Assembly: GCA_021779375.1 (NCBI GenBank)
Contig: JAJYAT010000002.1
Coordinates: 1 to 64,000, forward strand
Direction: 5' to 3'
DNA length: 64,000 nucleotides
DNA from: a bacterium
GTDB lineage: Bacteria > Patescibacteriota > Gracilibacteria > JAHISY01
Shown here: one piece after another, positions 1 to 64,000 of the stretch
How positions within the stretch are numbered: the stretch's first letter is position 1
How the letters are laid out: each line of letters starts with the position of its first letter
Made by a program: the position numbers and the translations under genes
Notes under the pieces: model-generated
Database searches by the model: none
The model's input: the letters and a program-made list of their open reading frames with translations, nothing else
Told to the model about the DNA's origin: nothing

Positions 1-33
1 TGGTGAGAGTTGTAAGAAATCTCCATTTAGGTT

Positions 34-73
34 GGATAGCTTAGGAATGGGTAAACCCCATTCTACGCTATCC
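34..73. repeat. Two-tier palindromic repeat (GGATAGC..GAATGGG..CCCATTC..GCTATCC)
   Basis: Nested perfect inverted arms read directly from sequence. Confidence 0.8.
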
Positions 74-75
74 AG

Positions 76-95
76 CTCGGGGGCAAGCCCCCGAG
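76..95. repeat. Palindromic repeat CTCGGGGGC-AA-GCCCCCGAG
   Basis: Perfect 9-bp inverted arms, 2-nt loop. Confidence 0.85.
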
Positions 96-250
96 ATTTC
101 CGCTTCGCGTGTTAAAAAAGTTTCCAAATCAAAAGGCTTTTCTTCCGTTACTTCGAGCTCGTTATCTGGTTTGCCCATTTTCATGAATTTAAAAATAAGG
201 CTTAATTTTATCCAGAAAATCTACAAAAGCAAATTTGTTAAAATCCAGAA

Positions 251-1165
251 ATGAAAGTCATTGTCGCAGTTTCGGGCGGAGTGGACTCAGTCGTCTTACT
301 CGACCTTTTGGCGAAAAAGAAATTAGAAAAATTCTTAAACTACCGACTACCAGCTACCAACTACCAACTGGTCGTCGCGCATTTCAATCACCACATTCAC
401 CACGAAGCCGACGCGCAACAAAAATTTGTCGAGCAATTGGCGGCGAAATATCGCCTGCCTTTTTTCACGAAAACGAGTTCGCGCAAAATTAAATCCGAGG
501 CGGAAGCGCGTGCGGCGCGTTACGAATTTTTGGAGAAGCTTTTGCAAAAAGAAAAGGCTGACATAATCGCGCTCGCCCACCACGCCGACGATCAGGTCGA
601 GACGATTTTTTTGAATCTGATTCGCGGCTCCGGTCTCGCCGGTGCGATTGGCATGACTGAATTCGCGGGAAAAAAGTGGCGACCATTTTTGGAAATTCCG
701 AAAGCGCAAATCGAAACTTACGCCAAGAAAGCCAAATTAAAATTCGTGACTGATCCGACGAACAGCGATCCGAATTTCTCGCGAAATTATTTACGCGCAG
801 AGATTTTGCCAAAAATGCGCCAGCTGAATCCGCGCCTGGATGAAGGAATCCTGCGTTTCGCGAAGATTGCGCGGGAGAATTTGGAGCTGACGAATCTACT
901 CGCCGCCGAATTTTTGCGCCGTACGGAAAATTCGCAAACCATTCCGCTGCTAGAATTTGGCGTGCTTCCGCCTGCTGTCGCGAAAGCCGTCGTACGCGAA
1001 ATTTATTTTCAGACAGTCGGTAATTTGCAGAAAATTGAGGAACGCCACATCGCCGAAGTTTTGGCATTGGCGCGCAATTCCGCCGGCGGCAAACAGAAAA
1101 AATTCGGCGAACTCACTTTCCGGACCGCGAAACTCGCCGGTCAGCGCGTCCTGAGCTGGAAATAG
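251..1165 (+). CDS. tilS: tRNA(Ile)-lysidine synthase
   Basis: N-terminal SGGVDS PP-loop; VAHFNHH; ALAHHADDQVET motif. Confidence 0.93.
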   Translation: MKVIVAVSGGVDSVVLLDLLAKKKLEKFLNYRLPATNYQLVVAHFNHHIHHEADAQQKFVEQLAAKYRLPFFTKTSSRKIKSEAEARAARYEFLEKLLQKEKADIIALAHHADDQVETIFLNLIRGSGLAGAIGMTEFAGKKWRPFLEIPKAQIETYAKKAKLKFVTDPTNSDPNFSRNYLRAEILPKMRQLNPRLDEGILRFAKIARENLELTNLLAAEFLRRTENSQTIPLLEFGVLPPAVAKAVVREIYFQTVGNLQKIEERHIAEVLALARNSAGGKQKKFGELTFRTAKLAGQRVLSWK

Positions 1166-1227
1166 TTTTTGACAGTCGCCAACTTTTTGCTAAAATTCCG
1201 CGGCTTTTCGTTTTTTTAATTTATTTT

Positions 1228-1809
1228 TTGCCTCCTCGAAAGAGATACAGCCCAGCCGTGCGGATTCCCCGCCCGATCATGAATGAGCGAATCTTCGCAC
1301 GCGAAGTGTTCGTGGTTGGTTCAGATGGCGAAAAATTGGGCAAAATGCTGACGAGTGAAGCGGTCGCAAAAGCGAAAGCCGAAGAGCTCGATCTCATTCT
1401 CGTCGCCCCGAAAGCCATCCCGCCCGTCGCCAAAATTCTCGATTGCGGCAAATGGATGTACGAACAGCAAAAAGCACTTTCCAAAAATAAATCGAGTGGC
1501 AAAGCGAAAGAGATGAAAGGCGTGCGACTCGGTGTCCGCATCGCAGAAGGCGATCTCGCCACACGCGCAAAACAAGGTCGCGATTTCCTCGCCAAAGGTC
1601 ACAAGCTGCGCGTCGTCCTCCAATTCAAAGGTCGCGAAATGACACACTTCGATCTCGCGCTCGCCAAGATGAAAGAGTTCGCCGCTCGTGTCGACGAAGT
1701 CTCCTCCATTGAAGAATTGCCCAAAAAAATGGGACGCCAACTCATCATGATTCTCAAACCGGAAAAAAAGAAAATTATTAACTCACCAGAAAATGAAGCT
1801 CAAAACTAA
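1228..1809 (+). CDS. infC: Translation initiation factor IF-3 (TTG start)
   Basis: NERIFAREVFVVGSDGEKLG...; followed by rpmI-rplT. Confidence 0.93.
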   Translation: MPPRKRYSPAVRIPRPIMNERIFAREVFVVGSDGEKLGKMLTSEAVAKAKAEELDLILVAPKAIPPVAKILDCGKWMYEQQKALSKNKSSGKAKEMKGVRLGVRIAEGDLATRAKQGRDFLAKGHKLRVVLQFKGREMTHFDLALAKMKEFAARVDEVSSIEELPKKMGRQLIMILKPEKKKIINSPENEAQN

Positions 1810-1987
1810 TCGCTCCGCCGCCAAAAGATTCCGCAAAACCGGTACGGGCAAAATCGTCGGACGCAAAGCTGGTCGCGGTCACCTCCTGATGCAAAAATCC
1901 AAGTCGCAGAAGAAGCTCGCGAATAAGCCGAAAATTCTCGCGAAAGGCGACGCGAAACGCGTTGCGTATTTGCTCCCCAATCTGTAA
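1793..1987 (+). CDS. rpmI: 50S ribosomal protein L35
   Basis: MKLKTNRSAAKRFRKTGTGKI; position in infC-rpmI-rplT. Confidence 0.93.
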   Translation: MKLKTNRSAAKRFRKTGTGKIVGRKAGRGHLLMQKSKSQKKLANKPKILAKGDAKRVAYLLPNL

Positions 1988-2096
1988 AGATGTTTGAGCT
2001 GTTCGAATTGTTCTATCGTCGCACTTGTTAGAATTGAACATTTAGAACAAAGCCTGGCTAAAACAATTAAATTTAAATTTTTAAAACCATCCAAAA

Positions 2097-2468
2097 ATGA
2101 CCCGCATCAAAGGAGGCACCACCACCCGCGCCCGTCACAAAAAAATCTTAAAGTCGAATAAGGGATTTCGCGGTCGCCAGAAGACCAATTTCCGCGTCGC
2201 GAAGCAGGCGAATATGAAAGCCGGCGAACACGCCTACATCGGTCGTAAACTGAAAAAACGCACTTACCGCGCGCTTTGGATTCAGCGACTCAATGCTGCA
2301 GTCCGCGCCGCTGGACTCACTTATTCGCGCTTCATCGACGGACTGACGAAATCAAAAATCGTCGTGAACCGCAAAAATCTGAGCGAGCTCGCCATCAACG
2401 AACCGAAAACTTTTGAGAAATTGGTCGAGGCAGCGAAGGCAAAAGCCAGCTCGCCAATCCGCAAATAG
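2097..2468 (+). CDS. rplT: 50S ribosomal protein L20
   Basis: [25 protein letters not shown]...; operon position. Confidence 0.95.
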
Positions 2469-2578
2469 CTCAAAAGTAAAAATTCCAATGGAAAAACTAG
2501 AACTCAAATCGCAAAACGGTTTGAAAAGTAGAGCCAGTTTTTCTTATTCCTTTTTACTTAATTCTTAATCCTGGCTTT

Positions 2579-3094
2579 ATCAAGCACGCTCTCTTCATCA
2601 TCGCGCCGGAAAATTTTCGCGACGAGGAGCTTTTCGTGCCGCGCGATATTTTGGAAAAAAATGGAATCACGACGACCATCGCCTCGACTAAAGCTGGTGT
2701 TTGCCACGGAAAATTGGGCGGAGAAGCGGAAGCCGTGATTGGCTTGAATCAAATTAATGTCGAAGATTTCGATGCGCTGATTTTCGTCGGCGGTACTGGT
2801 GCGCAAATTTTTTGGGATAATCCCGCCGCACTTTTGATTGCGCAAAAAGCCGTCGCGCATGACAAAGTTTTGGCGGCAATCTGCGCCGCACCGACCATTC
2901 TCGCTTTGGCAGAAGTTTTGCAAGGCAAAAAGGCGACTGTTTTCCCAGACGAAAATTACGAAAAAATCTTAACCGACCACGACACACTACTCAGTAAAAA
3001 TGAAATTGAAGTCGACGGCAAAATCATCACTGCGAACGGACCAGCCGTTGCCGCAGAGTTTGCAAATATGATTTTAGAAAAACTCACACGATAG
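2579..3094 (+). CDS. DJ-1/PfpI family protein (probable non-canonical start; ORF track starts at GTG 2636)
   Basis: In-frame upstream KHALFIIAPENFRDEELFVP is the typical DJ-1/PfpI first strand; AICAAPTILA nucleophile elbow. Confidence 0.75.
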   Translation: MKHALFIIAPENFRDEELFVPRDILEKNGITTTIASTKAGVCHGKLGGEAEAVIGLNQINVEDFDALIFVGGTGAQIFWDNPAALLIAQKAVAHDKVLAAICAAPTILALAEVLQGKKATVFPDENYEKILTDHDTLLSKNEIEVDGKIITANGPAVAAEFANMILEKLTR

Positions 3095-3144
3095 TTGTCG
3101 AATCGAAAAATTTTGTTTAAAATCCGCGGGCTTAATTTTTCCTA

Positions 3145-3627
3145 ATGCAACAACACACTCTCCACCCGAAAAAAGGCTCGACTCATCGCAGCAAACGACT
3201 TGGTATCGGTGACCGCTTCGCCGGTCGCGGCGTGAAAGGTCAGCAAAAACGTGTCGGCGGCAGCTCGAAATTTTCCGCAGCTTTCGAAGGCGGACAAACT
3301 TCGCTCGTGCGCCGTATGCCGAAGCTCGGCGGTTTTCGTAATATCAATCGTGTCGAATTCCAACCAGTCAATACTTCCTCACTCGAAAAACTCACGATTG
3401 ACAAAATCTCACGCGAGACTTTGAAAGAAGCTGGACTGATTCGTTTCAAGAATAAACCAATCAAATTACTCGGCTTCGGCAAGCTGACTAAGAAATTAAC
3501 TTGCTTCGTGGACGCTGTCTCGGCTTCTGCCAAAAAAGCCATCGAAGCTGCCGGCGGCACGATTGAGCTTCCGGTGAAAAAAGTAGTTGAAAAGAAGGTC
3601 AGAAAAGCGGAAGATTCCAAAAAATAA
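3145..3627 (+). CDS. rplO: 50S ribosomal protein L15
   Basis: HPKKGSTHRSKRLGIGDRFAGRGVKGQ; adjacent secY. Confidence 0.93.
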   Translation: MQQHTLHPKKGSTHRSKRLGIGDRFAGRGVKGQQKRVGGSSKFSAAFEGGQTSLVRRMPKLGGFRNINRVEFQPVNTSSLEKLTIDKISRETLKEAGLIRFKNKPIKLLGFGKLTKKLTCFVDAVSASAKKAIEAAGGTIELPVKKVVEKKVRKAEDSKK

Positions 3628-3636
3628 TTTTTTGTA

Positions 3637-4935
3637 ATGAATTACTTCAAGAGAATTTTTCAAGCCCCCGACCTTCGCAAGAAAATTCTTTTCACTGTTT
3701 TTGCGCTCGTACTGTATCGCGTGATTTCGCACATAACTGTCCCTGGCATCGACCGCACCGCGCTTGAAGGCATCTTCAAGCAAAACCAATTGCTCGGTGT
3801 CTTCTCGATGCTCACCGGCGGAAGTTTGAAAAATTTCTCGGTCGTACTGATGGGACTTACGCCGTACATCAATGCTTCAATCATCGTGCAGCTCATGACT
3901 GTCGTCATTCCTCAGCTTGAAGAATTATCGAAAGAGGGCGAACAGGGACGCAACAAAATTAATTCCTACACACGTTGGCTCGCCTTCCCGCTGGCTTTTT
4001 TGCAAAGCTACGGCATGATTTTGCTTTTGAATAAATCCGCCGGCGGTACACTCATTCCGGGTATTTCCAATCCGATGGTTATTCTCCCGATCATGCTCAC
4101 GATTTCCGCCGGCACAATTTTCCTCATGTGGCTTGGTGAAATGATGACGGAAAAAGGCATCGGCAATGGTATTTCAGTTTTGATTTTCGCGTCGATTGTT
4201 TCCGGTATTCCGTCTGTCCTCGGACAAACGCTCGGCATCGCGCAATTCGACCAGTCGAAATTAATTCCTTTCGTAATCCTCCTCGCCGTCACCGTCGCAC
4301 TTACCATCTTCGTCGTGCTCGTGACAGAGGGCGCACGCCAAATTCCGGTGAATTACGGCAGCCGTGCGGGCAGCCGCGGCGCCCAATCCGCGCTCCCAAT
4401 CCGCATCAATCAAGCCGGCATGATTCCGATCATCTTCTCGGTCTCACTCGTCACCTTCCCGACCATCATCGCGCAATTCCTGCAGAATTCGACGAATGCG
4501 ACTGTGAAAGCTGTTTCGAACTTCATCCTCACAAATTTGAATGGATCGGCTCCGGGAATTTTGTACATTCTTTTGTATCTCACTTTCATTATCGCGTTCA
4601 CCTATTTCTACGTTTCGATTACTTTCGATCCGAAGAAAATCGCCGAGAATATCCAGAAGCGCGGCGGCTTCATCCCTGGCATTCGCCCAGGTCGCGAGAC
4701 CGCCGAATATCTGAATGGTGTCTCAAGTCGGCTCAATCTCTGGGGTGGACTCTTCCTCGGCTTCGTCGCCGTACTGCCAATCTTGCTGACCAAATTTTTC
4801 GCCAGCCAATCATTCGGCTCCGTGCCACTACTGATCTCTGGCGCAGGTCTCATCATCGTCGTCGGTGTCGTACTCGAATTGATGCGTCAGATCAATGCGC
4901 AGCTGATCATGCACGATTACGACAAGTTCAATTAA
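3637..4935 (+). CDS. secY: Preprotein translocase subunit SecY
   Basis: Multi-TM; SRAGSRGAQSALPIRINQAGMIPIIF. Confidence 0.96.
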   Translation: MNYFKRIFQAPDLRKKILFTVFALVLYRVISHITVPGIDRTALEGIFKQNQLLGVFSMLTGGSLKNFSVVLMGLTPYINASIIVQLMTVVIPQLEELSKEGEQGRNKINSYTRWLAFPLAFLQSYGMILLLNKSAGGTLIPGISNPMVILPIMLTISAGTIFLMWLGEMMTEKGIGNGISVLIFASIVSGIPSVLGQTLGIAQFDQSKLIPFVILLAVTVALTIFVVLVTEGARQIPVNYGSRAGSRGAQSALPIRINQAGMIPIIFSVSLVTFPTIIAQFLQNSTNATVKAVSNFILTNLNGSAPGILYILLYLTFIIAFTYFYVSITFDPKKIAENIQKRGGFIPGIRPGRETAEYLNGVSSRLNLWGGLFLGFVAVLPILLTKFFASQSFGSVPLLISGAGLIIVVGVVLELMRQINAQLIMHDYDKFN

Positions 4936-4944
4936 TTCGCCACG

Positions 4945-5196
4945 ATGAATGACGCACCTGAAAATCCAGTCGAAAAGAAACTCGACGAAGTTTTGAAAGT
5001 CCTACAAAAAATCGAGCAACAGGGTCATCACAATCCTTGGGGCAGCGGAGCGAAATTTGTGATTTTGAATTTCGCAAAAATCGTCGCTTCGATTTTGACC
5101 TTGGTTTTGCTCTGGAAAATCTGGGGCTTAGTCAGTGGAATCTCGGGCAATTTTGATTTCTTGCTCGGGAAAATCGGCGACTTGAAGTTTTGGTAA
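4945..5196 (+). CDS. Small membrane protein, unknown
   Basis: 83-aa ORF with one TM segment. Confidence 0.6.
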   Translation: MNDAPENPVEKKLDEVLKVLQKIEQQGHHNPWGSGAKFVILNFAKIVASILTLVLLWKIWGLVSGISGNFDFLLGKIGDLKFW

Positions 5197-5217
5197 AAAA
5201 AGAAATTAGAGGTTAAA

Positions 5218-5565
5218 ATGTCGTCTTCTAATTTTTTTAAAATGGATAAAACCGCCAAATATAACCTAGGAAAATTTAAAGCCGGAGACGTTTTAAGAGA
5301 ACTCTCAGATTTACCAAGAAACTTAATTGAAGATTTAAAAAGTGTAATTCGCTCAGAAGTCCGAAATGTAATAATCGAAACTCAAGAAGAAGTTCGAAGG
5401 ATGCTCTTCAGGGCGCTACAAGACATGGCTAGTATTTCAACTCCGATTGATAATTACTTTGTTCTCAGGCTAATCGAGGAAATGAATCAAGACTTAGGAC
5501 TAGGTGCCAGAATATTTGAAAAAAACACTCAAGATGAGCAGCAATATATTTTTCCTTCTTTCTAA
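5218..5565 (+). CDS. Hypothetical protein
   Basis: 115-aa intergenic ORF. Confidence 0.5.
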   Translation: MSSSNFFKMDKTAKYNLGKFKAGDVLRELSDLPRNLIEDLKSVIRSEVRNVIIETQEEVRRMLFRALQDMASISTPIDNYFVLRLIEEMNQDLGLGARIFEKNTQDEQQYIFPSF

Positions 5566-5612
5566 AATTTTTCGCACGAAAAACTCAGTGAAAGAAGTTT
5601 TGGCGTAATTTT

Positions 5613-6638
5613 TTATTGCAAATATCTAGCCTTATTTTCGTTGTGTTCTTCGAGTGTCCGCGCGAAGTGAATCTCGCCATCGGCGTCGTGCAGATAGTAC
5701 CAGTACTCATTTGACTCAGGATGCAGCGCCGCCGCGATGGCTGAGCGACTCGGCGAGCAAATCGGTGTCGGTGGCAGACCACGATTGATGCGCGTGTTGT
5801 ACGGCGAATCAAGCTCGAAATCCGCGCTCACCAGATTCGTCTTGTGCCCGAGAATGTAAAAAAGTGTCGAGTCGGCGTAAAGCCCCATGCCACTCTCGAT
5901 ACGCCGCCAAAGAATGTCGGCGACTTTCGCGCGGTTCGCTTCGGAATTTTCTTCCAGCTCGACGATCGAAGCCATCGTGAGAATTTCGTGCAGCGAATGC
6001 GTCGAATTCGCTGGATTGAAACCAAGCTCGTGCAAATTATTTTCCATCGCGGTGAGCATCCGCGCGACGAGATCCTTCACGGAGAAATTATCCGGATCGA
6101 TTTTGTAGGTCGCCGGAAAAAGATAACCCTCGAGACTCGCGACCGTCCGACCGGAGAGAACGCTCGACGGTTCGATTTCCACACCGCCCGAGCGCACGAA
6201 ATTCGAAAATTCGCCCGGCTGAATCAAGCCGAGCTCGACTAATTTCGCGTCAATCTCAGTGGAATTCCAGCCTTCCAGAATCGTGAGTGAAATTTGCGCG
6301 ACTTCACCAGCTTGCAAAATTTGCGCGACTTCAGGAATCGTCTCCCCGCCGTGAAATGTGAAATGTCCGGCTTCGACTTTGGTGTCGAGCTGATTTTGCG
6401 CGAGGTATTTCGTGAGCGCCCAAGCCTCGTCGACCACGCCATTTTCCGCGAGCCGCGCCGCGACACTTTTCAAGCTTTCACCCGTTTCAATCACGAAATC
6501 AACCGTCGCTTGATTCGCGCTGGGTCTGGCGAGCAGCGCCGGATAATAGACGAACTGGCGATAGACGAAAAGCGCAACCAGTAAAGTGAGAGCAATTCCG
6601 ACCAGCTGAGTCAGAATTTTTTTTGGCTTAAATTGCAT
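5613..6638 (-). CDS. mltG: Endolytic transglycosylase MltG (YceG-like)
   Basis: N-terminal TM; IPEVAQIL; LEGYLFPATYKI; MASIVELE; PYNTRINRGLPPTPICSP. Confidence 0.92.
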   Translation of the reverse strand: MQFKPKKILTQLVGIALTLLVALFVYRQFVYYPALLARPSANQATVDFVIETGESLKSVAARLAENGVVDEAWALTKYLAQNQLDTKVEAGHFTFHGGETIPEVAQILQAGEVAQISLTILEGWNSTEIDAKLVELGLIQPGEFSNFVRSGGVEIEPSSVLSGRTVASLEGYLFPATYKIDPDNFSVKDLVARMLTAMENNLHELGFNPANSTHSLHEILTMASIVELEENSEANRAKVADILWRRIESGMGLYADSTLFYILGHKTNLVSADFELDSPYNTRINRGLPPTPICSPSRSAIAAALHPESNEYWYYLHDADGEIHFARTLEEHNENKARYLQ

Positions 6639-6647
6639 TAGAAAAAA

Positions 6648-6968
6648 TTAATCTTGCGGAGCAGCACCGCCACCGAGCATTCCCTGCATGTCCGCCATCA
6701 CACCTTTCATTTTTTCCGCCGCGATTTCCTGCGCTTTTTTGATCGCCTTATTCCCAGCTGAAACGAGCGCCGCCTCCAACTTGGCGGAATTTTCCGGTGT
6801 CTTCATCTCGTCCGGAATCTTGACGGAAATCACCTCCATCTCACCATTCACCGTGACAAAAACTCCGTCCGTCTCGGCTTCGACATGGATGTTCGCGAGT
6901 TCTTTTTTAATCTGCTTTGCCTGTTTTTGCAGCTTGTACATGTCACGTGCTTGTCCAAACATTCCCAT
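6648..6968 (-). CDS. YbaB/EbfC family nucleoid-associated protein
   Basis: MGMFGQARDMYKLQKQAKQIKKEL...; start trimmed from ORF track. Confidence 0.88.
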   Translation of the reverse strand: MGMFGQARDMYKLQKQAKQIKKELANIHVEAETDGVFVTVNGEMEVISVKIPDEMKTPENSAKLEAALVSAGNKAIKKAQEIAAEKMKGVMADMQGMLGGGAAPQD

Positions 6969-7103
6969 TTTATTGAAATTAGAATGGCAGGAGTTTAACA
7001 AATTTGCGCAAAAAAAACTTTTCCCGTAAAATCTCGGCACTTTTGCGGCGGATCGGGTCACTCCTCCCGAAGCGAAACCGCGAAAAAATTTAACCCCCCA
7101 AGG

Positions 7104-7826
7104 ATGAACAACACTGACGATCTCCGCCGTCTACTCGCAGCCGGCCTGCACTTCGGTCACAAAACCGAGAAATGGAATCCGAAAATGGCACCGTTTTTGT
7201 TCGGCTCGAAAAACGGCATTCACATCTTCGACCTCGAAAAAACCGCAGCCGGACTCACCGCCGCGATGAATTTTCTCGAAAAATCAGCCAGCGAGAAGAA
7301 AGTGATTTTGCTCGTTTCGACGAAACAGCAGACACTCGAAAGTCTCCCCGATCTCGCACTCGCGCTCGCCTGTCCTTACGTCACAGTCAAGTGGTTCGGC
7401 GGTTTACTCACCAATTGGCAGACGACGAAAGAAAGAATCCGCCAGCTCCGCGATCTCAAAAGAGAACGCGATGAGACTGCTTTCTCGCGCTATTTGAAAA
7501 AAGAACGCACGCAGAAATTGAAGCAAATCGAAAAGCTCGAGAGCTGGCTCTCCGGTATCGAAACTCTGGAAAAGAAGCCAGACGTAGTCTTCGTGCTCGA
7601 CACTGTCCGTGACAAACTCGCTGTCCGCGAAGCCAAGAAATGTGGCATTCCGGTCGTCGCTGTTTGTGATTCGAATGCTGACCCGGACTTCGTCGACTAC
7701 CCAATTCCAGCGAATGACGATGCCGTGAAAGCGATTCAATTGATTTTGAATGAAGTCCACGACGCAATCGAGCGCGGGCAGAAAAAGCCAGCCGAAGTAA
7801 AAACTAAGACAGTTACCGAGAAATAA
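7104..7826 (+). CDS. rpsB: 30S ribosomal protein S2
   Basis: LLAAGLHFGHKTEKWNPKMAPFLFG; GIPVVAVCDSNADPDFVDYPIPANDDA. Confidence 0.96.
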   Translation: MNNTDDLRRLLAAGLHFGHKTEKWNPKMAPFLFGSKNGIHIFDLEKTAAGLTAAMNFLEKSASEKKVILLVSTKQQTLESLPDLALALACPYVTVKWFGGLLTNWQTTKERIRQLRDLKRERDETAFSRYLKKERTQKLKQIEKLESWLSGIETLEKKPDVVFVLDTVRDKLAVREAKKCGIPVVAVCDSNADPDFVDYPIPANDDAVKAIQLILNEVHDAIERGQKKPAEVKTKTVTEK

Positions 7827-7855
7827 TTTAAAATTCTCCCGATTAATTATTTAAA

Positions 7856-8662
7856 ATGAACGACGAAAATCGCAATCCCGCGGATCCGAATCCGCCGATT
7901 GAACCACAGCCGACTGCGCCGACGCCAAATTCGGAACCCGCTGCACCACGACCAAATCCGATTGAACCAGTCGTCGAAAATTCGGGTTTCCAAATTCCAG
8001 TCGTCGAAACTGAGCCAGTCGTCGAAACACCGGTAGAACCAGAACCAATGCCGATTCCGGCCGAACCAGCTCCAGCGCCGATTGAACCAATGGCAGAACC
8101 AGCGCCGATGCCGGTCGAGCCGATGCCTGAACCAATCGCGGAAGTAGAAGTTCCGGCGGAAGAAGCAATCATCGTCGGCGCACCGAGCCGTCCCGGTGAC
8201 AAACCGGAAAAACCCGAGAGCGAATTCGCGCTGCCGAACTACGCGCCGGCAACTCCTGCGATGAGCAGCACGAGCGATGCCTCGAAAAATAAAACGGGCT
8301 TCCGTCCGGATGGCGTCACGCCTCTCGACGCTGAGGAGAAAGTTTTCGCAGCTATCGGCTACATTTCTTTCCTGTGCTTACTTCCGCTGCTCGCCCGCCG
8401 TGATTCCGCATTCGCACAGCACCACGCTTGGCAGTCGGTCGTGATTTTTATCGGATTTATGTTTTTGTTAATTTTTGGCGGATTCTTGGGTCTCGCCGGA
8501 TTCATTTCTTTCCTGATGGTCATCGAATTCATCGGTGGTTTCGTCCTCGCTTACAAGGGCGACTGGTTCAAAATTCCCGTCGTTTATGATCTTTCTTTGA
8601 AATTGAGAGAGAAGATGCCGCCACAAAATCCGCCAGCTGCTAACACTCCTAGTGCGAATTGA
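7856..8662 (+). CDS. Pro/Glu-rich protein with C-terminal DUF4870/Tic20-like membrane domain
   Basis: EPxPxPxEP low-complexity region, then EEKVFAAIGYISFLCLLPLLARRDSAFAQHHAWQS. Confidence 0.7.
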   Translation: MNDENRNPADPNPPIEPQPTAPTPNSEPAAPRPNPIEPVVENSGFQIPVVETEPVVETPVEPEPMPIPAEPAPAPIEPMAEPAPMPVEPMPEPIAEVEVPAEEAIIVGAPSRPGDKPEKPESEFALPNYAPATPAMSSTSDASKNKTGFRPDGVTPLDAEEKVFAAIGYISFLCLLPLLARRDSAFAQHHAWQSVVIFIGFMFLLIFGGFLGLAGFISFLMVIEFIGGFVLAYKGDWFKIPVVYDLSLKLREKMPPQNPPAANTPSAN

Positions 8663-8703
8663 TTCGCTAAGACAAGTTTTTATTTTTTAAATTATTTTTC
8701 AAA

Positions 8704-9480
8704 ATGGCTGAAATCACTGCTGCTCTCGTGAAAGAGCTCCGCGATGCGACCGGCATCGCCATGCTGAAATGCAAAAAAGCGCTCGAGGAGTCCAATGGCG
8801 ACCTCGAAAAAGCGCGCGATATTCTGCGCAAAGCTGGCGAATCCGACGCGGCGAAACGCGCCGAGCGTTCGGTTTGCGAAGGCGTCGTCGCGATCAAAAT
8901 TTCAGACGACGAGAAGAAAGCGGTCGCACTCCAACTTTTTTGCGAGACTGATTTCGTCGCGAAGAACGCCGAATTCGTCGCACTCGCTGATGCGCTCGCG
9001 GCGGACGCGCTCGCAGGCGAAGATGTCGTGAATTCCGGCAAAGAGAAAATCACAGCCGCAATTCAGAAGAATGGCGAGAATATCAAAATCGGCGAAGTTC
9101 AAATCGTCGAAGCTGCGACAGTCGCAAGCTATCTCCATTCGAATAAGAAAATCGGTGTGCTCGTCGCCGGCACAGGCAAAGCTGAAATCTTGAGCGACAT
9201 CGCGATGCAAATCGCCGCGATGAATCCGAGCGTGATTTCGCCGGACGAAGTCGCGACCGAGGAAGTCGCCAAAGAAACTGAGATTCAAAAAGAAATTCTC
9301 GCGAAAGAAGGCAAACCGGCTGAGATGATTGAAAAGATTTTGGCGGGCAAGCTGCGCAAATTCCGCGAAGAAAAAAGCCTACTAAAACAGTCTTTCGTGA
9401 AAGATTCGTCGAAAACCGTCGAGCAATTCTTGGCTGAAAATTCCGCACAAGTCGAGAAATTTGTCCGACTCGCGGTTTAA
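8704..9480 (+). CDS. tsf: Elongation factor Ts
   Basis: VKELRDATGIAMLKCKKALEESNGDLEKARDILRK. Confidence 0.95.
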   Translation: MAEITAALVKELRDATGIAMLKCKKALEESNGDLEKARDILRKAGESDAAKRAERSVCEGVVAIKISDDEKKAVALQLFCETDFVAKNAEFVALADALAADALAGEDVVNSGKEKITAAIQKNGENIKIGEVQIVEAATVASYLHSNKKIGVLVAGTGKAEILSDIAMQIAAMNPSVISPDEVATEEVAKETEIQKEILAKEGKPAEMIEKILAGKLRKFREEKSLLKQSFVKDSSKTVEQFLAENSAQVEKFVRLAV

Positions 9481-9532
9481 CGGCGAAGCGAAAAGTCGGC
9501 AGTTTGCTACCGAGTGATTTAAAGGAAAAATC

Positions 9533-9880
9533 TTGCTCAATTTTAAAAAATTTTTCGTACTCATTTTCACCGCTTTACTGTTTTCAGGGTGTGACAGTGG
9601 TAGCAGCGATAAAAACAATCAGACTGAAAAAGAAGGCAAGCTGACCGCGGAAGAAATGGCAATCATAGACAAAGCCAATAATTACATTTCTCTTAACGAA
9701 GATGCCAGCGAGGAAGAAAAAGTAGCATCGCTACTAGCCATAGAAGGAATTGATAAAGCTTGGTGTGATAATGACACTGGATGTGAATATGTGTTGTCTT
9801 CAGGCTCAAGGCAAAGTTATGACTTTCCGTGGGAAACATCTGAGACAAAAACAGATTATTCAATCCTCTTTGAAGACTGA
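9533..9880 (+). CDS. Small putative lipoprotein (TTG start)
   Basis: Signal peptide with lipobox LFSGC. Confidence 0.6.
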   Translation: MLNFKKFFVLIFTALLFSGCDSGSSDKNNQTEKEGKLTAEEMAIIDKANNYISLNEDASEEEKVASLLAIEGIDKAWCDNDTGCEYVLSSGSRQSYDFPWETSETKTDYSILFED

Positions 9881-9921
9881 CGAGACTGATGAATTATAGG
9901 AACAGGGAGATGGAAATTTTT

Positions 9922-10611
9922 TTAGTTTTCAAAGACTTTCCACCAATCCCGCAACTCTGCGACAGTCAATTGACCTGCCGCCGTCGCGTGTTTTTTGTCG
10001 AGCGGCGCGAACATCCCGAGCCCGCCGATGAGCGGCGTAATCACGCGCGTCGGCTCACCCGGCTCACCCATCGCGATGGTGAGAAATTGTTTTTTGCGCT
10101 TCGCCAGCTCCCAAGAAATCTGAAAAATCGGCGAGCAGTCGTCGAAAGTTTTGGCAGCGCCGACTAGCTTAATCACGTCAGCCTTCATTTTAGCGGCTTT
10201 TTCAGCTAATTTGCGCAGCTGTTCGATCTTCGGCATTTTGGCGAAATCGTGAAACGATAGAATTAATTTCGTCTTACCGGAATTTTTCTGGAAATCACGC
10301 ACGAGCGCGATTGGCGTATCTAGCGCGAGATCGACGAAAGTCGCACCCGCTGCGGCCGCAGTCTTGAGCAGCTCGACGCGTTTCTTGTCGCCGAGCCGCG
10401 ACAGTCCGCCCTCTTTTTTTGTTTTCAAATTGACGATGGTCGGCTTCTGCACTGCCGCCAGAACTTTCTGAATTTTGGATTCATCGAGCGCTTTGATTTT
10501 GTCGAGCCAAATCTCGATCAAGTCCGCCGCGTCCTCAGCATCGAGAATCTGTCGCTCGAAGTCAGCGACTGACACTGGCCGCAGTGGCACGATAATTTTC
10601 GGATTCAGCAT
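9922..10611 (-). CDS. aroD: Type I 3-dehydroquinate dehydratase
   Basis: VDLALDTPIALVRDF..KLILSFHDF; GEPGEPTRVITPLIGG. Confidence 0.85.
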   Translation of the reverse strand: MLNPKIIVPLRPVSVADFERQILDAEDAADLIEIWLDKIKALDESKIQKVLAAVQKPTIVNLKTKKEGGLSRLGDKKRVELLKTAAAAGATFVDLALDTPIALVRDFQKNSGKTKLILSFHDFAKMPKIEQLRKLAEKAAKMKADVIKLVGAAKTFDDCSPIFQISWELAKRKKQFLTIAMGEPGEPTRVITPLIGGLGMFAPLDKKHATAAGQLTVAELRDWWKVFEN

Positions 10612-11810
10612 TTTCGCAAGAGGGTGAATTTTGGTAATTCCGCGGAAATCTCGAGCCAAACTTTCGAGCGCTGACCACCATGCGCCTCGGAAATTTCGGT
10701 CAGTTTTTCATCGAAAATTTTTGCAATTTGGAATTTTTGAATCGCGCCACCCGGTGGCATTGCCTCAATTTTAGCACCTTTTTTGAAGTGATTTTTAGGC
10801 GTCAAGAGAATTCTGCCGTGCAAACTTTTTTCCACCAAGCCGAGAAAATTTTGGGGATTTTCCGCCGCAGAGCGCTCGAAATTTTGCAGATTGTGCAGCG
10901 TGCCGTCGAAAAAACCGAGCGTGAAATCGCGATTGCCCGTCGTCCGAATTTCGTACCACAAGTTCGAGTCAAACTTCCGACCAGCGGCGAAATCATCGAG
11001 TGCCTGACGATAAGCGCGCGTAATCGTCGCGAGATAACCGAGCGATTTATTGCGACCTTCGATTTTAAATGAGCAAATGCCAATCTTCGCGAGCTGCGGA
11101 ATTTTTTCGATTAAAGCGAGATCGCGCGAATTCAAAATATAACTCCCCTGCGCGTCCTCCTCGATCGGAAAAAATTCGCCCGGGCGTTTTTCCTCAACGA
11201 GCGAATACTGCCAGCGGCACGGCTGCGCGCACTGCCCGCGATTCGCATCGCGTCCGGCGAGAAAGTTGGAAAGTAGGCAGCGACCCGAATAAGACATACA
11301 AATCGCACCATGCACGAAAACTTCGAATTCCATCTTGGGATTCGCCGCCACGATTTTTTTCGTCTCAGCGAAAGACAGCTCGCGCGCCAGAATCACGCGC
11401 GTGACGCCCAGCTTTTGCCACATTTGGACAGTGCGTGAATTAACTGAATTCGCTTGAACGGAAAGGTGTTTCGCGACTTTGGGAAAAAATTTTTGCAAGG
11501 TCGCGAGCACGCCGAGATCGGAAAAAATGAAAGCATCCGGCGGCGTCGCTTGCAGTTTGGCGAGAAAATTTTCGAGCTTGCGGAATTCAGAGTCACGCGG
11601 AAAAGTGTTGGTCGTGAGGTAAATTTTCTTCTTCGCCGTGCGGCAAATTTTGATGGCCTGCCGAATTTCAGAAACGCCGAATTTATTTTCGCCGACGCGC
11701 AGCGAAAAATCCGGCGTGCCGAGATAGACCGCGTCCGCGCCGAAAGCAAGTGCTGTACGCAATTTTTCGAGATCGCCCGCAGGCGCGAGTAATTCAGTGG
11801 AATTGTTCAA
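10605..11810 (-). CDS. Peptidase U32 family protein
   Basis: ELLAPAGDLEKLRTALAFGADAVYLG; RGQCAQPCRWQY; FKIEGRNKS. Confidence 0.92.
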   Translation of the reverse strand: MNNSTELLAPAGDLEKLRTALAFGADAVYLGTPDFSLRVGENKFGVSEIRQAIKICRTAKKKIYLTTNTFPRDSEFRKLENFLAKLQATPPDAFIFSDLGVLATLQKFFPKVAKHLSVQANSVNSRTVQMWQKLGVTRVILARELSFAETKKIVAANPKMEFEVFVHGAICMSYSGRCLLSNFLAGRDANRGQCAQPCRWQYSLVEEKRPGEFFPIEEDAQGSYILNSRDLALIEKIPQLAKIGICSFKIEGRNKSLGYLATITRAYRQALDDFAAGRKFDSNLWYEIRTTGNRDFTLGFFDGTLHNLQNFERSAAENPQNFLGLVEKSLHGRILLTPKNHFKKGAKIEAMPPGGAIQKFQIAKIFDEKLTEISEAHGGQRSKVWLEISAELPKFTLLRKC

Positions 11811-11826
11811 AATGTTCTAATTGTTA

Positions 11827-12050
11827 TAAACGCGAATCGCGAAACTAATTCGAGGTTTGAGCTGGGAAAAATTTTCGAATTTTCAAGTCTCGTAATTTAC
11901 GAAATAATTTTCAAGCTCCAAGCCAAGCTGCAAGCCTTAGAGTTTCCAGCGTTTTGATTTTTAAGCCTTAAGCCTTGAATTTTATTTGAAAATTTGAAGC
12001 TTCGTAAATTTGAAAATTCTCTACATTTTCAGGGTTTCAATGTTCGAGCT
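11827..12050. repeat. Dispersed ~230-bp AT-rich repeat, copy A (degenerate right end)
   Basis: Extended similarity to 51949-52184. Confidence 0.8.
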
Positions 12051-12136
12051 ATAAATGTTCTAGCTGTCGAACCAGCGCAGCAATCAAACAATTCAAACGG
12101 GAAGTATTTTAAACTAAGTCGCGCTAAAATTTCGGA

Positions 12137-13081
12137 ATGCTAAATTGGGAAAAATTTCCGCGTCCAATCCTCGCGCTCGCGCCGATGGCGGGCTACACCG
12201 ACTCGGCTTTTCGGCAACTCATTCGCAGTTTTTCGAAAAATGTAATTCTCTGGAGCGAATTCGTCTCGGCAGATGCGCTGAAATTCGATTCACAGAGGTC
12301 AAAGCAAATGCTCTCTTTCGCGAAAAAAGAGCAGCCTTTCGTCGCGCAGATTTTTGGGAAACGACCGGAGAGCTTCATCGAAGCCGCGAAATTCGTCGAG
12401 TCAATCGGCGCAGTCGGCGTCGATTTGAATTTCGGCTGCCCCGCGAAGAAAGTCGTGAATTCCGACCACGGCTCAGCACTCTTGAAGAATCCGAAACTCG
12501 CGAGCGAGATTATTTCCGCAGTCGCGCGCTCAGTCAAAATTCCGACGAGCGTCAAAATGCGCCTCGGCATTTCAGACGATTCTGGGCTCGAAAGTTTCGC
12601 CAAAATGGTCGAGGCTTCCGGCGCGCAGCTACTCACGATTCACGGCCGGACGGCGAAACAAATGTACCGCGGCGAAGCTGATTTCGCGCCAATTTATCGG
12701 GTGAAAAAAATTCTGAAAATTCCGGTGCTGGGAAATGGTGACATCGATTCAGCGGACAAATTTTTCGCGCAGCTCGGCAATCTCGACGGACTGATGATTG
12801 GTCGCGCCGCCGTCACAAACCCTTGGATTTTTCGGGAAATTGAAAATCGACTCGCCGGTAAAACTTCGCGCACACCCAAAACTTTGGCAGCGAAAATTCC
12901 GACGATTTTGCGCCACGCCCGATTGATGATTCAAGAAAAAGGTGAGAAACGCGGCATGCTCGAGATGCGCAAATTTTCCGCGAATTATGTGCGCGGCGAA
13001 CCCGGCGCGAAAATTTTGCGAGCCAAATTGGTGCGCGTCGAGAAACTCAGCGAGCTCGAAAAAATTCTCACGAAAAGATAA
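12137..13081 (+). CDS. tRNA-dihydrouridine synthase
   Basis: LALAPMAGYTDSAFRQL; VDLNFGCPAKKVV; TIHGRTAKQMYRGEAD. Confidence 0.93.
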   Translation: MLNWEKFPRPILALAPMAGYTDSAFRQLIRSFSKNVILWSEFVSADALKFDSQRSKQMLSFAKKEQPFVAQIFGKRPESFIEAAKFVESIGAVGVDLNFGCPAKKVVNSDHGSALLKNPKLASEIISAVARSVKIPTSVKMRLGISDDSGLESFAKMVEASGAQLLTIHGRTAKQMYRGEADFAPIYRVKKILKIPVLGNGDIDSADKFFAQLGNLDGLMIGRAAVTNPWIFREIENRLAGKTSRTPKTLAAKIPTILRHARLMIQEKGEKRGMLEMRKFSANYVRGEPGAKILRAKLVRVEKLSELEKILTKR

Positions 13082-13099
13082 TTTCAATCAAACACAGAT

Positions 13100-13128
13100 T
13101 TGATTTTGGAGCCAAAATAATGTATAAT
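13100..13128 (+). promoter_or_regulatory. Consensus promoter TTGATT-N17-TATAAT driving a non-coding region
   Basis: Direct motif match, 17-nt spacer. Confidence 0.75.
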
Positions 13129-13134
13129 ATGAGC

Positions 13135-13450
13135 GAACCGTTACTAAGAAATGCCCTTTGAAATTACGGAATCTTGAGGCGCAAGTGGTGATGATCCAAA
13201 AACAATCGATTATCGCCGATTGTGCCTTAAGCTTCACATAGTAGTAATAAGTCTGGTTATAAACTTTCCCAAAGGTTTATGGTCACTATTAACTCGCTCT
13301 AAACGGGCTTGGTGTTTAGAGAGAAGTAATAGACAGATTATAAATTAAGGTAACTTAATTTATAGGAGATTAATACAGTAATGTTTTATTTTTTACTCTA
13401 AGCTCTCATCTGATACTGAAAATACTGTTTGAAACTTGAGGCTTTTTTAT
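13135..13450 (+). ncRNA. Candidate structured ncRNA with four successive hairpins
   Basis: Hairpins at 13173-13231, 13259-13280, 13297-13321, 13339-13364 (GUAA tetraloop) downstream of promoter; no ORF. Confidence 0.6.
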
Positions 13451-13564
13451 TGTGTAAAAATCGTTAATCAAGTCAAATAAAGTGAGTCACTCATGCTGAC
13501 TGCTACGACTTGAAATTCCTATTGAATAAAAAATCGGTTGCGGGGGTGACTGAAGTCAAAGAAT

Positions 13565-14308
13565 CTAACTCTTAATTTTTACTTCGCCACAGGATTGCTT
13601 AGCTCCATCATATAAACCTTTTATTGCTATTGCCAAACGATTTAATGCTTCCTGATTTAGTTCGTCTGGATTAATACCTAGTTGATTGAAGAAAATATTC
13701 AGAAGATAGGGCAATATCGATTTTTGCCTCCAAGCACTTTCTGACCAAAGTCTTTTATTTGCTCTTTCAATGCTTTCATCTATGCTAATCCCTAATTCTT
13801 TTGCGACTTTGATATTTTGATCGGTCAAGCTTTCTCGCATATTTTTGTTAAAAGTTAAATTAAATTTGCCGAGATCAATTAACCAATGAATGGTAGCTCC
13901 ATTAATAATGCTGTTATAGATTCTCATTCCTTCCCAAATATCTTCTCGTCCTTTTTCAATAAGATAATGTTTTGTAAAAGCACTTTGGGCAACAACATTT
14001 TTCCCACTAATGAATTTGTGCGTCCATGCAAGAGCAAATAACTCGAAACGCATTGCTATAAGCTCATGTGTTAATTTTGATAAATCAATATCTGCAAAAG
14101 CACTATCTGCCTCAGCAACAGACTTTTTTATTTGCTCGGCATATACACTCATGGCATCAATGCCAGCTTCTCCAATTTTTGGATTTAGAATTTGGGTTTC
14201 ATAAAAATTACGACAAAAATCTTCTGTACTGATTTCTTGTTTTCTCGAGAAAATTGACATAGTGGCTTGTTTAAAAAGTTTCTGACTTTCCGCTTGTTTC
14301 ACTTTCAA
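13565..14308 (-). CDS. Hypothetical protein (247 aa)
   Basis: Long ORF in island bounded by tRNA 3'-end duplication. Confidence 0.7.
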   Translation of the reverse strand: MKVKQAESQKLFKQATMSIFSRKQEISTEDFCRNFYETQILNPKIGEAGIDAMSVYAEQIKKSVAEADSAFADIDLSKLTHELIAMRFELFALAWTHKFISGKNVVAQSAFTKHYLIEKGREDIWEGMRIYNSIINGATIHWLIDLGKFNLTFNKNMRESLTDQNIKVAKELGISIDESIERANKRLWSESAWRQKSILPYLLNIFFNQLGINPDELNQEALNRLAIAIKGLYDGAKQSCGEVKIKS

Positions 14309-14341
14309 TAGCCTAAGTGTTTATTTCCCCACCAACTCCCT

Positions 14342-14527
14342 CTAGGCTTGGTCTATATTCTTTTGTTGTTCCTCCGACACTTTATGGTTTTGAGACTTCT
14401 TGGTTTTTTCCTCCAGCCATTGTTTCTCGTACTTGATTATTTCCTCCTCGTCCAACCCCATAACGTCTCTCAAATACCTCTGACCTTCGGTTAATGATTT
14501 CAGGATTTTTTGGCTTGAATTCTGCAT
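14342..14527 (-). CDS. Hypothetical small charged protein (61 aa)
   Basis: ORF beginning 18 nt after tRNA-fMet 3' end. Confidence 0.5.
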   Translation of the reverse strand: MQNSSQKILKSLTEGQRYLRDVMGLDEEEIIKYEKQWLEEKTKKSQNHKVSEEQQKNIDQA

Positions 14528-14545
14528 TTTTTATCGAGATTTTTT

Positions 14546-14619
<74 letters not shown>

Positions 14620-14638
14620 ACGAGGTCATGATTTTAGA

Positions 14639-15451
14639 CTATCCCTTCAGAAAATCAAAAATCTGGTTGGCAGAATCTGTGCGACCGAGCGGCATGATGT
14701 GCACGCCATCGAGACGGTCTTTTAATTTTGCCAAAAGTTCAATCGCCAGCTCTGCGCCACAATTTTCGTCGGCGGCTAATTGCGCCAAAACAGCTTGCGG
14801 AATCGTCACACCGTGCACTTTGGAATTGAAATATTCGGCAACTTTCAAACTTTTGAGCGGCATGATGCCGAGCAAAATCGGAATCTGAATCCCCGCCTTC
14901 TTCACGCCATCGAGAAATCTTTCAGCGGTTTCGAAATCGAAAACCGGCTGCGTCTGAACGAAGTGCGCACCCGCGGCTTCTTTCTCTTTCAAATATTCAA
15001 TCTGACCTTCCACATTTGGATTCGCGGCGACTGCTATTTTCAAAGCAGTCGGTGATTTGATTGGCTTGCCGAGAAATTCGCCGGAATTCAAATCGCGAAT
15101 CAACTCAGTCAAACCAGGCGCACGAATTTCAAAAACATTTTTCGCGCCAGCATCGCCTGAGAGCGCGAGAATTCCGTCAACTCCGAGATTCGCAGCGCCC
15201 AAAATTTTTTGTGCCAAACCGAGCTTGGTCGAATCGCGACAAGTCAGATGTGCAATCGTCGGAATCCCCGTCGCCTCACGAATGCGAAAAGCCAAAACAA
15301 TCGGATCAATCGTGAGTCGCCCGAGAATGCCGTCGGGAATATTGAGGGCATCGGCACGCAAATTTTTCGCCTCAGCGACAATCGCCGAAACATCGCTCCC
15401 GGCGAGCGAACTCACTTCGACAGTGACGGGAAAATTACTTAAATTAAGCAT
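14639..15451 (-). CDS. metF: 5,10-methylenetetrahydrofolate reductase family protein
   Basis: FPVTVEVSS; IAHLTCRD; GAHFVQTQPVFD; PILLGIMPL. Confidence 0.88.
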   Translation of the reverse strand: MLNLSNFPVTVEVSSLAGSDVSAIVAEAKNLRADALNIPDGILGRLTIDPIVLAFRIREATGIPTIAHLTCRDSTKLGLAQKILGAANLGVDGILALSGDAGAKNVFEIRAPGLTELIRDLNSGEFLGKPIKSPTALKIAVAANPNVEGQIEYLKEKEAAGAHFVQTQPVFDFETAERFLDGVKKAGIQIPILLGIMPLKSLKVAEYFNSKVHGVTIPQAVLAQLAADENCGAELAIELLAKLKDRLDGVHIMPLGRTDSANQIFDFLKG

Positions 15452-15543
15452 TTCCTGAATTTTAGCAGAAAATTTAGATGGTGTTTTGGAGAAAATCAGG
15501 GAGGTTTGTTTGAGGAGATAATACTTCTTCGTCCCTCCCCTAA

Positions 15544-15635
15544 CCCCTCCCAGAGGGAGGGGGATGGAGATAGGGTTCTCCCAGAGGGAGAGGAAATAAT
15601 AAAACCGTTAACCCGCCACTTAGGTAATGGGTTAA
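15544..15635. repeat. Cluster of palindromic repeats (CCCCTCCC-AGA-GGGAGGGG; TCTCCC-AGA-GGGAGA; GTTAACCC..GGGTTAA)
   Basis: Inverted arms seen directly; the last resembles the palindrome inside fumarase at 48919-48948. Confidence 0.75.
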
Positions 15636-15689
15636 TTTTTAGCAGAATATTTGTTCCATGTTCCATGCTGAATGCTCCATGCTCCATGT

Positions 15690-16775
15690 TCAAACACGAA
15701 CCCAATTCATCCCACCGAGATTTTTCGCGAGACCTTTCATTTCGAGTAACGAAAGAATCGCCGACGCCTCACTCGCGGTCATTCCCGACTCACGCGAAAT
15801 CTCATCGGCATGGCGCGCCGTTTTTTGGAGAATTTTCAAGAGCACAGTCTCTTCCGCCGAATCAGCGATGATCTCGCGCACTTTGATTTTCTCTGGTAAA
15901 TCACGCAGCTCCAAAGTGTCGAGCACATCCGCGGCCGAAGTGATCAGCTGCGCCTCCCCTCGCTGAATCAGCTGAATCGCACCAAGCGAATTCTCGGAAA
16001 AAATCGAGCCCGGCACGGCGAAAACTTCGCGCCCAAATTCATTCGCCAGCGAAGCGGTGATGAGACTCCCCGACTTTTCGCGACCTTCCGTGACGACAGT
16101 GCCGCGCGCCAGTCCGGCGATGATACGATTGCGCAGTGGAAAATTGTAAGCGTTTGGCGGCGTGCCGATGGGAAATTCAGAAATAATCGCGCCGCCTTTG
16201 CGCAAAATTTCTTCGCCGAGATTTTTGTTGCGCGGCGGATAAATCGCCTCAATCCCATTGCCAAGCACCGCGACCGTCCGACCACCGACCTCGAGCGCCG
16301 CGGCGTGCGCCGCTGCATCCGCGCCGAGCGCGAGTCCGGAAATGATTGAAATACCGGCGACTGCGAGATCACGCGCGATTTCGTGCGTCGCCTGCCGACC
16401 ATAATTCGTGAGAATGCGTGAGCCGACCACCGCGATCGCGAAGTCATCGGCGGAAATCGGGAATTCACCGCGCACAAGTAAAACTGGCGGCGGATCAAAA
16501 ATTTCGCGCAACAATTTCGGATACTTCTCCGAAGTGATCGGCAAAACCTGTGCGCCGACTTTTTGTAATTTGGTGAAAATTTCATCCGGATTGATTTTTT
16601 CTTTCTCACTGAAAATCTCGGAAACTGCCTTAAATTCCAGCCCGGCTCTTTGCCAGTCGTGCCGCGAACCTTTCCAGATTCTTTCCGCGTCGTTTTCGAA
16701 AAACTGCAAAAGCCGTCCGAAACGCAGCGGTGTGATTTTTTCAAGCGAATTCAGCGCGGCGAAATATTTCTCCAC
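15690..16775 (-). CDS. dprA: DNA processing protein DprA (GTG start)
   Basis: AVVGSRILTNYGRQATHEIARDLA; ISGLALGADAAAHAAAL; FPLRNRIIAGLARGTVV. Confidence 0.94.
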   Translation of the reverse strand: MEKYFAALNSLEKITPLRFGRLLQFFENDAERIWKGSRHDWQRAGLEFKAVSEIFSEKEKINPDEIFTKLQKVGAQVLPITSEKYPKLLREIFDPPPVLLVRGEFPISADDFAIAVVGSRILTNYGRQATHEIARDLAVAGISIISGLALGADAAAHAAALEVGGRTVAVLGNGIEAIYPPRNKNLGEEILRKGGAIISEFPIGTPPNAYNFPLRNRIIAGLARGTVVTEGREKSGSLITASLANEFGREVFAVPGSIFSENSLGAIQLIQRGEAQLITSAADVLDTLELRDLPEKIKVREIIADSAEETVLLKILQKTARHADEISRESGMTASEASAILSLLEMKGLAKNLGGMNWVRV

Positions 16776-16827
16776 CCCTTAATTCTAAACGAGAAAGAAT
16801 TTTTTGGAAGAAAAGTTTGAAATTTTT

Positions 16828-17262
16828 TTAAGTTTTTTCCTCAAGATCTTCTGGCAATCTGCAATATGGGATAGTCCATTTTCTACCATTGAAAGGTACC
16901 ACCAGTTTCCCTTTTGCATCTCGCCTGAAATTTGACTCAGGAACAACTCTTAAAAAATCCTGCCATTTTTCTATTTTCGAAATGGGAACCAAAACACCAG
17001 TAGGAAAAACAAAGTCAAAAAACCTTAATTTCCCATCTCTTTCTTCAGTCCAAGAAATACTGCTGACTCCACCTTTTTTAATTTTAGTGCTTTCCACAAT
17101 GGCTGATTCTGGTGAACTCTTGTCAGGATTAAAATTATTATCCAGGACTTTCAGAATCAACAACCTGCATCTTTCTAAATCCCAAAACTCAGCAAGATTG
17201 CCACCAGCTTCTTGCAAAGTGGTGGGTCGAAACAAGCCTTCAAAAAACTCTGGGGATTTCAT
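16828..17262 (-). CDS. Hypothetical protein
   Basis: 144-aa ORF. Confidence 0.5.
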   Translation of the reverse strand: MKSPEFFEGLFRPTTLQEAGGNLAEFWDLERCRLLILKVLDNNFNPDKSSPESAIVESTKIKKGGVSSISWTEERDGKLRFFDFVFPTGVLVPISKIEKWQDFLRVVPESNFRRDAKGKLVVPFNGRKWTIPYCRLPEDLEEKT

Positions 17263-17299
17263 AAAAATTGATAAAACAAGTTGCCGATTTTAACTCGTT

Positions 17300-18484
17300 T
17301 TACAAATTCTTGAAATTCGCTCGGATGAAGCGCGTCGCTTTCTCCGGCTCGTAAATTCCGTCCGTCTCGAAAGTGACGATTTTCTCATCGTACAAAGTCT
17401 TCGCGGCTTCGCGTCCGAGAATCGTAACATTGCCTTTGTAGAGTCCGAGCTTCACTTTGCCTGTCACTTTCTGGCGCAATTTATCGACCTGTTTCGCGAG
17501 TGCCTGACGGCGGCGCGAAAACCAAAATCCGTTGTAGACCAACTCGGCGTATTCGGCGGAAATGCGATCGCGCGCGTGCAGCTCGTCCTTGGGGATCGTC
17601 AGACTCTCGACAGCACGCAGCGCAGTGAAAAGAATCGTGCCGCCTGGTGTCTCGTACACTCCGCGACTCTTCATGCCGATGAAGCGATTTTCGACCAAGT
17701 CGACGCGACCGATACCGTTCTGTCCGCCGAGCTCGTTTAACTTTTGGAAAATTGCGAGCGCGTCCATTTTCTTCCCATTTAATTTAGTCGGAATACCTTT
17801 GGCAAATTCCAGCTCAAGCTGAGTCGTCTTGTCCGGCGCTTTTTCAGGCGAGACAGTCAGCTCAAACATTTCTGCTGGCGGCACGCGATTTGGATTTTCG
17901 AGAATCCCCGCTTCGTAGGAAATGTGCAGCATGTTTTCGTCCGAGCTCCACGGCTTGGATTTCGAAGCCTTGATTGGCAAATTATTTTTCTGCGCATAAG
18001 CAATCATTTCTTGACGCCCGCCGAGCACTTTGTAAAAAGCCTTTTCGCGCCACGGAATGTAGGTCTTGAGCTTGGGAGCGAGCGCGTGGTAAGTCAGCTC
18101 GAAACGCACTTGGTCGTTGCCTTTGCCAGTCGCCCCGTGCGAGAGAAATTGCGCGCCTTCTTTTTTGGCAACCTCAACCTGTGCTTTTGCAATCAAAGGT
18201 CGTGCGACAGAAGTGCCCAGTAAATAGTAGTTTTCGTATTTCGCTGCTGCCCACTGCAAAGGCAGGATAAAATCCATGAGGAATTCTTTTTGCAAATTCT
18301 GCGCGACAAATTTCGTGATGCCGGTCTTCTTGGCACGCTCGCGAATCACGGAAAGATCTTCGACTTTTTGACCAAGGTCAGCGAGAAAACCAATCACTTC
18401 GAAACCGTTTTGGATTAAAAAATGGGCAATGACGGTCGTATCCAACCCGCCCGAATAAGCGAGCACGATTTTTTTGGAAGGCAT
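17300..18484 (-). CDS. argG: Argininosuccinate synthase
   Basis: KKIVLAYSGGLDTTVIAHFL; GIGRVDLVENRFIGMKSRGVYETPGG. Confidence 0.96.
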   Translation of the reverse strand: MPSKKIVLAYSGGLDTTVIAHFLIQNGFEVIGFLADLGQKVEDLSVIRERAKKTGITKFVAQNLQKEFLMDFILPLQWAAAKYENYYLLGTSVARPLIAKAQVEVAKKEGAQFLSHGATGKGNDQVRFELTYHALAPKLKTYIPWREKAFYKVLGGRQEMIAYAQKNNLPIKASKSKPWSSDENMLHISYEAGILENPNRVPPAEMFELTVSPEKAPDKTTQLELEFAKGIPTKLNGKKMDALAIFQKLNELGGQNGIGRVDLVENRFIGMKSRGVYETPGGTILFTALRAVESLTIPKDELHARDRISAEYAELVYNGFWFSRRRQALAKQVDKLRQKVTGKVKLGLYKGNVTILGREAAKTLYDEKIVTFETDGIYEPEKATRFIRANFKNL

Positions 18485-18495
18485 TTTGAAAAAAA

Positions 18496-18690
18496 TTAAA
18501 GTTGAAATTGGAGCAAAAAATAAAGCGAAATTGCAATCAGGACAGCAGAGACAAGCATAAAAATCCAGGAAATTATTCTGACGCGCGGCGAAATGTAAGA
18601 ATAATTGAAAGCGTGATTAACGGCAAAACCCGCAAAAACCAAAAACGCTGCAAGCAACAAACCGTAGACTGTATAAATAAAAATTTGCAC
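18496..18690 (-). CDS. Small two-TM membrane protein
   Basis: 64-aa hydrophobic ORF upstream of argG. Confidence 0.6.
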   Translation of the reverse strand: MQIFIYTVYGLLLAAFLVFAGFAVNHAFNYSYISPRVRIISWIFMLVSAVLIAISLYFLLQFQL

Positions 18691-18815
18691 GGAATGATTT
18701 TAGCAAATCCCGCGAAGCTCGATTTTATTTAAACAAAATTCTGTTTTTCGGCAAGTCAGCCTGATTGAAAGAAAAGCCTAAAAATGCTAAAATCGCCGGA
18801 TTTAATAACACAAAA

Positions 18816-20129
18816 ATGCAAATCAAAAAACCTGAGCGCTTTCTCAAAATCGCGATTAGTGCGATTGGGCTGGCAATCCTTGTCGGCGGTGTTTTCGCGA
18901 ATGGAAAAAATTCCAGCCTAAGCCCGAAAATCGATGCGAATCTGGGATCCGCGAGCGCGACTAATTTCGATAGTTATTCAATCGCGACGAAAATCGGCGC
19001 GTGTGAACAAACCGCCGCCGCACAACCGAATGCCGATATTTTCGTCGAAGCAGAAAGCCTCGACAAAGTCTTGAGCGGTGCGACTGCGCTCGACCTGCAA
19101 TTTATCGATCCGATTGCAGCAGCGGTCAAAGCCGGGAGGCTCAGCGCGACAGCGATTATTCCTGAGAAAAAATACCAATTCGCCGTCACCGATGGACAGA
19201 CGACTTTTTGGAAATGCGTGCTAGAAAACCATCCGCTATTCACAGTCGTCCAGGATAGCGGCGACGCGACAAGTAATTTTTTGAGCCGAACGAATATTTT
19301 TACAGACGAAGTCAAAAAATTCTCATATGTAATTGGCGGGCAACAAGAAGTTGAGCAATTTTTGAATTTCGTTGGCGCACCACACGGCGAAACAATTTTG
19401 GAAACGACTGTCCTTAATTCTGTCGGCGAAGTTTTTTACAAGGTTTTTGAAATTGAAAAATCTGACGGTAATTACAACGAATTGCGCCAAGCATTGCGTG
19501 ATCGCGTCGGCGCAACGAATCTACGCCCGGCGGTTTTCGGACCTGATTCATATTATTGGATGTGGGGCGACAATGACAAAATGGCCGCCAGTGTCTTCGA
19601 AGCCGACGGCAGAATCTTTGGTGTGAGCTATCAAACTATTCATTTCAAAGCCATTCGACGCATGATTGAGAGTCTCCAAAACACTGTCAACTCAATGCAA
19701 CGCAAAGTTGATTTCGTAAAAAGCTTGAATCCAACTTTCGCCGATTTGACGGTCGCTGAATTCGCCAATCTGACCGAGCAAGATTTCGGACCGGAGGTTT
19801 GGCAGCAATTGCAAAACTTCGGCTCAGACACCATTAATCTCAGCGCGAATATTCTCGATGCTGTCCCCGCGGGGGCGACCGAGATAGTCATCAAGACAAA
19901 TGCCAATGCTGAACCTGTCACCGCGACCACCGAGCCAGTCGCTCCGGCGACCGCCGAAAATTCAGAGACAATTTCACCGGCCAAAACTCCAGTGGCAATC
20001 ACGGAGACTCCGAAAAGCGCGCCGACGGAGGAAATAGCAACTCCTGCTCCTGCCATTACAGATCTCAAACCGCTCCCGGTTCCAGCAGTGACTGAGGATT
20101 CGGACGAGCTGATTCCGGCAAGCCTGTGA
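18816..20129 (+). CDS. Hypothetical secreted/membrane-anchored protein with Pro/Thr-rich C-terminus
   Basis: N-terminal hydrophobic anchor, long ORF. Confidence 0.65.
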   Translation: MQIKKPERFLKIAISAIGLAILVGGVFANGKNSSLSPKIDANLGSASATNFDSYSIATKIGACEQTAAAQPNADIFVEAESLDKVLSGATALDLQFIDPIAAAVKAGRLSATAIIPEKKYQFAVTDGQTTFWKCVLENHPLFTVVQDSGDATSNFLSRTNIFTDEVKKFSYVIGGQQEVEQFLNFVGAPHGETILETTVLNSVGEVFYKVFEIEKSDGNYNELRQALRDRVGATNLRPAVFGPDSYYWMWGDNDKMAASVFEADGRIFGVSYQTIHFKAIRRMIESLQNTVNSMQRKVDFVKSLNPTFADLTVAEFANLTEQDFGPEVWQQLQNFGSDTINLSANILDAVPAGATEIVIKTNANAEPVTATTEPVAPATAENSETISPAKTPVAITETPKSAPTEEIATPAPAITDLKPLPVPAVTEDSDELIPASL

Positions 20130-20234
20130 ATCGCTGGCTCAAAATAAGTTGCTCAGGAGAAAAACAATCAGTCTTACACGAGACAGTTTTGATTTGATTT
20201 GACTGAGCGCACCAACCGCCGAAATCATCGAGCT

Positions 20235-22043
20235 TTACTCAAAGACGCTGAGAAGATTCCCGAAAAGATTTTTAGGTAAAAGCTTTTCCCAGAAGGAAAG
20301 TTCAGTGGCAGGTGTGATGGCTGCGGTGGATTTCGCTTTCAGCCCAAGTAATAGCGAGACAATTTTGGCCGCCTCAGCGCGATTCATGAATGCACCCGGA
20401 CGGAAGTTCCCGTCGGAAAATCCATTTACGATGCCGTTTGCTTCCGCGAAATTTACGAAACGTGTGAACCACTGATTGTAGGCAACGTCAGGAAATTTAG
20501 AAACACTGACTTTTTGCGGCAGCTCTAGCCCACTCGCGAGCAGCAGAATTTTGAGTGCTTCGGCACGATTCACAGGATCGCTGGGACGGAAAAGATTATT
20601 ACCATCACCACTAACCACCCCTGCCGTTTTCGCCGCTGCCACGAAGGGTGTAAACCACTGGCTCTGGGCGACATCTGGGAATGGTTTTACCGTGACCGTA
20701 GGGTTTGTCGGAATATCGAAAGCTGTCGCGGCAATCTTCACAATTTCCGCACGATTGATTTGCGCTGCCGGCTTGAAGTTACCATCCGGATAACCTGAGA
20801 CGATTTTCTTCGCAGCCAATTCTGAGACAAAAGGCGCAAACCATTCAGCCGAGTCCACATCGGCAAATTGACCAGCAGCACCGTGTAGTGCTGAATCTGC
20901 CTCGGCAATATCAGTGTAAATTTGGGCATCGGAATTAATCATATCAATCTCCGTCAAGTCCGATTCAATCACTGCGAAAAGCGTGAAATGGCTGACCTCG
21001 ACTTCAAAAGTTTTTTTATCCGCGGAAAGTTTCCCGCCATCACCAGCCAGTTTGTATTTATTTTCATTTTTGTTGTAATAAAAAGCTTTTAACTTAGCAG
21101 GATTAGTGACTTTGGAAATATCGATTGGAATCGAAATTTTGGCGAGCCGATCGAAAAAAACATTTTGACCACGCGTGTCGACATTGACCGCAGCGTACAC
21201 TTTGTTGCTACCAGAACCGCCCCCGCCGAAGCTACCCTCCACATCTGCCGCAGGAATAGTTTTGGGAGTGGCGATAATACTAGCAAAAGCTTTTCCATCC
21301 GCTGTCGTAACTTTGGTATCTTTCTGAATTTCGACTGTGAGCGCATGATTTTGAACATCATAAAGTTTGACTGCTTGAGTGACTTCTCCTGTCGTCGGCG
21401 CGAGCGTGACTGAACTCTGAACAGCGAGTGTGCCTAGATCGCTAACGCCACTTGTCGATCCACCTGACGATGGCGGCAATCGAACTGGCTGAGTAGTTGT
21501 GTCATTACCAGCACTAGCCCCAGAGGGCAAATCACTTCTGACAAAACTATATGATTTTGACCCATTTAAGGTGTCGGTAAATGACAACAAGCCATTGGCG
21601 CTAGAAAAATATTCGCCGATTGAATTATTGTTGGCGAAAATTTTAAAATTTTTACTGTTCTCAGGAACATAGAGCATCATATTAATTTGGGTGGCAACAG
21701 ATGATTGCAGAGCCCAGCTTTGAATATATCCGGATGAATTGAGAGAACTATCGTGGAAGCTGAGCGTGACTGACTCACTGAGAGGAGTGACACTAAGGTA
21801 GTGCGTACTAGACGAACCCAATTTGAAAGTACTGCCCGCTGGAATCTGAATAATCACCTCGTCGTAGTTATCACTGAAAGTAATAGAATCAGCCGCCGAC
21901 CCGCTCAAAATGTAAATCTCGCTCTCCAGATTAGGTAAATCTATCTGAACATTGGCGGTGAAACCGATTAGCGCGGCAAAAACATTTTGGATCACAAAGG
22001 CAAACGCCAGAACTGCAATCGAAATTTTTTTATAAAAAATCAT
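20235..22043 (-). CDS. S-layer homology (SLH) domain surface protein
   Basis: Signal peptide; three C-terminal SLH repeats (FADVDSAEWFAPFVSELAAKKIVSGYPDGNFKPAAQINRAE...). Confidence 0.88.
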   Translation of the reverse strand: MIFYKKISIAVLAFAFVIQNVFAALIGFTANVQIDLPNLESEIYILSGSAADSITFSDNYDEVIIQIPAGSTFKLGSSSTHYLSVTPLSESVTLSFHDSSLNSSGYIQSWALQSSVATQINMMLYVPENSKNFKIFANNNSIGEYFSSANGLLSFTDTLNGSKSYSFVRSDLPSGASAGNDTTTQPVRLPPSSGGSTSGVSDLGTLAVQSSVTLAPTTGEVTQAVKLYDVQNHALTVEIQKDTKVTTADGKAFASIIATPKTIPAADVEGSFGGGGSGSNKVYAAVNVDTRGQNVFFDRLAKISIPIDISKVTNPAKLKAFYYNKNENKYKLAGDGGKLSADKKTFEVEVSHFTLFAVIESDLTEIDMINSDAQIYTDIAEADSALHGAAGQFADVDSAEWFAPFVSELAAKKIVSGYPDGNFKPAAQINRAEIVKIAATAFDIPTNPTVTVKPFPDVAQSQWFTPFVAAAKTAGVVSGDGNNLFRPSDPVNRAEALKILLLASGLELPQKVSVSKFPDVAYNQWFTRFVNFAEANGIVNGFSDGNFRPGAFMNRAEAAKIVSLLLGLKAKSTAAITPATELSFWEKLLPKNLFGNLLSVFE

Positions 22044-22114
22044 TTTGGTTTTGTTGTACTTTTTCAGAGTTATTTTTGTTTTAAAAAAGAAAACATAAAG
22101 CAATTCAATATCTT

Positions 22115-24691
22115 TTAAGACGGAGCAAGTGTCGCTGATAAATTAAACCATGCTGGATTAACGCCATTATAAAGACAAACCTGTAGCGCATTATCATATG
22201 GGTTGTAATACACACCACCAACTGTCTCTGTATTGCATGAGCCGCCGCCGTTGTAAACTAGCTGAATCTTCTCCATGCGTACCACCCCGGCTACATCCAA
22301 CTTCGCTGCTGGTGTTGTCGTGCCAATCCCGACATTGCCAAGCGAATAATAAACTGAGGAATCTTCATTCTCAGTCCAAAGACTCCCGCCACCGCCGAGA
22401 TCAGCGGCCGCATCGAGAATCGTACCATCAGGAAGTTTGAATCCGCCGACTGTCGAGTAAATCGTACCGGCAACTTCGAGCTGCTCGCTCGGCTCAGTCG
22501 TGCCAATCCCGACATAACCAGAATCATAAAAAATTACTGAATCTGCGCCAGATGTCCAGACCGAGTTTCCTCCGCCGAGATCAGCCGCCGCGTCAAGAAT
22601 CGTACCATCGGGAAGTTTGAATCCGCCGGTAGTGGAATAAATCGTACCAGCAACTTCGAGCTGCTCGCTCGGATCAGTCGTGCCAATCCCAACATTCCCT
22701 TTCAGCGCAGTCGTCGTAATATCATCATTGCCGAGTACAACAGTGTTTGAACCAATACCGACAGCGTCATAACCAAAAACGTTTTCATTCTCGAGGCCAT
22801 CAGCAGAAGCCCTAGTGTAGGCGCCAATATAAACTGAACCATGTGCCTCTGTGTTTTCGTTGTCAGAGCTAGTATAAGTACCGGCATCAGTGCCAAAAGC
22901 AGAATTATCATCTCCTCCAATTAAGTTACCTAAAACGTGATAGCCAAAAGCAGAATTATCATTAACATCATAATCAGACCCAGCAGCCTCTAAAGCATAA
23001 GACCCAACCGCAGTATTTTCCCAACCGTCTGCGCTAGAACTAAAGGCGTCTGACCCAATCGCTATATTGTAACTACCGATTGAATTTGAACTCAAAGCGC
23101 CTGATCCAATCCCCAGGTTGTAGCTTGACTCTTCTGGACCATTAGCCGTCGCCCCCATCGTGAAATTCCCAGCATTCTCACCGATGAAAATATTTTGACC
23201 GTCAGTCGTCACAGTGCCATTGTCACCGTAATTAAAGTCGTGGATAAATGGATTTCCGTTTTTGTAAATGATGCCAAATAAATCAGTGTGTGTCGTGCTT
23301 GGTATTTGAAAATTACCAGAAATATCGAGCTGTTCACTCGGCTCAGTCGTACCAATCCCAACCATGTCATTGTCGGAATCAAGATAGAGCAGACCAGAGT
23401 CGATCGAAAGATTGGTACCACTAGTGGTCAGGGTGCCACGGACAGTGAGATCATTCGTGACTAAATTGCGACCAATCGTCGTCACCGCCGCAGTCGAATC
23501 GTCTGCCTCCTCAGCAGCTTGATCAGCTGCTTCATCCTCAGTTTGGACGAAGGTGCTCGGATCGAGATCAAGTGGATAAGTCAGCCCAGAGACTGATTCA
23601 ACCGTAAGCTGCAATTTGTAGCGGCGGAGAATCGAGCCATCGTTTTGACTCACTTGCTCAAAATTTTTGGTTGAATTTTCGAAGTTATCGCGCTCAGATT
23701 CTAGAATGTCGGAACTTAATAATTTGGTTAAAAGTTTGGGAAGAAAAGCCGCCTTAGCGGGCTCTTCAGTCGGAGTTGTTTCGCTTGGAATTTGATCTTC
23801 AGCTGGAGTTTCAACGGTCGGAGCAATTGTTTCAACCGGACTTTCTTCGGTTAGAATAATTTCTTCGGTCGAAATTTGTTCTTGTGGTCGAGCCACTTTA
23901 GTCTCTGTTTCGGCTGGTTCGACGACTTCCGGGGTTTGAATGGTTGGCATGACGATTGGCTCGATTAATTCCTCAGTTGCAGGAATTTGAACAACTGGCT
24001 CGACGACTGTAGGCGCAATTACTTGGGCATCCCAACCTAAACCGTATTTCACATCAGCTGTAATTTTTTTGCCAGCAGCGTCGGTGAGATCGGGCGCGGG
24101 AGTGTAAAACTTACGTTTTCCGGAATCAGCGATAAATTCGTAGCCGCCGTCCGCAGTCAGCCTGAGCTTCAGTCCGACTGTCTCGACGATATATTGAAAC
24201 TTAAGTGGCGCCTGAGTGTTTTTCAAAATGAGATCTTCCTTCGCGCCATTGCCCAACATCGTGACAAGCAAATCAGTGTTTGACCAAATATTTTTGTAAA
24301 TGATTTTATTAGAAGAATATTCGCCATCGATTGCTGCTGCACCATGATTGAAATAGCGCAATTCCTCACGATTGGAAGTACCAGCAGTCGTCGCTGGATT
24401 CGCCAGGACGAAAGCCTCAGCGCTACCATGTGGAATTTCTGATTCGAATCTATCCGACTCAGTCGTCAGCACTTCGGCATTCTTTTGGACGAGCAATGCA
24501 GCATCAGCACTTTTATGTGTGAGTTCCGGTTTGACATCATCTAGAATATTGAGCTCAGGAGTAGAAATATCTGCTGAGAGCCAGGTGCTAACCAAGAAAT
24601 TCATCACAAATAAAAGCACCAACAGTGCGCCAAATCCAAGACTGAGTGCAGAGAGTTTTCTGGCGCAGCTCGATTTTATTTTTGAAGTCAT
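22115..24691 (-). CDS. Large secreted repeat protein with VGIGTTEPSEQLEVAGTIYS repeats
   Basis: Signal/TM N-terminus; trimeric-autotransporter/tail-fibre-like VGIGTT motifs. Confidence 0.7.
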   Translation of the reverse strand: MTSKIKSSCARKLSALSLGFGALLVLLFVMNFLVSTWLSADISTPELNILDDVKPELTHKSADAALLVQKNAEVLTTESDRFESEIPHGSAEAFVLANPATTAGTSNREELRYFNHGAAAIDGEYSSNKIIYKNIWSNTDLLVTMLGNGAKEDLILKNTQAPLKFQYIVETVGLKLRLTADGGYEFIADSGKRKFYTPAPDLTDAAGKKITADVKYGLGWDAQVIAPTVVEPVVQIPATEELIEPIVMPTIQTPEVVEPAETETKVARPQEQISTEEIILTEESPVETIAPTVETPAEDQIPSETTPTEEPAKAAFLPKLLTKLLSSDILESERDNFENSTKNFEQVSQNDGSILRRYKLQLTVESVSGLTYPLDLDPSTFVQTEDEAADQAAEEADDSTAAVTTIGRNLVTNDLTVRGTLTTSGTNLSIDSGLLYLDSDNDMVGIGTTEPSEQLDISGNFQIPSTTHTDLFGIIYKNGNPFIHDFNYGDNGTVTTDGQNIFIGENAGNFTMGATANGPEESSYNLGIGSGALSSNSIGSYNIAIGSDAFSSSADGWENTAVGSYALEAAGSDYDVNDNSAFGYHVLGNLIGGDDNSAFGTDAGTYTSSDNENTEAHGSVYIGAYTRASADGLENENVFGYDAVGIGSNTVVLGNDDITTTALKGNVGIGTTDPSEQLEVAGTIYSTTGGFKLPDGTILDAAADLGGGNSVWTSGADSVIFYDSGYVGIGTTEPSEQLEVAGTIYSTVGGFKLPDGTILDAAADLGGGGSLWTENEDSSVYYSLGNVGIGTTTPAAKLDVAGVVRMEKIQLVYNGGGSCNTETVGGVYYNPYDNALQVCLYNGVNPAWFNLSATLAPS
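22385..22698. repeat. Internal near-identical tandem repeat, period about 183 bp (61 aa)
   Basis: GATCAGC(G/C)GCCGC..GAATCGTACCATC.GGAAGTTTGAATCCGCC.. present twice. Confidence 0.85.
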
Positions 24692-24782
24692 GTTTTTGTT
24701 TTTAAATCCCTTGATTTTAACATTAATCATAATTAAAAGCAAGTATGAGATATGTTAAAATCGTCAAAATTTAACTTTTTTA

Positions 24783-27032
24783 ATGCTTAAAACTTTTTAC
24801 CGTTCGCATTCTTGCAACGAACTTTCTGACAAGAATATTGACCAAGAAGTCCGCCTTGTAGGTTGGGTTGATCGCCGCCGCGATCACGGCGGACTGATTT
24901 TCATTGACCTAAGAGACCGCTTCGGAATCACACAGGTCGTCACCGACCCGGAAATTTCTGGTGATGCACACAAAATTTTCGAGACTGTCCGACCAGAGTG
25001 GGTGTTGCAAATCACAGGAAATGTACGCGCTCGACCGACTGGTCAAGAGAATGAAAAAATGGCAACAGGCAAAATTGAAATCCTCGCGACCGCGATTAAA
25101 GTGCTAAATGAAGCCGAAACTCCCCCATTTGAGATTGCCGATGAGAATGCTGAGAACGAGGAAATCCGCATGAAATTTCGCTATCTCGATCTGCGCAGAA
25201 AAAGAATGCAAAAAAATATCGTGCTGCGCCACAAACTTTTGCAGGCAACGCGCAAATATTTTTATGATCAAGGTTTTATCGAAATCGAAACGCCGATTTT
25301 GATCAAAGGCACACCCGAGGGCGCACGCGAATACATCGTCCCGAGTCGCGTTCATGCTGGAAAATTCTATGTTTTACCGCAATCGCCACAACAGCTGAAG
25401 CAGCTTTCGATGGTCGCCGGCTTCGACCGCTACATGCAAATCGCCCGCTGTTTCCGCGACGAAGACCAACGCGGCGACCGCCAGCCCGAGTTCACGCAGA
25501 TGGATTTGGAAATGAGTTTCGTCAATGCCGAAGACGTGATGGCGGTCAACGAAGCCGCCCTGCTCTCAGTCACGCGAGAATGCCGACCGGATGTGAAATT
25601 GAAATTTGCGAAATTTCCACGCCTGAGTTTCGACGATGCGATGAACAAATACGGCTCAGACAAACCCGATCTGCGTTATGATTTGGAAATGGTCGACGTC
25701 TCGGCAGAATGCCGCGGTTGTGGCTTCGGAATTTTCGCCGGAGTGCTTGAAAAAGGCGGTTTTGTGAAGGTTTTGCGCGTTCCTGGCGGCGCAGAATTCT
25801 CGCGCAAAGACATCGAAGAATTAACCGATGCAGCGAAAATTTACGGTGCGAAAGGTCTCGCTTGGATTAAAATTGCGGAAAAATTCGAGGGCGTCCCCGT
25901 CGAAAAATTGGGCGCTGATTTGACGCAAAAAATTGTCAATAAAGTCGGCGGCGTGAAAAATGACATTTTGCTTTTCGCTGCGGACGAATGGGAGACCGCC
26001 TGTAACTCGCTCGGTGCCGTGCGCATCGCGACCGCCGGAAAATTGAAATTGCTTGCGGGCAAAGAAAATGAATTTGCCTTTGCCTGGGTGACTGACTTCC
26101 CGATGTTCGCGCGCGATGCGGAAACCGGCGGACTCGCTTCGATGCACCATCCTTTCACCCGACCAAAAAATCCAGCCGATCTCGACTCCGATCCTTTGAA
26201 AGCGAAGGCCGAAGCTTACGACGTGATTTTGAATGGCTACGAAGTCGGTGGCGGCTCAGTCAGAATTCACGAGCGTGATTTACAAAAAAAGATTTTTGAT
26301 ATTTTGCAAATCTCCGACGAAGATGCCGAACGTCGTTTTGGTCATATTTTAAAGGCTTTTTCTTACGGAGCCCCACCGCACGGCGGCATCGCCTGGGGAC
26401 TTGATCGTCTCGCGATGCTCTTCGCGGGCGAGCCAAATATTCGCGAAGTCATCGCCTTTCCGAAGACAAATCGCGCGGAAGATTTGATGCTCGGTGCGCC
26501 CGATATTTTACCGGCAGAGCAGCTGAAAGAAGCCAACATTGCTTCACTTGCTCTTAAGCCAAAAACGAAACGCGATATTTTCAGTGAGATTGTCGAACTG
26601 CTGAATTCGCGCAAAATTGAATTTGAAAAACTCGAACACGCACCCGTCAAAACTTCCGCGGAAGCCGCCAAAGTTCGCGGCACCACACTCGCCCAGGCCG
26701 CCCGCGCTTTGATTTGGAAAACAGAAAATGGCTATATCCAAAGCATCTGCTCGGCTGCGAAAGAAGTTGACGAAGCAAAATTGAAAACAATCGCCGGTGT
26801 GAAAAAACTCGAACTCGCGAAACCGGAGGAGGTGAAGAAAATCACGAATTGCGAAATCGGCTGCGTCCCGCCTTTCGGCAATCTTTTCGATTTGCCAGTT
26901 TTCGTCGACCGCTCGCTCGAACCAGAAAAAATCATCGCCTTCAACGCCGGCGAACACACGAAGTCAATCAAGATGCCGTTCGTAGATTTTCTCAAAATAG
27001 TCGACTCACAGTTAAGCGAATTCTCTGCATAA
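24783..27032 (+). CDS. aspS: Aspartyl-tRNA synthetase fused to C-terminal YbaK/EbsC-like aminoacyl-tRNA deacylase domain
   Basis: Class II motifs ([30 protein letters not shown]) plus extra ~150 aa ([44 protein letters not shown]). Confidence 0.9.
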
Positions 27033-27426
27033 AACCAAGACGAACTGCTTCTGGAAACTTCATCATAGCTAAAATTTCATCTGGATTACTTATCGACCTA
27101 AAAGAAAGCTCTTTGATTGGGACTTCTCCCCCAAGGCTTAATTCGTGCGCCAACGTATCTATAGAGATACTAAACGGAATGATACAGCTGATTACATCTT
27201 GCGGATAAAACAAAATCTGATTCACTTCTTTCCTCATTAAATCTACAAGTCTAGATCTGACGCGTTTAAGCTTAATGGCTTGAATATTACAGCCAGATTG
27301 ACCTAGCGCGGTTCTTAGAGCAAATTCATTTGCTCGTTTCGGAAAACGGCCATCATGCCATAGAAAAACTGCTTGCAGGATTTTTTCTTTCGGAACTCCA
27401 GCTTTAGTTAACTTATCTGCAGGCAT
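26992..27426 (-). CDS. Hypothetical protein
   Basis: 144-aa ORF converging on aspS. Confidence 0.55.
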   Translation of the reverse strand: MPADKLTKAGVPKEKILQAVFLWHDGRFPKRANEFALRTALGQSGCNIQAIKLKRVRSRLVDLMRKEVNQILFYPQDVISCIIPFSISIDTLAHELSLGGEVPIKELSFRSISNPDEILAMMKFPEAVRLGFMQRIRLTVSRLF

Positions 27427-27438
27427 CTTTTAAAAAAA

Positions 27439-28653
27439 TTATTTCTGTTTCTTTAAATCTTTTTTCTGTTTTTCATTTTCAATTTTTTCGGGCAACAAGC
27501 CGAGTCGCTCTGCCTGAACCACGCGAATTTTATCGATAATTTCAGGCTCGATTGCTTCAATTTTTTTATTCGGAATTTTGAAACCAGCCGCCGCATGATG
27601 TCCCCCGCCGCCGAAAAGTCCGGCGATTTCATTCGCCGAAACAGCGGGCGTCGTCGTCCGCAGACTGCCAGAAACTGTCGCACCTTTTTGTTTCAGGAGC
27701 AGCACGACTTCCGCGCCCGGCGCATTCGAAAGCAGCTCGTCAATCAGTCCGTCCGTCGCCGTCTCGACCGCTTCGGTCGCGCGAAAATCTTCGGACGTCA
27801 CCGTGCTCCACACGATTCTGTGCGCCTCGTCGAATTCAATCTTGGACAAAACGCGTCCCCATAATTTCAAAGTCGAGAGCTGTTTGGTTTTGTAAACATG
27901 GCGAATGATTTCTTGCTGGCGCGCACCGGCTTCGATCAAATCAGCAGACAATTCGAGCGAGCGCGGCGTCGTGTTGGAATTTTGGAACGAGCCGGTATCA
28001 GTGATAATTCCAGTCAAAATAAGCGTCGCGACATCTTCGTCGAGCAATTTTTTGTTGAATTCGGATTCAAGCGAGCGCAGCAAACGCAGGACCAATTCAC
28101 TCGAGCTCGCCGCCGTGGTATCGACGAAATTCACTTTGCCGAAACCGGTATTGCTTGCATGATGGTCGATGTTCACGACTGGAATGTCGTAAAAAATATT
28201 AGGGTTCGCGTCGAAAAGTCCGCCAAGCTGCGGCAGGTCAGGCACATCGACGCAGACAATCAAATCGAAATCCGCCTCCCCGACCGCAAACTCAATTTCG
28301 TCTTTGGAGAAAGGCGCACCGCCGACTGGTCGGACGGAAATCTTGAGTACGCCATCTTCGATTTTATGAAAGACCTCTGCCGAAGCACGTTCGGCGAGCG
28401 GAAAATTAATGATGAGATCATTCGCACCGGCAATCGTCGTCTCGAAGCTTTCAAGTGCCGGAAGAAAATCCAGCAACTCAGGCACCGGATCCGCCGCCGC
28501 CGCAATCACGCTTTTGCCCAATTTGCGCAGCGCGAGCAACAAAGCCAACGCACTCCCGATTGCATCGCCGTCAGGATTTTGGTGACCAAGCACGAGGATT
28601 TTCTCGCTTTGGCGCAGGAGATTTACGATCTGTTGGAGCGGCGTCGAGTTCAA
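27439..28653 (-). CDS. DHH/DHHA1 family phosphoesterase (NrnA-like)
   Basis: HQNPDGDAIGSALAL; NIDHHASNTGFG; GGGHHAAAGFKI. Confidence 0.92.
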   Translation of the reverse strand: MNSTPLQQIVNLLRQSEKILVLGHQNPDGDAIGSALALLLALRKLGKSVIAAAADPVPELLDFLPALESFETTIAGANDLIINFPLAERASAEVFHKIEDGVLKISVRPVGGAPFSKDEIEFAVGEADFDLIVCVDVPDLPQLGGLFDANPNIFYDIPVVNIDHHASNTGFGKVNFVDTTAASSSELVLRLLRSLESEFNKKLLDEDVATLILTGIITDTGSFQNSNTTPRSLELSADLIEAGARQQEIIRHVYKTKQLSTLKLWGRVLSKIEFDEAHRIVWSTVTSEDFRATEAVETATDGLIDELLSNAPGAEVVLLLKQKGATVSGSLRTTTPAVSANEIAGLFGGGGHHAAAGFKIPNKKIEAIEPEIIDKIRVVQAERLGLLPEKIENEKQKKDLKKQK

Positions 28654-28840
28654 GTTGCTTGAAATTTAAGCGGTTACTTTAAACCTTTTTATTAAGTTTG
28701 TAAAAGCTTTCTCGATATTTTACCACTAAATAAATAAAAGTCAAGCTTTTAATTTTGACGATTGGCTTCTGTAAATTTAGAATCACGCAGCTTTTTTGGG
28801 ATTCGCCCTGTCGAATTCCAAGCCTAATTCCACAAGAAGC

Positions 28841-29359
28841 ATGACTGAAAAAACTACCAACTCGTACGAGCTCCTCGCTATCTTCGCGGGCAGTTTGCGT
28901 GAAAGCGAATTTAAGAAAGAGCTTGAGAAGCTGGAAGCTGAGCTCGCGCGCATCGCGAAAACTCTCAACAAGGTTGTTTGGGCTGGTCGCCTACTCGCTT
29001 ACAAGATTGACGGTGAGACGACCGGCAATTATTTCGTCACACACTTCGAAGCTGAAGGTAAAGAAATCAACAAGCTCGACAATTCGCTACGCCTCGATCC
29101 AAAAATCATTCGGCATTTGATCTGCAAGACTCCGAAAAATTACAAATGGCGCGAATACTCGGAAGAAGACCTGGAACACGATTTCACGAAATTGGATCGC
29201 ACCGAACCAGCCGTCGAACCGCGCTTCGTGAAAAAAGGCGCTGCCGCTGCCAAAAGACCAGCCGCAGCCACCACGAAAAAGATTGAGAAAAAGATCGAAC
29301 CTCAGGCTGATGCGGGCGAAATCGACAAACAGCTCGATGATATTCTCGCTGATTTATAA
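28841..29359 (+). CDS. rpsF: 30S ribosomal protein S6
   Basis: YELLAIFAGSL..LEKLEAEL; followed by S18. Confidence 0.85.
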   Translation: MTEKTTNSYELLAIFAGSLRESEFKKELEKLEAELARIAKTLNKVVWAGRLLAYKIDGETTGNYFVTHFEAEGKEINKLDNSLRLDPKIIRHLICKTPKNYKWREYSEEDLEHDFTKLDRTEPAVEPRFVKKGAAAAKRPAAATTKKIEKKIEPQADAGEIDKQLDDILADL

Positions 29360-29386
29360 AGTAAAAAGCTAAATTTAATTTTTAAA

Positions 29387-29617
29387 ATGGTCAAAAATTC
29401 TTCAGTTCGCAAGCTCTGCAAATTTTGCGCCGCACACGCCGAATTTATTGATTACAAAGATGTGCGCATTTTGCGCCGCTACATCAATCTCGACGGCAAA
29501 ATCCAACCACGCAAATATTCAGGCGTTTGTCTGAAGCACCAGCGCATGCTCTCGAACGCGATTAAAAAGGCGCGCATTGCAGCGCTTGTCCCCTTCGTCC
29601 GCGACGCGGTCCTGTGA
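29387..29617 (+). CDS. rpsR: 30S ribosomal protein S18
   Basis: CKFCAAHAEFIDYKDVRILRRYINLDGKIQPRKYSGVCLKHQRMLSNAIKKAR. Confidence 0.95.
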   Translation: MVKNSSVRKLCKFCAAHAEFIDYKDVRILRRYINLDGKIQPRKYSGVCLKHQRMLSNAIKKARIAALVPFVRDAVL

Positions 29618-29720
29618 AGTTGGTAGTTGATAGTTTATAGATTCTTCCTAAGATTAATCACCAACTTTCTCGACTAAGATCTAACAACTAAAAACTAACA
29701 ACTAAAAACTTGAGAAACCC

Positions 29721-29795
<75 letters not shown>

Positions 29796-29837
29796 TCTAA
29801 AAAACTTAATCCCTACTGCTTAATCCTTACTTCTACC

Positions 29838-30155
29838 TTGTCTAAATTTGCAATCATCGGTCTCGGCGGCAAACAGTTCCGCGTCAGCGAAGGCGACAAA
29901 ATTATCGCTGAGAAAGTCGCGGAAGCGGACGCCGGCACGATCAAAATCAATCATGTCTTCCTCGTCGCCGACGGCGATGCTGTGAAAATCGGTGCGCCAA
30001 TCGTCGAAGGCGCGAGCGTCGAGGCGAAAGTCTTGGGAGTGAAGAAAGGTGAAAAAGTCCGCGTCTTCAAGATGAAACAGCGCAAACGCTACCGCCGCGA
30101 AAGAGGTCATCGCCAATTTGAGATGGAGCTGGAGATTTTGAAAATCAACGGATAA
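29838..30155 (+). CDS. rplU: 50S ribosomal protein L21 (TTG start; ORF-track start overlaps the tRNA)
   Basis: KFAIIGLGGKQFRVSEGDKI; KQRKRYRRERGHRQ. Confidence 0.92.
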   Translation: MSKFAIIGLGGKQFRVSEGDKIIAEKVAEADAGTIKINHVFLVADGDAVKIGAPIVEGASVEAKVLGVKKGEKVRVFKMKQRKRYRRERGHRQFEMELEILKING

Positions 30156-30987
30156 TCGAACCGTTTTTTCTTGGTTCTACCAATGACTCTGGTCTCAGGA
30201 GTTTTTGCTTTCTTGGACGACCTTGAGGTCTCGGCTTTTTTTCAACGGAGTTTTCAACTTCAGGGGTTTCCCCTCTAATAATTTGACGAATCAAACCCTT
30301 ACCGGCTTTGCCTGTGGAGCTTCCTTTACGAATGAAATCATTATTTCTATGGCCTAAAGCTAAAACATTTAGGTGTTGCTGGGCATCTTCTTTGCTCGCA
30401 AAAATATCAGATCCTAAATTTAGGATTGTATTCCGCCCTTCAATTTGGAGACGACCCTGGACATCAACTCCGAGTAAAATTACTGGTTCAATTTTTTCGG
30501 TGTTTCTAATAATTCTCCAAGCAGTTTTTCCTTTTAGTTTTTCCGCCCCAAAAGATATTTCGATCTTTTCTAATCTTCCTAAGATATCATCAAGAAAGCG
30601 ACTTTTTATGTCTATTTTTGAAATATTATTATAATTAGCTTGGAAGTCCAACGCTTTAATTAAACTAACCAACTCAAGGCTGGGATCAAGTTTGATTAGC
30701 AAATCCTCAATTAGATCTAATTTTTCTTGGAGCGCAATTTTTCTTTCGTATGCTACTAATTCACTTTGAATTATTGCCGCACGATTAATTGCTTCTGTTC
30801 TATCCGCAGGAGCTGCTCTACTAGCAGCAGCTTTTTCAATTAATTTTATTTTAGCAACAATAGCATCTTGAACTTCAGGCGAAACATCACCTAACCTCAA
30901 CTCTATTTGCTTGCGAACTTGCTCAGTGATTCCAGCAGTTAAGATATCAATCTTCTCTCCGTCTCCGCCTAGTTCAATTCTTTTCAT
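30145..30987 (-). CDS. Hypothetical protein
   Basis: 280-aa ORF. Confidence 0.6.
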   Translation of the reverse strand: MKRIELGGDGEKIDILTAGITEQVRKQIELRLGDVSPEVQDAIVAKIKLIEKAAASRAAPADRTEAINRAAIIQSELVAYERKIALQEKLDLIEDLLIKLDPSLELVSLIKALDFQANYNNISKIDIKSRFLDDILGRLEKIEISFGAEKLKGKTAWRIIRNTEKIEPVILLGVDVQGRLQIEGRNTILNLGSDIFASKEDAQQHLNVLALGHRNNDFIRKGSSTGKAGKGLIRQIIRGETPEVENSVEKKPRPQGRPRKQKLLRPESLVEPRKNGSIIR

Positions 30988-31064
30988 TTGAAAAATTAAG
31001 ACCGGATTCTAAAGCAAATCTAAAATTAGGCAAATTCAGTCAAGGTGAGAGCCAAGATCTTAAT

Positions 31065-32468
31065 TTACAATTTCACTGCCTCAGCCATATATTTCTGCGG
31101 AATGTCTTCGAGTCGCATTTTTTCAAGCGGCAGATAATCGAGCGGATCAACATGGTCGCCATTGTCGATGACCTCGAAATGTAGATGCGAACCCGTCGTC
31201 ATGTAACCCGCACCGGGCGTGCCGGGAATACCACCCGAGAGCCCGATCAAATCACCCGCCCGCACAGCCTCACCTTCTTTTACAAAAATTTTGGAAATAT
31301 GACCGTACACTGTGGCGAGTCCATCCGCGTGCGCAATCATGATGTAGGAATAGCCCATGCCGTTGTCTTTGGCTTTGTAGATGATTCCTGGCGCAGCCGC
31401 GGACACGCGCGAACCTTGCGTGAGTCGGAAGTCCACTGCTTCATGTTTGACTCCGAAGCGCGTGACATAGCTCGCATCGTGAAAATAAGCCGTGATACCG
31501 CGCGCCGGACTCGCAGGCCAGAGTACGCGCGGAATGCGATCGGGGAAAATCACTCCCGCCATCGAAGCCACTGATTGGTCTCCCAGCAGCTTGGCGAAAT
31601 CTTCCTCACTTAAGCTGCCCTTCAGGGTTTTGAGCTGGCTATCAATCACACCGAGTTGCGATTTCAATTCGGCCACTTCGGCGAGTGCCTGAAGTTGCTG
31701 TTTTTTCGAATCCTCGACGAGCTTGCGATACTGCTCTTCTTGTCCCCGCGTCTCATCTAGCAAAGTTTGCTTCGCCGCACGCGTTTCAGCCAGCTCGCGG
31801 GTGCGCAGCATGATTTCCTGCTGCAGCAGAATCAGCTCGCCTCGTTTCGCGAGTAAATTCGCTTTCACTGCTTCGTAATCAGACTGTTTTTGCTGTAAAT
31901 CGAGAATCAGACTCGCGGAAATATTTTGGAGAATGTCGAGGTAAGTTTTCTTCGTCTCGACATCTGCCAACGATTCGTCCGTGAAAAGAAATTTGAGCGT
32001 GGAAATTTCGCCAGTTTTCCAATCCGTGTATTGCATCGTCTCGGAATAAGCGAGGCGGATGAATTCATCGAGCAAATCACGTGAGCGCGCCATTGCCACT
32101 TCGCGCATCTCGGATAGTTCTTCGAGGTCGGCGAGCTCGAGCTGAATCGACTTGGTCGCCTCTTGCAAGTTGTCGAGATTGGCTTGTTCCCGCGCCAGAT
32201 TTTGGTCGAGATTCGCGACCTGTGCCGCCAGTGTATTGACCTGTGCCTCGAGCAGCGGCAACTTATCCTTCACGACCTGATCGACTGAGCCAGCGGAATT
32301 GAGATAGGTTTCGTATTTTTTGTCGATCTCGTTGCGCACGAACATGAGCGCATCGACAGTCTTGCTTGCCTGGTCGAAAACACCCCCGCTCGTCGTCGCG
32401 GCGCGAACAAGTGGCGTAGTGCAAATAACGAGGCAAAGCAGGAGCGAGACTAATTTGGCAATTTTCAA
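31065..32468 (-). CDS. Coiled-coil M23 family metallopeptidase (EnvC/NlpD-like)
   Basis: Signal peptide, coiled coil, FGVKHEAVDFRL..GLATVYGHIS..TTGSHLHFEV. Confidence 0.92.
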   Translation of the reverse strand: MKIAKLVSLLLCLVICTTPLVRAATTSGGVFDQASKTVDALMFVRNEIDKKYETYLNSAGSVDQVVKDKLPLLEAQVNTLAAQVANLDQNLAREQANLDNLQEATKSIQLELADLEELSEMREVAMARSRDLLDEFIRLAYSETMQYTDWKTGEISTLKFLFTDESLADVETKKTYLDILQNISASLILDLQQKQSDYEAVKANLLAKRGELILLQQEIMLRTRELAETRAAKQTLLDETRGQEEQYRKLVEDSKKQQLQALAEVAELKSQLGVIDSQLKTLKGSLSEEDFAKLLGDQSVASMAGVIFPDRIPRVLWPASPARGITAYFHDASYVTRFGVKHEAVDFRLTQGSRVSAAAPGIIYKAKDNGMGYSYIMIAHADGLATVYGHISKIFVKEGEAVRAGDLIGLSGGIPGTPGAGYMTTGSHLHFEVIDNGDHVDPLDYLPLEKMRLEDIPQKYMAEAVKL

Positions 32469-32477
32469 TGTTCGATT

Positions 32478-32945
32478 TTATTCGGTCGGCTGAATCTTGA
32501 CGATCCGCGTGCGCACGTTGTCGAGCTTCGGGATTGTCAGAACCAAAACGCTTTTTTTAAATTCAGCCCGCGCCTTTTTGGAATCGACCGCCTCCGGCAA
32601 AACAATCGACCGTGAGAATGGTCCGAAGAAGCATTCTTGAACGAGGAAATCGTCATCCGTCATTTCCGGCAAAGGCGAAACACGCTCACCCTCAATCGTC
32701 ACGACATCCTCAGTAATCTCGACGCGCACATCATCCGGATGCACTCCGGCGAGTGGCGCGACGATGATCAAATTGTTGTTCGTCTCGTGGACATCGACCG
32801 CAAGCTGCGCAACTTCGCTGTCTTCGTTTTCGGCGATTTCCGGCGTGACTTTACGCAAGGTCGAAACAGGCACTGGGATACTTTGCGGGCGCTTCAAATT
32901 CGTAGCGAGGTTGCCGATGCCGATTGGTTTTGGGTCGAAACTCAT
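32478..32945 (-). CDS. Hsp20/alpha-crystallin small heat-shock protein
   Basis: NNLIIVAPLAGVHPDDVRVEITEDVVTIEGER. Confidence 0.9.
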   Translation of the reverse strand: MSFDPKPIGIGNLATNLKRPQSIPVPVSTLRKVTPEIAENEDSEVAQLAVDVHETNNNLIIVAPLAGVHPDDVRVEITEDVVTIEGERVSPLPEMTDDDFLVQECFFGPFSRSIVLPEAVDSKKARAEFKKSVLVLTIPKLDNVRTRIVKIQPTE

Positions 32946-32982
32946 GGCTCAATTTTAAATTTAAAATTGAAAATTTAAAATT

Positions 32983-33693
32983 TTACTTGCTAGACTTTTT
33001 CACGGTTCGAGTTCGCAGCTCCGCTCCCGAAATCGCCTTCCACTTGCCGCAGGATAAATCACCTTCCCAGCAGATTTTTTGGGTCTCACAAGTCGGTCCG
33101 GCGAATTTAAAAATATTTGGCGCAATTGGCTTCACGAGCTTGAGCATCTCGTTCGCCAGCTCGCGAATCTCCCACTGCGCGCGAATACAAAGCCGGTGTT
33201 CGAAAAAATTGAGCAAGCCCCGCGCGTTCATCGTGAGAATGATGTTGGTCTTGGTCGCCTGCGGAGTGAGATAGCGCGCATCTTCAGGCTTGATTTCAAG
33301 TGCTTTTAACTTCTCAACAGTTTGATCTAGGCTTTTTTTGAATTCCTCGACGGCCTGCATCGCTTCCGGATTATTCGCGATAGAAGCCGGGATGACAAAG
33401 TCCGTGTGAGTTTTGTTGTAGCGCCCTGACTTGATGGAATAGCTCGCGTGGCGGTGCCGCACCAGCTGCGTCTCGGTGACGCGCGAAACTCCCTCGACGG
33501 CGAAAGTAAAACTCGCGTGTTCAATCGTCGAGAGATGTCCGGAATTCATCACGATATCAATCAAGCGCTCACGCTTTTCAAGCGAAATCGTTTCTTTCAA
33601 TTCTTCGCCGCTTTTCGCGGAATAGCACTGATTAATCGCTGCCGCGACGACAGCTTCCGGATCGATGGTGTGGGAAATGAGAACGACTTTCAC
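32983..33693 (-). CDS. thyX: Flavin-dependent thymidylate synthase (GTG start)
   Basis: STIEHASFTFAVEGVSR; RHRHASYSIKSGRY; NARGLLNFFEHRL. Confidence 0.94.
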   Translation of the reverse strand: MKVVLISHTIDPEAVVAAAINQCYSAKSGEELKETISLEKRERLIDIVMNSGHLSTIEHASFTFAVEGVSRVTETQLVRHRHASYSIKSGRYNKTHTDFVIPASIANNPEAMQAVEEFKKSLDQTVEKLKALEIKPEDARYLTPQATKTNIILTMNARGLLNFFEHRLCIRAQWEIRELANEMLKLVKPIAPNIFKFAGPTCETQKICWEGDLSCGKWKAISGAELRTRTVKKSSK

Positions 33694-33798
33694 GCTGATG
33701 ATTTTAGCTCAAAAAATTACCCGCGCGAATTTTCTTCATCTCGCAGAAAATCGATAACTCTAAGCTAGGATTCTAAAACCAAAATTCTCATAATCCGC

Positions 33799-34224
33799 TT
33801 ATTCAATAATCGCGTTTTTACCAAACTGTTTTCCATTTACTATGACCCCCATCCCTGGACTAATCACACCTTCAATTGGTTGAATTGCACGAAGTATAGC
33901 TTTTTCCGCAAGACTCCCGGAGACAACTCCTTTTGGAATATTTTTACCATCGACGCGAAGACTGCCTTCGACGACAGACGTGCTATTAAAATTATCTCTA
34001 ATCTCAGATAAATTCACGCCATATTTTTCAGCAAGCTGCTTGTTGCTATCTTTGGTAATTGCTGTATTTTCTCGCACTTTTGCAAGCTCAGCCTGTAAAG
34101 ATTCGCTCTTTGAATCCAGAATCCTAGAATTATCAACTTCATTTTTCTCAACTTTCTGAGTCTCGTTATTCTGGAACCAAACCAATCTCATTGGTAAAAA
34201 CGAAAAACAATTTTGATTTTGCAT
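33799..34224 (-). CDS. Hypothetical protein
   Basis: 141-aa ORF. Confidence 0.5.
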   Translation of the reverse strand: MQNQNCFSFLPMRLVWFQNNETQKVEKNEVDNSRILDSKSESLQAELAKVRENTAITKDSNKQLAEKYGVNLSEIRDNFNSTSVVEGSLRVDGKNIPKGVVSGSLAEKAILRAIQPIEGVISPGMGVIVNGKQFGKNAIIE

Positions 34225-34226
34225 GT

Positions 34227-34424
34227 TTAATTATTTATATTCTCAATCAGTTCTTCAAGACTAGAAAGACTATTTGTCTCTTCTGCGCGCTCATTTTTTT
34301 CCGCCACTTTTAAAATTTCATGTTGCACAACCTTTTCAAACGCAAACTCTTTTTCTGCTCGCAGAAGCTCGTTTTCTAGTTCCGATTCACTTTTTTGATT
34401 TTTTGTTGAGATTTGAGTTTGCAT
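34227..34424 (-). CDS. Hypothetical small protein
   Basis: 65-aa ORF adjacent to previous. Confidence 0.4.
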   Translation of the reverse strand: MQTQISTKNQKSESELENELLRAEKEFAFEKVVQHEILKVAEKNERAEETNSLSSLEELIENINN

Positions 34425-34484
34425 TTTTGATAAATTCTTATTTTTATTTTAACACAAAAAATATATTTCGGCAAATATGGCTTC

Positions 34485-35015
34485 TCACGTTTTTCTTTTA
34501 TTTTTTAAAATCTTGCCGAGCGAACCTGCAACAATCGTCTTTTTCGGCACATCATTGATCACGACTGCCAGCGCACCAATCTTGGAATCACTGCCAATCT
34601 TGACCGGTCCAAGAATTTTCGCACCCGCGCCAATCACGACGCGATCGCCAATCGTCGGATGACGCTTTTTCTGTAGGTTTTTTTGCCACCAGCCAATCGC
34701 ACCAAGTGTCACGTCGTGGTAAATCATGACATCGTCGCCAACGATCGCAGTCTCGCCAATCACGACGCCATAACCGTGGTCGATGAAAAAGCGTTTACCA
34801 ATCTTGGCACCAGGATGAATCTCAATCCCGGTAATAAAACGCCCAAGTTGTGAAATCAGCCGCGGAAAAAATGGAACGCCAAGCTCGAAAAGTGGATGCG
34901 CGACGCGGTGAAAAACGAGCGCCCACATCCCCGGGTAAAGCAAAATCTCGAGCGGGCGCAATCCGCCACGCAGCGCAGGATCGCGTTTCATCGCAGCTGA
35001 AATCCAATCAAACAC
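34485..35015 (-). CDS. cysE: Serine O-acetyltransferase
   Basis: [43 protein letters not shown] hexapeptide repeats. Confidence 0.92.
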
Positions 35016-35024
35016 AACTTAATT

Positions 35025-37679
35025 TTACTTCAAAATCTTCAAACGCTCTTCAATTTTCTGAATTTTCTCCTCGACGAATTGCAATTTCGCACGCTCGGCA
35101 TCGACCACGTTTTTCGGCGCGCGCGCGGTGAAGTCTTCGTTTGCGAGCTTTTTTTGAATGACGGCGAGATAAATTTCAGTCTCTTTCAAATCGGCTTTGA
35201 GTCTTTTCTTTTCGACTTTGGGGTCGAGCAATTTCGCCAGCGGCAGATAAATCTCAAGTCCAGCTTCGAATTTCGCGACGGCGTTTTCAACTTTTTTGCC
35301 GCTTTTTTTCACGACTAGCGAACTCAGGCGCGCGAGCTTCTTAATCTCGCTCGACTGTTTTTTGAGAAATGGCTCGAATTTCCCAGCATACACAACCGCC
35401 GCAATTTGGCGCGCCGGCTCGACATTCATTTCATTGCGCACCGAGCGAATGGCGGAAATAATCGCAATCACGATTTGCATTTCCTCTTCAATTTTAGGAT
35501 TGATGTGCGCCTTTAGTGAACGCGGATATTTTTCAGTCGCGAGCAATTTCGGTTTCTTCGCGTTTGGGAAGAATTTCTCCCACAATTTTTCGGTCGCAAA
35601 CGGAATGAAGGGGTGCGATAATCGAAGAATCTGCGCCAAGACATGCGCAAGCAATTTCTTATTCGGCGTGTCTTTCGTGATTTCGAGATACCAATCACAA
35701 AAATCACTCCACACAAATTCCTGAATTTTGGCGGCGGCCTCACCGAAAGCGTATTTCTCGAAAGATTGATTCGCTTCGAGAATGAGTCGATTCAAGCGCG
35801 ACAAAATCCAGCGGTCGGGCAAGCCGTGCGGCGCGGGATCGGACGGAATTTCAATTTTTTTGTCACCCAAAACTCCGAAAACATAGCGCGACGCGTTCCA
35901 AAGTTTATTGACGAAATTACGCTGACCAGTGACCTTCGTCTCGCTAAATTTGAGATCTGTGCCCGGCGTCGAACCAACCACGAGCGAAAGCCTCAACGCG
36001 TCCGTGCCGTATTTTTCAATCATCGCGAGCGGGTCGATGCCGTTGCCGAGACTCTTCGACATTTTGCGACCCTGCTCGTCACGAACGAGCCCGTGCAAAT
36101 AGACCGTCTTAAATGGAGCTTTGCCGGTGAATTCCGCGCCGAGCATCACCATACGCGCGACCCAGAAAAAGAGAATGTCGTAGCCAGTCTCGAGAACTGA
36201 ATTCGGATAAAAAGTTTTGAAGTCTTTGGTGTTCTTCGGCCAGCCGAGCGTCGCGAATGGCCACAGCCCGCTCGAAAACCAAGTGTCGAGCACATCCGCA
36301 TCACGCACCAAGCTGAGATTGCCACAGGTTGGACATTTTTTCGGCGGCGTCTCGGAGACAATCATGCGCTGGCAGCCTTCCTTTTTTTTGTTCTTCTTGT
36401 CAGCGAATTCGGGCACTTTTTTGCAATACCAAACCGGCAGCTGATGTCCCCACCACAGCTGACGCGAGATGCACCAGTCGTGAATCTCGTCGAGCCAGCG
36501 CGTAAATTCTTTTTCGAAGCGCGCCGGTACAAATTCGATCTGACCTTTTTTAACTATTTTCAAAGCCTTTTCTGCCAGCGGCTGCATTTTGACAAACCAC
36601 TGCATCGACTCGAGCGGTTCAATCGTCGCGTCGCAGCGCGAGCAGTGCCCGACGGAATGCGCGTGTTTTTCAATTTTTTCCAAATTGCCGATGTCGTCGA
36701 GATATTTGACGACCGCTTTACGCGCTTCGTGTAAAGGCATGCCGACAAAACGGCGACCGGCGTGCTTGGTCATTTTGCCGTGCGGACCAATCACGACAAT
36801 CGAAGGTAATTTGTGCGTGCGACCGATTTCAGCGTCGAGCGGATCGTGCGCCGGCGTGATTTTGACTGCGCCGGTGCCGAATTTCGGATCGACGCGCGCG
36901 TCAGCTACGACCGGAATCTCACGATTTACAATCGGCAGAATCAAGGTTTTGCCGATGAAATCCTGATAACGGCGGTCGTCCGGATGAACTGCGACAGCGG
37001 TATCACCAAGCATCGTCTCTGGTCGCGTCGTCGCGACACAAATCGAGCGATCCGTCGCACTCACGAAATAGCGAATGAAGTAAAGATTGCCTTCTTCTTC
37101 GCGGTGTTCGACTTCGATGTCGGACAAAACGGTCTGGCAGCGTGGACACCAATTCACTAATTTTTTGTCCCGGTAAATTAGCTTCTTTTTGTAAAGTTCG
37201 ACGAAAGCGTGCGTGACGGCGGCGGAGCGATCGTCGTCGAGCGTGAAAGCCTCGCGTGACCAATCACAGCTCGCGCCCATTTTTTTGATTTGATCGGAAA
37301 TGCGAGCGTGATATTTGTCTTTCCATTCCCAGACCTTTTCGACAAATTTTTCCCGACCGAGATTATCGCGGGAAATGCCTTTTTCGAGCAACCTTTTCTC
37401 GACGACATTTTGCGTCGCGATTCCGGCGTGATCCGTGCCGGGCAGCCACAAAACATCTTTGCCTTTCATCCGTTCGAAACGCGCAAGAATATCCTCAATC
37501 GTCAGCGTAATCGCGTGCCCGAGATGCAGCGCGCCCGTCACGTTCGCTGGCGGCATCATCATCGTGAAAACATTTTTCTTCACTTTGCCGACAGCATGGC
37601 CAAGTTCCGCCGCTGCCCACTTCTGCGCAATTTCCGACTCAACCTCATTCGGGAGATAAGCCTTGGTAATTTCATTCAT
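35025..37679 (-). CDS. valS: Valyl-tRNA synthetase
   Basis: PPANVTGALHLGHA; KMSKSLGNGIDP; C-terminal coiled coil. Confidence 0.96.
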   Translation of the reverse strand: MNEITKAYLPNEVESEIAQKWAAAELGHAVGKVKKNVFTMMMPPANVTGALHLGHAITLTIEDILARFERMKGKDVLWLPGTDHAGIATQNVVEKRLLEKGISRDNLGREKFVEKVWEWKDKYHARISDQIKKMGASCDWSREAFTLDDDRSAAVTHAFVELYKKKLIYRDKKLVNWCPRCQTVLSDIEVEHREEEGNLYFIRYFVSATDRSICVATTRPETMLGDTAVAVHPDDRRYQDFIGKTLILPIVNREIPVVADARVDPKFGTGAVKITPAHDPLDAEIGRTHKLPSIVVIGPHGKMTKHAGRRFVGMPLHEARKAVVKYLDDIGNLEKIEKHAHSVGHCSRCDATIEPLESMQWFVKMQPLAEKALKIVKKGQIEFVPARFEKEFTRWLDEIHDWCISRQLWWGHQLPVWYCKKVPEFADKKNKKKEGCQRMIVSETPPKKCPTCGNLSLVRDADVLDTWFSSGLWPFATLGWPKNTKDFKTFYPNSVLETGYDILFFWVARMVMLGAEFTGKAPFKTVYLHGLVRDEQGRKMSKSLGNGIDPLAMIEKYGTDALRLSLVVGSTPGTDLKFSETKVTGQRNFVNKLWNASRYVFGVLGDKKIEIPSDPAPHGLPDRWILSRLNRLILEANQSFEKYAFGEAAAKIQEFVWSDFCDWYLEITKDTPNKKLLAHVLAQILRLSHPFIPFATEKLWEKFFPNAKKPKLLATEKYPRSLKAHINPKIEEEMQIVIAIISAIRSVRNEMNVEPARQIAAVVYAGKFEPFLKKQSSEIKKLARLSSLVVKKSGKKVENAVAKFEAGLEIYLPLAKLLDPKVEKKRLKADLKETEIYLAVIQKKLANEDFTARAPKNVVDAERAKLQFVEEKIQKIEERLKILK

Positions 37680-37849
37680 CTTTTCGATTTTAACTAAATT
37701 TATGGTTTTGGTTAAGCATCGGGTGAATAAAAAATGTGCAACTTCTCTTTAAGAAGCCCAAAAAATAGCCTCGTCGCTTGTATTTACAAAAATAATTTTA
37801 GTTTTAAAACAGAATAAGTCAGCTGAGCCAAACTGCTAAAATCTTCGCG

Positions 37850-38806
37850 TTGCCTCCCCTCTTTTCTGTCGGAATCGTTTTATTTGAAACCAAATTTTTG
37901 GAGCAGTCGCTCTCCTCTCTGTTCGCTCAGAATTTTGCAAATGTGGAGTTTTTGCTGCGCGATCATTCACCCGATTTCGTCGCGAGTAAATTTATTGAGG
38001 AAAAATTGCCCGAAATCGCCGCCCGAGCCAAAATCTTCCGTGGTGAAAACTTGTGGCATTCCGGTGGAATGAATTTTTTGATTCGCCAATCGCAGGGCGA
38101 GTTCTTCGTCGCGGCTTCAGCCGACGCACTTTACGAGCCGAATTTTTTGGTACGAGCAGCTGAGATTTTAAACAAAGCAGAAAACGCGAAAGTTGGTGTT
38201 CTGGGAGGAAAATTAAAAGGCTGGGATTTCGAGAAGAATGAAAAACTAGAAACGCTCGACTCGGCTGGCATCGGCACAAAAAAGTCTGGGAAATTTTTTG
38301 AAATCGGCTCGGGCGAAAATTCGGAAAAATTCACGGAGGAAAAAATCGTCTTCGGAATTTCCGGCGCACTCGCAATCTTGCGCCGCAGCGCACTCGAGGA
38401 AATTGCGGAAAATGGCGAATTTTTCGATGAAAAATTGCATTTCAAAAATGACGTCGACCTCGCCTTTCGGCTAAATTGGCTCGGCTGGCAGGCGAAATTT
38501 TCGCCGGAAATCGTAGCGTGGCACGCACGCGGACTCGGCGACGCGAAGCCGCGCTCCGAGCGTTCCGACTTCGAAAGAGAGAACTCTACTTTCGGACAAT
38601 TCGTCGTCATCGCGAAAAACTTCGACGCAAATTTCTCCTGGCGCGTAAAATTTCTAATGAAATTACGCCTGCTCGCACTGCGAACTTTTGGAATTTTCGG
38701 CAAAGCCGAAGGTGTAGGCATTCGAAAATTCGACGCACTCAGCGCAAACTTACAACCGTCGCGACACCAAGTCGCGGCCGCTGAAATTGAAAAATTATTG
38801 GTCTAA
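37850..38806 (+). CDS. Glycosyltransferase family 2 (TTG start)
   Basis: GT-A fold pattern; DVDLAFRLNWLGWQ. Confidence 0.85.
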   Translation: MPPLFSVGIVLFETKFLEQSLSSLFAQNFANVEFLLRDHSPDFVASKFIEEKLPEIAARAKIFRGENLWHSGGMNFLIRQSQGEFFVAASADALYEPNFLVRAAEILNKAENAKVGVLGGKLKGWDFEKNEKLETLDSAGIGTKKSGKFFEIGSGENSEKFTEEKIVFGISGALAILRRSALEEIAENGEFFDEKLHFKNDVDLAFRLNWLGWQAKFSPEIVAWHARGLGDAKPRSERSDFERENSTFGQFVVIAKNFDANFSWRVKFLMKLRLLALRTFGIFGKAEGVGIRKFDALSANLQPSRHQVAAAEIEKLLV

Positions 38807-38824
38807 TTTTTTCTGACCAGCTGA

Positions 38825-38879
38825 CCAATCACCCTCCGAACCTAGTAGCCAATCACCCTCCGAACCTATTTCGAACCTA
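38825..38879 (+). repeat. Tandem 24-bp direct repeat (CCAATCACCCTCCGAACCTAGTAG x2 + partial)
   Basis: Seen directly, immediately upstream of next CDS. Confidence 0.85.
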
Positions 38880-38883
38880 ATAA

Positions 38884-39696
38884 ATGAAGCTCTCAATCAT
38901 CATTCTCGACTTCGCCAAATCGACGCGCGCGCTCGAAAACATCGCTGCGCTGCTGCGCCAAAAAACTAATTTTGATTTTGAAATCATCGTCGCCGTGAAT
39001 GCCGCGACTGATGCCAAAAAACAGAAATTCGCGACACTCGTCAGCCAACCGAAAATTAAATTGATTTTTAACAATGAAAATCTAGGCTATCCACGCGGAG
39101 TGAATGAAGCGGTGAAAAAAGCGAGCGGCGAAATTTTGGCAATTGTAAATCCTGACATTATTTGCCGCGAAGAAAATGCGCTGCAAAACCTAGTTGATTT
39201 CTTTGGTCAAAATCCTGAAATTGGTGTGCTCGCGCCGCGCCAAATTCGCGACACCGACGGCGCGACTGAGATGACGATTCGTGCTTTTCCGAAATTATCG
39301 AACCAAATTGCACGGCGAACTTTTTTGCGTCGCCTGCCGATCCTGCGTAAGCGCGTCGCCTACGACGAATGCCGCAATCTCGATCTTTCACAAATCCAAA
39401 AAGTCGATTGGCTGCAGTCGAGCTTTTGGCTTGTCGCGCGCGATCTTTGGGAAAAATTGGACGGACTCGACGAGCGCTTTTTTCTGTTTATGTCCGACCC
39501 AGATTTTTGCCGCCGCGCTTGGGAAGCTGATAAAACAGTTGTTTTCTTACCAGAAGTTGCCGTCGCAGCAGACGGCGTGCGCTGCTCCTCGGGTGGCTTC
39601 CTCGCCTTTTTTCAGAAATGGACACTGCGCCAACACCTGCGCGATGCCTGGAAATATTATCGGAAATGGCACGGCAAGAAGAATCCACGCAATTAG
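38884..39696 (+). CDS. Glycosyltransferase family 2
   Basis: LSIIILDFAKSTRALENI; NNENLGYPRGVNEAVKKASGEILAIVNPDI; DPDFCRRAWE. Confidence 0.9.
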   Translation: MKLSIIILDFAKSTRALENIAALLRQKTNFDFEIIVAVNAATDAKKQKFATLVSQPKIKLIFNNENLGYPRGVNEAVKKASGEILAIVNPDIICREENALQNLVDFFGQNPEIGVLAPRQIRDTDGATEMTIRAFPKLSNQIARRTFLRRLPILRKRVAYDECRNLDLSQIQKVDWLQSSFWLVARDLWEKLDGLDERFFLFMSDPDFCRRAWEADKTVVFLPEVAVAADGVRCSSGGFLAFFQKWTLRQHLRDAWKYYRKWHGKKNPRN

Positions 39697-40256
39697 TTTT
39701 TTTGCTTTTCTTCTATTTCGGCTAAATATCCTCGCAAGTTTGCAACCAAATTAGGGTCTTTTTCAATTGAGTCTTTTCCTGCACTGAAACGAAAATCTCT
39801 CTCAAGAATAATTAACACCTCTCCAATTGTTTGCAAAAACTTATCATTCCATGGGTCAATCGACGGATTGAACACTTCATGTTCATCTTCATCGTCCCAT
39901 GGATCACAAAAAAGTCCTAGGATTTCAATCCTAACTTTTTCTTTTAATCTCGCTTTATTTAATAGCAACCCTGTCATCTTCTCTCCGGCAATTTCAGAAT
40001 TATCTATTTTGCCATCAAAACCTAAAAAGCTTACTAAACCGGCGTCGATTAATCTTTTCAGCTCTTGACCTAAGTAGGTGGTAACTTTTTCAAATTCCTG
40101 AAGAGAAAGCGGTGACTCGACACCTTCATTTAGCTCACCCAAAGCTTTCTGTATATTTTCCAGACCTCTAACTCCAGACAATAATTTTTGATCTTTGAAA
40201 ACTGCAAGGTTTTTTTTGGGAATTAGCCTGGTTTCTCTTCTTGAAACAATATCCAT
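39693..40256 (-). CDS. Hypothetical protein
   Basis: 187-aa ORF. Confidence 0.55.
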   Translation of the reverse strand: MDIVSRRETRLIPKKNLAVFKDQKLLSGVRGLENIQKALGELNEGVESPLSLQEFEKVTTYLGQELKRLIDAGLVSFLGFDGKIDNSEIAGEKMTGLLLNKARLKEKVRIEILGLFCDPWDDEDEHEVFNPSIDPWNDKFLQTIGEVLIILERDFRFSAGKDSIEKDPNLVANLRGYLAEIEEKQKN

Positions 40257-40307
40257 TTCAAAAAAATTAAAGGGATTGATTTTAACCCCTTGTTCTTTTT
40301 TTACAAA

Positions 40308-42677
40308 TTAGTTTTTGTAAAACTCCGGCAGAATTTTGGGCGGACGGACTGAGGAAATTTTTCCAAGTGTTTCGAGATCAGTGATTTTGATTTTGCCGAG
40401 GTAAAGTTTCTGAAGGTCACCACCATCTTCAGCGAACTTTTGAATTTTACGAAAACCGGAAAAGTAAATCGCTTCTTTCGTGAAGCCACCTTTTTGTGCC
40501 GTCTCAGTCAAACCACGTTTGATTTTTACTGCTGTTTTCCAGGCGCGCTCGTCGTCGAAGCCGAATTTTTTGACGAAATTAAAAATTCCCCGAAAGGATT
40601 TTTCCGCCGATTCAGCGACAGCGAGATAATTCAGTGCCGGCCAAAATTCTTTCTCGGAATTTTTGGCGAGAACTAAGCTTTGATTGAAAATCGCCAAGCC
40701 TTCTTCCGTCTCGAGATAATTGCCGAAACCCCGCGCGAAAATTTTGAAAGGCTGCGCACTGCCATTTTCACCGCGCAAAATGTGCGTCTCGATTTCGTGC
40801 GCGATTGTCGCGCGCAAACCTGCCGGTGACCAACGCGCCGCACGCCGTATGAAAAGCGTGCCGGATTTCCCGGCGAGCGCGTCCGCGACGAGGTCATCGC
40901 GCAAGGCAACTTTCCAATTTTTGAGACCATACTGGGCGAAGACCTTTTCGAATTCCCCTGCTACCATGGCGGAATCAAGTGTCGCACTTTCAGCTGGAAA
41001 TGTTTTTGGTTTGGCGGCGAGTTTCTTACGCGCGATGGCGAGATCTTCCTCGGTCGGAAAACCGTAAAGTTGCCTGGATTTCAGTGAAAATTCCGGCGTG
41101 CCAATCGCCGCAAGCAAATTAATTTTGCGGCGAATTTCAATTTTTTTGTCGCGAAAAATCGCGCCAAGTGGCGTCTCCGGGAGTTTGATCGCGACCAGCT
41201 CGTCGAGCAGATCTTGCGGCACAAAAGCTAATTTGCGATAAGTGAAAACCGGCTCGTATTTTTTGGAGGCAAAAAATTTCTCTTTTTCCGCAAGCAAATT
41301 GGTCGGCTTCAGGAAATACAGAAGCTTAATTTTCTTATCGAGCTCGGACAGCTTTTGGTCGATTGCGACGAAATCAATCTTAGACGAGACAGCGGAATCA
41401 TTTTCTTTCGGTAAAATTTTCTCATCACGCAAAACCGGATTAATGAGGAAATTGGTGAGATCGCGCCGACCAAGGATGATTTTGTAATTCGCCGAGCTAA
41501 GGTCGGTTTTTTCCGCGACGGTCGTGATGCGCTCGTCCGCAACGATAATTTTGAGGTGGACATTTTTGACGCTTTCGCCAACGCGCGGCAGATTCAATTT
41601 CTCAGCCAACTGCGCATCAACCGCGCTCGTCTCGTGCGTCGCATCGAGCTCGACTTTGACGCGGTAAATCAGATTTTCTTTGAGTAAAATTTCTGCCGAC
41701 TCGATAAAATCCACAATCTTTTTCTTGGGATATTTCCTTTGTTTTTGAATTTTACCGAAAAGCTCCTTGCCGAGCTTCACGCCTTTTTCCGGCGAATCAA
41801 CTTTCAAACCACGAATCCGTTCGAGGCGTTTTTTGAGCGGAGCGAGATTCGCGGTTTGCACTGACAAACCGGCACGCGCATTCACCTCAAGCAACACCGG
41901 TCCTTCTTTTTGGTCGACGACGACATCTGCCGCGAGGTAGCCGAGATTGGTGTGCAGCTGCGCCGCGCTGGCAATCGCGAGAATGCGATCGAACTCAGGA
42001 ATCACATAACCCGCCGTCGCCATACCGCCCGGCAATTCGTCGAGTCGGCGATTAAACTGGACGGCGTAAGTCGTTTTGCCGGAAGCCAGATCGATGCCGA
42101 GCCCGATTCCGCCGAGGTGGATATTCGCCTTGCCACCACTCACCGGCGTCGGCACACGAAGCATCGCCATGACCGGAATGAGGTTGTGGACGATGACCCG
42201 CACGTCCGGCAAACCTTCGACCGCCAAGCCCGGAATGAATTCGACCGAGTCAATGCGCGCCTCGAAAAAAGCGATATCCGGTAAATTGGCGATGGAATAT
42301 TCACCATCCAAAATATCCTCGATGTGCTCGCGCAATTCGGCTTCGGTGATTTTGGCACCGCCAACTTTTTGCCAAACACCATCGATAATTTTATCTTTCA
42401 CGACGATAATGCCCTCACCGCCGTAACCAGCGTTGGGCTTCAGCACGAATGAGTCCGGCAAACCGTCAAAATCAAACTTTTCAAATTCGGCGTGATTGCG
42501 AATCGTCGCAATAATCTTCGGGACAGGAATGCCGCGCGCCGCCAGAAAACGTTTTGTCGCCAATTTGGAGTCCGCCATCTGCACCGCCTTTTTGCGGTTG
42601 AAAGGATGGAGATACTGCAAATTCCGCGCATTGATTCCGAGAATACCGTGATTTTTGAAAAGCGAAAACGCCATCAA
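40308..42677 (-). CDS. ATP-grasp ligase (alpha-L-glutamate ligase-like) fused to DUF1704 carboxypeptidase-like domain
   Basis: FVLKPNAGYGGEGIIVVKD..LGYLAADVVVDQKEGPVLLEVNARAG; C-terminal IAHEIETHILRGENGS + ETEEGLA. Confidence 0.85.
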   Translation of the reverse strand: MMAFSLFKNHGILGINARNLQYLHPFNRKKAVQMADSKLATKRFLAARGIPVPKIIATIRNHAEFEKFDFDGLPDSFVLKPNAGYGGEGIIVVKDKIIDGVWQKVGGAKITEAELREHIEDILDGEYSIANLPDIAFFEARIDSVEFIPGLAVEGLPDVRVIVHNLIPVMAMLRVPTPVSGGKANIHLGGIGLGIDLASGKTTYAVQFNRRLDELPGGMATAGYVIPEFDRILAIASAAQLHTNLGYLAADVVVDQKEGPVLLEVNARAGLSVQTANLAPLKKRLERIRGLKVDSPEKGVKLGKELFGKIQKQRKYPKKKIVDFIESAEILLKENLIYRVKVELDATHETSAVDAQLAEKLNLPRVGESVKNVHLKIIVADERITTVAEKTDLSSANYKIILGRRDLTNFLINPVLRDEKILPKENDSAVSSKIDFVAIDQKLSELDKKIKLLYFLKPTNLLAEKEKFFASKKYEPVFTYRKLAFVPQDLLDELVAIKLPETPLGAIFRDKKIEIRRKINLLAAIGTPEFSLKSRQLYGFPTEEDLAIARKKLAAKPKTFPAESATLDSAMVAGEFEKVFAQYGLKNWKVALRDDLVADALAGKSGTLFIRRAARWSPAGLRATIAHEIETHILRGENGSAQPFKIFARGFGNYLETEEGLAIFNQSLVLAKNSEKEFWPALNYLAVAESAEKSFRGIFNFVKKFGFDDERAWKTAVKIKRGLTETAQKGGFTKEAIYFSGFRKIQKFAEDGGDLQKLYLGKIKITDLETLGKISSVRPPKILPEFYKN

Positions 42678-43153
42678 ATTTGATTCAAAAGCCCGCCCGC
42701 TGCAACGATGTTTTGTAAAAATTCAGGCAGCGGCTCAACTGTGAATTCAGTTTTTTGGGTCAAATTCTTGATTTTGGAATTAGCTAAATCAATCTCGATC
42801 GCATCGTTCTCGGCGAATTTGGCGGCAGCATCGGCGAGCACGAAAGTCGGCAAACCGAAATTGATTGAATTGCGGAAAAAAATCCGCGCGAATGATTCGG
42901 CAATCACGGCCTGGACGCCCGCACCGACGAGTGCCCACACAGCGTGTTCGCGACTCGAACCGCAACCGAAATTTTTGCCCGCGATTACGATTGGATTCTC
43001 AGCGGAATTTAACTTCGCGCCACCAAGTGCTTCGAGCGCATGCGCCGCAAGCTCGGCGGAATCCGACGAAGTCAGGTATTTCGCCGGGATGATCAAATCG
43101 GTATCGATATCGTCTCGTGCGAAAATTTGCGCGGAGCCAGAAATATTTTTCAT
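42674..43153 (-). CDS. leuD: 3-isopropylmalate dehydratase small subunit
   Basis: DDIDTDLIIPAKYL; GKNFGCGSSREHAVWAL. Confidence 0.92.
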   Translation of the reverse strand: MKNISGSAQIFARDDIDTDLIIPAKYLTSSDSAELAAHALEALGGAKLNSAENPIVIAGKNFGCGSSREHAVWALVGAGVQAVIAESFARIFFRNSINFGLPTFVLADAAAKFAENDAIEIDLANSKIKNLTQKTEFTVEPLPEFLQNIVAAGGLLNQI

Positions 43154-43239
43154 GGCGGCATTTTAGCAAATAGCGCGAACACAGGATTTGCTCGCGCGAA
43201 AAAAGTTGTCTAAAATTCAGCCAACTTAACCCCCGCAAA

Positions 43240-43491
43240 ATGAGCACTCCATTTAAATTGATTAAGGCAATCTACGTTTATGTAGCCGCTCTCGTCGGAC
43301 TGCTCGTCCTCGCTGCGGGCTTTTACGGTTTATTGGAATACATGCTGAGCATTCTTTTTATCAATGTGAGCTTCGATGCGATTTACGTCATCACTCCACT
43401 CACCCGCATCATCACCGGTCTACTCATCATGGTACCGCACTGGGCGATTGGTCATCATTTCCATCTGATTGAGCACAAAGCTAAAAAATGA
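43240..43491 (+). CDS. Small membrane protein upstream of leuA
   Basis: 83-aa ORF with two hydrophobic segments; upstream TTGCTC-N17-TAAAAT promoter. Confidence 0.65.
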   Translation: MSTPFKLIKAIYVYVAALVGLLVLAAGFYGLLEYMLSILFINVSFDAIYVITPLTRIITGLLIMVPHWAIGHHFHLIEHKAKK

Positions 43492-43535
43492 TTACACCTA
43501 AATTTTTTCTCGAGCTCCTTCTCCTCGGTTTTTGA
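43488..43535 (+). CDS. Candidate leucine leader peptide MITPKFFLELLLLGF*
   Basis: ATG overlaps previous stop (ATGA); codons CTC GAG CTC CTT CTC CTC before antiterminator/terminator. Confidence 0.8.
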   Translation: MITPKFFLELLLLGF

Positions 43536-43567
43536 GAGGCTCGATTTTTGTGAAATTGAAGCCTCTC
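43534..43567 (+). promoter_or_regulatory. Antiterminator stem (region A GAGAGGCT with region B AGCCTCTC)
   Basis: UUUUGAGAGGCUCGAUUU..AAAUUG-A-AGCCUCUCGAAA long pairing. Confidence 0.8.
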
Positions 43568-43585
43568 GAAACTGAGAGGCTTTTT
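43559..43585 (+). terminator. Intrinsic terminator of the leuA attenuator (B:C)
   Basis: AAGCCTCTC-GAAACT-GAGAGGCTT followed by T-run; B shared with antiterminator. Confidence 0.88.
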
Positions 43586-43601
43586 ATTTAAACTTCTTAA
43601 A

Positions 43602-45137
43602 ATGACTGAAACCATCAAAATTTTCGACACGACGCTGCGCGATGGCGAGCAGTGTCCCGGCGCGAGCTTGAATCACGATGAGAAATTGAAAATCGCGGCG
43701 CAGCTCGAAAAGCTCGGCGTCGACATCATCGAAGCGGGCTTCCCGATTGCGAGTCCGGACGATTTTCGCGCAGTCAATGAAATCGCCAAACTGGTGAAGA
43801 AGTCGACGGTCTGCGGTTTGGCGCGCGCGATTGAAAAAGACATTCAAACTGCTTTCGAGGCGGTCAAGCCCGCCAAGAAAAAACGCATCCATCTTTTTCT
43901 GGCGACGAGCGACATGCATTTGAAATACAAATTAAAGATGAGCCGCGCCGAAGCTTTGGTCAGAATCAAGGAAATGGTCAGCTTCGCAAAAAGCCTAACC
44001 GCTGACATCGAATTCAGTCCGGAAGATGCGAGCCGCTCTGATCCGAAATTTCTTTACCAAGCGCTCGAGATCGCGATCCGGTCCGGCGCGCAGACTCTGA
44101 ATATTCCAGACACCGTCGGCTATTCCACCCCGACTGAATTTGGTAATTTCATTAAAAATATTCGGAAAAATGTGCGCGGTATAAAAGATGTCGTAATTTC
44201 AGTGCATTGCCACGATGACCTCGGTCTCGCCGTCGCGAATTCGCTCGCAGCCGTCGAGAACGGTGCGCGCCAAGTCGAGTGCACGGTGAATGGTATCGGC
44301 GAGCGCGCGGGCAACACCAGCCTCGAAGAAGTCGTCATGGCACTCAAGACGCGCCAGGATTTTTTCAAGCTGAAGACTAATGTGAAACCGAAAGAAATTT
44401 TTCGGACAAGTCGCCTGGTCTCGAGTCTGACCGGTTTCGTCGTGCCACCGAATAAAGCCATCGTCGGCTCGAATGCTTTCGCGCACGAATCAGGAATTCA
44501 CCAGCACGGCATCTTGGCGAAACGCGAAACTTACGAAATCATGAAGGCCGAAGATGTCGGCGTCGAGCGAAACAGATTAGTACTCGGCAAACATTCCGGC
44601 CGCGCCGCGCTGATCGCGCGGATGAATGAGCTCGGATTCAAATTGACGCAGAACGAACTCGACAAAACTTTCGAGCGTTTCAAGCTTTTGGCAGACAAGA
44701 AAAAAGAAATCTTTGACGAAGATTTGGAAGCTTTGGTCGTGAATGAAATCTCCGAAGCGACCGCAGAATGGAAAGTCGAGTCAGTCGAAGTCACAGCCGG
44801 CACGGGCAAGAAACCGAGAGCTGAAATCGCGCTGCGCAATTCCGCCGGCAAGATTTTCAAGCAAAAATCGGGCGGAACTGGTCCAGTCGACGCTGCTTAT
44901 TCCGCGGTGAATAAAATCGTCGGCGAAAAAGTAAAGTTGCTCGAATTTCGCATGGACGCCGTGAGCGAAGGCATCGACGCCCAGGCGACGGTCGCGGTGA
45001 AAATCGAGACAGCGCAAGGACGGATTTATTCTGGCAAAGGCAGCCACACCGACATCGTCGTCGCCAGTGTCAAAAGTTATCTGAACGCGCTGAATAAAAT
45101 CATCGCAGGCAAAGAGCGACTGAAGGTGGTTTTATAA
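43602..45137 (+). CDS. leuA: 2-isopropylmalate synthase
   Basis: IFDTTLRDGEQCPGASLN; VHCHDDLGLAVANSLAAVENGARQVECTVNGIGERAGN; C-terminal regulatory domain. Confidence 0.96.
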   Translation: MTETIKIFDTTLRDGEQCPGASLNHDEKLKIAAQLEKLGVDIIEAGFPIASPDDFRAVNEIAKLVKKSTVCGLARAIEKDIQTAFEAVKPAKKKRIHLFLATSDMHLKYKLKMSRAEALVRIKEMVSFAKSLTADIEFSPEDASRSDPKFLYQALEIAIRSGAQTLNIPDTVGYSTPTEFGNFIKNIRKNVRGIKDVVISVHCHDDLGLAVANSLAAVENGARQVECTVNGIGERAGNTSLEEVVMALKTRQDFFKLKTNVKPKEIFRTSRLVSSLTGFVVPPNKAIVGSNAFAHESGIHQHGILAKRETYEIMKAEDVGVERNRLVLGKHSGRAALIARMNELGFKLTQNELDKTFERFKLLADKKKEIFDEDLEALVVNEISEATAEWKVESVEVTAGTGKKPRAEIALRNSAGKIFKQKSGGTGPVDAAYSAVNKIVGEKVKLLEFRMDAVSEGIDAQATVAVKIETAQGRIYSGKGSHTDIVVASVKSYLNALNKIIAGKERLKVVL

Positions 45138-45200
45138 AAATTTATTTGACAGATTGGTTTACAAACCATAGGATTATTTCCTTTTAACCTATCTAACATC

Positions 45201-45500
45201 ATGAAACTAGGAAAACCACGTGAACTAGTTCCTATCACAATATCGAACCATCAAGCTGATATCTTGATGGAAGCTGGTCTTGCTCGCGATAGTGTAAAAA
45301 AATGCGTCAACATAGCAGCAGCCCCAATAGTTCTTACAGCAATAGATACTGAGTCTAGAGAAAGGGTTTGTCGTTGTCTTGAAAATATTCCAGTAATGGG
45401 TCCTATATGCGATTCTTGTGACAGTAGTGAAGCTGAATCAGCGGGAACTGAACAACAAAGAGAAGCACTGGACAAACTGGCAAGACAAATGACAACCTGA
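45201..45500 (+). CDS. Hypothetical small protein with CDSCDSSE motif
   Basis: 99-aa ORF. Confidence 0.5.
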   Translation: MKLGKPRELVPITISNHQADILMEAGLARDSVKKCVNIAAAPIVLTAIDTESRERVCRCLENIPVMGPICDSCDSSEAESAGTEQQREALDKLARQMTT

Positions 45501-45565
45501 CACGCGACATTTTAGTTAAATTTTCCCGCCGCTCGCATCCAGCCCCACAATCATATTGCTTAAGA

Positions 45566-48004
45566 TCAGAACTGTTTGTCGGTGAAATGCACATGACCGC
45601 CTTCAAGCATAGCGATAATTTTGCCTTCGTCGTGCATTTTTTTGATCACCCGATAAAGCGCAGCGCGACAGAAAACTGTTACGCGAAATTTTTTGTTGAT
45701 TGGATCACAAGCATTTTCCGTAGCTGCATAACTTGCTCCAGTCTGAGTGTCGATCAAATCAAATCTAGTATTAGCTATGTCAGCAGCGATACCATACTGA
45801 TGAGCTGACTTAGCACTTGAGCGTGGTCGTAATCTTTCATTGTAATTATTTGGACGAATCGCTGAAGTAACCACTAGGCGAACTTTGAATCTCGGATCTA
45901 GACCAGCCTCTTTGTGCAGCAACTCATTTACCCCTGCGTCAATAGTTTGAAGTAGATTTTTGGTATGAGGATAAACGCAACGCAATAGATTGGGAGCGTC
46001 CTCACCATCGGATTTTTTGAGCTGAGCGCCAAGATTGTAGAGGCGATAGTCTGAGTTCATTTCCTCCAAGGTTTTCAGACGACCACGATTGGTGGCAGTC
46101 TTGACCTCAGCAAAATCATCAAAGAATTGCGGTCGAGCACTCGCGATAAATTCATTCGTCGTGGATTGTTGGCGTCTTGGAAGATTTGTACCGCGAAATT
46201 CTCTATTGGAAATCAAATGATCTAGCGACAATAACAACTCTGCAAAAGACTGCGTCCGCTCCTGCTTTTCCATGTGCTGAGGCTGAACTAGCATCGGAAC
46301 TTTTTCCGAAATTGGCAAAGCGCGTTTTTTGTTGGTTAATAAGTCGGCCCCTACTGTCCCGGCAATTGCACCAGCGGCTGAAGCGGCTAAATTCATAATA
46401 GCCTTGCGTCGAGTCATTGGCTCATTTCTAGCAATCTGATCTAACGCAAATCCTGCCGCTGTACCGACAGCAACTCCAGCGCCAAGCGGAACCATCGCAT
46501 TCAAAAATGCATGTTTGGGCTGATCCTGCTTAGGTGTTTCCGACGTAAGTATTTCCTCCACTTCCGGCGGCGCTTCGTAAGGATCTTCTCTGCTGAATGG
46601 ATCAATTTTAAAATTCTGATCAGCCAACCGATTTTTCATCAGATTAGCCATCGCCATTACCTGAATCGGATAACGCAAAGAACGACGACCATAGCGTTTA
46701 TCTATCCCAGATTCGTGAAAATTCCGAGTCATAAAGGCAAAAACATCCATTCCATAAGGACCTGAGCCAATTTCATTTTTCACATCTTCAACAGAAAAGT
46801 TTTTATCAAACCAAGTCAGTATCTTGTGAACCCTGGGACCGCCTGAGTTGTAGGAATTAATTACGCAAGGATAAAGAAGCTCAGACGGCTGAAGCTGGAA
46901 GCGAGAGCAAATGGAAAGCAGTGGCTGGAAATTACCCAACTGCTGATACAAAGATTCAAAATAACGCATCGACCCAAAAGCCGCTGAAACAAAAAACTTT
47001 CTTTCGTCGATGAACACGCGCTTCATCGGCATTGGAATTTTTTTGGATTTGAATTTTTTGTGCGCCTTTTTGGCTTTGAGGCGCTTGGCTTCTTGCTCAC
47101 GCTTCAACTCTTGAAATTTTTCATGATCTGGCATTTCTCGATAACCGATAAAAAGACCCGCCTCCGCTGCTGCGTCTTCAGTCATTTGGAAAGAACCAAC
47201 CGCACGATCCTCACTGACGGCTTCATCGCAAAAAATTGATTCCACTGAGGGGATACCAAGTGAGACAATCTCCTGAAAGTCTTTTGGCAAGATCTTGCTC
47301 GAAGAAAAAACTGTCTGTGCGAAATTTAAACGGGACATTTTTACCCCGGGATCTTTCTTGGATCTTTTATAGCAAACTTCATCTTGAGCGTTTTTCCATG
47401 CCAAATCTAACATAGTCGTTCCGGGTTTTTCTGCCAGTAATACTTTTCTCAAATTATGAAGCTCCGGAAAAGTGCCAGGTTTATGAAAAATGGTTGGATA
47501 TTTTCTAACAAGACTTGCCCGATGCCAATCAAGCCAAATTTGATTAAAGCTGCCATCTTCGTCGAATGCGGGAATTGCCTTATTCTCAGACAAACGAATC
47601 GGATCAAGCGTAATAGGGTCGTCGATAACATTTCCTAATTGATCCACGAAAACAATTTGGTTTTTGTCCAAGCCGCCCCAAACAACTTCAAAACTACGAA
47701 CCCAGTTTTGCATCAATTCACCGTATTCAAATTCGACTGGTTTGTGATTTGGTGAACAGACTTCTGGAGACTGCTCCGCAGGAGATGAATCTCTTTCCTG
47801 CATGCCACCACGCAAAACCGCCGCAGTGAGCAACGCGCCTCCTCCTACAGCCGCTATCTGACGAAAAAAATCTCTGCGCCCTTCGGAATCTTGCGAATCA
47901 TCATAAATCGCATCAGCCGCTCCTCTAGTGGCACGCGATAACATCCCCGCCCCTTGTCGCAAGGCAGAATCAAATCCAGCGAGAAGTTTGTTAGGAAATC
48001 CCAT
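45566..48004 (-). CDS. Putative bifunctional peptidoglycan hydrolase (SLT-like + M15 D,D-carboxypeptidase-like) with Tat-like signal
   Basis: RRDFFRQIAAVGGGALL; ESIFCDEAVSEDRAVGSFQMTEDAA + INSYNSGG; SAHQYGIAAD + GGHVHF. Confidence 0.75.
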   Translation of the reverse strand: MGFPNKLLAGFDSALRQGAGMLSRATRGAADAIYDDSQDSEGRRDFFRQIAAVGGGALLTAAVLRGGMQERDSSPAEQSPEVCSPNHKPVEFEYGELMQNWVRSFEVVWGGLDKNQIVFVDQLGNVIDDPITLDPIRLSENKAIPAFDEDGSFNQIWLDWHRASLVRKYPTIFHKPGTFPELHNLRKVLLAEKPGTTMLDLAWKNAQDEVCYKRSKKDPGVKMSRLNFAQTVFSSSKILPKDFQEIVSLGIPSVESIFCDEAVSEDRAVGSFQMTEDAAAEAGLFIGYREMPDHEKFQELKREQEAKRLKAKKAHKKFKSKKIPMPMKRVFIDERKFFVSAAFGSMRYFESLYQQLGNFQPLLSICSRFQLQPSELLYPCVINSYNSGGPRVHKILTWFDKNFSVEDVKNEIGSGPYGMDVFAFMTRNFHESGIDKRYGRRSLRYPIQVMAMANLMKNRLADQNFKIDPFSREDPYEAPPEVEEILTSETPKQDQPKHAFLNAMVPLGAGVAVGTAAGFALDQIARNEPMTRRKAIMNLAASAAGAIAGTVGADLLTNKKRALPISEKVPMLVQPQHMEKQERTQSFAELLLSLDHLISNREFRGTNLPRRQQSTTNEFIASARPQFFDDFAEVKTATNRGRLKTLEEMNSDYRLYNLGAQLKKSDGEDAPNLLRCVYPHTKNLLQTIDAGVNELLHKEAGLDPRFKVRLVVTSAIRPNNYNERLRPRSSAKSAHQYGIAADIANTRFDLIDTQTGASYAATENACDPINKKFRVTVFCRAALYRVIKKMHDEGKIIAMLEGGHVHFTDKQF

Positions 48005-48239
48005 AATTTATAAAGGCTTTATTTTAATAGATAAAATTTTTTTGTCAACATTGAGCTTTATCAGACCAGACGGGTTCACGCGAAGCAAAAAAATCCAAAG
48101 TCTGTATTTAGCTTCCACAAGGCAAAATCAAAGAATCGGTAATTTTTGACAAGTCTTTTTTTCGAAAGATATTGACCGGATCACAAAGCCGCTTTATCCT
48201 CTCGCAAACATTTTTTTAAGTTAACTAATAAACTAGTTT

Positions 48240-48368
48240 ATGAATGAGGAAGCAGAAATGGATATTATGGCGAAAAAGGCGATCAGTTTACTGACGAGAG
48301 TTTTATTTTTAGCTGGCGCTTTCACAGCTTTCGGAATTTTGATTCTAAAATTTTTGGGGAGCCTGTAA
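48240..48368 (+). CDS. 42-aa single-TM microprotein
   Basis: MNEEAEMDIMAKKAISLLTRVLFLAGAFTAFGILILKFLGSL; below ORF-track cutoff. Confidence 0.5.
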   Translation: MNEEAEMDIMAKKAISLLTRVLFLAGAFTAFGILILKFLGSL

Positions 48369-49835
48369 TTATCTGATCACACCACCTCGCGCATCTATCC
48401 CCACAATCGCAAGCATATTCTCGACTTCCAATTCCCACAGCGCTTCCGGCATGCCGAACTCGTCGAGAAAATCGACGCCGCGAACTTCGCGAATCGCGTC
48501 AGCATAAAAAGCCGCCGCTCCACCAATCGCGTGACAGTAAACCGCGCCGAACTTTTGCAAAGCTTTTTGCGTCGCCGTCCCCATCCCACCTTTGCCAATC
48601 AAAACGCGCGCGCCAGTTTTTTCGAGAAACTTAGGTGTGAAAATATCAAGCCGCGCCGAAGTCGTCGGACCAGCCGCGACGATTTTCCATTTTTTATTTT
48701 TGAGAATGGCAATCGGTCCGGCATGAAAAACACTAGAGCCCTTTAACCCCCGAGATATCTCGGGGGTTAAAGAACCGCCTTTTGTCACAAATTCGTGAAC
48801 TTGGTCGCGCGCGGTGAAAATCCGACCGGAAATCGCGACCAAATCCCCTGCTCGTAATTCGCGCACAGCTTTTTCGGAAATCGGCAGCTGAATTTTTTTG
48901 GCTTTTTCAGTAGCAGAGGTTAACTCACCACCTAGGTGGTGAGTTAACTTTTTGGAATAATTATTTCTAAGAATTTGACCTTTTGAGCCTAAAATAATTT
49001 TGCCACGCCGAGTGGCCCAACAGGAATAGGCCAAAGTCACGAAAAAACAGGCCGGATGGCGTGGGAGCGATGCGATACGACAATCAAGTAAAGTCGTCTG
49101 ACCTCCCAACCCTCCAGGTCCAATCTTGGAAGAATTGATCGAACGCAAAATCTCAGCCTCCAGCTTTGCTAATTGTGGATTCGAATTTGGCGTACCGATT
49201 TTTTGGAGCAGATTTTTTTTGGCGATTTTGAAAGCCTCGGCGCGGTCGCCGCCAATCACGATTGAAGCAATTCCAGGAGGACAGCCTTTGCCGACGGAGC
49301 TTTCGAGAATTGCGAGCGCCGCCTTTTTCACGCCCGCCAAATCGCGCGCGGCGAGTCCGGATTTGGTTTCGAGCGGCAAAGCAACTTGAGCCGAGACATT
49401 TTCGCTCCCGCCACCTTTCAGCAAAAGCGAAATCTCAATGGCTCCCCTCTTTCGCAAAGAGGGGTTGGGGGAGATTTTAGATTCGAATTCAACTTTCGGA
49501 ATATTGCCCAGATTTTTGCCAGAAACGGAGTCAACTGAGTTCGGTCGCAAAAGACCTATTTTGGTAGCTTTGCGCGTCGCTGCGTCAATCGCCTTCACGA
49601 TTTTCGTCCAACTCTGAGGATCAGCCTTGACGAAAAAAGTGAGCGAGCCAGTGTCTTGGCAGAGCGGTCGATTTAATTTTTTCGCAAGTGCGATGTTTTG
49701 GAGAATGATACCGAGCGTTAATTTCCCGCGTGGATTGGTTTCCCGATTTTTCGCCGCGAACAAAGCCTCCACGACATCCGTCGGCAAATTCGTCGCAGCC
49801 GCACGAATCAGTTCGAGAATATTTTGAGCGAACAC
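48369..49835 (-). CDS. Fumarate hydratase class I, alpha and beta parts in one chain (GTG start)
   Basis: LCQDTGSLTFFVK; VSGKNLGNIPKVEF; LLKGGGSENVSAQ; RAGDLVAISGRIFTARDQVHEF; GIDARGG. Confidence 0.92.
   Translation of the reverse strand: MFAQNILELIRAAATNLPTDVVEALFAAKNRETNPRGKLTLGIILQNIALAKKLNRPLCQDTGSLTFFVKADPQSWTKIVKAIDAATRKATKIGLLRPNSVDSVSGKNLGNIPKVEFESKISPNPSLRKRGAIEISLLLKGGGSENVSAQVALPLETKSGLAARDLAGVKKAALAILESSVGKGCPPGIASIVIGGDRAEAFKIAKKNLLQKIGTPNSNPQLAKLEAEILRSINSSKIGPGGLGGQTTLLDCRIASLPRHPACFFVTLAYSCWATRRGKIILGSKGQILRNNYSKKLTHHLGGELTSATEKAKKIQLPISEKAVRELRAGDLVAISGRIFTARDQVHEFVTKGGSLTPEISRGLKGSSVFHAGPIAILKNKKWKIVAAGPTTSARLDIFTPKFLEKTGARVLIGKGGMGTATQKALQKFGAVYCHAIGGAAAFYADAIREVRGVDFLDEFGMPEALWELEVENMLAIVGIDARGGVIR
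48741..48772. repeat. 32-bp perfect palindrome inside fumarase
   Basis: CTTTAACCCCCGAGATATCTCGGGGGTTAAAG. Confidence 0.95.
48919..48948. repeat. 30-bp perfect palindrome inside fumarase
   Basis: GTTAACTCACCACCTAGGTGGTGAGTTAAC. Confidence 0.95.
49444..49464. repeat. Palindrome CCCCTCTTT-CGC-AAAGAGGGG inside fumarase
   Basis: Perfect 9-bp arms. Confidence 0.9.
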
Positions 49836-49849
49836 ACGTGCATTTTACA

Positions 49850-50002
49850 GCAATGCAAAAACAGCCCGCCGAAGCGAACCATTTTTGCTTTTTGATCCAG
49901 TGCTAATCTCGCCGACAATCCAAAGATCGAGAGACGAGTGATTGAATGTCGCACGAGCCGCCGAAGCGATCCGTGAAGAGCAGACAATCTCAGTAAAGGA
50001 AC
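49850..50002 (-). ncRNA. Candidate ~150-nt ncRNA with own promoter and terminator
   Basis: TTGCTA-N17-TATAAT (50037-50009, -); UUCG-loop hairpin; GCAAAAA..CGC-UUCG-GCG..UUUUUGC terminator. Confidence 0.6.
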
Positions 50003-50064
50003 ATTTATATTATATCAAAATTTGATAAAAATAGCAAGCGCGCTTGCTGCGAATAAATTCAGCT

Positions 50065-50150
50065 TGGTGCCCGGGGAGGGAATCGAACCCTCACAAGTTG
50101 CCTCACACGATTTTGAGTCGTGCGCGTCTACCAATTCCGCCACCCGGGCA
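50065..50150 (-). tRNA. tRNA-Leu (CAA), CCA encoded
   Basis: TGCCCGGGTGGCGGAATTGG..CACGA-CTCAAAA-TCGTG..long variable arm..CCGGGCACCA. Confidence 0.95.
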
Positions 50151-50170
50151 TTGAAATTTTCCGGCTGATT

Positions 50171-50620
50171 CTAATTGAAACTTTTTTCGACGACAATTTT
50201 CACCGTGGAACCGTCCGCGCTATCCCCGACCACTTTCATCACCACGCCGACTAAGATTCCCATCTTGGCTTTATCGGTAATGCCGAGCTCGGCTTTTTTT
50301 GCAGCAACGATTTCAGCAATTTTTTCCTCAGACAGCTGCGCGGGCAAATATTTCTCAAGCACTTCAATCTCAGCTTTTTCAATTGCTGCTAATTCTGGGC
50401 GACCGCCTTTCTCAAATTGCTCGATTGAGTCACGCCGCTGCTTCACCAGCCTTTTGATAATCTTGAGAATCGCGTCATCTTCCAACTCAATTTTTTTTAA
50501 ACCAGCGACTTCGGCTTTCATAATTTCCGCTTTCAGCATACGCAAAGTCTGCTTCTCGACCTCGCGCGAATTTTTCATCGCATCGGTCAATTCGGCGACA
50601 ATTCGGTTTTTGAGGTTCAT
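50171..50620 (-). CDS. GatB/YqeY domain-containing protein
   Basis: LKNRIVAELTDAMKNSREVEKQTLRMLKAEI..EVLEKYLPAQLSEEKI. Confidence 0.92.
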   Translation of the reverse strand: MNLKNRIVAELTDAMKNSREVEKQTLRMLKAEIMKAEVAGLKKIELEDDAILKIIKRLVKQRRDSIEQFEKGGRPELAAIEKAEIEVLEKYLPAQLSEEKIAEIVAAKKAELGITDKAKMGILVGVVMKVVGDSADGSTVKIVVEKSFN

Positions 50621-50653
50621 CAGCTAGAATTAAGTTCATAAATTTTAGCAGAA

Positions 50654-51922
50654 ATGTTTTTAGATGAAGTCGCGATCTCGATCCGAGCAGGCAAAGGCGG
50701 CGCCGGCGCAATCTCCTTTCACCGGGAAAAATATGTCACGAGAGGCGGACCGGACGGAGGACACGGCGGACACGGCGGCAATGTCTTGATCCGCGCGACC
50801 GCGAACCGCAACACGCTTTACCATTTCAAAGGTGTGAAACTTTTTGCCGCTGGCAACGGCGAAGGCGGCGCGGGCAATCTGTGCGCCGGCAAAGCTGGCG
50901 CGGATTTGGTGCTCGAAGTTCCCGTCGGGACGACCGTCCTCGAGGACGGCAAGTCCGTCGCGGATTTGGTGAGCGACGGTCAAACTTTTCTCGCAGCGCG
51001 CGGCGGACTCGGCGGCAAAGGCAATTCGAATTTTTGCAGCTCGACGCGCCAGGCGCCCCGTTTCGCGGAACTCGGCGAGCCTGGCGAGGCAAAAGATTTG
51101 AAGTTCGAATTGAAATTACTCGCCGACATCGGAATCATCGGTCTGCCGAGCGTCGGCAAAAGCACTTTGATCTCAGTCGTTTCCGCGGCACGCCCAAAAA
51201 TTGCCGAATACCATTTCACGACGCTCACGCCGAATCTCGGCGTCGTCTCGCACCGCGGCGAAAATTTCGTCGTCTCGGACATGCCGGGACTCATCCGTGG
51301 CGCGAGCCACGGCAAAGGACTCGGTCACCAATTTTTGAAACACGCCGAACGCGTGCGGTTTTTTTGGCACCTGGTCGATGCGACGAGCAAGTCGCCACTG
51401 ACCGATTACAAAGTCATTCGCGAGGAGCTGCGCAAATTCAATCCGGCGCTGGCGGAAAAGCCGGAGGTTTTGGTTTTGTCGAAAACTGACCTGGTCGACA
51501 CGAAGACACTCGTCAGTTTGCGCAAGAAATTTATGGAGAAAAATAAAGTGAAAATTTTTGAAATTTGCGCGCCCATCCATGAAGGCGTCGAGGAGCTGCT
51601 GAATTTTTCACTTGAAGTTTTGGCGAAAACGAAAGCTGCCGAGCCGCAAATTGAAATCGAACTGCCGGTCTTCCGCCCGCATCTCGAACAAAAATCCAAG
51701 TCTTTCACAGTGAAAAAAAAGAACAAGAAACTTTTCATCGTCGACGGTCCGCGTCTGAATCAGATTGTCGTGATGTCAGACATGACCAATCCAGAAGCGA
51801 TTGCACGCGTCCAAGATGTGCTCGTGAAATTCGGCGCGAATCGCGAACTCGCGCGCGCCGGTGCCGAACCGGGCGCGAAGATCGAGATTGCCGGGAAAAT
51901 CTTCGAGTGGTGGGGACAATAA
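50654..51922 (+). CDS. obg: GTPase Obg
   Basis: GGPDGGHGGHGGNVLIRA; GLPSVGKSTLISVVSAARPKIAEYHFTTLTPNLGVV. Confidence 0.96.
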   Translation: MFLDEVAISIRAGKGGAGAISFHREKYVTRGGPDGGHGGHGGNVLIRATANRNTLYHFKGVKLFAAGNGEGGAGNLCAGKAGADLVLEVPVGTTVLEDGKSVADLVSDGQTFLAARGGLGGKGNSNFCSSTRQAPRFAELGEPGEAKDLKFELKLLADIGIIGLPSVGKSTLISVVSAARPKIAEYHFTTLTPNLGVVSHRGENFVVSDMPGLIRGASHGKGLGHQFLKHAERVRFFWHLVDATSKSPLTDYKVIREELRKFNPALAEKPEVLVLSKTDLVDTKTLVSLRKKFMEKNKVKIFEICAPIHEGVEELLNFSLEVLAKTKAAEPQIEIELPVFRPHLEQKSKSFTVKKKNKKLFIVDGPRLNQIVVMSDMTNPEAIARVQDVLVKFGANRELARAGAEPGAKIEIAGKIFEWWGQ

Positions 51923-51948
51923 GTTGGTAGTTAGTAGTTTTTAGTTTT

Positions 51949-52184
51949 TAACGCGAATCTCGAAACTGATTCGAGGCTTGAGCTGCGAAAAATTTTCGAA
52001 TTTTCAAGTCTCGTAATTTACGAAATAATTTCCAAACTTCAATTCTTCGACCAGGAATTTCCAGCGTTTGGATTTTTTGAGCCTTGAACCTTGGATTTTA
52101 TTTGAAAATTTGAAACTTCGTAAATTTGAAAATTCCCTACATTTTTTAGGGTTTCAATGTTTCTGAGTTTCGAGATTCGCGTTA
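51949..52184. repeat. 236-bp TIR-bounded palindromic repeat, copy B
   Basis: Perfect 19-bp TIRs TAACGCGAATCTCGAAACT / AGTTTCGAGATTCGCGTTA; similar to 11827-12050. Confidence 0.88.
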
Positions 52185-52203
52185 TTAGATTAAAATCAGT
52201 CCA

Positions 52204-52767
52204 ATGAAACTGATTATCGGACTTGGCAATCCCGAAAAAGATTACGGCAAAACGCGGCACAATTTCGGCTTCCGCGCTGTCGATTTTTTGGCAGAGCAAC
52301 TTGAATTTCCCGAGTTTAAATTAGAGAAAAAGTTCAAAGCCGAAGTGACGGAAAAGACGATTCGCGGAGAAAAGGTCTTCCTCGTGAAGCCACAAACTTT
52401 CATGAATCTCTCCGGCGAGACAGCCGCCGCCCTGCTGAATTTTTACAAGCCGAAGCTCGATAATTTTTTGGTGATTTTCGACGATGTCGATTTACCCTTC
52501 GGCAAATTGCGCTTCCGCGAAGGCGGCTCGGCGGGCGGACATAACGGCGTAAAGAGTTTGATTCAGCATTTCGGAACAGCGAATTTCGCGCGGCTGCGAC
52601 TCGGCATCGCGAATGATTTGCTCGGCGTGATGCCGACTGATGAATTCGTTTTGGGGAAATTCATGCCCGGCGAAGAGACAGAGATTCCGGAGATCCTGAC
52701 GAAAGCGAGCGAAGTGGTAGAAAAATTTTTGCAAGCTGGCGCGGAAAATTTAACAATTTCTGAATGA
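52204..52767 (+). CDS. pth: Peptidyl-tRNA hydrolase
   Basis: LIIGLGNPEKDYGKTRHNFGFRAVDFLA; GSAGGHNGVKSLI. Confidence 0.95.
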   Translation: MKLIIGLGNPEKDYGKTRHNFGFRAVDFLAEQLEFPEFKLEKKFKAEVTEKTIRGEKVFLVKPQTFMNLSGETAAALLNFYKPKLDNFLVIFDDVDLPFGKLRFREGGSAGGHNGVKSLIQHFGTANFARLRLGIANDLLGVMPTDEFVLGKFMPGEETEIPEILTKASEVVEKFLQAGAENLTISE

Positions 52768-53768
52768 AAAAATTTCTTACAAAGCTAAATAACGGACTGA
52801 ACCTTTCGCGAGACGAAGCTGCCGCAGCGATGCAAGTCATCATGTCTGGCGGCGCGAGCGAAGCTGAGCTGGAAGAATATCTTATTTTGCTCGCCGAAAA
52901 AGGCGAAACGGCAGATGAGATTGCCGGCAGTGCACACGCCATGCGCGAAAATTCTCGGAAAATTTTTCCCAAAGTTGCACGCTTCGTCGACATCGTCGGG
53001 ACCGGTGGCGACTGCTCGGACACTTTCAATATTTCGACTACTGCCGCTTTCGTCGTCGCCGGTGCCGGAGTCGCCGTTGCCAAGCACGGTAATAAAGCGG
53101 TTTCATCGAAGAGCGGCGCGGCGAATGTGCTCGAAGCACTCGGCGTGAAAATCGATCTCGAGCCTGAGCGCGTGGAAAAATGCATCGAAGAAATTGGCAT
53201 TGGATTTTTGTTCGCACCGATTTTTCACCCGGCGATGAAATACGCCGCGCCCGTCCGCGCGAAGCTGAAACGCAAAACTATCTTCAATCTGCTCGGTCCG
53301 CTGACAAACCCCGCTGGCGCGAAGCACCTTTTGATCGGCGTTTTCGAAGAAAGATTGGCGCCGATTTTCGCCGAAGTCTTGTGTAAAAATGGCGTGACGC
53401 ACGCCCTCGTCGTCCACGGCGACGGACTCGACGAATTTTCGACAACGGGAAAATCGACTGTTTTTGAAGTGCAAAACGGAAAAATCGAAAAGCTCGCAAT
53501 TGATTTAGCGGAATTTGGAATCCAAAAAACGGCGCGCGAAAATTTGCGCGGCGGCGATGCGACGGCGAATGCGCAGATTTGCCGCGAGATTTTGGCGGGC
53601 AAAAGTGACGCCGCCAAAACAGAGATTGTTATTCTGAATGCTGGCGCAGCAATCTTCGCGGCAGATGCTGTGCCAAATTTGGCGGCAGGAATCGCGGCGG
53701 CGCGCCAGTCGCTCGAGTCCGGCGCAGCGGAACGGAAATTGAAAAGCTTGATTGAGTTCAGCAATTAA
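52764..53768 (+). CDS. trpD: Anthranilate phosphoribosyltransferase
   Basis: DIVGTGGDCSDTFNISTTAAFVVAGAGVAVAKHGNKAVSSKSG. Confidence 0.95.
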   Translation: MKKFLTKLNNGLNLSRDEAAAAMQVIMSGGASEAELEEYLILLAEKGETADEIAGSAHAMRENSRKIFPKVARFVDIVGTGGDCSDTFNISTTAAFVVAGAGVAVAKHGNKAVSSKSGAANVLEALGVKIDLEPERVEKCIEEIGIGFLFAPIFHPAMKYAAPVRAKLKRKTIFNLLGPLTNPAGAKHLLIGVFEERLAPIFAEVLCKNGVTHALVVHGDGLDEFSTTGKSTVFEVQNGKIEKLAIDLAEFGIQKTARENLRGGDATANAQICREILAGKSDAAKTEIVILNAGAAIFAADAVPNLAAGIAAARQSLESGAAERKLKSLIEFSN

Positions 53769-53812
53769 GTCTAAAATGCCGTCTTGATTTAAGCTCATAG
53801 TAATTTACTAAG

Positions 53813-54019
53813 ATGAAGAAGAAAAATCCCCCAAAAATCGTCGTAAGTGATGCATGTATCGGTTGCGGAATTTGCGCCACGATTGCCCCGGAAGTTTTTG
53901 AAATGGATCCAGTGAGCGGCAAAAGCCAAGTTCGCGCTGATGTTGATTTGAAAAATTTAAAAAAGGCTGAGGAGGCCGCAGCGGTCTGCCCGGTCGGAGC
54001 AATCGAAATCGAGGAATAA
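53813..54019 (+). CDS. Ferredoxin (single-cluster type)
   Basis: CIGCGICATIAPEVFEM..AAAVCPVGAIEI. Confidence 0.88.
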   Translation: MKKKNPPKIVVSDACIGCGICATIAPEVFEMDPVSGKSQVRADVDLKNLKKAEEAAAVCPVGAIEIEE

Positions 54020-54068
54020 TCCAGGAAAGCAAAGCACTCACCCACTCCTTACTTTTTACGCGCCGAAC

Positions 54069-54734
54069 ATGGAAGAGTCCACGCTTACTTCTGGAGAAAT
54101 TCCGAGGCAACTAAGCTTCGCCGAGAAGGCGCGTGCTTTGCTGTACTCGCATCCCCCCCGAGTCGCTATCTTGGCGACAATATTCGCAGCTGAACAAACA
54201 GATCTCAAAAAACGGGAACTAATAAGACTTTTTGTAGCTAGCCTTTTTCACGATGCCGGAAAAATCTGTGTTGATGGCATTTTGAAAATGACCTTCAATG
54301 ACTGCAAATTAAGCCCTGAGGATAAAATAAAAATGGATACTCATCCAATTTACGGGCACAAATTTTTCACCTGGCTTGGCTTACCCAAAATTGCTGAAAT
54401 TATCTTAGAACACCATGAGCGCTGGAACGATCGTGATCATGGCTACCCGCGAAAATTAAAAGGTGAAGCAATATCTTTATCTGCACGAATCCTGGCGATG
54501 GCTGACGCTCTCGATGTCATGATTGCTTGGCGACCATATAATCATCTTAAAAATATAGATGAAGCCATCGCCGAAATACACGATGAGTCTGGAAAACAAT
54601 TTGACCCAGGACTTGTCGAGCCTTTTTGCGAATTTGTCGAGAAACACCGCCTGCTTATCAGATTTCTTTTGCTAAACTCCCCCCGTGCAAAATCCGAAAG
54701 AAATCTTGGCGAACCTGAACCCTGCCCAAATTGA
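54069..54734 (+). CDS. HD-domain (HD-GYP-like) phosphohydrolase
   Basis: SLFHDAGKI; LEHHERWNDRDHGYPRKLKGEAISLSARILAMADALD. Confidence 0.85.
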   Translation: MEESTLTSGEIPRQLSFAEKARALLYSHPPRVAILATIFAAEQTDLKKRELIRLFVASLFHDAGKICVDGILKMTFNDCKLSPEDKIKMDTHPIYGHKFFTWLGLPKIAEIILEHHERWNDRDHGYPRKLKGEAISLSARILAMADALDVMIAWRPYNHLKNIDEAIAEIHDESGKQFDPGLVEPFCEFVEKHRLLIRFLLLNSPRAKSERNLGEPEPCPN

Positions 54735-56841
54735 AGCAGTCCAAACGCTGAAAGGTCCGATGCTCGTCATCGCGGGCGCCGGTTCGGGCAAGACGAAAGC
54801 GCTGACACACCGCATCGCGAATCTAATTGCGAGCGGAATTTCGCCGCATGAAATTTTGGCAGTGACCTTCACGAATAAAGCAGCGGGTGAAATGAAGAGC
54901 CGCATCCGCGCGATGCTCGGCGAAAAAATCGCCATGCCAGTCGTCGGCACTTTTCACTCGATCTGTGTGCAGATTCTCCGGCGCGAAATTCACCACCTCG
55001 GACGCGAAAATAATTTTTTGATTTACGACGGGACGGATCAGAAGCTGCTGATGAAAAGGATTTTCAAAGATAAAAATATCGAGGAAAAAGAATTCAATCC
55101 GGCGGCAATCTTGTCAGCGATTTCCGGCGCGAAGTCCCGGCTCGTCAGCCCGACGAGCTTCGTCGGCGGCTCGCGCTTCGGTGATCTGGCAGCTGAACTT
55201 TATCCGCTTTACGAAAAAAAATTGGCGGAAGCGAATGCGCTCGACTTCGACGATTTGCTTTTGAAAGTCGTCGAGCTGTTTGAAAAATTCCCACAAATTC
55301 TCGAGAAATATCAAGAGAAATGGCACTTCATCTCAGTCGACGAATATCAGGACACCAATCTGGCGCAGGCGCGGATCACGAATTTGCTCGCAGAAAAATA
55401 CCGCAATCTCTGCGTAATCGGCGATCCAGATCAATCGATTTATTCTTGGCGCGGCGCGGACATTTCAAACATTCGCGATTTCAAGAAGAATTATCCTGAG
55501 GCCAAGATCGTGAAGCTCGAACAAAATTACCGCTCGACCACGACGATTCTAGACGCGGCGAACGCGGTCATCGCCCGCAATGGCAACCGCGAAGACAAAA
55601 AACTTTGGAGTCAAAAGGCCGGCGGCGAAAAGATTTTCCTGCTGGAAATGAACGACGAGCGCGAGGAAGCGGAATTCATCGCAGCAGAGATTGAAAGAAA
55701 AATTCGCGAGACAAATTGTTTTTACCGCGACTGCGTGATTTTGTATCGCACCAACGCTCAATCGCGCGTCATCGAGGAAGTCTTCCTCCGACACGGTCTG
55801 CCGCACCGCATCATCGGCGGCGTGAAGTTTTACGCGCGCAAGGAAATCAAAGATGTTTTGAGTTATTTGAAGATAATTCAAAATCCGCGCGACGACATTT
55901 CCCTGCTTAGAGTTTTGAATGTGCCGACGCGCAAAATCGGTCTGCGCACGGTCGAAGTTTTGCAAAGCAAAGCGACCGAGGTCGGCGGCGGGATTTGGGA
56001 CGCGCTGAAAAATTGTCGCAACACGGAAATTCCTGACAGCAAAAAAGAAATTTTGGAGCGCTTCGTCCGCCTGATCGAAGAACTGCAAGATCTGAATAGA
56101 AGAAACACCGCCGCGAGCCTGATTAAAAATGTTTTGGCTCGGACCAAGTTAAAAGAATTTTGGCTGAGCGAAGGCGAAGCCGAGGGCGAGGCTCGCGTCG
56201 AAAACGTGCTCGAACTTATCTCGGTCGCTGCGAAATACGACGCGCTCGAACCGACCGTCTCGCTCGCGACTTTCCTCGAGGAAATCTCGCTACTCTCGGA
56301 TGCCGACCAGATCGAAGAAAAAGAAAATTCTGTTTTGCTGATGAGCCTTCACTCTGCGAAAGGCCTAGAATTCCCAGTCGTTTTCATTGCCGGACTCGAG
56401 CAAAATATCTTCCCGCATTCGCGCAGCCTGCTCGAACCGCGCCAGCTCGAGGAAGAACGCCGTCTGTTTTACGTTGGAATCACGCGCGCGATGGATTCGC
56501 TTTTCCTCCTACGCGCACGCCAAAGGATGTTTTTTGGCGAGACGCAGATGAATGCGCCAAGCGAATTTCTCAAAGACATTCCTGAAAATCTGCTCGCCGA
56601 AGAATCCCGGCGAGAGCTAAAAAGAAGAGGTTTTGGCGAAAGAATGCTGCCGGACGAAAGTAGCGACGGGTTGCAACCCGTCGTCCCGCCAGCCGAATTC
56701 ACCGTCGGCGAACGCGTCGCGCATCCGGTCTTCGGCGAGGGCACGGTCGTAAATGTCATGGGCGGCGTGATCGAAGTGAATTTCCCAATCGGCGTGAAAA
56801 AACTGGCGATCTCAATCGCACCTTTAAGAAAAATTGGCTAG
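54685..56841 (+). CDS. UvrD/PcrA-family DNA helicase
   Basis: IAGAGSGKTKALTHRIANLI; DEYQDTN; GDPDQSIYSWRGAD; LMSLHSAKGLEFPVVFIAG. Confidence 0.95.
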   Translation: MQNPKEILANLNPAQIEAVQTLKGPMLVIAGAGSGKTKALTHRIANLIASGISPHEILAVTFTNKAAGEMKSRIRAMLGEKIAMPVVGTFHSICVQILRREIHHLGRENNFLIYDGTDQKLLMKRIFKDKNIEEKEFNPAAILSAISGAKSRLVSPTSFVGGSRFGDLAAELYPLYEKKLAEANALDFDDLLLKVVELFEKFPQILEKYQEKWHFISVDEYQDTNLAQARITNLLAEKYRNLCVIGDPDQSIYSWRGADISNIRDFKKNYPEAKIVKLEQNYRSTTTILDAANAVIARNGNREDKKLWSQKAGGEKIFLLEMNDEREEAEFIAAEIERKIRETNCFYRDCVILYRTNAQSRVIEEVFLRHGLPHRIIGGVKFYARKEIKDVLSYLKIIQNPRDDISLLRVLNVPTRKIGLRTVEVLQSKATEVGGGIWDALKNCRNTEIPDSKKEILERFVRLIEELQDLNRRNTAASLIKNVLARTKLKEFWLSEGEAEGEARVENVLELISVAAKYDALEPTVSLATFLEEISLLSDADQIEEKENSVLLMSLHSAKGLEFPVVFIAGLEQNIFPHSRSLLEPRQLEEERRLFYVGITRAMDSLFLLRARQRMFFGETQMNAPSEFLKDIPENLLAEESRRELKRRGFGERMLPDESSDGLQPVVPPAEFTVGERVAHPVFGEGTVVNVMGGVIEVNFPIGVKKLAISIAPLRKIG
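56664..56683. repeat. 20-bp perfect palindrome inside helicase gene
   Basis: CGACGGGTTGCAACCCGTCG. Confidence 0.93.
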
Positions 56842-56850
56842 AATTTTTTC

Positions 56851-57438
56851 GTGGAAAATGAATTTCACAAACGCAAGCTCGCACCGAGATTGAATGATTT
56901 TGATTATTCGACTGACGGCGCATATTTCATCACGACCTGCACGCAAAATCGCGAAAACTTTTTTGGCAAAATCGAAAATGAAAAAATCGTTTTGAATAAT
57001 TGTGCAAAAATCGTACGCGAAAAATGGCTGTGGTTATCGAAACAATATCCCTATCTCATCCTCGATGAATTCGTCGTGATGCCAAATCATTTTCATGGGA
57101 TTTTGATAATTGATTCTATTTTTTGTAATGATGAATCGGGAGATTTTTGTAGGGGTGGGTCGCGACCCACCCCTACAAAAACACAACCCACCCCTACAAA
57201 AACCACCATTCTTGCAAAAAACAAAATCAAACCACTCACGAAATTAATCGGCGCATTCAAAACTGTTTCTTCGAAAGAAATTCACCTCACGATTAGACCA
57301 GATTTTCGCTGGCAACGCAGCTTCCATGACCACATCATTCGCGATGAAGACGAGCTAAATCGTATCCGCGATTATATCCGGCTAAACCCCGCACACTGGA
57401 CGAAAGATAAAAATCTTCACAACAACAACGATAAATAA
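56851..57438 (+). CDS. REP-associated tyrosine transposase (RAYT, Y1/HUH; GTG start)
   Basis: YFITTCTQNRENFFG; MPNHFHGILII HUH; RDYIRLNPAHW Tyr. Confidence 0.92.
   Translation: MENEFHKRKLAPRLNDFDYSTDGAYFITTCTQNRENFFGKIENEKIVLNNCAKIVREKWLWLSKQYPYLILDEFVVMPNHFHGILIIDSIFCNDESGDFCRGGSRPTPTKTQPTPTKTTILAKNKIKPLTKLIGAFKTVSSKEIHLTIRPDFRWQRSFHDHIIRDEDELNRIRDYIRLNPAHWTKDKNLHNNNDK
57144..57200. repeat. 38-bp perfect palindrome plus extra half-arm inside RAYT gene
   Basis: TTTTTGTAGGGGTGGGTCG/CGACCCACCCCTACAAAAA, then AACCCACCCCTACAAAAA. Confidence 0.95.
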
Positions 57439-57461
57439 AATTTTGCTAAAATTCCCACCAA

Positions 57462-57547
57462 TGCCCGGGTGGTGAAATTGGTAAACACGCACGCTTCAGG
57501 AGCGTGTGCTGCAAGGCTTGGAGGTTCAAGTCCTCTCCCGGGCACCA
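57462..57547 (+). tRNA. tRNA-Leu (CAG), CCA encoded
   Basis: TGCCCGGGTGGTGAAATTGG..CACGC-TTCAGGA-GCGTG..CCCGGGCACCA. Confidence 0.95.
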
Positions 57548-57596
57548 TTCTTCACTCCAGTGAAGAATGCCCTTCGTAGCCTTGGCGAAGAAGGGC
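57546..57596. repeat. Two hairpin repeats directly after tRNA-Leu (CATTCTTCACT-CC-AGTGAAGAATG; GCCCTTCG..GCGAAGAAGGGC)
   Basis: Inverted arms seen directly; may also act as terminator. Confidence 0.75.
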
Positions 57597-57627
57597 GAAT
57601 GGATTCACTAACTTTAACAAAACCAAA

Positions 57628-58038
57628 ATGAATTTCTTTGCCACGAACGCGCCGAGCTGGTATGCCAGCCTCATCAAGCCAAGCTTCGCGCCACCTCCCG
57701 CAGCTTTTGGAATTGCTTGGTCAATTTTATATCCGATCATTTTCATCACTTTCGGAATCGTGTTTTGGCTCGCCGCAAAGAAAAAAATCCCGCGCCTCGT
57801 CGCGCTCCTCTTCGCGCTAAACTTGCTTTACAACTTCGCCTTCTCACCGATCCAATTTGGTCTGCAAAATAATCTACTCGCCGCAGCCGACATCGTCTTA
57901 CTACTGGCGACGCTCATTTGGGCGATCTTCGCCATCTGGAAACACTCGAAAGTCTTGGCACTCGCGCAAATCCCCTATTTGCTGTGGGTTTCCTTCGCGA
58001 CGGTTTTGCAAATCTCGGTTACCGTTTTAAACGCCTGA
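57628..58038 (+). CDS. TspO/MBR family protein
   Basis: WYASLIKPSFAPPPAAFGIAWSILYPII; five hydrophobic segments. Confidence 0.88.
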   Translation: MNFFATNAPSWYASLIKPSFAPPPAAFGIAWSILYPIIFITFGIVFWLAAKKKIPRLVALLFALNLLYNFAFSPIQFGLQNNLLAAADIVLLLATLIWAIFAIWKHSKVLALAQIPYLLWVSFATVLQISVTVLNA

Positions 58039-58927
58039 GGTAATTTTTCAATTCGACTGGCAAAGGCGAATTAAATTCGACGAGCTCTTTGGTTTTGGGA
58101 TGGCGAAATTTGAGTTCAGCAGCGTGCAAAAACATACGCGGTGCGGCAAATTTTTCATTTAATTTTTTGGAAGAATAGGTCGGATCGCCAATCAGCGGAT
58201 AGCCGATTGATTGGAAATGCACGCGAATTTGGTGTGTCCGACCGGTGAGCAATTTGACCCGCACGAGTGTCGCCTCTGCGAATTGTTCGACCACTTCGAA
58301 TTCCGTAATCGCCTCCCGCGCGTCTGAATCGGTCGAAACACGGCGGCGCGTCGGATCGCGCGGATCGCGACCGAGCGGCGCATCAATGCGCCCACGCAGG
58401 GTTTTTAATTTTCCGACGACGAGAGCAAGGTAAAATTTTTCGACGCGGCGCTCGGCAAATTCCTTGCCGAGAAATGTCTTGGCAGCTTCCGTCTTGGCGA
58501 CGACGAGACAGCCCGAAGTTTCGCGGTCGAGACGATGCACGATACCCGGTCGTCGATCTTCGCTCGCCTTTTTTTTCAAATGAAACAAGACCGCATTGAC
58601 CAAAGTCCCCGCGACATGCCCGCCGTGATCCGTCGGGTGGACGACCATCCCACTTGCTTTATCAACTACGAGAATTTCCGAATCTTCGAAAAGAATTTGG
58701 AGCGGTAAATTTTCCGGCTCAATTTTAAGTGTTTTGAGCGGCGGAACTTTAATTTCAATCAAATCACCCGCCGCAATTTTTTGCGCCGGCTTGGCGGGCT
58801 TGGAATTCACGAGCAGCTCGCATTTCGCAAGCAAGGAGCGCGAAAACTGCGGCAGCTCCTTAGCTAAAAATTTATCGAGACGAGTAGAAACTTCGTCCTC
58901 AGCGATTTTGAAATGAAAGTAAGCCAA
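58019..58927 (-). CDS. RluA/RluD-family pseudouridine synthase
   Basis: S4 domain; GIVHRLDRETSGCLVVAKT; LLTGRTHQIRVHFQSIGYPLIGD. Confidence 0.95.
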   Translation of the reverse strand: MAYFHFKIAEDEVSTRLDKFLAKELPQFSRSLLAKCELLVNSKPAKPAQKIAAGDLIEIKVPPLKTLKIEPENLPLQILFEDSEILVVDKASGMVVHPTDHGGHVAGTLVNAVLFHLKKKASEDRRPGIVHRLDRETSGCLVVAKTEAAKTFLGKEFAERRVEKFYLALVVGKLKTLRGRIDAPLGRDPRDPTRRRVSTDSDAREAITEFEVVEQFAEATLVRVKLLTGRTHQIRVHFQSIGYPLIGDPTYSSKKLNEKFAAPRMFLHAAELKFRHPKTKELVEFNSPLPVELKNYLRRLKR

Positions 58928-59021
58928 TCCAGAATTAAGAATTAAGTTTGTAAGAACTAAGGATTTTTAAAATAGATTGTAAGAATTCAGAACCTAATTC
59001 TGTTTTCCTTATTCTTTGTTC

Positions 59022-59237
59022 TTAGCTTTTGATGCGGTAATAATTTTTGATCGACTCCTCCGTCCCGAAAGCAACATCCGTCTTGGCGCACTTCGGACAG
59101 CGGAAAGTAAATTTCTTTTTGGTCTGTTTCGCCTCGACCAATTCCTGGCACCTCTTGCAAAAAAAGACGAGCTTCGCGGGTGGAATGGCGTCCTCACTTT
59201 GGGGAATCGGCGTGATGGTGCGAAGGTCAGAGGACAT
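59022..59237 (-). CDS. Small zinc-ribbon protein
   Basis: FFCKRCQELVEAKQTKKKFTFRCPKCAKTDV; start possibly internal. Confidence 0.65.
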   Translation of the reverse strand: MSSDLRTITPIPQSEDAIPPAKLVFFCKRCQELVEAKQTKKKFTFRCPKCAKTDVAFGTEESIKNYYRIKS

Positions 59238-59347
59238 AAGATGTTGGAGGTGTTCTAATTGTTAGAAATATTCTAATTGTGCAAGCTGCTCTAAAGAGGT
59301 TTTTAATTTCAATTCGAACATCTCTAACAGTTCGAACAGTTAGAACT

Positions 59348-59920
59348 TCAAATGTCGAGGCGCATGCGCGCGTCTTCTTTGGTTTTTTCTGGGTCATCGC
59401 GCAAATCAATCTGACTGCCGAATTGCGGACGCCGCGGCAAATGCGCGATTGGTTCAGCGTGAGAATGTGCACGCAGCTGCTCTTCATTCCTGAGCAAATA
59501 GCCGCCGAAGAAAACAAACACAGTGCCGACAAGCGCGAGATGAATGCCCAGCCGAAGCTCGTAATTCGCCGCGCGGGTAAGCGAAGTCGCATGCATGATT
59601 GTAAGCACGAAAACGAGCAGCGCAGACTCCCCGCCAAGGAAAGTGAGCAAGACGGAATCCCGCCAGCCAGTCCGCGGAAAACGAACCCCAAATAGCGGCA
59701 GCGCGACGACCGCGAGTGATAACAACATGCAAACGAGCGTGATGATGCCAATAATTAAATTTTGGTCGCCAAAACCATTGTAGGAATTCTCGGTGCCAAG
59801 CACCGCAGTCCCGATCGTGTGCCAAGGCATGAAAATCGAGAACAAAGTGAGTAGTGAACCCGCGAGGACAATCTGTCGCGCCCGCGAAAGATTCTTGAGA
59901 TTTTGGGAAACCGATTGCAT
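59348..59920 (-). CDS. Multi-TM membrane protein
   Basis: Four hydrophobic segments; start trimmed to internal Met (MQSVSQNLKNL). Confidence 0.6.
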   Translation of the reverse strand: MQSVSQNLKNLSRARQIVLAGSLLTLFSIFMPWHTIGTAVLGTENSYNGFGDQNLIIGIITLVCMLLSLAVVALPLFGVRFPRTGWRDSVLLTFLGGESALLVFVLTIMHATSLTRAANYELRLGIHLALVGTVFVFFGGYLLRNEEQLRAHSHAEPIAHLPRRPQFGSQIDLRDDPEKTKEDARMRLDI

Positions 59921-59930
59921 CGCTAGAAGA

Positions 59931-60710
59931 TTAAAGGTTATGCGCCATTCTTTCAAGATTTTTAGCCAAAGCACTTTCAAGCTTTTTCTTCCAAGTTTTC
60001 AAAAGACGACCCTGACTCAGATTGGAAATAAAAATTTGCAACTTGCCGGCGAATTTACCAATCCGTTCATCGCCATTTTGGGCGGTGTCCACGAAAAAAA
60101 CTCTTTGCTCATTTTGGTCCGGCTTGTCGGCAATCATGATATTACTGGTATAGCGCGGATCGGCAAGCGCTCCTCCCACAGCCGCTCGGAATTTCGCGCG
60201 TCGCGGAGTACGCAACAAATCGGGTCTGGGTAAATTCTCTCTTTTGTGTTTGGCTAAAATCGCTTCCAAAAGATTTACTAATTCCAAAAGCTGACGAACG
60301 ACTTCTGTGTCAGAATAAAGCTCTTGATCTGTAATTTGATCCAAGGCTTTACCGGCGATAAAAGGCTGCAAATGATACGCTTGCGGCTCAGTCTCAGGAT
60401 TATCCCGAGCAATGAAATGGAAAGTTGGCGGCAGGAATTTTTGGAATCCTGGGAAACTTTTTAGTAAATTATAGAAATTTACATTTTGAGCCAAAACACT
60501 TTGAACCTCTGATCTTGTTTTAATTTTCAGCCGTTTTAAAACTATTTCTGATTTCGACCCATCCTTTGTTTCGACTGCGACTCGCGAAACATGCGACCAG
60601 CCCATGCTGTCAGCTGGCTGGGCCCCCTTAATTTTAAGCGGCAAAACATTCCCCTCAGAAAAACTATCGGCTGGCGGCTTCCTATCTTTTTCGGATAAAT
60701 ATGAAGGCAT
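59931..60710 (-). CDS. Hypothetical protein (possibly kinase-like)
   Basis: 259-aa ORF; weak FVDTAQNGDERIGKF pattern only. Confidence 0.5.
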   Translation of the reverse strand: MPSYLSEKDRKPPADSFSEGNVLPLKIKGAQPADSMGWSHVSRVAVETKDGSKSEIVLKRLKIKTRSEVQSVLAQNVNFYNLLKSFPGFQKFLPPTFHFIARDNPETEPQAYHLQPFIAGKALDQITDQELYSDTEVVRQLLELVNLLEAILAKHKRENLPRPDLLRTPRRAKFRAAVGGALADPRYTSNIMIADKPDQNEQRVFFVDTAQNGDERIGKFAGKLQIFISNLSQGRLLKTWKKKLESALAKNLERMAHNL

Positions 60711-60848
60711 CGCAAAAATTATTCTCTTCTATTTTACAATTATAGAACTAATTTGTCAAAAAATAAAAATCGGCGAACTCAGTCTTATTCTTTCAAGATT
60801 TGATTTTTGAGCTAAATTTTTGCACAATGAACGCAAGCAATTTCGCTG

Positions 60849-61769
60849 ATGGAAAGCACTCCCAAACCAATCGCACACAAAAATTTGAAGTGGTACGATT
60901 TTCCTAAACCGGATCAATCGATCATTGATTTTCTCGCAAAAAAATTCAAATTCCATCCGCTCGATCTCGAGGACTGCCTCACCGAGATTCAGCGACCGAA
61001 GATCGACGAATATTCGAATTACCTTTTTATCGTTCTGCATTTTCCGATCTGGAGTCAGCGGACGCGGCAAATCACGACTGAGGAAGTCGATATTTTCATC
61101 GGTCAAAGTTTCGTAATTACACTACACAACGACGCGCTCCCACCGCTCGAAAAAATTCGCACCGCCTGCCAAAAAAAATCCGGTCGTGAAAAATACTTCA
61201 AACGCGGCAGCGGCTATTTTTTGTACGAATTGACGAGTGAACTCTTCGATTATTGTTTTCCGATCATCGATAAATTGTGGCAACAAGTCAGCTCAATCGA
61301 GCGGGACGTTTTCGATCAAGAAGGCATGCGCGACCTCCTAAAAGACATTATGTTGCTGAAAAAAAACATCATTACTTTTCGAAGAATTCTGCAACCGGAA
61401 CGTCCGGTCGTCTCTGCTCTCGAGCACAAAAATAAAAAATTCTTGCCGGAAAAACTGGAAGTTTATTTCGACGATGTCGTGGATAAGATTGAAAAACAAT
61501 GGAATTCGCTCGACTCACTGAAAGAAGTCGCCGAGACTTTGCAAGATGCAAATGAGAGCTTGATCTCGCACCGCAGCGGCGAGACAATCAAAATCCTCAC
61601 GATTTTCAGTGTAATTATGCTGCCACTCACTTTGATTTCCGGAATCTTCGGCATGAATGTCACCGTGCCACTTCAAGAAAGTCCAGTCGCATTTCTCACA
61701 ATCTCCGGCGTGATGCTGGCAACTGTCGTCTCCATGCTGGCATATTTTCGCTGGAAAAAATGGTGGTAG
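60849..61769 (+). CDS. corA: CorA-family magnesium transporter
   Basis: FKFHPLDLEDCLTEIQRPKIDEYSNYLFIVLHFP; FSVIMLPLTLISGIFGMNV (GMN). Confidence 0.94.
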   Translation: MESTPKPIAHKNLKWYDFPKPDQSIIDFLAKKFKFHPLDLEDCLTEIQRPKIDEYSNYLFIVLHFPIWSQRTRQITTEEVDIFIGQSFVITLHNDALPPLEKIRTACQKKSGREKYFKRGSGYFLYELTSELFDYCFPIIDKLWQQVSSIERDVFDQEGMRDLLKDIMLLKKNIITFRRILQPERPVVSALEHKNKKFLPEKLEVYFDDVVDKIEKQWNSLDSLKEVAETLQDANESLISHRSGETIKILTIFSVIMLPLTLISGIFGMNVTVPLQESPVAFLTISGVMLATVVSMLAYFRWKKWW

Positions 61770-61941
61770 GAAATCGGTAGTTAATAGTTGATAGTTTTTA
61801 GAAAAAACAAAAAATCCCGCGTGCGATTCCGATGGAATCACTTTTGGCAGGATTATTTGCAATCTAAGATTTGCTACTTGTGTATTTTAGCCGCGCACTT
61901 AAATTTAGGCAATTTTGGAAGTAAAAACATTTTTAACAATC

Positions 61942-61996
61942 TTTTTACATATTTTCCACCTGAATTTATTGATTTTTTACATATTTCCGTTAAATT
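61942..61996 (+). promoter_or_regulatory. lexA promoter TTGATT-N16-TAAATT with two direct repeats TTTTTACATATTT(T)CC
   Basis: Repeats at 61942-61957 and 61974-61988, 32-bp spacing; second lies in the promoter spacer. Confidence 0.55.
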
Positions 61997-62004
61997 GCTG
62001 ACAA

Positions 62005-62631
62005 ATGCTAACCACCCGCCAAAATCGCTTCCTCGAGTTGCTGCGCAACTTCATCGCGCTGCACGGCGACTCCCCGACGCTCGCCGAGATGAAAGTTTGG
62101 ATGGAAGAAAACGACTGGGGCGAAGTCTCGAGCCTGAATAGCGTGAAACAATATCTCGACGCTTTGGTGAGCAAAGGCTTCATCGCACGCGAAAGCAAAA
62201 AGCGCGGCATCACACTCGTCGACGATAAACTCAGTACACAAAAAATCCCACTCATTGATTCGCGCGTTTCTTGTGGCAGCGCGACCAATTTGCTCGAAGA
62301 CGATGCCTGTGACTTTCTCGAAGTTTCGAAAAAATTGATTCGTAGTTTTGAAAAAGTTTTTGCCTTCCGCTGCGAAGGCGACTCGATGAATCAGGCCGGC
62401 ATCGACGACGGCGATTATGTCCTAGTCCGACCTGAGACACATGACGTACGCGATGGTGATTTGGTTTTGGCAAGTGTGAATGACTGCGGCGTAGTCAAGA
62501 AATTCAAACGTGCTGGCGAGACAATCTCACTCCTGCCCCAGAGCTCGAACCCAATTCATAAACCAATCTATCTGCACGCGAGTGACAATGGCGCGATTGT
62601 CGGCAAAGTGCTGAGCATTTTGAAGAACTAA
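62005..62631 (+). CDS. lexA: LexA repressor
   Basis: HTH LTTRQNRFLELLRNFIALHGDSPTLAEM; FAFRCEGDSMNQAGIDDGDYVLV..VKKFKR. Confidence 0.93.
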   Translation: MLTTRQNRFLELLRNFIALHGDSPTLAEMKVWMEENDWGEVSSLNSVKQYLDALVSKGFIARESKKRGITLVDDKLSTQKIPLIDSRVSCGSATNLLEDDACDFLEVSKKLIRSFEKVFAFRCEGDSMNQAGIDDGDYVLVRPETHDVRDGDLVLASVNDCGVVKKFKRAGETISLLPQSSNPIHKPIYLHASDNGAIVGKVLSILKN

Positions 62632-62673
62632 GAACTAAGAACTAAGGATTAAGGATTAAGTTAACTAATTTAA

Positions 62674-63030
62674 ATGCAAACATTCAAAGACTTAAAAGTC
62701 TGGGCAAAAGCACATAATTTGGTTTTAAGCATCTACGGAATTACAGGAAAATTTCCAAGCGAAGAAAAATTCGGGTTAACTTCACAAATTCGCAGAGCTG
62801 CCGTCTCGATTCCCTCAAACATTGTGGAAGGTTTCAAAAGAAAAACTAAAAATGATTCTCTGCACTTTTACACTATTTCTGAAGGAAGTCTGGAAGAAAT
62901 CAAGTATCAAACTTTGCTAGCAAAAGATTTGAAATACATCTCGACAACAGCCTATGAAGAAATTATTTCGCAAGCCGAAGAAGTTGGAAAAATGCTAAAT
63001 GGATTTAAAAAGGCAATCTTAAAAAATTAA
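62674..63030 (+). CDS. Four-helix bundle protein (S23/IVS family)
   Basis: FKDLKVWAKAHNLVLSIYGITGKFPSEEKFGLTSQIRRAAVSIPSNIVEGF. Confidence 0.92.
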   Translation: MQTFKDLKVWAKAHNLVLSIYGITGKFPSEEKFGLTSQIRRAAVSIPSNIVEGFKRKTKNDSLHFYTISEGSLEEIKYQTLLAKDLKYISTTAYEEIISQAEEVGKMLNGFKKAILKN

Positions 63031-63077
63031 TCCTTACAAACTTATTTCTTAATCCTTACCAACTTAATCCTCGTCCC

Positions 63078-63218
63078 ATGCAAACCGAATTCACCTTCAA
63101 ATCAAGCGAAATCAAGCAACCCAGCGACTTTTTTTCAATTCAGAAAGCGCAACTAATCCTGACTTTACTCTCGCTCGCAGTCGCCTTTTTCGCCATTTTG
63201 GAATTGTCGATTTCCTAA
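63078..63218 (+). CDS. 46-aa single-TM microprotein upstream of recA
   Basis: MQTEFTFKSSEIKQPSDFFSIQKAQLILTLLSLAVAFFAILELSIS; below ORF-track cutoff. Confidence 0.5.
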   Translation: MQTEFTFKSSEIKQPSDFFSIQKAQLILTLLSLAVAFFAILELSIS

Positions 63219-63254
63219 TTTTTTATTTAAACTAAAACCACTAATCCCCTCACC

Positions 63255-64000
63255 ATGGACGACAACAAAAGAAAAGCGCTCGAAGCCGCACTCGGACAAA
63301 TCTCGAAAAATTTTGGCGAGGGTGCAATCATGCGACTCGGCGAAGCAAAACGCATCAATGTCGCGACTATTCCGACTGGTTCAATTTCACTCGACCTCGC
63401 GCTCGGCGGTGGCTTGCCGAAAGGTCGCGTGATTGAAATTTATGGTCCGGAGAGCTCTGGCAAAACGACACTCTCGCTGCACGTCATTTCAGAATTCCAG
63501 AAAGCCGGCGGTCAAGCCGCTTTCGTCGATGCCGAACACGCGCTCGACCCAGAATACGCTGCGCACATCGGCGTCGATGTCGACAACCTGCTGATTTCCC
63601 AACCAGACACCGGTGAGCAAGCACTCGAAATCGTGGAAACTTTGGTGCGCTCCAGCGCGGTCGACGTAATCGTAATCGACTCAGTCGCGGCGCTCACGCC
63701 ACGCGCAGAGATAGAAGGCGAAATGGGCGGATCGTTGCCTGGACTACAAGCGCGCCTGATGAGCCAAGCCTTGCGCAAGCTGACTGCCATCGTCGCGAAA
63801 TCTGGGACGACTTTGATTTTCTTGAATCAGCTTCGTATGAAAATCGGCGTGATGTTCGGTAATCCCGAGACCACAAGCGGCGGTAATGCGCTGAAATTTT
63901 ATGCTTCAGTGCGCCTCGACATCCGCCGCACAGGTAAGATCGATACCGGCACCGGCGATGCGAAACAAACCATCGGCAACTCGACGCGCGTGAAAGTCGT
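63255..64000 (+). CDS. recA: Recombinase RecA (truncated by window end)
   Basis: [69 protein letters not shown]. Confidence 0.96.

Follow-up and report, generated by a model that had tools for sequence, protein, structure and literature searches.

In the enterobacterial leuL leader, a short ORF with a run of Leu codons ends beside one arm of an antiterminator and is followed by a U-tailed terminator, with leuA as the first gene. Its rare leucine codon is CUA. The ilvB-II/ilvBNC uORF attenuator of Corynebacterium (PMC10272879) is built along similar lines: a uORF of 15-17 aa, rich in branched-chain amino acids (BCAA), stands with antiterminator and terminator stems before a Leu/Ile/Val pathway gene, in this case ilvB, and lies near the 5' end. 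The actinobacterial LEU element (PMC1262725) also places a Leu-run leader peptide before leuA; it folds as a pseudoknot, in whose base stem the Leu run is paired to the Shine-Dalgarno box of leuA. Here we analysed the region in front of leuA in a 64-kb window, by which we mean the whole stretch of 64,000 nucleotides, from a genome of the class Gracilibacteria. Judging from the sequence and from modelled RNA folds, positions 43488-43585 very probably form a ribosome-mediated transcription attenuator that tunes leuA to the charging of tRNA-Leu(GAG).

The locus shares with leuL the Leu-codon ORF, the stop beside the antiterminator arm, the U-tailed terminator and leuA as first gene. It differs in having only a weak 1:2 protector hairpin, in overlapping the stop of an upstream ORF and in favouring the antiterminator when untranslated. 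Rare leucine codons are discussed in the literature on the enterobacterial leader, whereas this leader uses CTC and CTT. The Corynebacterium attenuator has the same parts, but the present leader follows an upstream ORF and serves leuA. We rejected an assignment to the LEU element, because no Shine-Dalgarno-like sequence precedes leuA and a strong terminator stands there instead. At the gathering score, only tRNAs matched Rfam anywhere in the window (no leader family, T-box or riboswitch), and Leu_leader did not match the leader even at E 10. The best leader-type covariance match was to Phe_leader (RF01859), at 43490-43588 over the full-length model, with 29.5 bits against a gathering score of 55; that family has Phe codons and phe genes, while the window has Leu codons and leuA. 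The leader would function as a leucine attenuator and falls outside the Rfam Leu_leader sequence family.

The features of the locus are listed in Table 1. The first-pass annotation had placed an ORF of 15 codons with five leucines within a stretch of six, arms A, B and C, a T-run and the leuA start, and all of these coordinates proved exact. The leucines occupy codons 8, 10, 11, 12 and 13, and the TGA lies at 43533-43535. The proposed overlap is likewise present: the leader start and the stop of the preceding 83-aa ORF share bases as ATGA. No Shine-Dalgarno sequence was seen before the leader ATG. When both strands were scanned for ATG ORFs 8-40 codons long that hold five or more leucines within a stretch of six, the leader was unique in the window. 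Order-1 Markov shuffles produced 0.23 such ORFs per window on average, a chance estimate that covers the 64-kb window only and not the whole genome, and none of 30 shuffled windows contained a Leu-run ORF followed by a terminator. Elsewhere in the window, a single ORF at 40308-42677 on the minus strand joins a PF14397 sugar-transfer-type ATP-grasp domain to a PF08014 MATCAP-type tyrosine carboxypeptidase domain, an unusual fusion.

Table 1. Features of the leuA leader region and its surroundings (window coordinates).
Feature	Position	Strand	Evidence
leuD, isopropylmalate dehydratase small subunit (transcribed divergently; shown for context)	42674..43153	-	LeuD/DmdB family TIGR02087, 158.4 bits, above cut-off
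Candidate promoter TTGCTC-17-TAAAAT, 5' of the 83-aa ORF	43188..43216	+	Position; consensus match only
83-aa membrane-protein-like ORF, stop overlapping the leader ATG	43240..43491	+	Weak similarity to PF18920 (DUF5671), E 2.8e-5, 24.4 bits, under the 28.4 cut-off; orthologues before leuA
Leader peptide ORF MITPKFFLELLLLGF*	43488..43535	+	Sequence; shuffles; homologous leader in sister genus (G005)
Regulatory codons CTC-GAG-CTC-CTT-CTC-CTC	43509..43526	+	Each Leu codon decoded by tRNA-Leu(GAG)
Arm A, antiterminator 5' arm over the leader stop; core GAGAGGCT at 43534-43541	43529..43549	+	Duplex and hairpin folding
Arm B, common to antiterminator and terminator; core AGCCTCTC at 43560-43567	43551..43572	+	Folding
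Arm C GAGAGGCT at 43574-43581 plus T-run, terminator 3' half	43574..43585	+	Folding
leuA, 2-isopropylmalate synthase (regulated gene)	43602..45137	+	Profile search: TIGR00973, 733.6 bits (cut-off 598.7); PF08502 LeuA_dimer

Two mutually exclusive structures share arm B. Duplex folding of A with B gave 19 pairs and one bulge, so that the bulge described earlier stands and the count of about 18 bp is slightly raised. The core of the A:B hairpin reached -17.4 kcal/mol (z = -4.9), or about -22 kcal/mol when extended, and arm A paired better than shuffled versions of itself (z -3.4). The competing B:C hairpin (43558-43583) is an intrinsic terminator of 11 pairs and -15.8 kcal/mol (z = -5.4) that runs into the T-run at 43581-43585; it lies between the leader ORF and leuA, 16-18 nt 5' of the latter. 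The entire leader folded with z = -3.9. A 1:2 hairpin was also considered as a fourth, protecting segment: 43508-43546 can form one of -12.1 kcal/mol, and shuffles match its stability (z -0.78).

To model the ribosome, we set its 3' edge 11-15 nt past the first base of the A site and folded the remaining RNA. In silico, A:B was the optimal fold when the A site held Leu 8, 10 or 11, even in the presence of C. At Leu 12 the result varied with the assumed footprint. From Leu 13 through the stop the terminator won, and at the stop itself only B:C formed. Duplex and footprint folding therefore reproduced the switch between A:B and B:C and supported the ribosome-position logic that had been suggested for it. 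The predicted optimum of ribosome-free RNA was A:B, which means that an untranslated leader would by default be read through. The textbook trp leader differs in this respect, readthrough not being its untranslated state.

A plausible course of events begins with RNA polymerase, which probably starts upstream of the 83-aa ORF, and with a ribosome that would translate the 15-codon peptide while the leader is being transcribed. Under a shortage of charged tRNA-Leu, the ribosome would stall on the CTC/CTT run, leaving A free to pair with B; the B:C terminator could then not form and leuA would be transcribed. With ample leucine, a ribosome at the TGA inside A would cover A, B:C would form and transcription should end before leuA. 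Overall, the hallmarks of an attenuator were found at this locus: a codon run matching the pathway, an intrinsic terminator, an exclusive antiterminator with its 5' arm at the leader stop, selection between the two by ribosome position (in silico only) and pairings conserved in relatives, although the leader is absent from congeners.

Codon choice points to one particular tRNA as the sensor. The genome encodes one tRNA-Leu gene each for the anticodons CAA, UAA, CAG, UAG and GAG, the last of which would read CTC and CTT, and all five Leu codons of the leader are CTC or CTT. In all Leu leaders that we found (see below), these two codons made up 109 of 147 Leu codons, compared with 255 of 578 in the genes downstream. 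That attenuator leaders have biased codon usage is known, and PMC1183508 discusses what this does for sensitivity.

The comparison with orthologous leaders gave a divided but favourable answer. In its favour, the sister genus (G005) carries the leader MQKQLLLLELLLLRD* after an orthologue of the 83-aa ORF, in the same layout and with an A:B hairpin and a terminator; the two leader regions have 78% mean column identity and common L-E-L-L-L-L codons. Distant Leu and Ile leaders with matching A and B arms also exist. On the other hand, the leader ORF was found in none of the four congeners (G001-G004). An 83-aa orthologue precedes leuA in G001, G002, G004 and G005; the first three of these retain it together with a plain terminator and no leader, and G003 has a different gene upstream and neither leader nor terminator. 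The absence of the leader from the closest relatives is the main weakness of the attenuator reading, which is itself a prediction from sequence. The simplest reading of this distribution would be a leader in the family ancestor followed by at least two losses, with transfer or regain as alternatives. In G004 (L006), an A-like arm GAATTTGAGAG facing CTCTCGAATTC was noticed by eye directly 3' of the stop of the 83-aa orthologue, and that orthologue could itself gate the terminator.

The plain terminators of G001, G002 and G004, at the equivalent place and with no leader ORF, raise the question of whether the hairpin in the window is simply a constitutive terminator of the 83-aa gene, the Leu-rich ORF being fortuitous, a decayed remnant or unused. 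We regard this as very improbable. Because no promoter-like match of its own lies near leuA, a constitutive terminator 16-18 nt ahead of the gene would silence it; moreover, the leader and arm A are intact and homologous to those of G005, and the full arrangement was missing from shuffles.

We searched for LeuA in 359 genomes of the class, retrieved the upstream regions and scanned them blindly for runs of each of 19 amino acids 5' of LeuA/CimA-family genes. Leu-run ORFs preceded 16 of 45 LeuA genes (2.5 expected from shuffles). Among the 24 CimA genes, 10 had an Ile-run ORF in front (expectation no higher than 0.2), and no LeuA gene had one. The two-by-two specificity of Leu for LeuA and Ile for CimA gave a Fisher p of 1.4e-5, which is optimistic because related genomes are not independent. 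Another 14 genes scored too low for confident assignment, seven of them with Ile runs; the five of these seven that were scanned against NCBIfam all fell under both the LeuA and the CimA cut-offs, and their substrate is therefore uncertain. L143, taken as representative of the genes behind Ile leaders, encodes a citramalate synthase (TIGR00977: 450.6 bits, cut-off 450).

We quantified the coevolution of the arms in 37 leaders by pairing the leader-stop region with the region of the terminator 5' arm. The mean A:B energy was -20.4 kcal/mol for the leaders' own partners and -13.6 +/- 0.6 (sd) for permuted ones, and 0 of 5000 permutations attained the mean of the own partners; the similar leaders of near relatives weaken this permutation test rather than strengthen it. 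The A region beat its own dinucleotide shuffles at p < 0.05 in 32 of the 37 leaders. Some short terminators escaped the automatic terminator finder, and arms were probably mis-assigned in L131, L135 and L138, whose elements contain extra repeats. Four Leu leaders (L129, L131, L135 and L137) contain an in-frame repeat insert like CCCTGAGCNNNGTCGAAGGG, which adds PALS.VEG-like residues. In genome G169, which has in-frame TGA codons and seems to decode TGA as an amino acid, a leuA-like gene (L162) lies behind the AT-rich Leu leader MKNITTTSLLLLLVNS*, whose A, B and C arms match.

Leaders of this kind also occurred before other genes and outside the class. In other families, leaders with WW and terminators precede trpE, such as MHQYNTPRRLGWWQALTQSAVR* in L181 and MIRTNTTWWNWNQKSRF* in L190; the WW leaders with terminators 5' of trpE are those of L176, L181, L183, L186, L187, L188, L190, L191, L195, L204 and L208. 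Several of them are preceded by GTAC-rich repeats resembling a TrpR-type operator. Patescibacteria of other classes have leuA behind the leaders MKTFTQQLGLLLGLLLLLDFRSGSFVSV* (L264), MKTINQSLLLLGLFTCFPLGG* (L265) and one with QLLLGLSGL (L266), with a terminator after each leader. The attenuation logic for Leu, Ile and Trp thus appears to exist in these reduced bacteria and to be widespread among them.

Alternatively, the leader ORF might control leuA in a non-classical way, for example through nascent-peptide arrest or translation control like that of the LEU element. Leu-run ORFs in front of leuA can act in such ways: mutation of the similar-looking ilvB and leuA leaders of Streptomyces coelicolor reportedly did not give the results expected of classical attenuators (PMC1262725). 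For the present locus we consider such control very improbable, given the strong U-tailed terminator between leader and gene, the lack of a leuA Shine-Dalgarno sequence for the Leu run to pair with, and peptides that vary widely across families while keeping the amino acid that matches the pathway. We also rejected, as extremely improbable, the idea that selection kept the CTC/CTT run for its RNA pairing with A and that the Leu content is a by-product: the 1:2 hairpin that it would form is no better than shuffles, and before cimA the leaders have Ile runs, so the amino acid follows the pathway.

How the attenuator is transcribed and translated seems to differ among leaders. Matches of at least 9/12 to TTGACA/TATAAT ended 4-12 nt, usually 8-11 nt, before the ATG in 26 of 38 leaders (hand-counted). 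Promoter boxes this close to the ATG suggest that the mRNAs begin within a few bases of it and would be leaderless. A leader peptide made without a ribosome binding site has reportedly been described for C. glutamicum ilvBNC, in work that PMC10272879 cites. Directly 5' of the window leader, the best match to the same boxes was 7/12 and badly placed, and the adjacent match in G005 was only 6/12. TTGC.C-17-TA.A(A/C)T occurs at the place equivalent to the candidate promoter in G002, G004 and G005, and its -10 box also in G001. The transcription unit of the window and of G005 therefore likely starts 5' of the 83-aa ORF, and translation of the leader would then need ribosomes that complete that ORF. 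Such coupling is consistent with the lack of a nearby promoter of the leader's own and with the juxtaposition kept in G005. The 83-aa ORF, a small DUF5671-like membrane ORF, adjoins leuA in five of the six genomes of the family.

Considering all leaders together, we are inclined to think that CPR bacteria that keep amino acid synthesis commonly use ribosome-mediated attenuation for it, with separate Leu (leuA), Ile (cimA) and Trp (trpE) leaders; that most BCAA leaders are read from leaderless mRNAs starting within a few bases of the leader ATG; and that in the branch of the window the leader was shifted to, or kept in, a place behind an upstream ORF and is now being lost.

The genome itself (1,073,675 bases in 14 contigs, 98% complete) bears out the first-pass annotation's suspicion of a reduced, CPR-type genome, being of 1.07 Mb and of the class Gracilibacteria. 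Its LeuA is 81-87% identical to those of the nearest named relatives, MAGs of Ca. Gracilibacteria and Ca. Peribacteraceae. With leuD beside leuA and leuC-like, ilvC and citramalate synthase (cimA) genes in the genome, the pathway is present to be regulated. No other attenuator was seen in this genome before cimA, the leuC-like gene, ilvC or trpE. Its own trpE-family gene (L196, G000:C4:63183-64484), with no Trp leader seen, has by eye an apparent chorismate-mutase-like N-terminal extension.

The mechanism is ordinary and already known; what is apparently new is that CPR bacteria have it, how broadly it occurs among them and how the amino acids match the pathways. In the open-access literature searched, we found nothing relevant on attenuation or leader peptides in CPR, Peregrinibacteria, Gracilibacteria or Patescibacteria, which is no proof of novelty. 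The usual picture of CPR bacteria is one of reduced symbionts living on imported amino acids, as inferred for the class Peribacteria in PMC4736985. A sensor of tRNA charging kept on leuA would imply real leucine synthesis in this lineage, adjusted to supply, and an attenuator there would imply transcription-translation coupling tight enough for attenuation. Matching Leu, Ile and Trp leaders may likewise predict which CPR lineages make these amino acids and respond to their shortage. Finally, the genus would offer a series from an intact attenuator to a plain terminator in which the loss of such a switch can be studied.
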